Of a DNA stretch of 42,731 nucleotides, positions 1 to 42,731 are shown one piece after another. The stretch covers positions 1-42,731 of the forward strand of contig CALGDE010000085.1 of the NCBI GenBank assembly GCA_937883785.1, given 5' to 3'. The notes under the pieces were generated by a model. The model was not told where the DNA came from and did not search any database. It saw only the letters and a program-made list of their open reading frames with translations. The translations under genes were made by a program, and so were the position numbers. The first letter of the stretch is position 1; each line of letters starts with the position of its first letter. The stretch is from an uncultured cyanobacterium. GTDB lineage: Bacteria > Cyanobacteriota > Cyanobacteriia > CACIAM-69d.

Positions 1-37
1 GTTCTCGTTTTATCAGCTCTCGTCAAAAGCGGCATAA

Positions 38-385
38 GTGGGATGCTCCCACTATAAATACCTTCCCAAAGAAGAACCTGAAGGAAAGTTAACAGAAGTA
101 GGAAAGTTTCCGGCGAATTCGTGGGGGCTACATGACATGCACGGAAATGTTTGGGAATGGTGTGCAGACACATGGCAAGCCTCCTATAAAAAACTCCCAA
201 AGAACGGTAGTCCATGGATTGATGTTAATGATCAATCTGGGCTTCATCCGTTACGTGGTGGCTCGTGGAAGGATAAGGCACGCGTATGTCGTTCTGCATC
301 TCGCGCATATCAACCAGTAAGTATTAAAAATTCTCTTGAGAGCTTCGGTTTCCGGATTATGTGTGAGGAAGTACCGAGTAGTTGA
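38..385 (+). pseudogene. C-terminal fragment of a formylglycine-generating-enzyme (SUMF1/FGE) family protein
   Basis: The translated 115 residues carry the C-terminal signature of the FGE-sulfatase fold: GLHDMHGNVWEWCADTW near residues 30-46, LRGGSW near 72-77, an RVCRSASR stretch, and a final FGFRIM. Full family members are usually about 250-300 aa, so at least the N-terminal half is absent. A TAA stop sits in frame at 35-37, directly before the GTG that opens this frame. The gene therefore cannot simply continue upstream in the same frame. Either the copy is broken by a frameshift just upstream or the true start is different. Only one cysteine lies in the C-terminal core, so the copper-binding Cys pair of true sulfatase-activating enzymes is not seen. 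Many bacterial members act as non-catalytic domains or have other roles. The window edge prevents a final decision between truncated gene and pseudogene. Confidence 0.6.
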
Positions 386-503
386 AAGCTCTCGCTAATC
401 AACACAGTTCCACTTTTTGACAATAGGACAGATTAAAAGTTATATCCATAACGTCAAAATGTAATTTCGAAGTGCAAGTCATCGCAATAACGAAGGAATA
501 GAT

Positions 504-1343
504 TTATTGCGCTTCCAATAACCAGCTCACCAATTCCCCGAAACCATAGCCTTCTTTGCTGTCGGTCATTGCCGCTGGTAGGTGGGCGAGGCGATCGCGA
601 TAATTCCCCACATTCGCCACCCCAACGGAACAGGGAAACTGGTATGAATCGAACATACTTTCATCGTTCGGACTATCCCCCACTGTCATAATCTCCTGGC
701 GATCGCACCCCGGCTTCAGGGCATCCAACCACAGGCTCAATCCCCGCGCCTTCGTTTGCCCCCCCGGCTGGATATGACACTGCACATTGCTGTAAGTAAA
801 CCCAAATCCCGCCCCCTGACACCGCGCCGAAATATCATCCAGCTGGCGATCGCTCAGCCCCCGCACATCAAACGTCCAATCCGTTTGGCGAAATCGATTA
901 TCCGCCGCCTCTTCCAACTGGGGATACATCGTCCGTAATTGCTCAAACATCCTCGCCAACTTGGCACGATGGTCTGCGATCTCCCTTAAATCTCCCAAAA
1001 ACCAGCCCCATTCATCTCGCGATCGAGGATCCAATTCCTCAACGCTGGATAATCCCAACCACGGCAATAGCGACACTAATCGCGGTCCCGGAAAAAACGC
1101 CCCGCCATTTTCCGCCATCATCCCCGCCACCGGCAGATAGTGCGCCAAACCGCTTACCCACCCCGCCGATCGCCCCGTGGTAATCACCACCGCAACTCCC
1201 GCCTCATCCAATCGCATCAAATCCGTCAATAACGCCGCCGAAAATTCTTCATTCCGCGTCAGCGTCCCATCCATATCCGTTGCCACCACCCGGATTGTGG
1301 ATCGCCATTGGGGAAAATCATTGAGCGATCGCAAAAAAGCCAT
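504..1343 (-). CDS. HAD-superfamily phosphatase, Cof/MPGP-like (type IIB)
   Basis: This 279-aa protein has the HAD phosphatase motifs in order: DMDGTLT near residues 23-29 (nucleophile Asp23 and acid/base Asp25), TTGRS near 55-59, Lys198 after a cap region, and GDSPND at 222-227 for magnesium binding. The cap between motifs II and III is of the C2 (IIB) size, as in Cof-type, sucrose-phosphate and mannosyl-3-phosphoglycerate phosphatases. The family hydrolyses small phosphorylated metabolites in the cytoplasm; the substrate cannot be read from the sequence. The ATG start lies close to the beginning of the conserved core. The gene stands alone on the minus strand between the FGE fragment and the divergently transcribed M16 pair. 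The family call is secure, the substrate is not. Confidence 0.85.
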   Translation of the reverse strand: MAFLRSLNDFPQWRSTIRVVATDMDGTLTRNEEFSAALLTDLMRLDEAGVAVVITTGRSAGWVSGLAHYLPVAGMMAENGGAFFPGPRLVSLLPWLGLSSVEELDPRSRDEWGWFLGDLREIADHRAKLARMFEQLRTMYPQLEEAADNRFRQTDWTFDVRGLSDRQLDDISARCQGAGFGFTYSNVQCHIQPGGQTKARGLSLWLDALKPGCDRQEIMTVGDSPNDESMFDSYQFPCSVGVANVGNYRDRLAHLPAAMTDSKEGYGFGELVSWLLEAQ

Positions 1344-1857
1344 AGATAAAATGCCAAATCAGCATATGAAATCAACACGCCAAAGGTACGCCACAAACGG
1401 CGGCAGCATCGTCAGAATACCAGCCTAGTTTTAGAAACAAACCCACTAGATAGCCTTGATCTCAATGAACATTGCGAAATCGAGTCCCTGAGAAAGTAGT
1501 CACATAGTAGTCATATATATGGTCATAAACAGGTAGAGATCACAACAAAAGTGAGGATTGATCACAGAAAAATCCTGTTTATAATCACGGTTAAAACACC
1601 CGTAAAAGCGGTGAATAGGGAGTATTCAGTAAGGAGTTTGAATAAGCAGGCAAATTATTATTATTGCTGCCTCTACTTTTTTGCACCGTTGACCACCTTT
1701 TTCAAAAAAACGTATCCTAAAAAGGTGTCACAGGCATTTTTAAAAGGATTGCAGGAACTGCTGATTCCAATCTAAATCCCTCGGTCAGGAGCTTTGTCAC
1801 CTTACCGGGTGTCCAATTCCCTGTCATCTGCTATCGCTATTGCCCGTAATTTCCCCT
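1344..1857. other. Intergenic region with an imperfect inverted repeat
   Basis: This 514-base divergent spacer between the HAD gene (minus) and the first M16 gene (plus) has no convincing coding region; a 74-codon open frame at 1551-1775 is AT-rich and resembles nothing I know. It contains an inverted repeat at 1691-1729 with arms CACCTTTTT and AAAAAGGTG. The repeat extends outward by two more pairs after one bulged C, with a loop of about 16 bases. A short near-repeat of TAGTAGTCA lies near 1495-1515. Promoters for both flanking genes must lie here, but I could not assign boxes with confidence. Confidence 0.4.
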
Positions 1858-3477
1858 ATGACTGATTCGTTAACTCCCCACAAGGAGAGCGCTTCGTTAG
1901 CATCTTCCAAAGCTGCGTCTCGGTTTAAAGCTGCCCTCAGAAAAACGCTACGCTCAACGGTGGCGATCGCCCTGGCTTTACTGGTTTCTGTGGTCAGCGC
2001 CCCAGCGTCAGCCTTTGCCATCGAGTCTTCCATTCGCCCCTATTTAGATCGAGTGATTGACCGGGTGAGCGAATTTACCCTGGACAACGGCATGAAATTT
2101 GTAGTGATGGAACGCCATGAAGCGCCTTTGGTGTCCTTTGTCACCTATGCCAATGTAGGCGGCGTTGATGAGCCAGATGGTCAGACAGGGGTCGCCCACT
2201 TCTTGGAGCATTTGGCATTTAAGGGCACTACCCGCATTGGCACTTCAGATCATGACGCCGAAGTGCCAATTATGGAGGAGATGAGCAAGATCGAGGTGGA
2301 GCGGCAGAAGGCTCGCGATCGCGGTGATGATGCAACCGCAGAGCAGCTACGGGAAGAGTTGATTGCCCTGGAAGCAAAAGCCCAGCCTTTTGTGAAGCAA
2401 AATGAGTATGGACAAATTGTGGAGCAGGCTGGTGGCGCAGGTTTGAACGCTGCCACCTCCGCCGACGCCACCTTCTACTTCTACAGCTTCCCGTCCAACA
2501 AGCTGGAGCTGTGGATGTCTTTGGAGTCGGAGCGCTTTTTGGACCCGGTATTTCGGGAATTTTATAAGGAACAGGAAGTGATCCTGGAGGAGCGTCGCCA
2601 GCGTACGGATAATTCGCCGGTAGGTAAGGCGATCGAAGTGTTTCTCGACAAAGCTTACGATGTGCATCCTTATAAGCGCCCAGTGATTGGCTACAACCAA
2701 GATATTCGTAACTTGACTCGTCTGGACGTACGGGACTTTTTTGAAACTTACTATGGTCCCGGCAACTTAACGGCGGCGATCGTTGGTGATGTGGATCCTG
2801 AGGAAGTGAAGCGTCTGGCAGAAACCTATTTCGGGCGTTTTAAAGCCCGTCCCGAGCCCCCCGACGTGATTCGCCAGGAGCCGGTGCAGCAGGGACAAAA
2901 GGAAGTTACGGTGCGTCTGGAATCCCAGCCTTGGTATTTCGAGGGCTATCATGTGCCTGGCTTAAACGACCCTGACGCCCAGGTGTACGAAGCCATTAAT
3001 CGTTTGTTAAGCAGTGGTCGCACATCTCGCTTTTACCAATCCATGGTGGAAGGCAAGGAGCTGGCGTTGAGCGCCCAAAGTATTTATGGTTTTCCTGGCG
3101 ATCGCTTTCCTACGCTAATGCTGCTGTACGCTTTGCCGTCACCGGGGCATAGTTTGGACGATATGGCAGAAGCGATTCACCAAGAGCTGGACTTGCTGAA
3201 AAATCAGTCGATTTCTCCGGAAGATTTGGAACGGGTTAAAACCCAGGCGCGAGCCAGTCGGCTGCGGCTGCTGGACTCTAACCAAGGCATGGCCAATGCC
3301 CTGGCGGAATATCAGGTCAAAACTGGTGACTGGCGCAATCTGTTCCGGGAGCTGGACCGTATCGCGGCCATCACCCCAGAGGATATTCAGCGCGTTGCCC
3401 GCCAAACCTTTAAGGAAAGCAACCGCACCGTTTGCCGCTTGCTACCGGTGGAGTCGGACGCCGCTGCTGCCCAGTAA
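1858..3477 (+). CDS. M16 family zinc metallopeptidase, catalytic subunit
   Basis: The protein (539 aa from the ATG at 1858) has a basic and hydrophobic N-terminal segment ending in SAPASAFA, which looks like a signal peptide cleaved near residue 54. It is followed by an M16 peptidase domain. The inverted zinc motif HFLEH is at about residues 114-118, followed by LAFKGT. A charged, coiled-coil-like insert of about 60 residues comes next, then an NAATSADATFY strand and EQEVILEE, which supplies the third zinc-ligand glutamate. A second M16 domain follows. The upstream TTG at 1840 would add six residues; I prefer the only nearby ATG. The next gene encodes a partner-like M16 protein 88 bases downstream in the same direction. 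Two-subunit M16B peptidases of this type process peptides, probably in the periplasm here. Confidence 0.88.
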   Translation: MTDSLTPHKESASLASSKAASRFKAALRKTLRSTVAIALALLVSVVSAPASAFAIESSIRPYLDRVIDRVSEFTLDNGMKFVVMERHEAPLVSFVTYANVGGVDEPDGQTGVAHFLEHLAFKGTTRIGTSDHDAEVPIMEEMSKIEVERQKARDRGDDATAEQLREELIALEAKAQPFVKQNEYGQIVEQAGGAGLNAATSADATFYFYSFPSNKLELWMSLESERFLDPVFREFYKEQEVILEERRQRTDNSPVGKAIEVFLDKAYDVHPYKRPVIGYNQDIRNLTRLDVRDFFETYYGPGNLTAAIVGDVDPEEVKRLAETYFGRFKARPEPPDVIRQEPVQQGQKEVTVRLESQPWYFEGYHVPGLNDPDAQVYEAINRLLSSGRTSRFYQSMVEGKELALSAQSIYGFPGDRFPTLMLLYALPSPGHSLDDMAEAIHQELDLLKNQSISPEDLERVKTQARASRLRLLDSNQGMANALAEYQVKTGDWRNLFRELDRIAAITPEDIQRVARQTFKESNRTVCRLLPVESDAAAAQ

Positions 3478-3565
3478 TTCCTACTGCGCTCCCACTGAGC
3501 CCCCATTGCGATCCCTGAAAGCGCAATTCTGAAACTGTTTTCGCCACTTTTTTCACCCCCAAACC

Positions 3566-5077
3566 ATGGTGTTTTTGCAAACCCTACGTCAGTTTATTAG
3601 TCAGGTCCTTAGCTCCATCGTCAAAGGACGCTGGCGATGGTCCCCGACCCTTCTAGCGATCGCTGCCTTGGGGTTAGTGGTGGTATCAGGCTGGCGATCG
3701 CCAGCCCAAGCCAACGAAGTGCGCTACCACGATGAGCTCACCTTTCCCCCTCTGCGGGAAATCACCCTGCCCGATTACGAGCGTTACACCTTGCCCAACG
3801 GCATGGTGGTGTATCTGCAAGAAAACCATGAGCTGCCTTTAGTGGAAGGACAGGCGTATATTCGCACCGGTAGCCGCTGGGAGCCCGCCAACCAAACGGG
3901 ATTAGCTGGCATCACCGGCGACCTAATGCGCAGTGGCGGGACCACGGAACATTCCGCTAACGCCTTAGCGATGCTGCTGGAAAGTCGCGCAGCCTATATT
4001 GAATCGGGCATTGGCACCTCCTCCGGCTCCCTCAGCCTCGGTGGACTGACGGAAGATTTTGATTTTGTGCTGGGATTGGCGGCGGAAGTGCTACGGAAAC
4101 CGGCGTTTCCCAGCGATCGCCTGGAACTAAGCAAAAAGCAAATTAGCGGCGGCATTGCCCGGCGGAACGACAACCCCAGCGGCATCGCCAGTCGAGAATT
4201 TTCTAAGCTAATCTACGGTGACACCAGCCCCTACGCCCGCACCATCGAGTACAGCACCCTCGACGCTATTACTCGGGACAACGTGGTGGACTTTTACGAC
4301 CAGTACGTAACGCCAAACCACATAATTTTGGGGTTATCGGGAGACTTCGACATTGCCACCGCCAAGGTGCTAATTGCCAAACACTTCGGTGACTGGCAAC
4401 CTACCTCTGTGCAGCTCCCCCCTATCCCTGGTACAACCCAAGCCACCTCAACGGGCACCTATATTGTGGACCGTCCCCAACTCACCCAAAGCTCCGTGCG
4501 CCTCGGTCACATTAGTGGCTTAGCCAGCAGCGAAGACTTTCCTGCCCTTAGTGTGATGAACAACATTTTGAACGGCTTTGGGGGACGGCTGTTTAATGAA
4601 TTGCGATCGCGCCAGGGGCTAGCCTACTCCGTCTATGGCTACTGGGATGCCGAATTTGACTATCCCGGCATTTTCCTGGCCGGCGGACAAACTCGAACCG
4701 AGGGCACCGCCGCCTTTATCAACGGCATCCGCAGCGAAATTGATCGCCTACGCACCGGTCCCTTGACGGAAGACGAACTGACCTATGCCAAAGACCTAAC
4801 CCTAAATTCCTTTGTATTCCGCTTCGCCACCCCGTTTCAGGTGCTATCTCGCCTGATGACCTACGAATATTACGACTACCCCAGCGACTTCCTTTTCCAA
4901 TATCAACAGGGTATTAAAGATGCCACCGTTGCGGATGTGAAGCGGGTGGCTAAAACCTATCTAAATCCTGACCAGTTAGTAACTTTAATCGTGGGCAACA
5001 AAGGGGCGATCGCTCCCCTTCTTTCATCGAAATCCCTGAAAGAAATCGACGTCACCATTCCCCCACCGACGTCGTAA
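3566..5077 (+). CDS. M16 family protein, non-catalytic partner subunit
   Basis: This 503-aa protein follows the catalytic M16 gene by 88 bases and probably shares its transcript. It has a hydrophobic N-terminal segment ending in SPAQA, a likely signal peptide, then the M16 fold beginning with YTLPNGMVVYLQENHELP. Where the catalytic HxxEH should be, the sequence reads GLAGITGDLMRSGG, so the zinc ligands are missing. The C-terminal half keeps GGRLFNELRSRQGLAYSVYG, the Arg/Tyr-bearing substrate-binding segment of the inactive subunit in M16B heterodimers such as the Sphingomonas pair and mitochondrial MPP. The reading is that the two proteins form a heterodimer, one bringing zinc and the other the binding pocket. 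This division of labour is inferred from motifs. Confidence 0.87.
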   Translation: MVFLQTLRQFISQVLSSIVKGRWRWSPTLLAIAALGLVVVSGWRSPAQANEVRYHDELTFPPLREITLPDYERYTLPNGMVVYLQENHELPLVEGQAYIRTGSRWEPANQTGLAGITGDLMRSGGTTEHSANALAMLLESRAAYIESGIGTSSGSLSLGGLTEDFDFVLGLAAEVLRKPAFPSDRLELSKKQISGGIARRNDNPSGIASREFSKLIYGDTSPYARTIEYSTLDAITRDNVVDFYDQYVTPNHIILGLSGDFDIATAKVLIAKHFGDWQPTSVQLPPIPGTTQATSTGTYIVDRPQLTQSSVRLGHISGLASSEDFPALSVMNNILNGFGGRLFNELRSRQGLAYSVYGYWDAEFDYPGIFLAGGQTRTEGTAAFINGIRSEIDRLRTGPLTEDELTYAKDLTLNSFVFRFATPFQVLSRLMTYEYYDYPSDFLFQYQQGIKDATVADVKRVAKTYLNPDQLVTLIVGNKGAIAPLLSSKSLKEIDVTIPPPTS

Positions 5078-5279
5078 AAAAATCGGTTGTGGGCAAAATC
5101 ACTGACTAATTTTCCCGCCAAGCCTTTAAATGCTAACTATTCACCATCGACAACAATTTGCTCCACCAATTGGGATTTACTGACACAAATCGCCCGTAAA
5201 AATACTTTCAAATCAGTTGCAAATATCACCAAGATTCACCGTACGGAATCAAGGTAAACTCAACTATTTCTAGCTACCC

Positions 5280-5768
5280 ATGAAACATCTTGTTATCTAC
5301 GACGGAAACTGTAACCTGTGCACCACTTTAGTTCAACAACTAGAACAATGGGATGATGGAAGTGAGTTTTGCTACGTGCCCATGCAGGACAATCAAACCC
5401 TTGCTCAATACAATATTACGGAGCAGGACTGTGAAAAGGGCATGATCGTCATAGACCTGGACACAGAAGAACAGTGGCAGGGGGCGGATGCAGCGGAAAA
5501 AATTGGTCTTCTGCTTCCGTTTTCTCGCCCGCTTATCAAGCTGTATCAATCTATTCCAGGGCTTAAGCTGTTTGGTGACACAGCCTATAGTCACATTCGG
5601 GATAACCGTTACAATTGGTTTGGAAAAACGAATAGTACCTACTGGTCTGATTTAAAGCTTTCTGACAATTTCAAAAAAGAACGTGAGTTATCCACCGAAG
5701 AGCAGTTAGTTATGAAAGAGATGGAGAACTGTGACGGCGAATGTTTGCAAAAAGCAGAGATTAATTAG
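5280..5768 (+). CDS. DCC-family (DUF393) thiol-disulfide oxidoreductase-like protein
   Basis: The 162-aa protein opens with a thioredoxin-like strand and the family hallmark YDGNCNLC (Asp8, Cys11, Cys14). It keeps later family features: a PMQDNQTL stretch, a GMIVID strand and GADAAEKIGLLLP, followed by a helix ending in a Tyr/Asn/Trp-containing DNRYNWFGK segment. DCC proteins are predicted dithiol-disulfide oxidoreductases, but few have been tested. Two more cysteines near the C-terminus (CDGEC) are outside the core domain and form a second CxxxC-like pair. There is no signal peptide, so a cytoplasmic location is expected. The gene lies alone downstream of the M16 pair with a 202-base gap. 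Family assignment is good; physiological role unknown. Confidence 0.8.
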   Translation: MKHLVIYDGNCNLCTTLVQQLEQWDDGSEFCYVPMQDNQTLAQYNITEQDCEKGMIVIDLDTEEQWQGADAAEKIGLLLPFSRPLIKLYQSIPGLKLFGDTAYSHIRDNRYNWFGKTNSTYWSDLKLSDNFKKERELSTEEQLVMKEMENCDGECLQKAEIN

Positions 5769-6143
5769 GAATGCTGGGGCATCAGGTGATCTAAACCACA
5801 GCCTATTTACTTCAGCTGTAATAAATCAGTATTGGTGGGAAGTATTAATTTTGGGTGTGGAACGGCAATCAATAGCAGTAATCAGCCAGCCAATATTTTT
5901 TACGCGGAAATTTTACGCGGAAATAATCGATAGCTTTTTGCAACGGTATCTCCAAGCCCTATTCAAGTTTAAGAATTACTCAACGCTTACCCAATTATTT
6001 CTGGTTTAGACTGCGACCTTAAGCTTTCTGACTGTTACCCATGCTCCAGGCGTGGTTCCTTCATCGATTTATCCATTGTCCTTAAATTCCTCAGTATCCA
6101 GTCGGCGATCGCCCACCCCAGCTTCGACCGTGGCCTTTGAACC
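5769..6143. other. Intergenic spacer before the GGDEF/EAL gene
   Basis: This 375-base spacer has no supportable gene; an open frame that runs from inside the DCC gene to 6009 has no recognisable features. It holds an exact tandem duplication of 13 bases, listed separately, and a HIP1-like GCGATCGC near 6106-6113. Confidence 0.4.
5898..5923. repeat. Exact tandem duplication of a 13-base unit
   Basis: The unit TTTTACGCGGAAA occurs twice head to tail with no spacer at 5898-5910 and 5911-5923. It sits in the non-coding region between the DCC gene and the GGDEF/EAL gene. It may be a slippage product or a pair of operator-like sites; nothing else indicates a function. Confidence 0.7.
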
Positions 6144-9100
6144 ATGACTCAGTTTTCCACTACCGTTACTGAAGCAACATCGCAGAGGAGCGACTATGGC
6201 TATGAACTGAGGCAGTATCGCCAGCTTCAGGTACTCCTGGACGATAGTTCGCTGCCCAGTGAAACTCGACAATTAATTTACGCCCTTGCTGCCTCGCCCT
6301 TCGGCTTTGCCGTTTTTGGACCACAGGATTCCCTGCTGTATTTAAACTCAAAGGGACGAGAATTACTCAAAATTAGTGACTCTGATTTAGAGCAGCTTTT
6401 CACTTTCGAATTCGATAAGCTGCCAGAAGGACTAGACATTTACTGCGCCCATACCCAAACCCCATACCCCTACGACCAACTTCCACATACCATTGCGGCG
6501 GGGGGAGAAGTTGCCTGGAGCGACGATATTGAAGTGTGCCGCTTTGGGCAAGCTAACGTTCTTGAAATGTGTGCTGTTCCCCTTAAACATCGGAGCAACC
6601 TTGTTAGCTTTGTAGCTGTTGTTTTCAGAGACGTTGCCCATCCTAACGCTTCAGGGAAATTCAGCTTTGGTGCGGATCTTGATAAGGACGAATATTTGCA
6701 GCGATCGCCCAAGGACTCATTTTTAGAGAATGTTGAATTACCGGTTAAAACCGATTCTTTAAGCGAACCAACGCTGTTGATTTCTATCCTGGAGCAGGTG
6801 GCAGACGGCGTTATGTTGCTGGATCGAAACTGGCAGTTTCAATATTGCAATAGCGCTGCTGGTTATCTCCTTGGGCAATCGCCTGAGGATCTGAATGCCA
6901 TATCCCTATGGGATGTATTTTCAAAGCAGGCGGCTCAGCCCTCCCATGAAGCCTATTGCCAATCCCTGAGTCAACAACGCCCCTTATGTTTGGAAGAATA
7001 TTATCCTCAGGAAAATCGGTGGCTTAAAACTCGCCTTCATCCCAACGCCGACGGGATGGTCATCTATTTGACTGACATTACCGATCACAAACACGCTTTG
7101 CTTGAAATTCCCGCTGACGAAGTGCGCCCGATCTCTCTATCAGAGTTTGCGCCAGTGGGACTCTTCCGAGCCGATGCCAATGGGCATTGTCTTTACGTTA
7201 ACGACCAATGGTGTGAAGTCACTGGGCTGCCCTTTGATCAGGCCCTTGGGGAGGGTTGGATTAAAGCGCTGCACCCTAGTGACCAGCCGGCGGTCGCTGA
7301 GGCATGGTACCGGGCAGCACGCGATGGTAGCCCTTTCCGGGCAGAGTATCGTTTTTTGCAGGCTGACGGGCAGGTAACCTGGGTCTTCGGGCGAGCCATT
7401 ACGGAGAAAAATAGCCAGGGCGAAGTGATTGGCTACATTGGCTCAGTGACGGATATTAGCAAGCGAAAAGCTCTAGAGCTTGCCCTTAAACGTCAAGTGG
7501 AACGGGAACGCACCTTGAATCGAATTTTTCAGTCGATTCGCAATTCCCTAAATTTAGATGCCATTTTTGCCACAGCCACCACGGAAACAGCTCGATTACT
7601 GAACATTACAAGCTGCTCCGTTGTGCAGTATGCACCAGGTCAAAATCGCTGGCAGCAAATGGCAGCGTTTGAATTTCCAGAAACGAACTTGAGCAGAGGG
7701 GACGCTAGAGGTCATTCTCCTGGGCAAATTAAGCACACGTCTCCTTCTTTAGAACAAAGAACGGCTATTTTGGGCAATGAGTTTATCATTCCCCTACGCC
7801 AGCACCATATTGTGGCGATCGACGACGACGAAGGCTGGGTAGATGTCACTTCGGACCAGTATTATCCCAGCATTTTGCCCGAGGCCATTGTTCCTGGAGC
7901 GTGGGTGGTGGTGCCTTTGGTTGTAGACGGAGAACTGTGGGGAAGTTTGACGCTGCACAACAGCACGGAGCCTTGGCATTGGATTGAAGAGCAAATCCAA
8001 ATTGTGCAGGCAGTGTCAGGACAGCTAGAGGTGGCGATCTACCAAACTAATCTTTATCAGCAGCTGCAGCAGGATTTACTGGATCGAAGGCTGGTCGTTA
8101 ATGCTCTACAGCACAGCGAGGAAAGATATCGACTCTTGGCAGAAAACACCAATGATTTGGTGTGCCTTCACCATTTAGATGGTCAATACAGTTACGTTAG
8201 CCCTTCCAGCCAGGTTTTGCTGGGGCACCATTACTTAGACCTGCTGAATAAGAACCCCAAGGAGTTAATTCACGAAGAGGATCAGGGCATTGATTTTCTC
8301 AGTCAGCTAACTTTGGCGTCCCAAGGGGCGCCGGAGCCCTTAATTTACCGGGTTCGCCATCGGGATGGATACTATATTTGGCTGGAAACTTTAGTCAAGC
8401 CTATTTTTGATTCGTCGGGGCGGTTAATTCAGTTTCAAAGTACTTCGCGGGATGTTACTACGCGAGTTGAGGGGCAAAAGCAACTGGAATATGAAGCCCT
8501 CCATGACGCTCTAACGGGGTTACCAAACCGATTGCAGCTAACGGAGACCTTACAGGGGGCTATCCAGCGGGGTCACCAAGAGAAATGCTATGAATTTGCG
8601 GTTATTTTTCTGGATTTAGACCAGTTCAAGGTAGTTAACGACAGCCTGGGGCATTGGGCTGGAGATCGAATTTTAATTTCTGTTGCCCAAAAGCTGCAGT
8701 CCATTTTGCGTTCCACAGACTTAGCAGCTCGCCTGGGGGGAGATGAATTTGTCCTATTGCTGGACCAGGTGAAAGATCTTGAGAAAGTGACCCAAATTAT
8801 TGATCGGATTTTTGGAGCGTTGCAGCGTCCGATTCAAATTGATGGGCGCCAGGTGTATACGTCAGCCAGCGCTGGGATCGTGATGGGGGATGCCACCTAT
8901 GAGGAAGCACCTCAGCTGTTGCGAGATGCAGATATCGCTATGTATGCGGCGAAGAATCGTGGCCGAGCCTGTTATTCAATTTTTAATCCGACGATGCATG
9001 ACCAGGCCCTACAGCGGCTGCATGTGGAGAATGATTTGCGTCAGGCGTTGGAAAATAATGAGTTTTTGCTGCACTATCAGCCCATTGTGTGCCTAAAAAC

Positions 9101-9902
9101 TGGGGCATTGATGGGACTAGAAGCGTTAACCCGCTGGTGCCATCCTGAGGAAGGAATGCGATCGCCGGGCACTTTTATTGGTATCGCTGAGGAAACGGGG
9201 CTAATTACGCCGTTGGATTATTGGGCGCTGCGGGAAGCATGTCGGCAATTGGCAGAGTGGCATCAGAAGTTTCCGGAGTATGCCCATTTGCGGGTCAGTG
9301 TTAACTTGTCAGCGAAGGACCTGCATCAGCCAGATTTGGTGTCCTACGTTGATGGTGTTTTGGAGGAGACTCAGCTTAATCCCAACTGCCTGACGCTGGA
9401 AATCACTGAAAGTATGTTGATCGAAGATGTGGAGATGATGATCAACTTGCTGGCGGAGCTGCGCGATCGCGGCATCCAAACCAGCATTGATGATTTTGGC
9501 ACTGGCTATTCTTCTCTGAGTTATCTTTATCGACTGCCGGTGAATTATTTAAAGGTGGATCGTTCATTTGTTAATAAGAGCCAGGACGATCAGCGCAATG
9601 CCCAAATTGTTCAAACTATTGTGCATTTAAGCCACCAGCTTGGGTTGAAGGCAATCGCTGAAGGGCTAGAAATGGATGACCATCTCAAAATGCTGCAAGA
9701 ACTAGGCTGTGAGTTGGGGCAAGGTTATTTGTTTTCAAAGCCTTTGAAAGTGACCACCGTTGAATCTCTGCTCCAAGCTCAACAGGAGACCTTTGTTAAG
9801 CTTTTGGAGCCTGTGAAAGTCGGCATTGCTGAAGAAAGACAAACATTTTCAACGGCTCAGGAGCTAGGAGATGATCTTACGGTCAATGTGCCAGATCAAT
9901 AA
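6144..9902 (+). CDS. Multidomain PAS/GAF sensor with GGDEF and EAL domains (c-di-GMP turnover)
   Basis: This 1252-aa cytoplasmic protein has no clear membrane segment. Domains in order: a PAS-like segment at about 45-165, a second at 210-315, a PAS/PAC at 333-445, a GAF at 460-640, a further PAS/PAC at 655-775, GGDEF at about 785-945 and EAL at about 960-1215. The GGDEF motif is intact at 865-869, and an inhibitory-site RxxD (RSTD) lies five residues before it. The EAL domain keeps EALTRW, LEITES, DDFGTGYSSL, LKVDRSF and AEGLE, the residues needed for metal binding and c-di-GMP hydrolysis. Both cyclase and phosphodiesterase activity are therefore possible. The GAF lacks an obvious bilin-binding CH motif. 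A decayed partial copy of the EAL end follows at 9929. A role in motility or surface behaviour is suggested only by the nearby pilA. Confidence 0.93.
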   Translation: MTQFSTTVTEATSQRSDYGYELRQYRQLQVLLDDSSLPSETRQLIYALAASPFGFAVFGPQDSLLYLNSKGRELLKISDSDLEQLFTFEFDKLPEGLDIYCAHTQTPYPYDQLPHTIAAGGEVAWSDDIEVCRFGQANVLEMCAVPLKHRSNLVSFVAVVFRDVAHPNASGKFSFGADLDKDEYLQRSPKDSFLENVELPVKTDSLSEPTLLISILEQVADGVMLLDRNWQFQYCNSAAGYLLGQSPEDLNAISLWDVFSKQAAQPSHEAYCQSLSQQRPLCLEEYYPQENRWLKTRLHPNADGMVIYLTDITDHKHALLEIPADEVRPISLSEFAPVGLFRADANGHCLYVNDQWCEVTGLPFDQALGEGWIKALHPSDQPAVAEAWYRAARDGSPFRAEYRFLQADGQVTWVFGRAITEKNSQGEVIGYIGSVTDISKRKALELALKRQVERERTLNRIFQSIRNSLNLDAIFATATTETARLLNITSCSVVQYAPGQNRWQQMAAFEFPETNLSRGDARGHSPGQIKHTSPSLEQRTAILGNEFIIPLRQHHIVAIDDDEGWVDVTSDQYYPSILPEAIVPGAWVVVPLVVDGELWGSLTLHNSTEPWHWIEEQIQIVQAVSGQLEVAIYQTNLYQQLQQDLLDRRLVVNALQHSEERYRLLAENTNDLVCLHHLDGQYSYVSPSSQVLLGHHYLDLLNKNPKELIHEEDQGIDFLSQLTLASQGAPEPLIYRVRHRDGYYIWLETLVKPIFDSSGRLIQFQSTSRDVTTRVEGQKQLEYEALHDALTGLPNRLQLTETLQGAIQRGHQEKCYEFAVIFLDLDQFKVVNDSLGHWAGDRILISVAQKLQSILRSTDLAARLGGDEFVLLLDQVKDLEKVTQIIDRIFGALQRPIQIDGRQVYTSASAGIVMGDATYEEAPQLLRDADIAMYAAKNRGRACYSIFNPTMHDQALQRLHVENDLRQALENNEFLLHYQPIVCLKTGALMGLEALTRWCHPEEGMRSPGTFIGIAEETGLITPLDYWALREACRQLAEWHQKFPEYAHLRVSVNLSAKDLHQPDLVSYVDGVLEETQLNPNCLTLEITESMLIEDVEMMINLLAELRDRGIQTSIDDFGTGYSSLSYLYRLPVNYLKVDRSFVNKSQDDQRNAQIVQTIVHLSHQLGLKAIAEGLEMDDHLKMLQELGCELGQGYLFSKPLKVTTVESLLQAQQETFVKLLEPVKVGIAEERQTFSTAQELGDDLTVNVPDQ

Positions 9903-9928
9903 GTCTTAAGCACATCGTTCGAGAAGCA

Positions 9929-10301
9929 TTGCTGCTGAGCTGCGTGATCGCGGTATTAACAAGAGCATTGACAATTTCGGCACCAACTATTCTCCCCTAA
10001 GCTATCTATATCGATTGCTGGTAAGTTGCTTAAAGATGGATCTATCTTTTGTAAACAAGAACTAGGACGACGAGCGCAATGCTCAAATTATGCAAACTAT
10101 CGTGCATTTAAGTCATCAGCTTGGGTTGAGGGCGATCGCGGAGGGATTGGAAACGGAAGAGCAGCTACGATTGCTGAAAAGTTTGGAATGTGAGCTGGGG
10201 AAAACTATTCATTTTCTAAACTTTTAGAGGTGAATAAAATTGAAATGTTAGTTCAAAAAGAACACCTCTTTTTGCTTCCCTTAGAAGCTGTCATCATTTA
10301 A
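9929..10301 (+). pseudogene. Decayed tandem partial copy of the preceding EAL domain
   Basis: The three-frame translation matches the last part of the EAL domain of the upstream gene almost residue for residue. It begins with LRDRGI, then reads SIDNFGTNYSPLSYLYRL (parent DDFGTGYSSL), NAQIMQTIVHLSHQLGL and AIAEGLE. A TAG stop at 10063-10065 stands where the parent has CAG. A one-base deletion after GAGCTGGGG near 10200 shifts the frame, after which the copy continues as YSFSKLLEVNKIEMLVQ to a TAA at 10299-10301. The catalytic DD has become DN. The start of the domain, including EAL itself, is missing. It is a dead duplicate in direct orientation, 26 bases after the parent stop codon. Confidence 0.9.
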
Positions 10302-10373
10302 ACCTCAAAGCCTCTCGCTGTAAAGGTTTCAGCCTCTATTCAAGCTTGTTTAACTCAGCAGGATCTCAAAAAT

Positions 10374-10409
10374 AACAATCCCCTGCCGATTAACATGCAA
10401 GGGATTGTT
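10374..10409 (-). terminator. Rho-independent-type terminator of pilA
   Basis: Perfect nine-base arms AACAATCCC and GGGATTGTT pair, and after one mismatch TGC/GCA extend the stem inward around a ten-base loop. Read on the minus strand, the hairpin is followed by TTATTTTT. It lies about 50 bases beyond the pilin stop codon, so it most likely ends the pilA transcript. Confidence 0.7.
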
Positions 10410-10460
10410 AGATGCCCTAAGAGACTCAGAAGACAGTGCGTCAATCTAGAGCATTAGGGA

Positions 10461-10982
10461 TTACTTATCGCTACCGAATACACAGGGATCGTCAGGGCGA
10501 GTAGCAGACTTGTCTGCACCGGGACCATTACCGTCTCCTGCCAACTCAGTGATACAGAGTTTGGCTTCAGCTTGCTGGGTGTCACCGTCAATTTGAACAG
10601 TTCCTTCAAAGCCTTTAAGCTCAGCAGCTTGAGAGGTTGCTGTACTGACAGCGTCAGCTTTACCCGCCGCCGAAGCATACTTGTAAGAATCAGTTTCGAA
10701 AGGAACTCCAGCCTTCAACTGGTCATCTCCTTTTTGGAAGGTAGCAAACGCAGCATTCTCCACGTAGTAGGCCTGCTGGGTACGATTCAAGGTACCGGTA
10801 TAGGTTTGTCCTTCAGACTGACGGGCTTTAGCAGCCTGGTTCAAGAAGGAGGGCAGAGCGATCGCAGCCAAAATACCGATGATGATAATTACCACCAGTA
10901 GCTCAATCAGAGTAAAGCCTTCTTCGCTACCTTTTTTGCCGGCCAAATGTTGGATGAGTTTTGCTTTGAAGCTAGTTTTCAT
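10461..10982 (-). CDS. pilA: Type IV pilin (PilA-type major pilin)
   Basis: The 173-aa protein has a short basic leader, then the prepilin peptidase site EEG|FTLIELL with cleavage after Gly22 and Glu at mature position 5. A long hydrophobic helix (VVIIIIGILAAIALP) forms the pilus core. The mature N-terminus is close to that of cyanobacterial PilA proteins. Two cysteines near the C-terminus (143 and 167) could form the D-region disulfide loop typical of pilins. Type IV pili serve twitching motility, phototaxis and DNA uptake. A strong GAGGAG ribosome site lies eight bases before the ATG, suiting a highly expressed protein, and a terminator follows. The gene appears monocistronic. A minor pilin role cannot be excluded without comparison with other pilins in the genome. 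Confidence 0.9.
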   Translation of the reverse strand: MKTSFKAKLIQHLAGKKGSEEGFTLIELLVVIIIIGILAAIALPSFLNQAAKARQSEGQTYTGTLNRTQQAYYVENAAFATFQKGDDQLKAGVPFETDSYKYASAAGKADAVSTATSQAAELKGFEGTVQIDGDTQQAEAKLCITELAGDGNGPGADKSATRPDDPCVFGSDK

Positions 10983-11124
10983 TGGGGTCTCCTCGAGAGA
11001 TTGACAAGAGATGGGGGCGGGCTGCGCTCCCGTAATTCACTTTCTTACTATGTAATCTACCCACCCAAAATTGGTTTGATATCACCCTGCGCCACAATTT
11101 CTGATTGGATTTCCATTGCGATCA

Positions 11125-11144
11125 CTGATTAGGTCACTAATCAG
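11125..11144. repeat. Perfect inverted repeat between pilA and a methyltransferase gene
   Basis: CTGATTAG and CTAATCAG are separated by four bases. The site is about 35 bases past the stop of the methyltransferase gene and about 140 bases upstream of pilA, both on the minus strand. No T-tract follows, so it is either a weak terminator or an operator for pilA. Confidence 0.45.
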
Positions 11145-11178
11145 AATTAATCTCTCGGTGGTGTGGACTAGCGGGGAT

Positions 11179-12537
11179 TTATTCCTCAATGAAGATGTGT
11201 CCACTGTCTTCCAAGTTTTGCAGCAGGGTAATGAGGGTTTGGGCTAAGTGCTCTCGCTGAACAGGGGTTTGCTCTATGGGATTTAAAGGATAAACCTGTT
11301 CCAAGCGGTCCACTAGGGCGGCAAAAGGTTGGGCACCCTCTTGTAGTGGGAGGAGGGCGGGAAGGAGGGCGGCGTTTACCTCCGTTGATCGCTGAGGGGT
11401 GTTGAAGTATTGCTGAAGGTTAAAAGAACGGAGTGATCGCGCGGCAGTGATTAAATCACGATGAAAGTCGTCCGTTTGCAAAATCGGGTGCCACGCCACG
11501 GTGGCAGTTTCCCATTGTTCCGGTGACCAATCTTCAAGGGGCGATCGCTCCGTAGGCGGGGTGTGAGAACACCAAAAATCGATGAGACGATTATCCGGGA
11601 GCAACCCGTTCACCAATTCCAGGCGCTGGCGCTCATTGAAGCTAAGAATGGTGGTTTTTAAGCGATCGGGTAGGGATTTTTCACTAGTAAACACCTGTTT
11701 CCAATCCCACCGCTGAGGTGCCACTAGTCCGCACCATTCAAGATTCGACTGCTCTAGCAACGTGAACGTTTCCGCTAGGGTAAAGGCGCGATCACCATGC
11801 AAAAGAAAATTTGCTTGAATTAACTCCACCTTTTTTTCAGGGTTGAGTTTGGCATCAGCCTTCGTCCAAACGCTTTTCACAAAAGTCTTGGGAGACAAAT
11901 TTTCCAAAAGCTCAGACACATTATCGATGGCATCCTGGCTATTGGAGGAACTGATGGGATCCAACAGGCTAAAGGCTTTTTGGGCGTTCAAAAAACGCAG
12001 TCGCTGATTGTAATTGTGCAAATTTGTCCGCAAAATACCGTCGGCAGCCAAGACTCGGTTCAGAACCTTCAGACTGGCAAGGGGTTGGGGCAATAAATAA
12101 AGGGTTTCATCACAGTTGATATAGTCAAATATCTGCCCCAGTTGTTCCAGATTATCCACATCCAAAACGTGGAATTGTAGGCGATCGCTCAACTCCCAAA
12201 ATTCTGCCCGTTGTTTCGCCAACTCAATGGACTTTGGCGAAATATCAATGCCCACTACCGTCGTTCCCGGATTAACGTGGGCTAAGGCCAAAGCTTTGTA
12301 ACCACTGCCGCAGCCCACATCCAAAATGGTCATTCCAGTGGTGTCAACCTGGCGAAAATCCCGACGATAAAACGCTGTTGCAAGGCTGTGCTGATGAAAA
12401 ATGGCAGGACTTTCCTTAATATTTTCCTCAATAGAAACCCAAGGATAAGGAGTCCCGTCAAATTGTCGCCTTAGGGCAGCTAGTTCTGCAGATTGCTCGG
12501 AAGATTCAGGCGAAGGGGGGGAAGATGAGTTGGGCAT
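11179..12537 (-). CDS. Class I SAM-dependent methyltransferase with C-terminal accessory region
   Basis: The 452-aa protein has a Rossmann methyltransferase core at about residues 65-180. The SAM-binding motif LDVGCGSGY is near 72-80, an acidic VGIDISPKSIELA strand follows, and an FDYINCDETLYLL motif IV-like segment after that. A long C-terminal half of about 270 residues contains a DFWCSHTPP segment and LEDWSPEQW, which also occur in the neighbouring paralogue. This larger architecture recurs in cyanobacteria, and its substrate is not known to me. The gene is 123 bases downstream of a paralogue in the same direction, so a duplicated operon is likely. Small-molecule, lipid or protein methylation are all possible; the sequence does not choose. 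Confidence 0.85.
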   Translation of the reverse strand: MPNSSSPPSPESSEQSAELAALRRQFDGTPYPWVSIEENIKESPAIFHQHSLATAFYRRDFRQVDTTGMTILDVGCGSGYKALALAHVNPGTTVVGIDISPKSIELAKQRAEFWELSDRLQFHVLDVDNLEQLGQIFDYINCDETLYLLPQPLASLKVLNRVLAADGILRTNLHNYNQRLRFLNAQKAFSLLDPISSSNSQDAIDNVSELLENLSPKTFVKSVWTKADAKLNPEKKVELIQANFLLHGDRAFTLAETFTLLEQSNLEWCGLVAPQRWDWKQVFTSEKSLPDRLKTTILSFNERQRLELVNGLLPDNRLIDFWCSHTPPTERSPLEDWSPEQWETATVAWHPILQTDDFHRDLITAARSLRSFNLQQYFNTPQRSTEVNAALLPALLPLQEGAQPFAALVDRLEQVYPLNPIEQTPVQREHLAQTLITLLQNLEDSGHIFIEE

Positions 12538-12660
12538 GGGAAATGAAGGGATAAGACTTGGATGGGTGTAGAGCAGCGATCGCCCCTTGCCAGTGAAAAT
12601 GAGGAAACGACTTTGTAGGAAAAATAGGCGCAGACATATAAGAGCAGAAATCGCCAGAAT

Positions 12661-14067
12661 CTAGTCCATTTGCTCGGGAAGTACATAGCCCCATTTAGCA
12701 AGTTCGGTTAAAAGGTAGCGCAGGGGGGCTGACGCTTGCTCTGTGGTGGTGGGAGCTAAGGACACGGAGTCAATGGGACACACCTTTTTCCAGTAATCCA
12801 CCAGTTCAGCAAAGGTCTTCGCTCCGTCCAGCAGGGGAATTAAGCCGATTACGATCGCCCCGCTAATAGTTTCCATTCCCCAAATAACGTTAAAAAATCT
12901 GCGCATCTGCAAATCATTAAAACCGGTCACTGCCTCCCTAAGCCCCGCCTTAAATTTTTCATTATTAATCTGTGGATTGAGAGCCACCCTCGCGGTTTGC
13001 CAATGGTGTGGCTCCCACTCTTCTACTCCTAGAAACTCACGGTTTGCTTCCGGGTGACCGCACCAAAAATCCAGCAGCCGATGTTCCGATGCCAGCAAAT
13101 CATGGATGTGCAACTTCTCCCCCTCCGACGCCATTGATAATCCCATCGCCAGAAATGCTGGCATATCATCGGGATCTCTCAACAGATCTTCAATACACCA
13201 ACTTTGCCAACCCACCATGCTGACCCAGTCCAGCTCGGCTCGCTCCGTGCAGTCAAGCATTTCAGGCACCGTAAAACCGCGATCACCATGGAACAGATAA
13301 TTCATCATGAAATACTCTTCTATATCAGCCTTCCCAGAGCTCCAGGTTGCTTTCTTCAACAGCGTGGAATTCCTGAGGGCCTCAAATAACTCCCGTACCA
13401 CCTCCACTTCCATCTCACCAGGATTGCCATCCATCAGTCCCATTAAATGGAATAATTCCTGGGCTCTGAAAAAATAGGCCCGCTGCAATCGGTTATGTAA
13501 ATTGGTGCGAATAATGCCATCGTCAGCTAGCACTGTTTTCATGGCCGCCAAACCCACCGCAGGATCTGGCTGCAAATAAAGCAGCTCGTCACAGTTAATG
13601 TAGTCAAACTTTTCGGGGAGCAACTGGTCCAAATTTTCCAGGCTCAACACCTCAAATCGGCTACGATCACCGAACCCATAGTGGTCCATCCGCTTCTGGG
13701 CCAAATCGATGGAGGCTGGAGACAGATCAACGCCCACCACAGTGGTTCCCGGATTGGCCAACGCCAAGGTCAACGAGCCGTAGCCGCTCCCACACCCCAC
13801 ATCTAAAATCCGCATTCCCTGGGTATCGATCAGCTTCTGATAGCGTCGATGATAAGCGGTCACCAAACAGTGTTGGTACCGATTCAATGGAGTGGGCTGG
13901 GCCTCTAGAGCTTGCCGAGGGTAGGGAGCCCGGTCAAATTGGGCACGGATTTTCGCGAGCCTGTCCCGCTCCTTTGACTTCAACTTAGGATCATTGCCCA
14001 ACTTGCTGTCTAACTCGCTTGGATCCGTATTGGCAGTAGAAATATTGGGCGATTCAGGGAGAGACAT
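12661..14067 (-). CDS. Class I SAM-dependent methyltransferase, paralogue of the adjacent gene
   Basis: The 468-aa protein has the same layout as its downstream neighbour: a variable N-terminus, AQFDRAPYPRQ (compare RQFDGTPYPW in the neighbour), motif I LDVGCGSGY near residues 88-96, VVGVDLSPASIDLA, and FDYINCDELLYL. The C-terminal region includes NYLFHGDRGFTVPEM, LLDFWCGHP and a winged-helix-like ending with ELAKWGYVLPE. Conserved segments shared along nearly the whole length show tandem duplication followed by divergence. It is the first gene of the pair, and a 643-base non-coding region lies upstream. The reaction is methyl transfer from SAM; the acceptor is unknown. Confidence 0.85.
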   Translation of the reverse strand: MSLPESPNISTANTDPSELDSKLGNDPKLKSKERDRLAKIRAQFDRAPYPRQALEAQPTPLNRYQHCLVTAYHRRYQKLIDTQGMRILDVGCGSGYGSLTLALANPGTTVVGVDLSPASIDLAQKRMDHYGFGDRSRFEVLSLENLDQLLPEKFDYINCDELLYLQPDPAVGLAAMKTVLADDGIIRTNLHNRLQRAYFFRAQELFHLMGLMDGNPGEMEVEVVRELFEALRNSTLLKKATWSSGKADIEEYFMMNYLFHGDRGFTVPEMLDCTERAELDWVSMVGWQSWCIEDLLRDPDDMPAFLAMGLSMASEGEKLHIHDLLASEHRLLDFWCGHPEANREFLGVEEWEPHHWQTARVALNPQINNEKFKAGLREAVTGFNDLQMRRFFNVIWGMETISGAIVIGLIPLLDGAKTFAELVDYWKKVCPIDSVSLAPTTTEQASAPLRYLLTELAKWGYVLPEQMD

Positions 14068-14710
14068 AGGAGAAATGTAGATAAAGCTTTCAGTAAGTCG
14101 TTAATCAAGACGGCAGCAATCTATTTTTAGGGCGTGACTGGCTTTCTTTGTGCTGATCGCCAACTGTCGTCGCCTTGCTGATCCTCCTGAAACTATGTGA
14201 AATATCAAGGTCAAAGGCAGTCCCAGAAAAAGTATGCCCTGATCCCACCAAAGAATGACAACGTAGATGGTGAGTGAGGTAGGACCCAGGCAACTATCAA
14301 GAAATTTTGAATGAATTAGCTGCACAGTCAATCAATTTTGGTTGTTGGGTTTAATCAATCTTTCTTGCGATCGCAATCACACCAACAGCCTTACTTATTT
14401 GGTTCGATAACTGTAGAGCGCAAATCCAATAAAACTAACGGTCTAAGTTTTATTGGAGTTCGCCTCTAGCACTACCTCCAGTTCACTGCCTTTTGGTAGG
14501 GACCGATAAAACCATCTTTTTAAATCACCACAAAAGTCTGTCAGCAACTGGGAAGTCAGTTTCAGGTAGCTCAAGATGTAATGTTACGAAACTAGCTTTA
14601 ATTTGCTGCGATGCGTTTTATCTCTTAATGGCGTGTGAACTGGCTATCCAAATCCAGTAAATTGTTGGTATCAGCAATTGACCTTTTCTCCCCATTTTCA
14701 GCGACTTGTC
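14068..14710. other. Divergent intergenic region with a strong inverted repeat
   Basis: This spacer separates the methyltransferase pair (minus) from the histidine kinase (plus). A 76-codon minus-strand open frame at 14101-14331 starts only with TTG or GTG. It would encode a peptide with one hydrophobic segment, but has no visible ribosome site and I do not call it a gene. The main structure is the 12-base inverted repeat listed separately. Confidence 0.4.
14425..14457. repeat. Perfect 12-base inverted repeat with nine-base spacer
   Basis: TCCAATAAAACT and AGTTTTATTGGA flank the spacer AACGGTCTA. No T-run follows on either strand, so it does not look like a standard terminator, and no gene ends nearby. 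It could be a regulator-binding palindrome for the divergent genes or a small mobile-element end. Confidence 0.6.
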
Positions 14711-15736
14711 ATGGTCAATGATTCCCCTGGTGGACCTATTTCTGACCCGGACCGAGCACTGTCGACTCCTACTTCGGAGGTGCGATCTCCTGAGGAATTG
14801 GCGATCGCCCTTGCCGAAGCTCAGGCGGCATTGGCCCGGAAAGATCAACAGCTAGAGGCAGCGGTGACTTCCTTAAGGGAAGCTCAGTCTCAGCTGATGG
14901 AGTCTGATAAGCTGTCGTCCTTGGGAGAACTGTTGGCCGGAGTGGCCCACGATATTAATAATCCCATCGGTTTTATCCTGGGCAATTTAATTCACATTAA
15001 CCAGTACATCGACGATCTAAAAGGTTTGGTTGAGCTATATCGCTCCGAGTATCCCAATCCTAGTGCCGTGGTTTCAGATGAAATTGATGCGATCGAGCTG
15101 GATTTTCTGGTGGAAGATTTGCCCAAAACGTTAGGTTCAGTGCGCTTTGGGGCAGAGCGGGTGCGGGATATTGCCCTAGCCCTGCGTAATTTTGTTCGCA
15201 GTGATGATCGTGATCGCCAAACCACCGATATTCATGAGCTATTAGACAGTGCTGTTCTAATTTTGAATCATCGCCTTAAGGGCAACGAATATCGTGGCAC
15301 CATAGAGGTTAAGCGGAACTATGGCGATATTCCCCTGATTCCCTGTTATCCGGGTCCCATGAATCAGGTATTTATGAATTTGATCGGCAACGCAGTGGAC
15401 GCCCTGGACGAGTATGCCGGCTTGAAAAGTCCCAGGGATCTAGGCTCACCTCCGCCATTGCTAATTACCTTGAGTACAAAGATTACAACGGGCGACCGAA
15501 TCGAAATTTCTATTCACGACAGCGGTCCCGGTATTCCTGAAAAGATCAAGAGTTTGTTATTTGAGTCGTTTTTTACCACTAAGCCCGTTGGCAAAGGGAC
15601 AGGTCTGGGATTAGCGATCGTGCAGCAGGTGGTTAAGGACCGGCACCAGGGCTCCGTTGCTTTTGCATCTACCCCTGAAACAGGCACCACATTTACGTTA
15701 ACGCTGCCGATTTTTCCTGAAGATATTGATACTTAA
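14711..15736 (+). CDS. Sensor-less histidine kinase (HisKA plus HATPase)
   Basis: From the ATG at 14711 the protein is 341 aa; a TTG at 14678 would add 11 residues without improving the product. A short acidic and Pro/Ser-rich start is followed by an Ala/Gln/Glu-rich helix at about 35-65, likely a coiled coil for dimer formation. The H box LLAGVAHDINNPIGF has its phospho-acceptor His at about residue 80. The ATP-binding domain shows the N box (NLIGNAVDAL, about 223-232), G1 (DSGPGIP), the F box (FESFFTTKP) and G2 (GKGTGLGLAI). There is no transmembrane segment or recognisable PAS or GAF domain, so the input must come through a partner. No response regulator gene is adjacent, making it an orphan kinase in this window. 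Confidence 0.88.
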   Translation: MVNDSPGGPISDPDRALSTPTSEVRSPEELAIALAEAQAALARKDQQLEAAVTSLREAQSQLMESDKLSSLGELLAGVAHDINNPIGFILGNLIHINQYIDDLKGLVELYRSEYPNPSAVVSDEIDAIELDFLVEDLPKTLGSVRFGAERVRDIALALRNFVRSDDRDRQTTDIHELLDSAVLILNHRLKGNEYRGTIEVKRNYGDIPLIPCYPGPMNQVFMNLIGNAVDALDEYAGLKSPRDLGSPPPLLITLSTKITTGDRIEISIHDSGPGIPEKIKSLLFESFFTTKPVGKGTGLGLAIVQQVVKDRHQGSVAFASTPETGTTFTLTLPIFPEDIDT

Positions 15737-15782
15737 GCAAGGCAAGGGCGGACAGCGTGTTACCCACAGCGTCGATGCGTTA

Positions 15783-16253
15783 CAAGACTGGCGGTTTCAT
15801 GGCAAGGAGATCTGCCAGTTAAAGCTATTGATTGTGCGGCGAGCATTTCTAGGGTTCGCCGATTCGGTGGACCAAGATAATTGGGATAGGGCGCTCGCCT
15901 AAATCGTAGCGGAACCCGACAGCCTGGATCGCCTACATGCAGTGAGCGGCGGGCACCCACGAGAATTATTGGCGCTGTTGGACGAGTGGCTGAAGGAGGG
16001 AATGATGCTGCCATTGGGGCGCCCCGCATTGGAAAGGGTGATTCGGACAAAGCAAAACAAGCGTAAGCGAGCCCTAAACGAGGATGAGTGGGCTCTCTTG
16101 CGCCATGTACACGATACTCACCAGGCTGGCGACGAGGGTGATTACGATCGCCTAATTCAAAATCGCCTTGTATCCGAATACATCGAAAACGATGAATCCT
16201 GGCTTAAAATTAACCCCCTACTTTTCGAAGCCCAGGAAATGGAGCGCACCTAA
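15783..16253 (+). pseudogene. Decayed C-terminal fragment of a P-loop/AAA-type ATPase
   Basis: The open frame from a GTG at 15942 encodes 103 residues beginning VSGGHPRELLALLDEWL. This resembles the helical region after the ATPase core of cyanobacterial P-loop ATPases, which have an SGGHPRDLLRLL stretch, then an LNEDEWALL helix and a short LVSEYI tail. The same frame upstream (15783-15899) continues sensibly, RAFLGFADSVDQDNWDRALA, then meets TAA at 15900-15902, and reads on as IVAEPDSLDRLHAVSGG. The simplest reading is one coding frame broken by a nonsense change, with the Walker motifs and earlier part already lost. A short independent gene starting at the GTG remains possible. I rely on memory of the family pattern, so identity is moderate. 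Confidence 0.45.
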
Positions 16254-16254
16254 A

Positions 16255-16280
16255 AACAGCCCCCGGTAAAGGAGGCTGTT
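16255..16280 (-). terminator. Terminator of thiC
   Basis: Seven-base arms AACAGCC and GGCTGTT extend by a G-U pair and two G-C pairs around a six-base loop when read on the minus strand. The stem is followed directly by a TTTTT-type tract. It begins 17 bases after the thiC stop codon. Confidence 0.8.
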
Positions 16281-16296
16281 CGTGGTCGCCACTTTA

Positions 16297-17697
<1,401 letters not shown>

Positions 17698-17713
17698 TTA
17701 AACCTCATAAACA

Positions 17714-17803
17714 GCTTCCCTCCGCCGGTGTGAACCGGGTCAGGTTCTAAGGGTGCTTCTCAGCCTGGATCGCGCCTAATAGTGGCAACCCGACGCCCCT
17801 AGC
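17714..17803 (-). promoter_or_regulatory. TPP riboswitch (THI element) in the thiC leader
   Basis: Read on the minus strand, the leader contains the conserved TPP-aptamer segments in order: a TAGGGG 5' strand, CTGAGA, ACCCTT, GAACCTGA, then CCGG...CCGGCGGAGGGA closing the P1 helix. These are the pyrimidine- and pyrophosphate-sensing helices of the THI box. The aptamer ends so near the thiC start that P1 and the ribosome site probably compete; no separate terminator hairpin lies between them. Translational control is therefore the likelier mode, as inference. Confidence 0.93.
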
Positions 17804-18324
17804 TAGATTCAAAATCGCGGAAATGTCTCGGTTCTAATGCCTTAGATTTGCTGCAGGAGATTATGGCTCCAAACATCCATACCAAGCCCCGAAAAACAGG
17901 TATTTTCCAACGTACTTCTTACGTACTTAAAAATGAATCTCAGAGGAATACTAAACCTGCAATTCAGTGAATTCAAGGGGTATTTACAAAGCAATGCTTA
18001 AGCAGCAAACATCACTTCTATCCATATAAAATCAAAACAAGATGGATATTTTTATTTGCCAATTTCTATAGTTTTAAAATAACTATTTCCATTTCTTTCT
18101 TATCTGAGTTAATCAAGTCAATTTACCAAATATCTGCGAATAACACCTGAAAGAGAGGCAATCAAAACGACAATCACAGACACAAAAGATACAGGAGAGC
18201 CCGTGCTTACGTTTCGTAGTAATGGCTAAGATTCTATAATTAAAATCCTGTTAATTGTTCACAGGATTCTTTTGAAAACCTTTCGATCATCTTCCACGCA
18301 GCGTTTACAAGCGATCGCCCAATA
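17804..18324. other. Divergent spacer between thiC and menA
   Basis: About 520 AT-rich bases with no supportable gene. It must hold the thiC and menA promoters. One short inverted repeat lies near the menA end at 18244-18268: AATCCTGT and ACAGGATT, nine-base loop, followed by CTTTTG. That repeat could be a 5'-UTR hairpin or the terminator of an unseen small RNA. A HIP1 site lies about 15 bases before the menA start. Confidence 0.4.
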
Positions 18325-19314
18325 ATGCCTATCACCTCTGACTCCAATATCGAGTCACCCACCTCCACCAGTGCGCCCTCGGAAATATCCCCAAGCTCAT
18401 CGCCCGCCGAGCCTTCCCGTCAACAACTGTGGAAGGCGGCTATTAAGTTGCCCATGTACACAGTGGCGGTGATTCCTATTTTTGTGGGCAGCGCTGTGGC
18501 GGCATATGATACAGGTCGCATTAACAGCTTGAATTTTGGGTTGTTTTTGGTGGGGGCGATCGCGATTATTGCCTGGTTAAATTTAACCAACGATCTATTC
18601 GATGCGGACACCGGAATTGACATCAATAAAGCCCATTCCGTTATTAATTTAACGGGTAATAAATCTCTAATTTTTTGGATTTCTAGCCTGTTTCTGTTGA
18701 TAGGAATTGGATTGATTTCCGCCATCTCATTCCTGCAAAAAGACGCCACGGTTTTGGAATTAATCATCGCCGCAACTTTCCTCGGCTATACCTATCAGGG
18801 ACCGCCGTTTCGATTGGGCTATTTAGGACTAGGTGAACCCATTTGTTTTCTAACCTTCGGACCCTTGGCACTAAGCGCCGCATACTACAGCCAAGCTCCT
18901 AATTTTGACGCCTTTCGCCTTAGTAATCCCAACTGGCTAGCGGCAATTTTTATTGGCATCACCACCAGTTTAATTTTGCTCTGTTCCCATTTTCATCAGG
19001 TGGAAGATGACCTGGCGGCGGGAAAAAAGTCGCCCGTTGCGCGCCTGGGAACCCAGCGTTCTGCTTACGTTTTAACCGCCGGATGTGTGCTGGCGTTTGG
19101 GGTAATTATTGGAGGGGCGATCGCTGGAATCTTACCCATCACGGCCCTACTTTGCCTTATTAGTCTCCCTTCCGCCATCAAACTGTGCCGCCATGTTTTG
19201 ACCCACCACGATCAACCAGAGCTAGTTAAAACCAGTAAATTTATCGCCGTTAACTGGCACTTTTGGAGCGGCTTATTTTTAGGGTTAGGCGTTCTAATTG
19301 GCAAAATGCCGTAG
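18325..19314 (+). CDS. menA: 2-carboxy-1,4-naphthoquinone phytyltransferase (MenA)
   Basis: MenA attaches the phytyl chain in phylloquinone synthesis, needed for photosystem I. The 329-aa protein is a UbiA-superfamily prenyltransferase. After a Ser/Pro-rich N-terminus of about 35 residues come hydrophobic helices. The first Asp-rich motif NDLFDADTGID is near residues 89-99, and the second, VEDDLAAGKKSP, near 226-237. Both coordinate magnesium and the prenyl diphosphate. GYTYQGPPFRLGYLGLGE between them is characteristic of MenA rather than the homogentisate or chlorophyll-synthase branches. Eight to nine membrane helices are visible. It ends about 210 bases from the convergent aldolase gene. 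The MenA assignment is strong by sequence pattern. Confidence 0.9.
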   Translation: MPITSDSNIESPTSTSAPSEISPSSSPAEPSRQQLWKAAIKLPMYTVAVIPIFVGSAVAAYDTGRINSLNFGLFLVGAIAIIAWLNLTNDLFDADTGIDINKAHSVINLTGNKSLIFWISSLFLLIGIGLISAISFLQKDATVLELIIAATFLGYTYQGPPFRLGYLGLGEPICFLTFGPLALSAAYYSQAPNFDAFRLSNPNWLAAIFIGITTSLILLCSHFHQVEDDLAAGKKSPVARLGTQRSAYVLTAGCVLAFGVIIGGAIAGILPITALLCLISLPSAIKLCRHVLTHHDQPELVKTSKFIAVNWHFWSGLFLGLGVLIGKMP

Positions 19315-19382
19315 ATCCAAAACGACACGACAAACAAAACTCCAAAATTTCAATTTCAACCCCAATAGATAACCATAATAAA

Positions 19383-19424
19383 GGGGAACCTTCATCGCCA
19401 GCTTAACTAACGCGAAGGTTCCCC
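19383..19424 (-). terminator. Terminator downstream of the aldolase gene
   Basis: Perfect 11-base arms GGGGAACCTTC and GAAGGTTCCCC surround a 20-base loop. On the minus strand the stem is followed by TTTATTAT, fitting termination of the aldolase transcript about 100 bases after its stop codon. On the plus strand no T-run follows, so it does not clearly serve menA. Confidence 0.7.
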
Positions 19425-19526
19425 AGAAGCCTCTCAGCGGAGGAGAACATTAAAGTAGTTGCACAGTAATTTCGTGGCTATTTTACGTTGTTCTCAACGC
19501 TATTCAATAACCGAAATTGTGAGTCC

Positions 19527-20582
19527 CTAGCTAGCGGCACCAGCCAACTCAGCTTCCTTCTCCATGTCAGCGGTGTACTTACCAATGCTGGCAGCGCTAT
19601 TTAGCTCAGCACGACGCAGCAAACGCTTCTGAGCTTCAGCAACGTTAGCGTCATCGCCCTTCCAGTAATCCAAAGCGGGCTGCTGAATTGCGCGAGCATA
19701 GGAGAAGGTGACACTCCAGGGGCACTGGCTGCCGAACTTCGCGTTCATGGCGTTCAAGTGTGCGGAAGAATCTTCCTTGCTCTGACCACCGGATAGGAAG
19801 GCGATGCCAGGAACGGTGGCGGGCACGTTGTTGCGCAGGCACTTGATGGTCATCTCAGCCACTTCGTCAACGCTGGCTTGACCGTCGGGGTTGTTCTTGC
19901 CGGTGATCACCATGCTGGGCTTCAGAATCATGCCCTCAAAGTCCACCTTGTTTAGGCGTAGCTGAGCAAAAACTGCCTGTAAGGTGCGGTCCGTGGTGCT
20001 GTAGCAAGAGTTGATGCAGTGATCATGGTCGATCAAAACTTCGGGCTCAACGATGGGCACCAAACCCCCTTCTTGGCAAAGGGCAGCGTAGCGAGCCAAA
20101 GCGTGGGCGTTGCCCTCGATGCAGGTGGCGCTGGGAATATCTTTGCCGATGGTGATTACCGCACGCCACTTGGCAAAGCGAGCACCCATTTTGTAGTACT
20201 CGGCGATGCGATCGCGCAGCCCATCTAGACCTTCAGTAATTTTCTCATCGGGGCAGGCGGTCAAATCCTTAGCACCGGTGTCAACCTTGATGCCGATGAT
20301 GATGCCGCGGTCCTTCATTGCTTGGGTGAAGGGCGTACCGTCTGCGGTGGACTGGCGGATCGTCTCATCGTACAAAATTGCGCCACTAACGTACTGGCTC
20401 AAATTCGGGGTGGTCAAGATCAGCTCGCGATAAGCGCGGCGACGATCCTCAGTAGCAGGGATTCCCAACGCCTCGAAACGCTTATTACAGGTACCGTTGC
20501 TCTCGTCCATGGCCAAGATTCCCTTACCGGGAGCCACCATGGACTGAGCGGTAGCCTTAAGCTCTTGAGTATATTGACTCAC
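19527..20582 (-). CDS. Fructose-bisphosphate aldolase, class I
   Basis: Class I aldolases cleave fructose-1,6-bisphosphate through a lysine Schiff base, in glycolysis and the Calvin cycle. The 351-aa protein has the family start APGKGILAMDESNGTCNKRF, the FAKWRAV block with an active-site lysine at about 138, EPEVLIDHDH, and GMILKPSMV with the Schiff-base Lys at about 221. The AFLSGGQS segment for phosphate binding follows. The eukaryote-like C-terminal tyrosine is absent; the chain ends in Ala/Ser. I place the start at the GTG at 20582, because GAGGG lies eight bases before it; the TTG at 20588 would be only two bases from that site. It is transcribed alone, with a terminator downstream. Confidence 0.93.
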   Translation of the reverse strand: MSQYTQELKATAQSMVAPGKGILAMDESNGTCNKRFEALGIPATEDRRRAYRELILTTPNLSQYVSGAILYDETIRQSTADGTPFTQAMKDRGIIIGIKVDTGAKDLTACPDEKITEGLDGLRDRIAEYYKMGARFAKWRAVITIGKDIPSATCIEGNAHALARYAALCQEGGLVPIVEPEVLIDHDHCINSCYSTTDRTLQAVFAQLRLNKVDFEGMILKPSMVITGKNNPDGQASVDEVAEMTIKCLRNNVPATVPGIAFLSGGQSKEDSSAHLNAMNAKFGSQCPWSVTFSYARAIQQPALDYWKGDDANVAEAQKRLLRRAELNSAASIGKYTADMEKEAELAGAAS

Positions 20583-21091
20583 TATCAATGCCCTCTTTAT
20601 TAGGAAATGTTCTCGTCAAAATTATTGCAAGTAATAGTCATTAAGTCTACACTTCTCAACACTGAATCTTTAAACAACACAGTACTTGCCGAAAGTTTAG
20701 GCTCTCTTTTTAGTTGTGGTCTCAATCGGAGCTCTGTGGGTCGTTGATAGTAGTTGCCACATGATGGGGCTTCCTAATTGACAGCTATTTTTGTTAAGTT
20801 TTTTATTGGGGCGGCTTCAGTAAAATTGAGTTGCGGATCCAAAATCACATCATTTCAATTTGAGAATTGGAGATGGAGGGGTAAGGGCTGACCTTAGAGC
20901 ACCCTGATACAAACCTCGATTTTGTGGACACCGCATCCTGTAGAAACCGCTTGCAGACACCGCGTTTCAAGAGAGCAATGCAACTGCTGCCAATGGTTCA
21001 ATCCATTGCTGCAGCAAGAGGCACAGCAGTTTCTTCGATTTTTCCCTTTTCGATTGTTCAGTTGTCGACTCTTCGTTGCTGCTTTAACTTC
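20583..21091. other. Divergent spacer with a promoter-like site
   Basis: About 500 bases separate the aldolase start (minus) from a hypothetical gene (plus). On the plus strand at 20778-20806 there is a TTGACA box, a 17-base spacer and TTTTAT, a reasonable sigma-70-type promoter pointing toward the hypothetical gene. An open frame runs from 20924 into that gene, but its first 56 codons show no conserved-looking features, so I treat them as leader. Confidence 0.35.
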
Positions 21092-21613
21092 ATGAACGCT
21101 GTAAAGAAAGCTACCAGTATTACAATCACCAGTAAGATCGCTGCCATTGCCAGTTTGCTGCGATCGCAAATGCCCTACGCGCAGATTGGTTTTAGCCCGT
21201 GGGTTGAAAATGACTTAACCCTGCGCTTTGAAGATCGCCACTCCATTGATTTATCGGTTAATTTCCCCCAGTCCTGCGAAAAGCTGCGGTGCCGCTGCAT
21301 GTTGGTACAAGTGACTATTTCTAGTGCAGGCGCCCTTGGATCAGGAGTGCCTAACTCGAAAAACGCTGTGGGGGCTTCAGCGAATCATCCCCAAGCTGAG
21401 CTGGTAAACACTGGCGGCACCGTAGAGGCGGAGTTTTCTGGCTACGGTTTCGACGGAACTCAACAGTGGAAATTTGCCACTGCTGATGGGGGCAAATTTT
21501 TAGGCAAAGCTTTGCCCAGTGCGGATGGGCAACAGCTAATCAGAAGCATCGGACAGAGCATTACAGAGCTGTCCCCCAGTTTTGCCATGGTTGAATCGCG
21601 AAAAGCGTCTTAA
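21092..21613 (+). CDS. Hypothetical protein, unknown function
   Basis: I do not recognise this protein. From the ATG at 21092 it has 173 residues: a basic and hydrophobic first 25 residues (SITITSKIAAIASLL), then a compact mixed region including MPYAQIGFSPWVENDLTLRF and a cysteine-bearing EKLRCRCM segment. A Gly/Ala/Ser-rich middle part follows, and then a C-terminal region with SADGQQLIRSIGQSI. The N-terminal segment is not a clear signal peptide. The open frame extends 56 codons further upstream to 20924, but that stretch is cysteine- and arginine-rich and unconvincing. It stands upstream of the DUF924 gene with a 102-base gap holding short tandem repeats. Confidence 0.5.
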   Translation: MNAVKKATSITITSKIAAIASLLRSQMPYAQIGFSPWVENDLTLRFEDRHSIDLSVNFPQSCEKLRCRCMLVQVTISSAGALGSGVPNSKNAVGASANHPQAELVNTGGTVEAEFSGYGFDGTQQWKFATADGGKFLGKALPSADGQQLIRSIGQSITELSPSFAMVESRKAS

Positions 21614-21627
21614 GTGGGGCGTAAACT

Positions 21628-21667
21628 TTTTAAGCGGCTACTTTTAAGCGGCTATTCTAAGCTGCCA
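21628..21667. repeat. Short tandem repeat, two exact copies and one degenerate
   Basis: TTTTAAGCGGCTA occurs at 21628-21640 and 21642-21654, followed by a degenerate copy TTCTAAGCTGCCA at 21655-21667. The period is 13-14 bases. It lies just after the stop of the hypothetical gene and before the DUF924 gene. Confidence 0.65.
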
Positions 21668-21715
21668 ATCCTAACCGCCTAGAACTGTCCCAAACTTGAA
21701 CTAGAACGATTCTTT

Positions 21716-22288
21716 ATGACCTACCAAACGGTGCTGGATTTTTGGTTTGGTGAGCCTGGCGCTGAGGTTTATGGGAAAGCGCGGAAGGAGTGGTTTATCA
21801 AAAAGCCAGCTTTTGACGCCAAGATTCAACAGACGTTTGGTGATGTCCTAGAGCACGCGATCGACGGAAAACTGGATCATTGGCAAAATAAGCCCCAATC
21901 CTGTTTGGCGTTGGTAATTGTTCTAGATCAGTTTTCTCGAAATCTGTTTCGACAACGCCCAGCGTCTTTTGCCCAAGACAGTAAGGCGCTAAAAATTGCT
22001 CAAGGGGCGATCGCCCGTCAATTTGACCAGGATTTATTACCGGTGCAGCGGGTATTTTTCTATTTGCCTTTTGAACATAGCGAGGCGATCGCCGACCAAA
22101 AAGAATCACTGCGACTCTTCACCACGTTGAAGGGGGATCCAGTGTGCGGCAGTTTTGTGGACTATGCCCAGAAACACTATGACGTGATTGAACGATTTGG
22201 GCGATTTCCCCATCGCAACGCCATTCTGGGGCGGGAGAATACTGCCGCTGAGGAAGAATTTTTAAAACAACCGGGGTCATCGTTCTAA
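21716..22288 (+). CDS. DUF924 family protein
   Basis: The 190-aa protein matches DUF924 throughout. It begins with a VLDFWFGEPG start, a KEWFIKKPAFDAKI segment, LALVIVLDQFSRNLFRQ with the conserved DQFxRN, a PVQRVFFYLPFEHSE core, and the RFGRFPHRNAILGRENTAAEEEFL end. Members are all-helical with a TPR-like fold. They are common in bacteria and eukaryotes, but the biochemical function is not established. There is no signal peptide. The downstream membrane-protein gene begins 39 bases after the stop, so the two could share a transcript. The family call is firm. Confidence 0.9.
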   Translation: MTYQTVLDFWFGEPGAEVYGKARKEWFIKKPAFDAKIQQTFGDVLEHAIDGKLDHWQNKPQSCLALVIVLDQFSRNLFRQRPASFAQDSKALKIAQGAIARQFDQDLLPVQRVFFYLPFEHSEAIADQKESLRLFTTLKGDPVCGSFVDYAQKHYDVIERFGRFPHRNAILGRENTAAEEEFLKQPGSSF

Positions 22289-22312
22289 AGTGGGACCAAT
22301 TCAATGGAATAA

Positions 22313-23467
<1,155 letters not shown>

Positions 23468-23626
23468 ATTGAGGGTTGGACTTTGGCTTAGATCTTCGTT
23501 TAAATTTTCGTTTTGAAATGGTCTCGAAGGGGCATTGTTGCAGGGACAGAGGAATTTTCCAGATTTCCCAAAATATCCTTTGACACGGTTAAACAGTATG
23601 TTATTGTTATGTCCCGTGGACGCCAT

Positions 23627-23708
23627 GGGTCGGTGCCCGAGTGGTTAATGGGGGTGGACTGTAAATCCACTAGCTATGCTTACGTTGGTTCGAATCCAAC
23701 CCGGCCCA
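23627..23708 (+). tRNA. tRNA-Tyr (anticodon GTA)
   Basis: The acceptor arms GGGTCGG and CCGGCCC pair over seven bases with one T-G pair. The anticodon stem GTGGA/TCCAC frames the loop CTGTAAA with anticodon GTA, and the T arm is GTTGG-TTCGAAT-CCAAC. The long variable arm is that of a class II tRNA, as expected for bacterial Tyr. CCA is not encoded. The 5' leader and 3' trailer are complementary over nine bases. Confidence 0.96.
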
Positions 23709-23723
23709 TCGTCCACGGCAACC

Positions 23724-23742
23724 CGCCTAAAGTGCTTAGGCG
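23724..23742 (+). other. Hairpin between the two tRNA genes
   Basis: CGCCTAA and TTAGGCG form a perfect seven-base stem with a five-base loop in the 49-base spacer between tRNA-Tyr and tRNA-Thr. No T-run follows. It may be a processing signal in a joint precursor or a weak terminator. Confidence 0.5.
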
Positions 23743-23757
23743 CAATGGCAAAAAAAT

Positions 23758-23829
23758 GCCCCCGTAGCTCAGTGGTAGAGCGCACCCTTGGTAAGGGTGA
23801 GGTCACGAGTTCAACTCTCGTCGGGGGCC
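23758..23829 (+). tRNA. tRNA-Thr (anticodon GGT)
   Basis: Acceptor arms GCCCCCG and CGGGGGC pair fully. The anticodon stem CACCC/GGGTG frames TTGGTAA with anticodon GGT, read as Thr. The T arm is ACGAG-TTCAACT-CTCGT. The total length is 72 bases with the following base as discriminator. CCA is not encoded. Confidence 0.96.
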
Positions 23830-23882
23830 CTGAAAATCATCCATACTGTCCGATGTCATGAAGATCCATCGGTAGTCACTAT

Positions 23883-26800
23883 CTAATTTTTGACCGCTCT
23901 CTTGCTCGATGACTTGGACCGCTTTTTGTCATCTTCGCTAGGTTGCGACAGTTCTTGCCTGGGGTGCTGGGCTAGTGCTTGTTTTAGGTAGTGTCCCGTG
24001 TAGGAGGTGGGGTGTTGGGCTACCTCTTCGGGAGTGCCGGTGACGATAATTTCTCCGCCGCGATCACCCCCCTCCGGTCCCAAATCAATAATCCAATCAG
24101 CGCAGCGAATAAAGTCCAAATTGTGCTCGATCGCCAGCACCGTATTCCCCTTATCCACCAGCCGCTGCACCACATCCAGCAACTTGTGCACGTCATAGAA
24201 CGACAGACCGGTGGTGGGCTCATCAATCAAATAAATGGTCTTGCCGGTTGCTCGCTTGGACAATTCCGTTGCCAGCTTCACCCGCTGGGCTTCACCGCCG
24301 GACAGGGTGGGAGCCGTCTGCCCCAGCTTGATATACCCTAACCCCACATCCACTAAGGTCTGCAATCGCGCCTCCGCCTTGGGAATATTTTCAAACACCC
24401 CCACCGCTTCTGCCACGGGCATATCCAAAATCTCCGCAATGGAATAGCCCTTATATTTCACCTGCAACGTTTCCCGGTTGTAGCGTGCCCCTTTGCACAC
24501 ATCACACTGCACATAAACGTCAGGCAAGAAATTCATTTCAATAACGTTAACCCCCTGTCCACCGCAAGCTTCACAGCGCCCGCCCTTGACGTTAAATGAA
24601 AATCTTCCGGCTTTATAACCCCGTGCTTTTGCTTCAATTGTTTTGGTAAAAATATCGCGAATGGCATCAAAGGCTCCCGTGTAAGTGGCGGGATTAGAGC
24701 GCGGCGTGCGTCCAATAGGGGACTGATCAATAACGATCGCCTTATCAATATGAGATAACCCTTTGATGTCTCCTAGCTCCTTGGGAAATGGCACTTTATA
24801 GCCCAGATGATGTTGCAACGCTGGGTAGAGCAACTCATTAATTAAGGTGGATTTTCCAGAGCCAGAAACGCCGGTGACACAGACAAATTTCCCGAGGGGA
24901 ATTTCCACATCGACGCTGTTTAAATTATTGCGGTGGGCGTTGATTAGCTTAATGCCAAACTTTTTCCCCGGGCGGCGTTCGACGGGGGTGGCGATCGCCG
25001 AACGACCCGATAAATAAGCCCCCGTCAAAGATTCTTCTGCATTTAAGAGGGCATCTAAATCACCGATAGAAACAATATGCCCGCCGTGAATCCCCGCGCC
25101 GGGACCAATATCAACCAGGTAATCAGCGGCACGAATAGTATCTTCGTCATGCTCCACAACAATTAGGGTATTGCCCAAATCTCGCAGCTTAGTCAGGGTA
25201 TTTAACAGGCGATCATTATCCCGTTGGTGCAATCCAATGCTGGGCTCGTCTAACACATATAAAACCCCCGTTAAACCGGCACCAATTTGAGTGGCTAATC
25301 GGATACGTTGGGCTTCTCCTCCTGACAACGTGGCAGCGGGTCTATCTAAGGTTAAATAATCCAGACCCACGTCCATCAAAAACTGTAAGCGCGACTCGAT
25401 TTCCTGTAGGGCTAAATGACCAATTTGTTGCTGTCTTGATGACAGTAAGCTGTGGGGATTTTCCAAGTCAGTGGCTAATTGGGCGGCGCTTCTGGGCTTT
25501 TGTCCCTGGGCGATCGCCCCCCCACCATTGGCACCATTTCCATTCACCGTGGGGCCAACTTTGCTGCCGTCCCCATGCCCCGTCAAATGGCGCACTTTTC
25601 CCAAACAATCTGCCACCGATGCGGAGGTTAAATCAGTAATACCATAGGGACCCATGCGCACCGATAACGATTCGGGGCGCAGGCGTTTTCCACCGCACAC
25701 TTCACAGGGGTAATCCACCTGATAGGTTTCTAGTTTTTGCTTATATTGATCCGACGTAGTGTCGCGATATTGCCGGTCTAAAATACCTAAAATTCCGTCA
25801 AAGGTGCGCTCATAACCCCGTCGTTCTCGGTAGCGGGAATCGGTTTCAATCCAAATTTTTTCGTCGCCGCTGCCGTTCAATAAAATATCCCGTTGCTTGT
25901 CCGTTAACGAGCTCCAAGGGGTTTGAATTTCAAAGCCATAAGCTTGACCAACGCTATGCAATAAGGACAGATAGTAACTGTTATCTTTGTCAGACCAGGG
26001 AGCGATCGCCGCATAAACGGGTAGCTTAGGATCAGGTACCACTAACTCCGGCGAAAAATGCTTTAAAAATCCCAGCCCGTGACAATTAGGACAGGCACCA
26101 TAGGGAGAATTAAAAGAGAACAATCGTGGCGATAGTTCTTCCATCACCGCGCCATGTTCAGGACAGGCAAAGTTTTCTGAAAAAACGAACTGTTTCGGCG
26201 TTGAGTCCTCTTCATTTTTTTCCTTGGACTTATCTGAATTATCTGCCGCTTCCGCTGATTTCTTTTCCACAAAATCGATAACAGCGATACCTTCAGCGTG
26301 CTTTAAACAGGTTTGCAACGAGTCAACGAGGCGCTCTTGAATATCGTCTTTTTTAATCAGTCGATCAATAACAATTTCAATATCGTGATTTTTATTTTTC
26401 GGTAGATCAATGGCGTCGCTTAGGTCGTACATTTCCCCATTAATTCGGACTCGGGCGAACCCTTCGGACACTAAGCTCGACAGGAGCTTTTTGTGGGTGC
26501 CACGCTTGCCGCGCACCACGGGAGCCAGGATTTGGAAGCGGGTGCGGTCCGGCAGCTCCATAATGCGATCGCACATTTCATCGATACTTTGGGGGGCGAT
26601 GGGGCGATCGCACTTGGGACAGTGGGGCTCCCCGGCGCGTCCGTAGAGCAGGCGCAAATAATCGTAGATTTCGGTGACGGTGCCCACGGTGGAGCGGGGG
26701 TTGTGGGAGGTGGATTTTTGGTCGATGGAGATGGCAGGGCTAAGCCCTTCGATGGCATCCACATCCGGCTTGTCCACCTGTCCCAAAAACTGCCGGGCAT

Positions 26801-27086
26801 AGGCGCTTAGGGATTCCACATAGCGGCGCTGTCCTTCGGCAAAAATTGTGTCGAATGCCAAAGAGGACTTACCCGAGCCGGATACACCGGTAAACACAAT
26901 CAACTTGTCCCGGGGAATTTCCAGGTCAATCCCTTTCAGGTTGTGCTGCCGGGCTCCTCGGATGCGAATAGTGTTGGAGTCATCTCCCAATTTGACTGAC
27001 GCTGACGATCGCGCTCCATTCTTCGCCGCCTTGCCGTTGGAGTTGGACGGGGCAGATTTGGCGGACTTCCGGGAGGATGGGGCCAT
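23883..27086 (-). CDS. uvrA: Excinuclease ABC subunit A (UvrA)
   Basis: UvrA is the damage-sensing ATPase of nucleotide excision repair, working as a dimer with UvrB. The 1067-aa protein has two ABC ATPase modules. Each shows a Walker A (GVSGSGKSSL and GVSGSGKSTL), a signature (LSGGEAQRIRLA and LSGGEAQRVKLA) and a Walker B (VLDEPSIGL and LIDEPTTGL). The zinc-finger cysteines are present (CPKC, CPNCHG, CEVCGG, CEACGG and CDVCKG). It is longer than the usual 940 aa or so, because of a Ser/Lys-rich N-terminal tail of about 34 residues, a Lys/Glu/Ser-rich insert in the first half, a Gly/Asn-rich linker before the first signature, and a basic C-terminal tail. It is separated from the upstream DUF6816-like gene by 80 bases and could be the last gene of that minus-strand set. 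Confidence 0.97.
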   Translation of the reverse strand: MAPSSRKSAKSAPSNSNGKAAKNGARSSASVKLGDDSNTIRIRGARQHNLKGIDLEIPRDKLIVFTGVSGSGKSSLAFDTIFAEGQRRYVESLSAYARQFLGQVDKPDVDAIEGLSPAISIDQKSTSHNPRSTVGTVTEIYDYLRLLYGRAGEPHCPKCDRPIAPQSIDEMCDRIMELPDRTRFQILAPVVRGKRGTHKKLLSSLVSEGFARVRINGEMYDLSDAIDLPKNKNHDIEIVIDRLIKKDDIQERLVDSLQTCLKHAEGIAVIDFVEKKSAEAADNSDKSKEKNEEDSTPKQFVFSENFACPEHGAVMEELSPRLFSFNSPYGACPNCHGLGFLKHFSPELVVPDPKLPVYAAIAPWSDKDNSYYLSLLHSVGQAYGFEIQTPWSSLTDKQRDILLNGSGDEKIWIETDSRYRERRGYERTFDGILGILDRQYRDTTSDQYKQKLETYQVDYPCEVCGGKRLRPESLSVRMGPYGITDLTSASVADCLGKVRHLTGHGDGSKVGPTVNGNGANGGGAIAQGQKPRSAAQLATDLENPHSLLSSRQQQIGHLALQEIESRLQFLMDVGLDYLTLDRPAATLSGGEAQRIRLATQIGAGLTGVLYVLDEPSIGLHQRDNDRLLNTLTKLRDLGNTLIVVEHDEDTIRAADYLVDIGPGAGIHGGHIVSIGDLDALLNAEESLTGAYLSGRSAIATPVERRPGKKFGIKLINAHRNNLNSVDVEIPLGKFVCVTGVSGSGKSTLINELLYPALQHHLGYKVPFPKELGDIKGLSHIDKAIVIDQSPIGRTPRSNPATYTGAFDAIRDIFTKTIEAKARGYKAGRFSFNVKGGRCEACGGQGVNVIEMNFLPDVYVQCDVCKGARYNRETLQVKYKGYSIAEILDMPVAEAVGVFENIPKAEARLQTLVDVGLGYIKLGQTAPTLSGGEAQRVKLATELSKRATGKTIYLIDEPTTGLSFYDVHKLLDVVQRLVDKGNTVLAIEHNLDFIRCADWIIDLGPEGGDRGGEIIVTGTPEEVAQHPTSYTGHYLKQALAQHPRQELSQPSEDDKKRSKSSSKRAVKN

Positions 27087-27166
27087 GATTTAGCGATCGC
27101 GCAGTGGGCAATGGGATAGTTGCAGAATAGCTTAACAATTCGCCGCGATGCTGGGTATCCCAAACC

Positions 27167-27967
27167 CTAATCGGGCAGCGACGTAAAGGTGAGAGTGTAG
27201 TGGTACAGGGCAACGGGCTGCTTTTTGGCAACGGCGTAGCTGGCATCGCGAGGGGACAGGTAAATGGCGGAATATTGGTCGGCGGTAATAGGGTAGGGTT
27301 CGTCGGGGCGGTAGTGGTAAGCGTTGGTGGTTTCCACAGTGTTGAGATAAACCGGGTTTTCGCCGGGGCTTTGGAAAGTTTGCTGCACCACTTCGGTGGC
27401 AATAAAGTCAGCGGTGGTGGGAGATTCGCTGCCCCGTTCCACCACGTTGGACACCAGTTGCCGACCTCCTGTCAAGGTCACCAGTTGATCGTTAGGGGTC
27501 GCCGGATCCGCCGCCACATTTTTCACAAATTCCGGTCCCAAATACGCCTCGGCAATTTGCTGGCCGTTATAGGCGCGATCCGCCACGATCGCTGGAGCCT
27601 CGGATCGTCGTGTTGCCCCCTTGCCCAGCAAACCCACCGCGGGCAGGGACTGGCGGGGCACAAACTTCACCATAAATTCCATAGGCCGATCCACCAGCTC
27701 CCGATTGCCCTCAAACCCCGGCGTCACGATGTCTGGTGCCAGCGGCGCTTTTAAATCCACCAAGGTGCTATTAATTTGCCAATGTCCTGCCATCCACTGG
27801 GGATACACCAAATCTCCCACGGCGGGTCTGGTGGGCGGCGGTCCGGTCCAGTCGGGAAACGCTGCCACGCGATCACCCAAGCTCCCCGCGATCGCCCCTG
27901 CCGCACAAAAAATCCACAGACCTATCGCCGCAAAAATAGCCCCAAAAACAGATCCAATTCGCCCCAT
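27167..27967 (-). CDS. DUF6816-like exported protein
   Basis: The 266-aa product starts with a hydrophobic helix (GAIFAAIGLWIFCAAGAIAG), a signal peptide or anchor. The mature part begins FPDWTGPPPTRPAVGDLVYPQWMAGHW, the pattern I associate with the DUF6816 family of cyanobacteria and chloroplasts. The end is rich in tyrosine and ends ALYHYTLTFTSLPD. The function is not known to me; a thylakoid or periplasmic location is inferred from the leader. I choose the ATG at 27967, which shares one base with the TGA of the permease upstream (TGATG) and so suggests translational coupling. Two GTG codons at 27973 and 27970 are alternative starts. Confidence 0.7.
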   Translation of the reverse strand: MGRIGSVFGAIFAAIGLWIFCAAGAIAGSLGDRVAAFPDWTGPPPTRPAVGDLVYPQWMAGHWQINSTLVDLKAPLAPDIVTPGFEGNRELVDRPMEFMVKFVPRQSLPAVGLLGKGATRRSEAPAIVADRAYNGQQIAEAYLGPEFVKNVAADPATPNDQLVTLTGGRQLVSNVVERGSESPTTADFIATEVVQQTFQSPGENPVYLNTVETTNAYHYRPDEPYPITADQYSAIYLSPRDASYAVAKKQPVALYHYTLTFTSLPD

Positions 27968-29022
27968 CACCACCCCAGCTGATAGTTAATAAACAGGGCG
28001 CACAGGAAGGTCATAGAACCGGCGATCGCGAACAAATAAAACACTGCCTTGGGACGGAAAATGGACAGCATTAGCCCCACCGCCTTCAGGTCAATCATCG
28101 GACCAAAAGTTAGAAACGCCAGCAGGGAGCCGCTAGTAAAGGTGCCGGAAAAGGACAGGGCGAAAAAGGCATCCACGGTAGAGCAAATAGAAATAGCAGC
28201 GGCGAGCACCATCATGGTGATGATGGAGCTAACGGCTCCCTGACCGATGCCCAGCACCAGCTCCCGGGGAATTACCGTTTGGATAATGGCAGCCACAGCA
28301 CTGCCGAACACCAGCACGCCCCCCAGTTCCCGCAGCTCCCGCACCACGTTGTCAAGAAATAATTGCAGGCGATCGCCCCAAGGAATTGGCGGCTTATTCA
28401 TCGGCACCGCCATCGCCGCTTGCAACGACCCCAACGACCCTTCCAAAGGCTGCTTTTGACTGTCCCCCAGCCAATAGGTACCGGAGCGCAGCAATCGTTC
28501 TTGGGCGGCCAGTTGAATTCCCGTAGGCTTTTGGGCGGCTCGGGGAGTCAACATGGACCGCGCCAGATTTTTATTCAGCAGCGGCCGTAAATCTTCCTGC
28601 TGCCCAAACACCCAGCCAATGGTGGTGGCAATAAATAACGACACCACCACCCGCAACACCACCAATTCCGGGCGATCCTGAAACGCCGTCCAGGTGGACC
28701 AAATCACGATGGGGTTAATGGTGGGAGCCGCCAGTAAAAAGCCCACCGCCAGTGGAGTGGGGATGCCCTGGGAAAGCAGCCGCCGCGCCACGGGCACGTT
28801 GCCGCATTCGCACACGGGAAATAAGAATCCCATAGCGCTGCCCATCAATGCCGCCAGCACAGCGTTTTTGGGGGCGATCGCCAGCAGCTTTCGCTCATCC
28901 ACAAACAAAAACAGAGCGCTGGAAAACAGCACCCCAATCAACAGAAAGGGCAACGCTTCCACCAAAAGGCTCAGGAAAAGCGTAAACCCAGTTTCAAAAG
29001 CTGGCGTCAAAGCGTCAGGCAT
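27967..29022 (-). CDS. Permease of the ArsP/DUF318 family
   Basis: The 351-aa membrane protein belongs to the predicted permease family PF03773, whose characterised members include ArsP, an exporter of trivalent organoarsenicals. The diagnostic PVCECGNVPVARRLL motif lies near residues 69-83, with two cysteines flanking Glu. A second conserved region, GFLLAAPTINPIVIWSTW, follows. There are about eight hydrophobic segments with a hydrophilic loop of about 75 residues in the middle, and a late AAAISICSTVDAFFALSF helix with another Cys. The substrate is not determined by the sequence; thiol-reactive metalloids are plausible. Its stop codon overlaps the start of the DUF6816-like gene, so the two are likely expressed together. 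Confidence 0.85.
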   Translation of the reverse strand: MPDALTPAFETGFTLFLSLLVEALPFLLIGVLFSSALFLFVDERKLLAIAPKNAVLAALMGSAMGFLFPVCECGNVPVARRLLSQGIPTPLAVGFLLAAPTINPIVIWSTWTAFQDRPELVVLRVVVSLFIATTIGWVFGQQEDLRPLLNKNLARSMLTPRAAQKPTGIQLAAQERLLRSGTYWLGDSQKQPLEGSLGSLQAAMAVPMNKPPIPWGDRLQLFLDNVVRELRELGGVLVFGSAVAAIIQTVIPRELVLGIGQGAVSSIITMMVLAAAISICSTVDAFFALSFSGTFTSGSLLAFLTFGPMIDLKAVGLMLSIFRPKAVFYLFAIAGSMTFLCALFINYQLGW

Positions 29023-29342
29023 AAAAAGTGGCGACGGAAAGAATCCAAAAGCGGCCCGAATTATTGAAGGTACCGGACCAACTGCCCGTGCAACTTACAA
29101 TGCAGACCCAATATGAAGTCTATTATGTTCCAACCCCCGTGCTTTGCCTAGGCAGCTACTTTCTTCTGTGGTCTCAGTCTGCATAGGACACTTTCAAACT
29201 TGCACTAAGTTTTCCGCCACCAACGCCGTCTCAACTGGCCATAGTCCCGGAGGCACCTTGCTGCAAAATACGCCGTTTTTGTCGATGCTAATGTTGATGC
29301 TGGCCAATTTCCTGATCCAGTGCAAACCCGTGGAAAAGGCGA
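29023..29342. other. Spacer upstream of the permease
   Basis: About 320 bases without a supportable gene. A short minus-strand frame from about 29344 down to 29193 reads MVIAFSTGLHWIRKLASIN and onward for about 50 codons. It overlaps the downstream part of the decayed region and may be frameshifted remnant or chance. Confidence 0.3.
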
Positions 29343-29444
29343 TCACCATTCCGAGAAAGAGTCTGGGTCCAGAGCCAATTCCAACCCAAAGTTTTCCTTG
29401 AGGGTTTTAAAACTAGCGGCAGTGGCAGCGACGGTCTGGACCAT
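29343..29444 (-). pseudogene. N-terminal remnant resembling restriction-endonuclease-like cyanobacterial proteins
   Basis: A 33-codon frame starting at the ATG at 29444 reads MVQTVAATAASFKTLKENFG and then LELALDPDSFSEW before a TGA. This is the pattern with which I recall a group of cyanobacterial PD-(D/E)XK-type hypothetical proteins (annotated as restriction endonuclease-like) beginning: a short Ala-rich start, a SLKEKFG segment and an F(S/R)EW motif. Such proteins are normally well over 150 residues, so only the first exon-sized piece remains. The identification is from memory of the pattern and is tentative. Confidence 0.3.
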
Positions 29445-29492
29445 AACGATTGCCTAAGTTGCTCTCGCCATAGTTCTATTCAAGACATTGAT

Positions 29493-29640
29493 TTGAACAG
29501 ACTGGTGGAGGGTGGCGTACCACGACCTTACCTTGAGCGATTGATCCTGTTGTCTGGCACTGAATTTAATGTGGATCCAGAGCAAGGGCTAGTGGGATTT
29601 TGCGATTTTCTATCAAGTGCGCGAGGGGCGATCGCAAAAT
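29493..29640 (+). pseudogene. Internal remnant of a cyanobacterial nuclease-like family
   Basis: The frame reads VPRPYLERLILLSGTEFNVD and PEQGLVGFCDFLSSA before losing resemblance and running into the next gene. The SGxEFNVDxxxGLxGFCDF pattern is one I recall from the middle of a cyanobacterial family in which an EAKN-type nuclease motif follows. Here that following part is absent. The frame closes at 29681, inside the start of the next ORF. It is most likely a gene fragment left by deletion. Confidence 0.35.
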
Positions 29641-29661
29641 CCCAACTATTACAATTGACCT

Positions 29662-30036
29662 ATGCCGTCACAACCTTTTAGCACAGTCACCAGCGATCGC
29701 CTTTGGGAACGGTTAACCATTACACGCGATACCCTGAACCATCTGTGTAAATCTGCCCATATTGCCGAGCTAGCCCTATTTGGCTCCATTCTTCGAGACG
29801 ATATGGAAAAACAAGACGCCGTTCTGCGGCGCATTATGATTATTGGCGAGGCAGCGAAGCGTTTATCCGAAGACTTTCGCCAGCAGCGTTCTTCCGTTCC
29901 ATGGAGAGAAATTATTGGAATGCACAATATCGTGACCCACGATTACGATTCTGTTGACCTCGATGAAGTGTGGAAAGTGATTAACATTGACCTTCCCAAG
30001 CTTCTGAAATACGTTCAGCCCCTCATTGACTCTTAA
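29662..30036 (+). CDS. Fusion of a truncated MNT nucleotidyltransferase and a truncated HepT (HEPN) protein
   Basis: This 124-aa open frame joins two halves of a toxin-antitoxin pair. Residues 1-47 resemble the start of an MntA-type minimal nucleotidyltransferase, with IAELALFGSILRDD containing the Gly-Ser of the catalytic motif. The DxD that should follow about 12 residues later is missing. From residue 48 the sequence is the C-terminal two thirds of HepT: EKQDAVLRRIMIIGEAAKRLSE, VPWREIIG and DEVWKVINIDLPKLL. The HEPN ribonuclease motif RxxxxH reads HNIVTH, so the catalytic arginine (residue 88) is His; the tyrosine that MntA modifies (Y95) is kept. The simplest history is a deletion joining antitoxin and toxin genes in frame. 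The product is probably inactive in both functions. Confidence 0.75.
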   Translation: MPSQPFSTVTSDRLWERLTITRDTLNHLCKSAHIAELALFGSILRDDMEKQDAVLRRIMIIGEAAKRLSEDFRQQRSSVPWREIIGMHNIVTHDYDSVDLDEVWKVINIDLPKLLKYVQPLIDS

Positions 30037-30059
30037 ATTTCATTCCTGCGGTGTGGTTT

Positions 30060-31475
30060 ATGAAATTGTGGAAATCCTTGGCTTTAACGGCAATGGTGAT
30101 GCAAATTCCCTTGGGGGCGATCGCCGAAGCCGATCCCCTTCCTAGCCCCACTGAACCCGTAGAACAATACCGCGCCCAGTCAATCTTGCCCCTGCCTGGC
30201 GGACTGGACGATGTGCTTACCTTCAATAGTAATAGCCCAGAGCTGGTGCTGTCGCCGGGGATCTTGCTGTCGGCGTTTCCCCCCGATGGCATGGCGTCCC
30301 CCGCGGCCCATTTGAACGTGCCCCTGGAAAACCGCTTCGACCTGTTTGCTCACCATATTTCCAAAGCCACCTTGCCCGAGGACGACCCGGAGCGCCTGCG
30401 TACTCTGTATCTGGGCATCATTGTTAAAAATCCCGGCAGCGAGCCCGTCCAAGTCAACATTCTCCAGGGCGCTAGTTATCTCAGCCAGCCCGATGCGCCG
30501 TTTATTAATCTGCCGGAGATCGCCCCAAATCCGGATAGCACCGTGTATTCAGGGCCGGGCAGCCGCGCCATGGATCGGGTGCTGCGAGGGGAGCGCCAAG
30601 ATAGCCTGCCCCCCAGCGTGGAAATCCCCCCCGGCGAATTTCGGATGCTGCTAAATTTGCCCATTCCCATCGCCCCCCTGGACCCGCCCATCAACGGACG
30701 CTCCACCTTCCTAAGACTGCGCAGCACCGCACCGGTGTATGTGGCGAGCCTGGCGGAATTTGCCAATGTGGATGCCAACGGTAACGAACAAGCGCCCACC
30801 TTGGACCAGTGGCGGAGTTTGCTGATGACCAGTAAGTTGTCGGCTCCTCGTGATCGCGCCCCCACCCCTCCCGATAAGCCCGGCGGTATTATCTATGGTC
30901 GTGTGGGTGGCATCGCTCGTGGCTCCCAATGGCGTGGCACCATCACCGACGAACCGGGGAGCGATCGTCTCACCATCCCAAGACCGGGAGATTATGTGTC
31001 CTATGGTCTAAGTTTGCTGCGCGGGGGACGAATGGGGACCGGGCAAAACCAAACGGCTGAAATGATTGCTCGCTATCCCGATACTGCTTACGAAGCCCAC
31101 GGCAATTACGCTATTCAATACGCTTTAAAACTGCCGCTGCATAACCCGAGTAATTCCCCTCGCACTGTCCAAATTCGTTTGGAAACCCCCATTAAATTTG
31201 ATGAGTTTGTGGGCAGCGTGATTAGCGGTTTGCGATTTTTCGAACCCTTGCCCAACCGCACTTTTTTCCGAGGCACCGTGCGGGTGCGCTACAGCGATCA
31301 CAATGGTCACCCCAAGACTCGCTATACCCACCTAGTGCAAAAGCGCGGTCAAGCGGACGGACGCCTCGCCACATTCACCATGCCTCCCAATAGCCAGCAG
31401 CTCGCCTCGGTGGATTTTCTTTACCCTCCTGACGCCAGCCCGCCCCAGGTGCTAACCCTATTCACTGAAGAGTAA
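30060..31475 (+). CDS. DUF3370 domain-containing exported protein
   Basis: The 471-aa protein starts at an ATG at 30060 with a signal peptide (LALTAMVMQIPLGAIAEA) and then matches the cyanobacterial DUF3370 family: AQSILPLPGGLDDVLTFN, LLSAFPPDGM, TLYLGIIVKNPG, VQVNILQGASYLSQPDAPF, and a C-terminal VRYSDHNGHPKTRYTHLVQK. The family is of unknown function and appears to be extracytoplasmic. A GTG at 30051 would add three residues. The gene follows the MNT-HepT fusion by 23 bases and precedes the acyltransferase gene in the same direction. The family assignment is good; role unknown. Confidence 0.82.
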   Translation: MKLWKSLALTAMVMQIPLGAIAEADPLPSPTEPVEQYRAQSILPLPGGLDDVLTFNSNSPELVLSPGILLSAFPPDGMASPAAHLNVPLENRFDLFAHHISKATLPEDDPERLRTLYLGIIVKNPGSEPVQVNILQGASYLSQPDAPFINLPEIAPNPDSTVYSGPGSRAMDRVLRGERQDSLPPSVEIPPGEFRMLLNLPIPIAPLDPPINGRSTFLRLRSTAPVYVASLAEFANVDANGNEQAPTLDQWRSLLMTSKLSAPRDRAPTPPDKPGGIIYGRVGGIARGSQWRGTITDEPGSDRLTIPRPGDYVSYGLSLLRGGRMGTGQNQTAEMIARYPDTAYEAHGNYAIQYALKLPLHNPSNSPRTVQIRLETPIKFDEFVGSVISGLRFFEPLPNRTFFRGTVRVRYSDHNGHPKTRYTHLVQKRGQADGRLATFTMPPNSQQLASVDFLYPPDASPPQVLTLFTEE

Positions 31476-31559
31476 GCGCTAACCAGAGAACAAGGCTTTC
31501 AAACAGTCATCAATATCTCTGTTTAGCATCGCCCTATACACTGATGGGGCTGTTCCAAG

Positions 31560-32465
31560 TTGCCCCCCATTCCCGTGAGCCAGTTTGCCCCCGACCTTCT
31601 AACCGCAGTCCAATCTTTGGTTGAGGCTTTTCAAGGGCCCGCCACAGGTCAGTGTGATGGTTGGTCCTTGGGCGATCGCGACCCCAAAGTCATTGAAAAA
31701 ATCATGCCCTTTTGGCAATGGTTTTACGATAACTACTTCCAAGCCACCAGCGACGGCTGGGAGCATATCCCCGACGGCAGCAATTTAATTGTGGGGTCCC
31801 ATAACGGCGGGCTGGCGGCTCCCGACATGATGATGAGCATGTACGACTGGTTTCGTCGGTTTGGCACGGAGCGTCCGGTGTATGGGCTGATGCATCCGTA
31901 TATGTGGAAGTTTTATCCCCCCGTGGCCAAGATAGGAACCCAAGCAGGGGCCATCCAGGCTCATCCGAAAATGGGCATGGCCGCATTGCAAAGTGGGGCC
32001 AGCGTTTTGGTGTATCCCGGCGGCGGGCAAGACGTATACCGTCCCTACAGTCAGCGCGATTCCATTGAATTTGTGGGGCGCACCGGATTTATCAAGCTGG
32101 CGTTGCGCAGCGAAGTGCCCATTGTGCCGGTGATTTCCTGGGGAGCCCACGAATGTCTTATTGTGCTAGCGGAAATTTACGAGCCGGTAAAAAAGCTGCT
32201 AAAGCAAAATAATTTGCCGTGGCTTTTGGGTATCGACCCCATTGTGTTGCCCATTTATCTGGGGTTGCCTTGGGGATTGGCTATTGGTCCGCTGCCTAAT
32301 TTCCCCTTACCAACCCCCATTCACGTGCGCATCTGTCCGCCCATTTACTTTGATCGCCAAGGGCGTGAAGCCTCCAAAGATCGTGATTATGTGGCTCAGT
32401 GTTATGAGCGGGTGCGGGGGGAAATGCAGCGATCGCTCGATCAACTTATCCAAGAAAAAAGCTAA
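31560..32465 (+). CDS. Lysophospholipid-type acyltransferase (PlsC/DGAT-like)
   Basis: The 301-aa protein has the acyltransferase block NLIVGSHNGGLAAPDMMM (His81 with Asp89 eight residues on), a wider spacing than classical HxxxxD and found in DGAT-like and related bacterial acyltransferases. Further blocks are LMHPYMWKFYPPVAKIGTQA, VLVYPGGGQDVYRPYS in place of the FPEG block, and PIVPVISWGAHE. The family transfers acyl groups to glycerolipid acceptors at the membrane; the substrate cannot be fixed. The first start in frame is TTG at 31560, with GTG at 31575 as an alternative; no ATG lies near. It ends only nine bases before the stop of the convergent RTX gene. Confidence 0.8.
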   Translation: MPPIPVSQFAPDLLTAVQSLVEAFQGPATGQCDGWSLGDRDPKVIEKIMPFWQWFYDNYFQATSDGWEHIPDGSNLIVGSHNGGLAAPDMMMSMYDWFRRFGTERPVYGLMHPYMWKFYPPVAKIGTQAGAIQAHPKMGMAALQSGASVLVYPGGGQDVYRPYSQRDSIEFVGRTGFIKLALRSEVPIVPVISWGAHECLIVLAEIYEPVKKLLKQNNLPWLLGIDPIVLPIYLGLPWGLAIGPLPNFPLPTPIHVRICPPIYFDRQGREASKDRDYVAQCYERVRGEMQRSLDQLIQEKS

Positions 32466-32474
32466 GGCGCGCCA

Positions 32475-33554
32475 CTATGGTCCTAGCACCAGAAAATCGC
32501 TGCTATCTAGCTGGGGCAACGTGACGCTCAATATCGATGCCAACACCGTATCGCCCACATTAATGGTCGCCCCCGTGGAGGTGCTGACTAATCGAATCGC
32601 GTCAAAGGTAAGCCCCCCCACCAGCAAAAACTTATCGGTGCCGTCCTCGTAATCCACAATCACGTCGGTGCCGCCGTTGTTGGCGATCGCATACTGATCC
32701 ACATCCACGCCTCCCAACAGGGTGTCATTGCCCAAATCCCCAAACAAAATATCCCCCCCAATGCCCCCCGCCAACACGTCATTATCCTTCCCCCCAAACA
32801 AAATATCGTTCCCCTCTCCGCCACCCAAAGTGTCGCTGCCCTGGTTGCCATTAATCACGTCGGCCCCAGAACGCCCAATCACCAAATCCGCCCCGGGCCC
32901 CGCAAACAGAAAATCATTACCAAAGTCCCCCGACAGGGAATCATTGCCAGCGCCCCCCAAAATCGTGTCGTTGCCTCTGCCCCCAAATAGATAATCATTC
33001 CCCCCAAACCCAAACACCAAGTCACTGCCCTGCCCCGCCGTGATCAAATCATTCACCTGTCGCCCTTCCAGGCGACTAGGCAAAGGACCATCGGCCACCT
33101 GATTAGCCACCGTTCCCGGTGCGGGAGCCCCCAATGCCGTTACCAGGGAAATAATGCCATTGGTATCAATGCTGCCGGTGCCCGATGGAATAACCGTCGC
33201 GGCGATCGGGAAATTATAAAACGCCGTGTCTGGGTCGTTGGACTGAACCACAAAATTGCCGCCAATGTCCCCCACCGTAATCCTAAACACCGTCACGGGA
33301 ACAACACTTCGCTGGTTGGGGGCCAGCAGAAAAGGACGATCCCGAAGCTGGGCGGCAAAGGCGGAATCGAGGGAAAAGCCCGGCGGCAAAGAAATATCTG
33401 TAATGGCGAGGGTATTGCTGCCGCCGTTGAAAAAGAGAAAATCTAGGCTTTGGGGAACGCCGGAAACGACGGTGGGAAAGGTGATGGTGCTGGTGGTGCC
33501 GTCGGGGATAAGACCACCGTTCAATAGGGCGATCGCAATATTCGGTTCAGTCAT
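32475..33554 (-). CDS. RTX (hemolysin-type calcium-binding repeat) protein
   Basis: The 359-aa protein has two parts. Residues 1-125 form an immunoglobulin-like domain of the HYDIN/choice-of-anchor-D kind (FFNGGSNTLAITDISLPPGF ... GGNFVVQSNDPDT). Residues about 174-290 hold some 13 nonapeptide repeats of the GGxGNDxLx type that bind calcium in beta rolls, such as GRGNDTILG and GEGNDILFG. The chain ends with a DTVLASILSVTLPQLDSSDFLVL segment. RTX proteins are typically secreted by type I systems using an uncleaved C-terminal signal; no secretion gene is adjacent. There is no N-terminal signal peptide, which agrees with that route. Possible functions include surface adhesion. Repeat identity is certain. 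Confidence 0.9.
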   Translation of the reverse strand: MTEPNIAIALLNGGLIPDGTTSTITFPTVVSGVPQSLDFLFFNGGSNTLAITDISLPPGFSLDSAFAAQLRDRPFLLAPNQRSVVPVTVFRITVGDIGGNFVVQSNDPDTAFYNFPIAATVIPSGTGSIDTNGIISLVTALGAPAPGTVANQVADGPLPSRLEGRQVNDLITAGQGSDLVFGFGGNDYLFGGRGNDTILGGAGNDSLSGDFGNDFLFAGPGADLVIGRSGADVINGNQGSDTLGGGEGNDILFGGKDNDVLAGGIGGDILFGDLGNDTLLGGVDVDQYAIANNGGTDVIVDYEDGTDKFLLVGGLTFDAIRLVSTSTGATINVGDTVLASILSVTLPQLDSSDFLVLGP

Positions 33555-33932
33555 AGAAGAATTCGCAAAGCTAGGGGCGATGATCGGTTAAGCCTCAATC
33601 TGACAGCAGTGAGGGATTTAGCCAATATTTTCGCTGTCGATCTGACGTCTAAAAGCGCATCCCTAATCTAACCTTGGAATTTTGGCGTATGAAAGTTCTG
33701 AAGGAAAAACCACCATAATCCAGACAAGAATTCAGCCAAACAAATGGAGGCTGGATCTAGAAGATCAGCCTCCTGTCGATAACGCTCATTGCTTCCTCAG
33801 AAAACAAAAGCCATCTAATTTATTATTTGCGCGGTCTTACGCTATCACTGGGATATTTTCGATTAACCCCGCCCTAAAGCCGTAAAGCCCTAAAGGCTTA
33901 GGGTCCCGAAACAAAGCTCCCCAGCAAAAGCC
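33555..33932. other. Spacer between the RTX gene and the RRM gene
   Basis: No supportable gene in about 380 bases; a 67-codon plus-strand frame at 33682-33885 has no recognisable content. A hairpin at 33872-33903 with arms CCCTAA and TTAGGG plus GCC/GGC lies about 30 bases after the stop of the RRM gene. It could end that transcript, although no T-tract follows on the minus strand. Confidence 0.4.
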
Positions 33933-34364
33933 CTACGAGTTAGCCGTTTGAGCAGCCAACAAATCCTTGAGCTTGGACAATTCGCCAGCCCAACGGGGAT
34001 CCGGCTGAGCCGAAGCCGTTGCATCACCCAAGGTCACAGGACCACGGCGCTTCTTGCCACCGGAGCGACGATTACTCTTGCCACCCTTTGCATTGTTATT
34101 GCCTTCAGCCTCTTCAGAACGAGGAGACGCTTTTTCAACCTTTAATTTGCTGTCGTTGAAATCATAACCGTTGAACTTGGCAATAATTGACTCAGCTTGG
34201 GCATCATCAGGAACGGTAACAAAAGCAAAACCACGACATTTTCCAGTCTTATGATCAGTGATGAGCTTCGTTGAAGTTAGCTCGCCTCCTTCCTTCAGCA
34301 AGGTTTCCAAATCGGTGCGCTCCACCTCTTTCGGCAGATTTCCAACGTATAAGCGGACGGACAT
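33933..34364 (-). CDS. Single-RRM RNA-binding protein (cyanobacterial Rbp type)
   Basis: The 143-aa protein has one RNA recognition motif at the N-terminus, with RNP2 LYVGNL (residues 5-10) and RNP1 KCRGFAFV (42-49). A Gly/Asn/Arg/Lys-rich basic linker and a short helical end (WAGELSKLKDLLAAQ) follow. Cyanobacterial Rbp proteins of this size bind RNA and many are cold-induced or direct mRNAs to membranes. I place the start at 34364, where an AGGGGAG ribosome site precedes ATG and the RRM begins at once. An open frame upstream to 34448 would add 28 unconserved residues. The upstream region is long and could hold a structured leader, as in cold-regulated rbp genes. Confidence 0.9.
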   Translation of the reverse strand: MSVRLYVGNLPKEVERTDLETLLKEGGELTSTKLITDHKTGKCRGFAFVTVPDDAQAESIIAKFNGYDFNDSKLKVEKASPRSEEAEGNNNAKGGKSNRRSGGKKRRGPVTLGDATASAQPDPRWAGELSKLKDLLAAQTANS

Positions 34365-35118
34365 GTGACGTACTCCCCTTTGAGGACCTAAACGACTTTG
34401 AAACTTGTTCGGTGAATAACAACATTCAGAATCGGAGTCCAACACCACGTCGTCAATCTAGACTTACTGACCGCAACCTACGTTGAACTATCTAAATGTG
34501 GAGCTAATACCTGAATGCTTTTGTCAATACGAAAGTAGCTGGAGTCAGCAATAACTAAATTCTTAATCTAGTTTCTAGTCGCCATTGTTAGCCTTTAACG
34601 CTATGCCCAAGTTTGCTTAATTGAGACGATTAAACTGCCTTAAACAGGGCGACAATGGCTATTCAATACTGAGTAAATCTATACTGCTTCGCTGGGAACA
34701 AAGTGTATCACGGATGTTTGTGGAATGTGACCAAACCCGTAGAAGATGAGCAACCCGGAGAAATTTCGCGAAATACTGAAACTCCAAAGCCATTTGAATT
34801 GCTCTTTGCAGATCTCTCAGTTCACAACCTCAACTCGGCAAGCCCCTCAAGAAAATTAAGGGAGTCACTTTCCACTCTAGATAAAGTCAAGCTTTCTCTT
34901 AGGGCGCGTCATCGATCAAGCGTCAAAAGCCTTACACCGCTAGAAGTTCATGCCCTTTCAAAACAAAGCTTGTTAGGGACTGGAATTCTTGTAGTTACTG
35001 ACCTTGAGCCTTAAACAATGACAACCTTTAGATACTTTTCCTATTGCAAAGAAATGTAACACATTTACCCTGTGCTGTCTGTACAGTGCGGCATTCAGGG
35101 AATCTGCGCCGAAGGGTT
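34365..35118. other. Long spacer with one weak open frame
   Basis: About 750 bases lie between the RRM gene start and the end of the M48-like gene. It holds only one plausible small ORF, listed separately. No tRNA, repeat family or terminator could be recognised. The start of this region probably includes the RRM gene's promoter and leader. Confidence 0.35.
34703..35014 (+). CDS. Possible small hypothetical protein
   Basis: A 103-codon frame from a GTG at 34703 encodes a hydrophilic protein with a Ser/Leu-rich middle part (LRESLSTLDKVKLSLRARHR). It has no recognised domain, membrane helix or signal. There is no clear ribosome site before the GTG. The frame ends about 105 bases before the convergent M48-like gene. 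It is the only gene-sized frame in this spacer, but I cannot confirm it is expressed. Confidence 0.25.
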   Translation: MYHGCLWNVTKPVEDEQPGEISRNTETPKPFELLFADLSVHNLNSASPSRKLRESLSTLDKVKLSLRARHRSSVKSLTPLEVHALSKQSLLGTGILVVTDLEP

Positions 35119-37677
35119 TTACAGCCCACGATTTAAAATCCACAGCCCTAGGGCGATCGCCCCAATAGCCAGTCCCGTTGACCACAGGGGATGACCATCG
35201 ATTTTGGTCCAGGACTTCTTAATCAGCACGTGGTTGGGAGCATTTTTGTGGTTCAAAATATCCACATCTAGCCAGGGAGTCGCTCCCCGCCGTAGCCAAC
35301 CAATAACCTCGACGGATCCGTTGGGCTTAATGGGACGGGTCCAGTGGTTCCAAAGCTTGCCCAGATGTCCAAAGCGGTTTCCTAGACGTAGTCGCACGGT
35401 GCCGGTGTCCGTTTGAAGCCACCAGTGTTGCCCTAGGAGGTTTTCCCGGGGCTGACGTCCCAGTAATCGCCCCTGTAAACGCACCACCCGGCTGTTGACG
35501 GGCAGGGCGTTGGGATCGTTCAGTTCTGCCGCTAGGGGGCGATCTGGGGTGGCGCTGGTGACTAGTCCAAGGGTTTTGATGTCGGGAAAGAAGCTGTTGA
35601 CGCGGATAATGGTGCCGGTGCCGAAGCCCAGCAGGGCAAAGCCTATCAGCAGGGAGCGATCGCCATACATCCAGTCCAGCCCCCGCAGGTTCAGAATTTC
35701 CCCAATGCCGCCGGGCATCCACAGCAGCACCCCTATCGCCGCTCCCACGATGGCTCCGATGGCGGGGGCGGACTGGTGCCACAGGGTGAAGGGGGTGGGG
35801 GGCAAACAGGCGGTGCCCACTCGCGGCAGGTATTTCAAAGTTTGTTGGTCGGCGTGGTCGCGGCTTAAATCCCACTCGGGCTCCAGCTTCCAGCGTTCTG
35901 CCCATTGACTGTGGCGAAACAGGCGATCGCCCAAGGTGGGATGGGTGCTGTTGGACCGTAGCCAATGGCGATAGGGGTTGCGCCGCTCCCACTGCAAATA
36001 GGGCTCTAGGGGGCTGTGGGGGTAGAGGCTGCCCACGGGAATAGATTGGACAGGGGGCACCGGCAACACCAGTTGGGTTAGCTCTAGCAGGGGAGAAATG
36101 GCGTTTTCCTGGTGCAGTCGTTCGGTGGTGGCGATCGCCAGTTTGACCAGCGCCCGCGATAAACCGTTGGGATCCCCCGTGGACAGCACCGATTGGCGAT
36201 CGCCGTAGCCAATGCGCGATCGCGATAGCCACAGCAGTGGCCACCGTCCTAGACGGAAGATTTCATAGCTGATGGCGGAAACAGCGATCGCCATGGCACG
36301 GGGAATCGGCATTTGCCAACGGTCAATCATCTTTGCTGAGCCCCAATAGCTCCCAAAAGGCAGCGCCAACATAAGCGTCCCCCAGCCCATCACCCGCATA
36401 TCACCGGCAATAATATGCCCCAGCTCCGCCCCAAACAGTGCCGATAGCTCCCCTTCGTCCACTGCTTCCAAAACCCCCTGGCTGACTACGATACGGGCGT
36501 TAGCCTGGCGCGATCCATAGCTAAAAAGCACCGGATCCATTGTGGGCAGCAGCACAAGCTGGGGAATGGCGATTTTATGGCGGCGGCATTGGCGTTGGAG
36601 CAGTCGCCCGGTGTCGGGACGCTGGCTATTTAAATCCAGCAGTCGCAGCGTACGCCCCTGACAGAGTCGCTTGAGTCCTTCATCAATTAGCCACGGCGTT
36701 GTGCCTAACAGCACCGCAAAAATCAGCCAAATTCCGATAAAACTGCCGGGTCTTAGGGGAATTAGCTCTAAGTCTTCTGTGGGCAGCCAGGTGACCCTAA
36801 AAATAATTTGGTTATACAGCCACGACAGCAACACAAAGGGGGTGGTGGCAAAGGCTCCAAAGGCGATCGCCGACAGCAGTTGCAGTCCCTGGTATCCCCA
36901 CTTCGGCGCCCCGGGCAATGTGCCCCAGCGCTCGATTTTCTCGCCGTTTCGCCACTGGGGTTCGTAAGGTTGGGGACCACCAGGGGCTGTACTGGTTTGC
37001 AGATCGTTGACGGGGGCGGTGCTTGCTGGTGCACCGTTGGCAGCATTGGCGTTAATCACCACGCGCTTTCGAGGAGGAAACGCTGGCGGTGGAGAGGCGA
37101 TCGCCGCAGGGTTTGCGCTTCCACCCTTTCCATTGGTTCCGTTGGTGGGCAAAGATTTAGCCGCCACGCCATTGACATTAAGAGATTTGGCGGCAGAAGG
37201 CGCAGCGGGTGCGGAAGGCTGGACCTTTTGGCGAACTTGCTGACGAACGACCTTGCGAGGGGAATTAGGGGAAATAGGCTGAAAATCAGGGTTAGGCTCC
37301 GGCAGATTTGCCCCACTGGACGTCCCGCCCTCAAAGGGCGTAAATCCGCTGCCGCTAGCTGCACTGTTATCAGGCTCTTTATCGAGAGAATTCCCTTCGC
37401 CGTAAAGACGATTCCAAATGGCTATGGCGCGATCGCGAACCTGGGGATTTTTGTGGGATTTTAGCTGCTGCCCTAATTCCTGCGCCGCTGCCGTTTGACC
37501 CGATTCTCCATAAGCCTGAAACAGCCCTAGCGCCGCCTTAAGCCTTACATTTCCCGGTCCTTGCCGATCACCCATCACCGGCTTCAAAAGGGCAACCGCT
37601 TGGTCGTATTGCCGTGTTTGAAGCGCCTGTAGCCCCTCTGCCACAATGCGCGGATAATCCGTTGAGGAAGATGCCAT
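35119..37677 (-). CDS. Large membrane protein with a degenerate M48 peptidase domain
   Basis: The 852-aa protein has a TPR-like helical start (about 1-95) and a Pro/Ala/Asn-rich linker to about 245. Hydrophobic segments near 265-290 and 312-330 follow, then an M48 (Ste24/HtpX) peptidase fold at about 340-600. The zinc motif HExxH reads GAELGH (residues 416-421), with the first His replaced by Ala. The third-ligand EYEAD box reads IGYGD. The family's late HPTLGDRLFRHSQW is kept. Two of three zinc ligands are therefore missing, so proteolysis is doubtful. A further pair of helices and an OB-like domain (RVVRLQGRLLGRQPR ... VRLRLGNRFG) lie before a final C-terminal membrane anchor. The gene lies 105 bases downstream of the ATL gene. 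Confidence 0.8.
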   Translation of the reverse strand: MASSSTDYPRIVAEGLQALQTRQYDQAVALLKPVMGDRQGPGNVRLKAALGLFQAYGESGQTAAAQELGQQLKSHKNPQVRDRAIAIWNRLYGEGNSLDKEPDNSAASGSGFTPFEGGTSSGANLPEPNPDFQPISPNSPRKVVRQQVRQKVQPSAPAAPSAAKSLNVNGVAAKSLPTNGTNGKGGSANPAAIASPPPAFPPRKRVVINANAANGAPASTAPVNDLQTSTAPGGPQPYEPQWRNGEKIERWGTLPGAPKWGYQGLQLLSAIAFGAFATTPFVLLSWLYNQIIFRVTWLPTEDLELIPLRPGSFIGIWLIFAVLLGTTPWLIDEGLKRLCQGRTLRLLDLNSQRPDTGRLLQRQCRRHKIAIPQLVLLPTMDPVLFSYGSRQANARIVVSQGVLEAVDEGELSALFGAELGHIIAGDMRVMGWGTLMLALPFGSYWGSAKMIDRWQMPIPRAMAIAVSAISYEIFRLGRWPLLWLSRSRIGYGDRQSVLSTGDPNGLSRALVKLAIATTERLHQENAISPLLELTQLVLPVPPVQSIPVGSLYPHSPLEPYLQWERRNPYRHWLRSNSTHPTLGDRLFRHSQWAERWKLEPEWDLSRDHADQQTLKYLPRVGTACLPPTPFTLWHQSAPAIGAIVGAAIGVLLWMPGGIGEILNLRGLDWMYGDRSLLIGFALLGFGTGTIIRVNSFFPDIKTLGLVTSATPDRPLAAELNDPNALPVNSRVVRLQGRLLGRQPRENLLGQHWWLQTDTGTVRLRLGNRFGHLGKLWNHWTRPIKPNGSVEVIGWLRRGATPWLDVDILNHKNAPNHVLIKKSWTKIDGHPLWSTGLAIGAIALGLWILNRGL

Positions 37678-37782
37678 GACCTCGCCCTAATTTTGCAAAA
37701 CCTGACGTCGGAAAAATATCCAGAAACCGCGATGCCACCGCGCTTCTCAGCATAGCCCAGGATTTTTGGCGATCGCCAACCC

Positions 37783-38193
37783 TCAGCGTTGCCCCAACAG
37801 TTCGTCGATTATTGCCAATTCTGCATCCGTAGGGTGCCAGCGACAGGCTTTAAAATCCACCGTTAATTTATCGTCCAGCTCAATACCCTCCGCTTCTAGG
37901 AGCGATCGCTGAAAAAAATCCGACCCATTGCGAAACACTGACTCAGACACCTGCCCCTTCGCATTAATCACCCGCTGCCAGGGAATGTCTCCATCCTCCG
38001 CCACCCGAAACAGCGCATAGCCCACCAGCCGAGCCTTACCCCCATATCCCGCCAGCTCAGCAATTTGCCCGTAGGTAGCCACCTTGCCAAAGGGAATCAG
38101 CCGCACCACCGCATAAATCTTGTCGTAGGCATTTTGTTTCGCCTGCTTAGCCTGCTCTGCCTCATCTGACTGTTGAGATGATTGACGCCCCAT
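37783..38193 (-). CDS. Alkyltransferase-like (ATL) protein, MGMT fold without catalytic Cys
   Basis: The 136-aa protein has the DNA-binding half of the O6-methylguanine-DNA methyltransferase fold, with IPFGKVATYGQIAELAG and a VGYALFRV region. At the position of the acceptor motif PCHR it reads PWQR (residues 71-74), so Trp replaces the catalytic Cys. That is the defining feature of ATL proteins, which bind O6-alkylguanine, bend the DNA and hand it to nucleotide excision repair. A Gln-rich N-terminal tail precedes the domain. The gene precedes the M48-like gene in the same direction. UvrA, its known partner pathway, is encoded 11 kb away in this window. Confidence 0.88.
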   Translation of the reverse strand: MGRQSSQQSDEAEQAKQAKQNAYDKIYAVVRLIPFGKVATYGQIAELAGYGGKARLVGYALFRVAEDGDIPWQRVINAKGQVSESVFRNGSDFFQRSLLEAEGIELDDKLTVDFKACRWHPTDAELAIIDELLGQR

Positions 38194-38321
38194 ACTTCCC
38201 CCTAACGCTCATCTTCACCCTGCCCTAAAGACAAAAGGCGTGACAATTGCCGCTTACCAATTGCAATAACTCTCTCCAGAGCCGTTTTACTCGCCCTACC
38301 TGGCGCCCCCTCCCAACACAA

Positions 38322-38349
38322 AAGAGCCTGCCCCGAAGGACAGACTCTT
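38322..38349 (-). terminator. Terminator of the porin gene
   Basis: On the minus strand the RNA forms a 12-pair stem, AAGAGTCTGTCC with GGGCAGGCTCTT allowing G-U pairs, closed by a UUCG tetraloop and followed by a TTGTGTT tract. It begins about 95 bases after the porin stop codon. Confidence 0.75.
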
Positions 38350-38443
38350 CAAAATCAAGAACATTGACCCAGATAACTACGCTGACTTGCTATCTGAGCC
38401 ACTGCTCTTTCCACAATCAGTATTCAATAATCCAATTGGTGGT

Positions 38444-40036
38444 TTAGAAAGTGAAGGTGGTCCGCACAACGCCCACAATTGCAGCGTCGTTGTCGTCATC
38501 ATTCTCAGGGTTGGTAACCACAAAGACCGCAGGAGTCACGGAGATGTTGCTGTTTAGCTGCATCCGGTACAACGCTTCAATGTGCCAGGTAGGATCGTCC
38601 TCATCACCAATGCCGTCGCCGTCAATGACATAAGGAGGCTGACCTACGATAATGCCGCCAACGTTGCCTTCCTTAAACAGGTCGGGGAACGCAAAGTGCA
38701 CAGCCCAGTTAAATAGGGTTGCATTATCATCGTCGTCGTCAGTTTCATTGGCGAAAGACGCACTGACCCAGCCACCTAGTTCAAAACCGTCGGTAATGCG
38801 AGCGTTGGTCTGTAAACCAACGTTATGAGCAGTGACAGCAGTGCCGGTACCAAAGGGACGACGGCCGAAGCTACTACCGGTGCTAGCCGTTAAGTCACCA
38901 CCGGGGGTGTAGTAGCGATAGGAGTAAGCTAACGCCGCAGTCCAGGCATCAGTGACTTTGTAAGTAGCGGTGGCGTTAATACTGAATGCACCGTTAAATA
39001 AGCCGTTGCCTTCGGTGGGATCATCAGCGTCAGCAGCCAAGTAGCTCAAAGCTGCGCCAAAGCGATCGCCCTTGTAATCAATACCAGCACCCGCGCCTTC
39101 GGGAGCACGGAAAATCAGAGGGTCACGACGACCCCAGCGAGAAACAGAACCCTGTCCGCCACTTTTTAGGGGGTTAATAACGGCGTGAATCTCGTCCACG
39201 TCCATGCCCACAGTACCCACGTGTGCACGGAAGCCATTGCCAATGGGGAAGCGGTAGGTCAAACGACCCAAGCGAAAGACGTTGCCGGTGTTGGCCTCAA
39301 AGCCAAACCGAGCTTGACGGGTGCGATCGCCAAAGTAACGAGCAACGTTACCAGTCTGCAAACGAACCCGCAAACGATCCTTACCGTGGAAGCTGGTGTC
39401 GAAGTTCAAACGAACCCGCTCAGAGAAGGTGACTTGGTCGTCGTCAGAATCTCCGTCCTCAAAATCCACATCATTGGAACCTGCCAAGGCGAAGATAACT
39501 TCAGCCTTTAGCTTGGTAGTGGTGGAAAACTGGTTAGCTTCTAGCTCGGTGGTGCGGGCTTCTAGGGCATCCACACGACCACGGATTTCCGCTAGCTCAG
39601 CAGCAAACTCTTCCTGAAGACGCTGTAGGGTCTGCAAGTCTTCCTTGGTCGCCAAGGGATCCGTTGCAGCAGCGATTAATTCGTTAACGCGGTCCAAGCA
39701 AGCGTTTAAACCAGCGGCAAACTCATAACGAGTCAAAGCGCGATTACCCCGGTAGGTTCCGTCGGGATAACCAGCGATGCAGCCGTAGCGCTCCACTAGG
39801 GACTGTAGAGCTTGGAAAGCCCAGTCAGTGGGGGATACGTCAGACAATTGGGAAACAGAAGTTACCTGCTCCATTGAGTGGACGCTACCGCCAAAATCAT
39901 CAGAAGCAGCGATCGCTTCAATACTGCCGTCGTCGATTGCGATTTCATTCGCCAGGGCAGAACCCTGAGCAACCATCATCGAAGCCCCCAGCAAAGCGGG
40001 GCTGATGCGGATTGCGTTCCACAGAACTTTTAACAT
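38444..40036 (-). CDS. SLH-domain outer-membrane porin (OprB/iron-uptake type)
   Basis: The 530-aa precursor has a signal peptide ending in GSALA near residue 29. An SLH domain follows (DVSPTDWAFQALQSLVERYG and CIAGYPDGTYRGNRALTRYEF, about residues 67-110), anchoring the protein to peptidoglycan. Next is a coiled coil with DALEARTTELEA, and then a beta barrel of about 350 residues ending in Phe, the usual C-terminal signal for outer-membrane insertion. This layout is that of cyanobacterial porins annotated as iron-uptake or carbohydrate-selective porins. The barrel has highly acidic loops (EDGDSDDDQ, ETDDDDDN and NPENDDDND). GAGGAAAA lies just before the ATG as ribosome site. Substrate unknown. 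Confidence 0.92.
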   Translation of the reverse strand: MLKVLWNAIRISPALLGASMMVAQGSALANEIAIDDGSIEAIAASDDFGGSVHSMEQVTSVSQLSDVSPTDWAFQALQSLVERYGCIAGYPDGTYRGNRALTRYEFAAGLNACLDRVNELIAAATDPLATKEDLQTLQRLQEEFAAELAEIRGRVDALEARTTELEANQFSTTTKLKAEVIFALAGSNDVDFEDGDSDDDQVTFSERVRLNFDTSFHGKDRLRVRLQTGNVARYFGDRTRQARFGFEANTGNVFRLGRLTYRFPIGNGFRAHVGTVGMDVDEIHAVINPLKSGGQGSVSRWGRRDPLIFRAPEGAGAGIDYKGDRFGAALSYLAADADDPTEGNGLFNGAFSINATATYKVTDAWTAALAYSYRYYTPGGDLTASTGSSFGRRPFGTGTAVTAHNVGLQTNARITDGFELGGWVSASFANETDDDDDNATLFNWAVHFAFPDLFKEGNVGGIIVGQPPYVIDGDGIGDEDDPTWHIEALYRMQLNSNISVTPAVFVVTNPENDDDNDAAIVGVVRTTFTF

Positions 40037-40166
40037 TGGGAATTTTCCTCACACCTAACAGAACCCAGGTACGATTCCGGATTCAACTACCCAGCGCAAA
40101 AACGCATGTAGCTATGGTCCTAATCGTAGCAATTACTACTAAATTTGCAGGGTTCACTATTGAAAA

Positions 40167-40189
40167 AATAAGCAATTTGGCCGCTTATT
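40167..40189. repeat. Inverted repeat upstream of the porin gene
   Basis: AATAAGC and GCTTATT are separated by nine bases, about 130-150 bases before the porin start codon. It could be an operator for the porin gene; no known consensus is matched. Confidence 0.35.
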
Positions 40190-40321
40190 GCAAGAGTTAT
40201 TCAATAGTTTTATCTGCTCCTTACCCAGTCTTAACTTTATGGATAGAAGTTATTGGCATTCATGGAGATATTTCCCGCTCGCAGGGTTTGCCAGTTGGCT
40301 ATAGCGGGATTTGGGCGATGA

Positions 40322-42568
40322 TTAGGCGGTATCCATATGGATAGCAATGATAGCTGGCATTGGAATGGCGTTGAGCGATCGCCGCGGCCAGTTGGAACCA
40401 ATGGGAACCCGCCGCTTCTGCATAAAAGGAGTGCCGTTGGTGGTCAATAGAGGAATATCGGCGATGGTTTCCGCTAAGTCTTTGCGCGCCCCGCTGACTT
40501 CTCCAGGATGCTGAATCGCTAAAAATAGGCTTTCTGGCTGGGTATCGGTGGGAGTCACAAAGCAGGGACCGGTCATTTCCACATCCATGGGACCGTAGGC
40601 AAAAAGCTGGGGAATGCCCGCGTTGGAGCCGGAACGGGGGATGCACCATAGGGAATTATTGCCGTAGATCGCGCTGAGTTGGGCGGGATGGAGTGGATTG
40701 CCTTCAACGTTACGGCGATCCGCTCTAAGTGATCGGTTTAACAGTCCGCCGGACGTATCGGTTACAAACCATAGATTTTCCTGAAAGTCCAAAGCTAGGT
40801 TGTCGGGATTTGTAAATCCGCCGCCGCCATGGGCTGATTCGCCGCCAGTGACAAGAGGGATCCAGGAAAATGTCAGAGATTCTGGATGATTTTGGTCCTC
40901 ACGCACCTTAAAAATCCACCCTTGGTCGTGTTGTCCATCGGCGTGAATCGGCGCTTGGGGGAGCGGCTGAAAGATATCGCGCTGGGGGCCGCCTTCCCTT
41001 GAGCTGGCGAGCCCTGAGGTAAACGCCACAAATAAATTGCCGCTGCTGTCGATTGCCAAATCTTCCGGGCGTGCTGTGCAGGTGGCTCCAGCGGCGCTGG
41101 CGGCGTAGTGGGCATCGATTAAAATGGCACCTTGTTTTTCAAGGTTGTTTCCCACATATAAGTCGCCAAGGGTGGAATACCGCTGGGCAAATTGGGTAAC
41201 TGCTTTCTCGTTGCGCACCAGTTCCCAGCCACCGCCCGGGCGACGAGGTAGAGCTAAACCACCGCCCAGTTGATCGCTGGGCTTTTGAGGATTGACTGGA
41301 GTGTCAGGGGTGAGGGGAATCCAAGTGCCGGTGCCATCGGCGTTAAAGCGGGCGGCGTAGAGGGTGCCTTTTTTAAAAAGGCGTGAGTTAGCTTTGTCTT
41401 GGGGGGCGCGGATGATACTGTCGCTAACGAATTTATAAAAATGTCCGCTGCGGCGATCGCACCCGGAATACACCACCAGGGGATGCCCCGCTTCTGCCCG
41501 CACCGCCACCGCTTCATGGCGATATCGCCCCAGCAGGGTGTGTTTGGTGCCAAAGTCGTCGGGATTGAGCGGGTCGATTTCCACCATCCATCCATATTTA
41601 TTACCCACATATCCCAGCAGGCTGCCGCTGCCCACCATGCCACGGTTGGAAACAAAAAAGGGGCGATCGCCAGGAGGAAACGCACTGCCGTCGGGATACA
41701 CCGATTCGGTTACCCAGCTTTGGAAATTTTCCTCCGCGCTCAGCACCGTTCCCCAGGGAGTATGCCCGCCTGCGCAGTTGCCGAAGGTGCCCACAATGGA
41801 ATCGCCCCATTTATCCTGATAGCCCTGCACCGTTTTTTTACGAAATATCGCCGTCGCCGGTCCCGTTGCTTTTAACAATCGCCGCCGGTTATCGAAGCCT
41901 GCTAAGCCAGTGATACGGCGATCGCACTTAGATGGTTTTCGTTGCCATTGACCGTTGGCATCCCGCGCCACACCCATAACGCCCACACCCACGTCATACA
42001 ACGACGCCTTTGCCAACTTGAGCACCGCCGATCGCCCCGCTTCCGACTGGGGCAATCGCTGGGCATAAAGTCCCGTTTGCCCTGCCTGCCTAACCGCCGC
42101 AATGCCCGCCTTTAACGGTAGGGGCTCACCAAAAATCTCAGCGTACCCCGCAAACCAGGGCTTACCGCTGATGTATTCAAAATTGATGGTCAGCACTCCT
42201 TCGTCGGGTCCCGTTGACGTGAAGTGCAAATAGTCGTTGTTGTAGCCCAGGCGATCGCCATTCCCCAAATAATCCCCCCATTTCCCCACCACGTTATACG
42301 TATAGCCTTCGGGCAACACCACATCGTCTTCCACCGTAAATGTGGCGTATTGCTTAAGTTGTTCCGCCGTGGTGCGGGTTTCGGCGGCGGTGGGGGCAGC
42401 GCTAGGAATGGGTTGAAAGTCAGAAAAATGGGGCGTAGAAACGATCTTGCTAGCGGTGCCGTCGAATTGAGTGGCGGTGGCGATCGACCGGTGGGAGTTT
42501 AAGGCAGCGGTTCCGATTCCTGCTCCCAAAAATAGCAAGACATCACGGCGGCTGAATCCTGTAGACAC
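40322..42568 (-). CDS. PhoX-family alkaline phosphatase, Tat-exported
   Basis: The 748-aa protein is a PhoX-type (DUF839) phosphatase, a calcium/iron enzyme that releases phosphate from organic esters outside the cytoplasm. The N-terminus has a Tat signal with the twin-arginine motif SRRDVLLFLG, followed by AGIGTAAL. Family segments include GNCAGGHTPWGTVLSAEENF, the GWMVEIDPLNP strand, RHEAVAVRAEAGHPLVVYSG, RPEDLAIDSSGNLFVAFT and TNPDNLALDFQENLWFVTD. The start codon is GTG at 42568, preceded by an AAGGG-type ribosome site. A candidate Pho box lies about 70 bases upstream, so induction on phosphate starvation is likely. The downstream porin gene is in the same direction after a 285-base gap. 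Confidence 0.9.
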   Translation of the reverse strand: MSTGFSRRDVLLFLGAGIGTAALNSHRSIATATQFDGTASKIVSTPHFSDFQPIPSAAPTAAETRTTAEQLKQYATFTVEDDVVLPEGYTYNVVGKWGDYLGNGDRLGYNNDYLHFTSTGPDEGVLTINFEYISGKPWFAGYAEIFGEPLPLKAGIAAVRQAGQTGLYAQRLPQSEAGRSAVLKLAKASLYDVGVGVMGVARDANGQWQRKPSKCDRRITGLAGFDNRRRLLKATGPATAIFRKKTVQGYQDKWGDSIVGTFGNCAGGHTPWGTVLSAEENFQSWVTESVYPDGSAFPPGDRPFFVSNRGMVGSGSLLGYVGNKYGWMVEIDPLNPDDFGTKHTLLGRYRHEAVAVRAEAGHPLVVYSGCDRRSGHFYKFVSDSIIRAPQDKANSRLFKKGTLYAARFNADGTGTWIPLTPDTPVNPQKPSDQLGGGLALPRRPGGGWELVRNEKAVTQFAQRYSTLGDLYVGNNLEKQGAILIDAHYAASAAGATCTARPEDLAIDSSGNLFVAFTSGLASSREGGPQRDIFQPLPQAPIHADGQHDQGWIFKVREDQNHPESLTFSWIPLVTGGESAHGGGGFTNPDNLALDFQENLWFVTDTSGGLLNRSLRADRRNVEGNPLHPAQLSAIYGNNSLWCIPRSGSNAGIPQLFAYGPMDVEMTGPCFVTPTDTQPESLFLAIQHPGEVSGARKDLAETIADIPLLTTNGTPFMQKRRVPIGSNWPRRSLNAIPMPAIIAIHMDTA

Positions 42569-42639
42569 GGTGGCACCCTTATCTAGTGGAAAAACGGGAA
42601 AAATTCCAAATTAAATCTTACCCACCCTCACTCGCACGA

Positions 42640-42669
42640 ACGTAATCTCTAAGTAAATATCCGGTTAAC
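42640..42669 (-). promoter_or_regulatory. Candidate Pho box upstream of the PhoX gene
   Basis: On the minus strand there are three octamers with an 11-base period: GTTAACCG, then ATTTACTT, then GATTACGT, each separated by three bases. The cyanobacterial Pho box consists of repeated octamers near CTTAACCT with three-base spacing. The first two octamers match it at about six of eight positions and the third at about four. The site ends about 72 bases before the start codon. Confidence 0.45.
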
Positions 42670-42731
42670 GATCTGTCTAATACCAATTCTCCAATATTGC
42701 GAGATAATTGATGAACATTGATGGTGACGCT

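Follow-up and report, generated by a model that had tools for sequence, protein, structure and literature searches.

The window analysed here is the whole of a 42,731-nucleotide stretch, contig C85 of the 4.84 Mb cyanobacterial genome G000, and it carries on its reverse strand a gene (35119..37677) for a putative pseudo-M48 membrane protein of 852 residues plus a stop codon, identified by its open reading frame, its match to peptidase family M48 and its place in a clade of 87 sequences. Elsewhere the window contains a TPP riboswitch above the Rfam cut-off (17700-17810, reverse strand), two pairs of adjoining open reading frames, grouped by similarity in clusters numbered 5 and 7 (1840-5077 and 11179-14067), that are perhaps tandem duplicates, and an OprB/SLH porin gene next to a PhoX-type alkaline phosphatase gene (38444-42568, reverse strand).

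From its N-terminus, the protein is composed of a TPR-like domain (residues 1-95; 37393..37677), a linker (96-240; 36958..37392), two membrane helices predicted from hydropathy (helix 1, 267-285, 36823..36879; helix 2, 305-323, 36709..36765), an M48 fold (385-587; 35917..36525), two further predicted helices (helix 3, 640-658, 35704..35760; helix 4, 675-699, 35581..35655), a conserved C-terminal domain (705-812; 35242..35565) and a final predicted helix (helix 5, 830-848, 35134..35190), all encoded on the reverse strand. The M48 region matches the Pfam model Peptidase_M48 (PF01435) with an E-value of 7.7e-12 and 45.9 bits (cut-off 20.3), and the same profile is matched by 35 of 36 relatives at E-values up to 0.1, which places the domain in the M48 fold superfamily. 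Among its closest known counterparts are the HtpX-type peptidases (PRK02391; PDB 3cqb), with which the family shares the fold, the order of the motifs and the predicted helices ahead of the domain, the clade profile matching 3cqb at E 3.5e-8. It differs from them in having lost zinc ligands, in the added TPR-like, linker and C-terminal domains, and in scoring far under the equivalog cut-offs, since the HtpX NCBIfam models match weakly (at best 45.3 bits against a cut-off of 341) and the protein is thus not an HtpX equivalog.

The domains flanking the peptidase fold had been described in a first-pass annotation of this DNA, made from the sequence alone, as a TPR-like N-terminus, a long disordered linker and an OB-like C-terminal domain. 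The first of these is backed by the relatives, 30 of 33 of which match TPR_19 in their N-terminal domains at E-values no higher than 1 (1.3e-8 for the best); the window protein itself scores 22.8 bits (E 0.00011), short of the required 25. The linker is indeed long and variable, with 44% identity to the nearest relative, L036, as against 86-88% in the parts that follow it, and it is probably disordered. The OB-like assignment was not confirmed: no Pfam family matched the window's C-terminal domain and a PDB profile search with it returned no match. The Pfam family DUF5818 matched the C-terminal domains of 4 of 38 members (best E 0.0041), the window's domain not being among them, and an AlphaFold model of residues 700-812 built from a two-row alignment gave six strands at low confidence (mean pLDDT 43.5). 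A model of residues 245-852, also from two rows, had a mean pLDDT of 29.1 and was unusable for the M48 fold or the zinc site. The membrane location and topology are predicted from hydropathy and charge; basic residues outnumber acidic ones after helix 2 (10 Lys/Arg to 4 Asp/Glu) and in residues 700-812 (16 to 8), a pattern that fits, but does not prove, a cytosolic M48 domain and C-terminal domain.

Loss of two zinc ligands throughout one clade

In the window protein the HExxH position reads AELGH (A417-E418-L419-G420-H421; 36415..36429, reverse strand), with alanine in place of the first histidine, and the downstream ExxxD box reads IGYGD (residues 489-493; 36199..36213, reverse strand), with I489 in place of the zinc-binding glutamate and D493 kept. 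The late motif HPTLGDR (579-585; 35923..35943, reverse strand) is retained, and the first-pass description of the two missing ligands holds. L036 (contig CALCTI010000031.1, from an uncultured cyanobacterium), which is 77% identical to the window protein in its best segment, has the same residues at the zinc positions.

The distribution of these losses was established across 386 cyanobacterial genomes, of which 104 match the window protein at E-values up to 1e-10. The resulting alignment of 139 rows, which supersedes an earlier one of 91 (31 with the first histidine and 60 without), includes three short HtpX proteins; its other 136 rows belong to the family and divide into 87 sequences of the main pseudo-peptidase clade, 42 with an intact site, one partly degenerate and six degenerate sequences outside the main clade. 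Left out were other M48 proteins (L001-L003, L005) and copies of genes already included (L004, L126, L146-L156), and no rows of their own were given to second pieces of one gene (G143, G320, G101) or to further short HtpX matches (G033, G167, G191). The 87 clade rows represent 86 of the 386 genomes plus one MAG. Trees were built minus the four catalytic columns. All 87 rows group together in the full tree (SH-aLRT 99), with no intact sequence among them, and the 33 of these rows that entered a more careful tree of 58 are supported at 100/100. A search for relatives in viral contigs confirmed none.

Both the first histidine and the zinc glutamate are missing from every clade member (0/87 each), whilst the fold-defining residues are kept: D493 and R585 are invariant (87/87) and H579 is present in 83 of 87. 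The catalytic glutamate survives in 37 and the second histidine in 41, and all four catalytic residues are gone from 32. Neither the window protein nor any other clade member therefore has both zinc histidines with the catalytic glutamate, or the third-ligand glutamate, that an active M48 peptidase would require. All 43 paralogues, by comparison, have the first histidine, the catalytic glutamate and the zinc glutamate, and 42 of them have the second histidine. The first-pass annotation had suggested that the protein may be a pseudo-peptidase serving as a scaffold or substrate binder at the membrane. Close homologues with an intact HExxH would have undermined the pseudo-peptidase reading; such homologues were looked for and are absent from the 87-row clade, the intact sequences belonging to a separate, paralogous clade. 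An isolated mutation or a sequencing error was rejected, since L036 carries the same residues and both ligands are missing clade-wide. Judged by its sequence, the window protein is almost certainly a dead protease.

The paralogous clade, in which the site is intact in 42 rows and partly degenerate in one, comprises a long active cyanobacterial protein that aligns with the pseudo-peptidases over the helices and the M48 and C-terminal domains, an alignment that in many members takes in the N-terminal domain as well; it differs in its own intact HELGH and zinc glutamate. Near-fixed residues define the pseudo-peptidase clade in their turn, among them R494 (82 of 87, where 42 of 43 paralogues carry histidine), N746 (99%) and P539 (100%). 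One member of the active clade, L057 (G005:C60), has a single TAA within its match and is perhaps a broken copy. Outside the main clade, six sequences (L081, L082, L092, L138, L139 and L140) have degenerate zinc sites; the loss in L140 is well supported as clearly separate, whereas the other two outside lineages fall at unresolved forks of the 58-row tree and their independence is not proven. L089, also outside the main clade, keeps the first histidine and the zinc glutamate and has glutamine in place of the second histidine.

Selection was estimated from the window and L036 as a pair. Overall dN/dS is 0.16 by the NG86 method and 0.21 by YN00; the respective values are 0.10 and 0.15 for the M48 core, 0.06 and 0.05 for the C-terminal domain, and 0.41 and 0.87 for the linker. 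Low dN/dS, the clade-wide absence of the ligands and the invariance of D493 and R585 together point to an old and conserved pseudo-peptidase family, and thus to a clear example of a protease clade stripped of catalysis yet retained. A search of open-licence papers found no cyanobacterial pseudo-M48 protein, and a review of inactive metallopeptidases contains no occurrence of Ste24, Oma1 or HtpX. Chloroplasts or cyanobacteria have also kept dead proteases of other kinds, the FtsHi pseudo-proteases and the pseudo-orthocaspases, whose families are unrelated to M48.

The neighbouring RF3 and Rbp3 genes

The strongest clue to function is the gene context, which the first-pass annotation had not seen. 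Downstream of the pseudo-M48 gene and on the same strand lies a gene (33933..34448, reverse strand) for an RNA-binding protein with an RRM (RRM_1, 7.6e-17) and a C-terminal QPDPRWA tail, which together make it a class II cyanobacterial Rbp, that class being defined by an RRM and a C-terminal PDPRWA motif (PMC9333190). An Rbp3-type gene holds this place in 60 of the 86 genomes, the window included, across 10 family codes, and the gene for peptide-chain-release factor 3 (RF3, prfC) lies just upstream on the same strand in 50 of 86, across nine family codes. The window is not one of the latter: its genome's RF3 gene is located elsewhere, on contig C101, and the upstream neighbour is instead an alkyltransferase-like gene (37783..38193, reverse strand; PF01035), found in 5 of 53 loci and typical for the window's family, in the place that RF3 holds in many other families.

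These counts combine two sets. Among 53 loci (the window, L036 and 51 other genomes), the downstream RRM gene is present in 41 and upstream RF3 in 28; a further 34 genomes, scored by listed coordinates, have Rbp3 in 20, RF3 in 22 and both in 18. The remaining 14 of these 34 include four contig ends, three genomes without a listed position and one without a pattern match for Rbp3, and over all 86 genomes 26 have no Rbp3 neighbour and 36 no RF3 neighbour. A PDPRWA-type tail ends 40 of the 41 downstream proteins read, and for the 41st, L146, which was translated in a wrong frame, the pattern search puts the tail alongside. Gaps are 39-150 bp in five loci; the Rbp3 gene is about 0.2-1.2 kb from the pseudo-M48 gene and probably has its own promoter. 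In the window the intervening stretch ahead of rbp3 is long (34449-35118), relatives show spacings of comparable length, and the 322-base piece of it closest to rbp3 is 80% identical to that of L036. No Rfam family was found between the two genes in the window, and promoter-like or terminator-like sites in this stretch are not in excess.

Presence of either neighbour in a genome says little, given that 385 of the 386 genomes have RF3_C-like matches (204 of them above the cut-off) and 183 have the Rbp3-tail pattern; it is adjacency that is informative. Among 24 genomes lacking the pseudo gene, picked for having RF3 and Rbp3 matches on one contig, the two are never neighbours and lie at least 217 kb apart in 24/24. 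Neither adjoins the active paralogue in any of 20 loci, a further difference between the two clades, and 12 loci with wide flanks share no other gene cluster common to more than three. The occurrence of the tail in 183 genomes, as against pseudo-M48 in 86, indicates that Rbp3 can function without the pseudo-M48 protein, and a neighbourhood of genes is not an interaction.

The homologues in Anabaena 7120 allow this context to be set beside published work. The Rbp3 homologue rbpG is all4377 (PMC11500504), and all4379 encodes RF3, a target of FurA and NtcA (PMC12282138; PMC4005646). By these published locus tags and synteny, all4378 between them is predicted to be the pseudo-M48 gene. In the rbpG null mutant photosynthesis mRNAs are reduced, the thylakoids are disturbed and photosystem II repair is poorer, and a part for Rbp3/RbpG in positioning psaA and psbA mRNAs at the thylakoid has been implied (PMC11500504); the function of Rbp3 is directed by its tail (PMC9333190). 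The available portions of the Rbp3/RbpG literature name no membrane partner for it. By the title of a 2025 study, Rbp3 reportedly interacts with ribosomes and with the 3' ends of photosynthesis mRNAs.

Helix 4 and its resemblance to PsaJ

Helix 4 contains the sequence RVNSFFPD, and 37 of the 39 matches of this segment in a PDB profile search are to PsaJ, photosystem I subunit IX (best E 0.003), all of which represent one family and count as one. Control segments from helix 1, helix 3 and the fourth helix of the active paralogue gave best E-values of 1.4, 4.3 and 8.4; helix 5 reached 0.0027, but to repetitive chains and with no single stretch passing alone. Of the 87 clade members 68 have the motif N..FP[D/E/N], which none of the 43 paralogues has. 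Against the PsaJ model PF01701 the window segment scores 16.0 bits (E 0.017), below the cut-off of 22.4, and 6 of 21 members match it at E-values up to 1. In PsaJ itself the motif lies on the side opposite to the cytosolic one. A cytosolic M48 domain would put the helix 4 motif on the cytosolic side and leave it ill-suited to a simple mimic. The resemblance is a weak lead.

A possible docking role and the alternatives

That the protein acts as a scaffold or binder of some kind is likely. More specifically, we tentatively propose, at somewhat less than an even chance, that the family consists of old, conserved and catalytically dead M48 membrane proteins of HtpX/Ste24 type whose role is docking at the membrane for the Rbp3/RF3 pathway; the docking component, drawn from gene context, is itself conceivable but still short of probable. 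According to this proposal, the TPR-like domain, the dead cleft and the C-terminal domain would face the cytosol, and one or other of them would bind partners rather than cut them. The partners may be the Rbp3 ribonucleoprotein, the terminating ribosome or both, and the protein could in this way dock mRNAs for photosynthesis, or the ribosomes on them, at either the plasma membrane or the thylakoid.

How photosynthesis mRNAs are transported to the cyanobacterial thylakoid is poorly understood, and the pseudo-M48 protein offers a concrete candidate partner, its gene standing in many families between those for RF3 and Rbp3. The gene context, new here, makes it a testable candidate for membrane-coupled translation, and an rbpG null mutant already exists in Anabaena 7120. 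A more elaborate version would have the protein serve as the membrane receptor of membrane-coupled translation, with the PDPRWA tail of Rbp3 held by the TPR-like domain or the dead M48 cleft, RF3 acting at that site when translation ends, and the clade-specific PsaJ-like helix recognising photosystem I assembly partners. If true, this would couple delivery of psaA and psbA mRNAs, translation termination and photosystem assembly on one scaffold, but it is improbable as a whole.

Foremost among the alternatives to docking for Rbp3 and RF3, and rather less than likely, is that the dead peptidase is a chaperone, a substrate trap or a scaffold for membrane-protein quality control, the RF3/Rbp3 order having been inherited with no shared function. 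Two proteins lend it substance. BepA, an M48 protease of E. coli, likewise combines an M48 domain with TPRs, which bind outer-membrane assembly partners, and has a late histidine near its site, although it is periplasmic and active and its TPRs are C-terminal (PMC7950410). RF1-Oma1 of sugar beet, a dead M48 relative whose zinc motif is broken, binds a membrane protein; it differs in being a mitochondrial, young duplicate that keeps both motif histidines (HQVGH) (PMC6894571), whereas in the window family two ligands are gone throughout a whole clade. Inheritance of gene order is harder to reconcile with the surroundings of the locus, where order is otherwise poorly kept and yet RF3 and Rbp3 recur in nine and 10 family codes, respectively.

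Docking is also preferred over a role as partner or regulator of active M48 proteases, like that of inactive members in other protease families, which we consider unlikely. The pseudo-M48 protein, found in 86 genomes, and the long active paralogue, found in 43, coexist in 28, and the window's genome encodes four further M48 proteins, every one with an intact HExxH. The long active paralogue is, however, missing from 58 of the 86 pseudo-bearing genomes, including all four of the window's family code, each of which has the pseudo-protein, and its loci are without the RF3/Rbp3 context; as the partner in question it is disfavoured by this distribution across genomes.

It is very doubtful that the protein remains a metalloenzyme by virtue of a rearranged metal site. 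The second HExxH histidine and the late histidine are kept together in 40 of 87 members, and the latter probably corresponds to H246 of BepA, a further zinc ligand in its plug (PMC7950410). Against this, the catalytic glutamate and the second histidine are both present in only 23 of 87, none of the four residues is left in 32, and no histidine or cysteine has been gained clade-wide, the gained candidates being the acidic positions 558, 673 and 728 only. A decaying gene or pseudogene, for which the free variation at the catalytic positions might speak, is contradicted by the absence of internal stops among the clade matches listed, a core dN/dS of about 0.1 and invariant non-catalytic residues, and can practically be dismissed.
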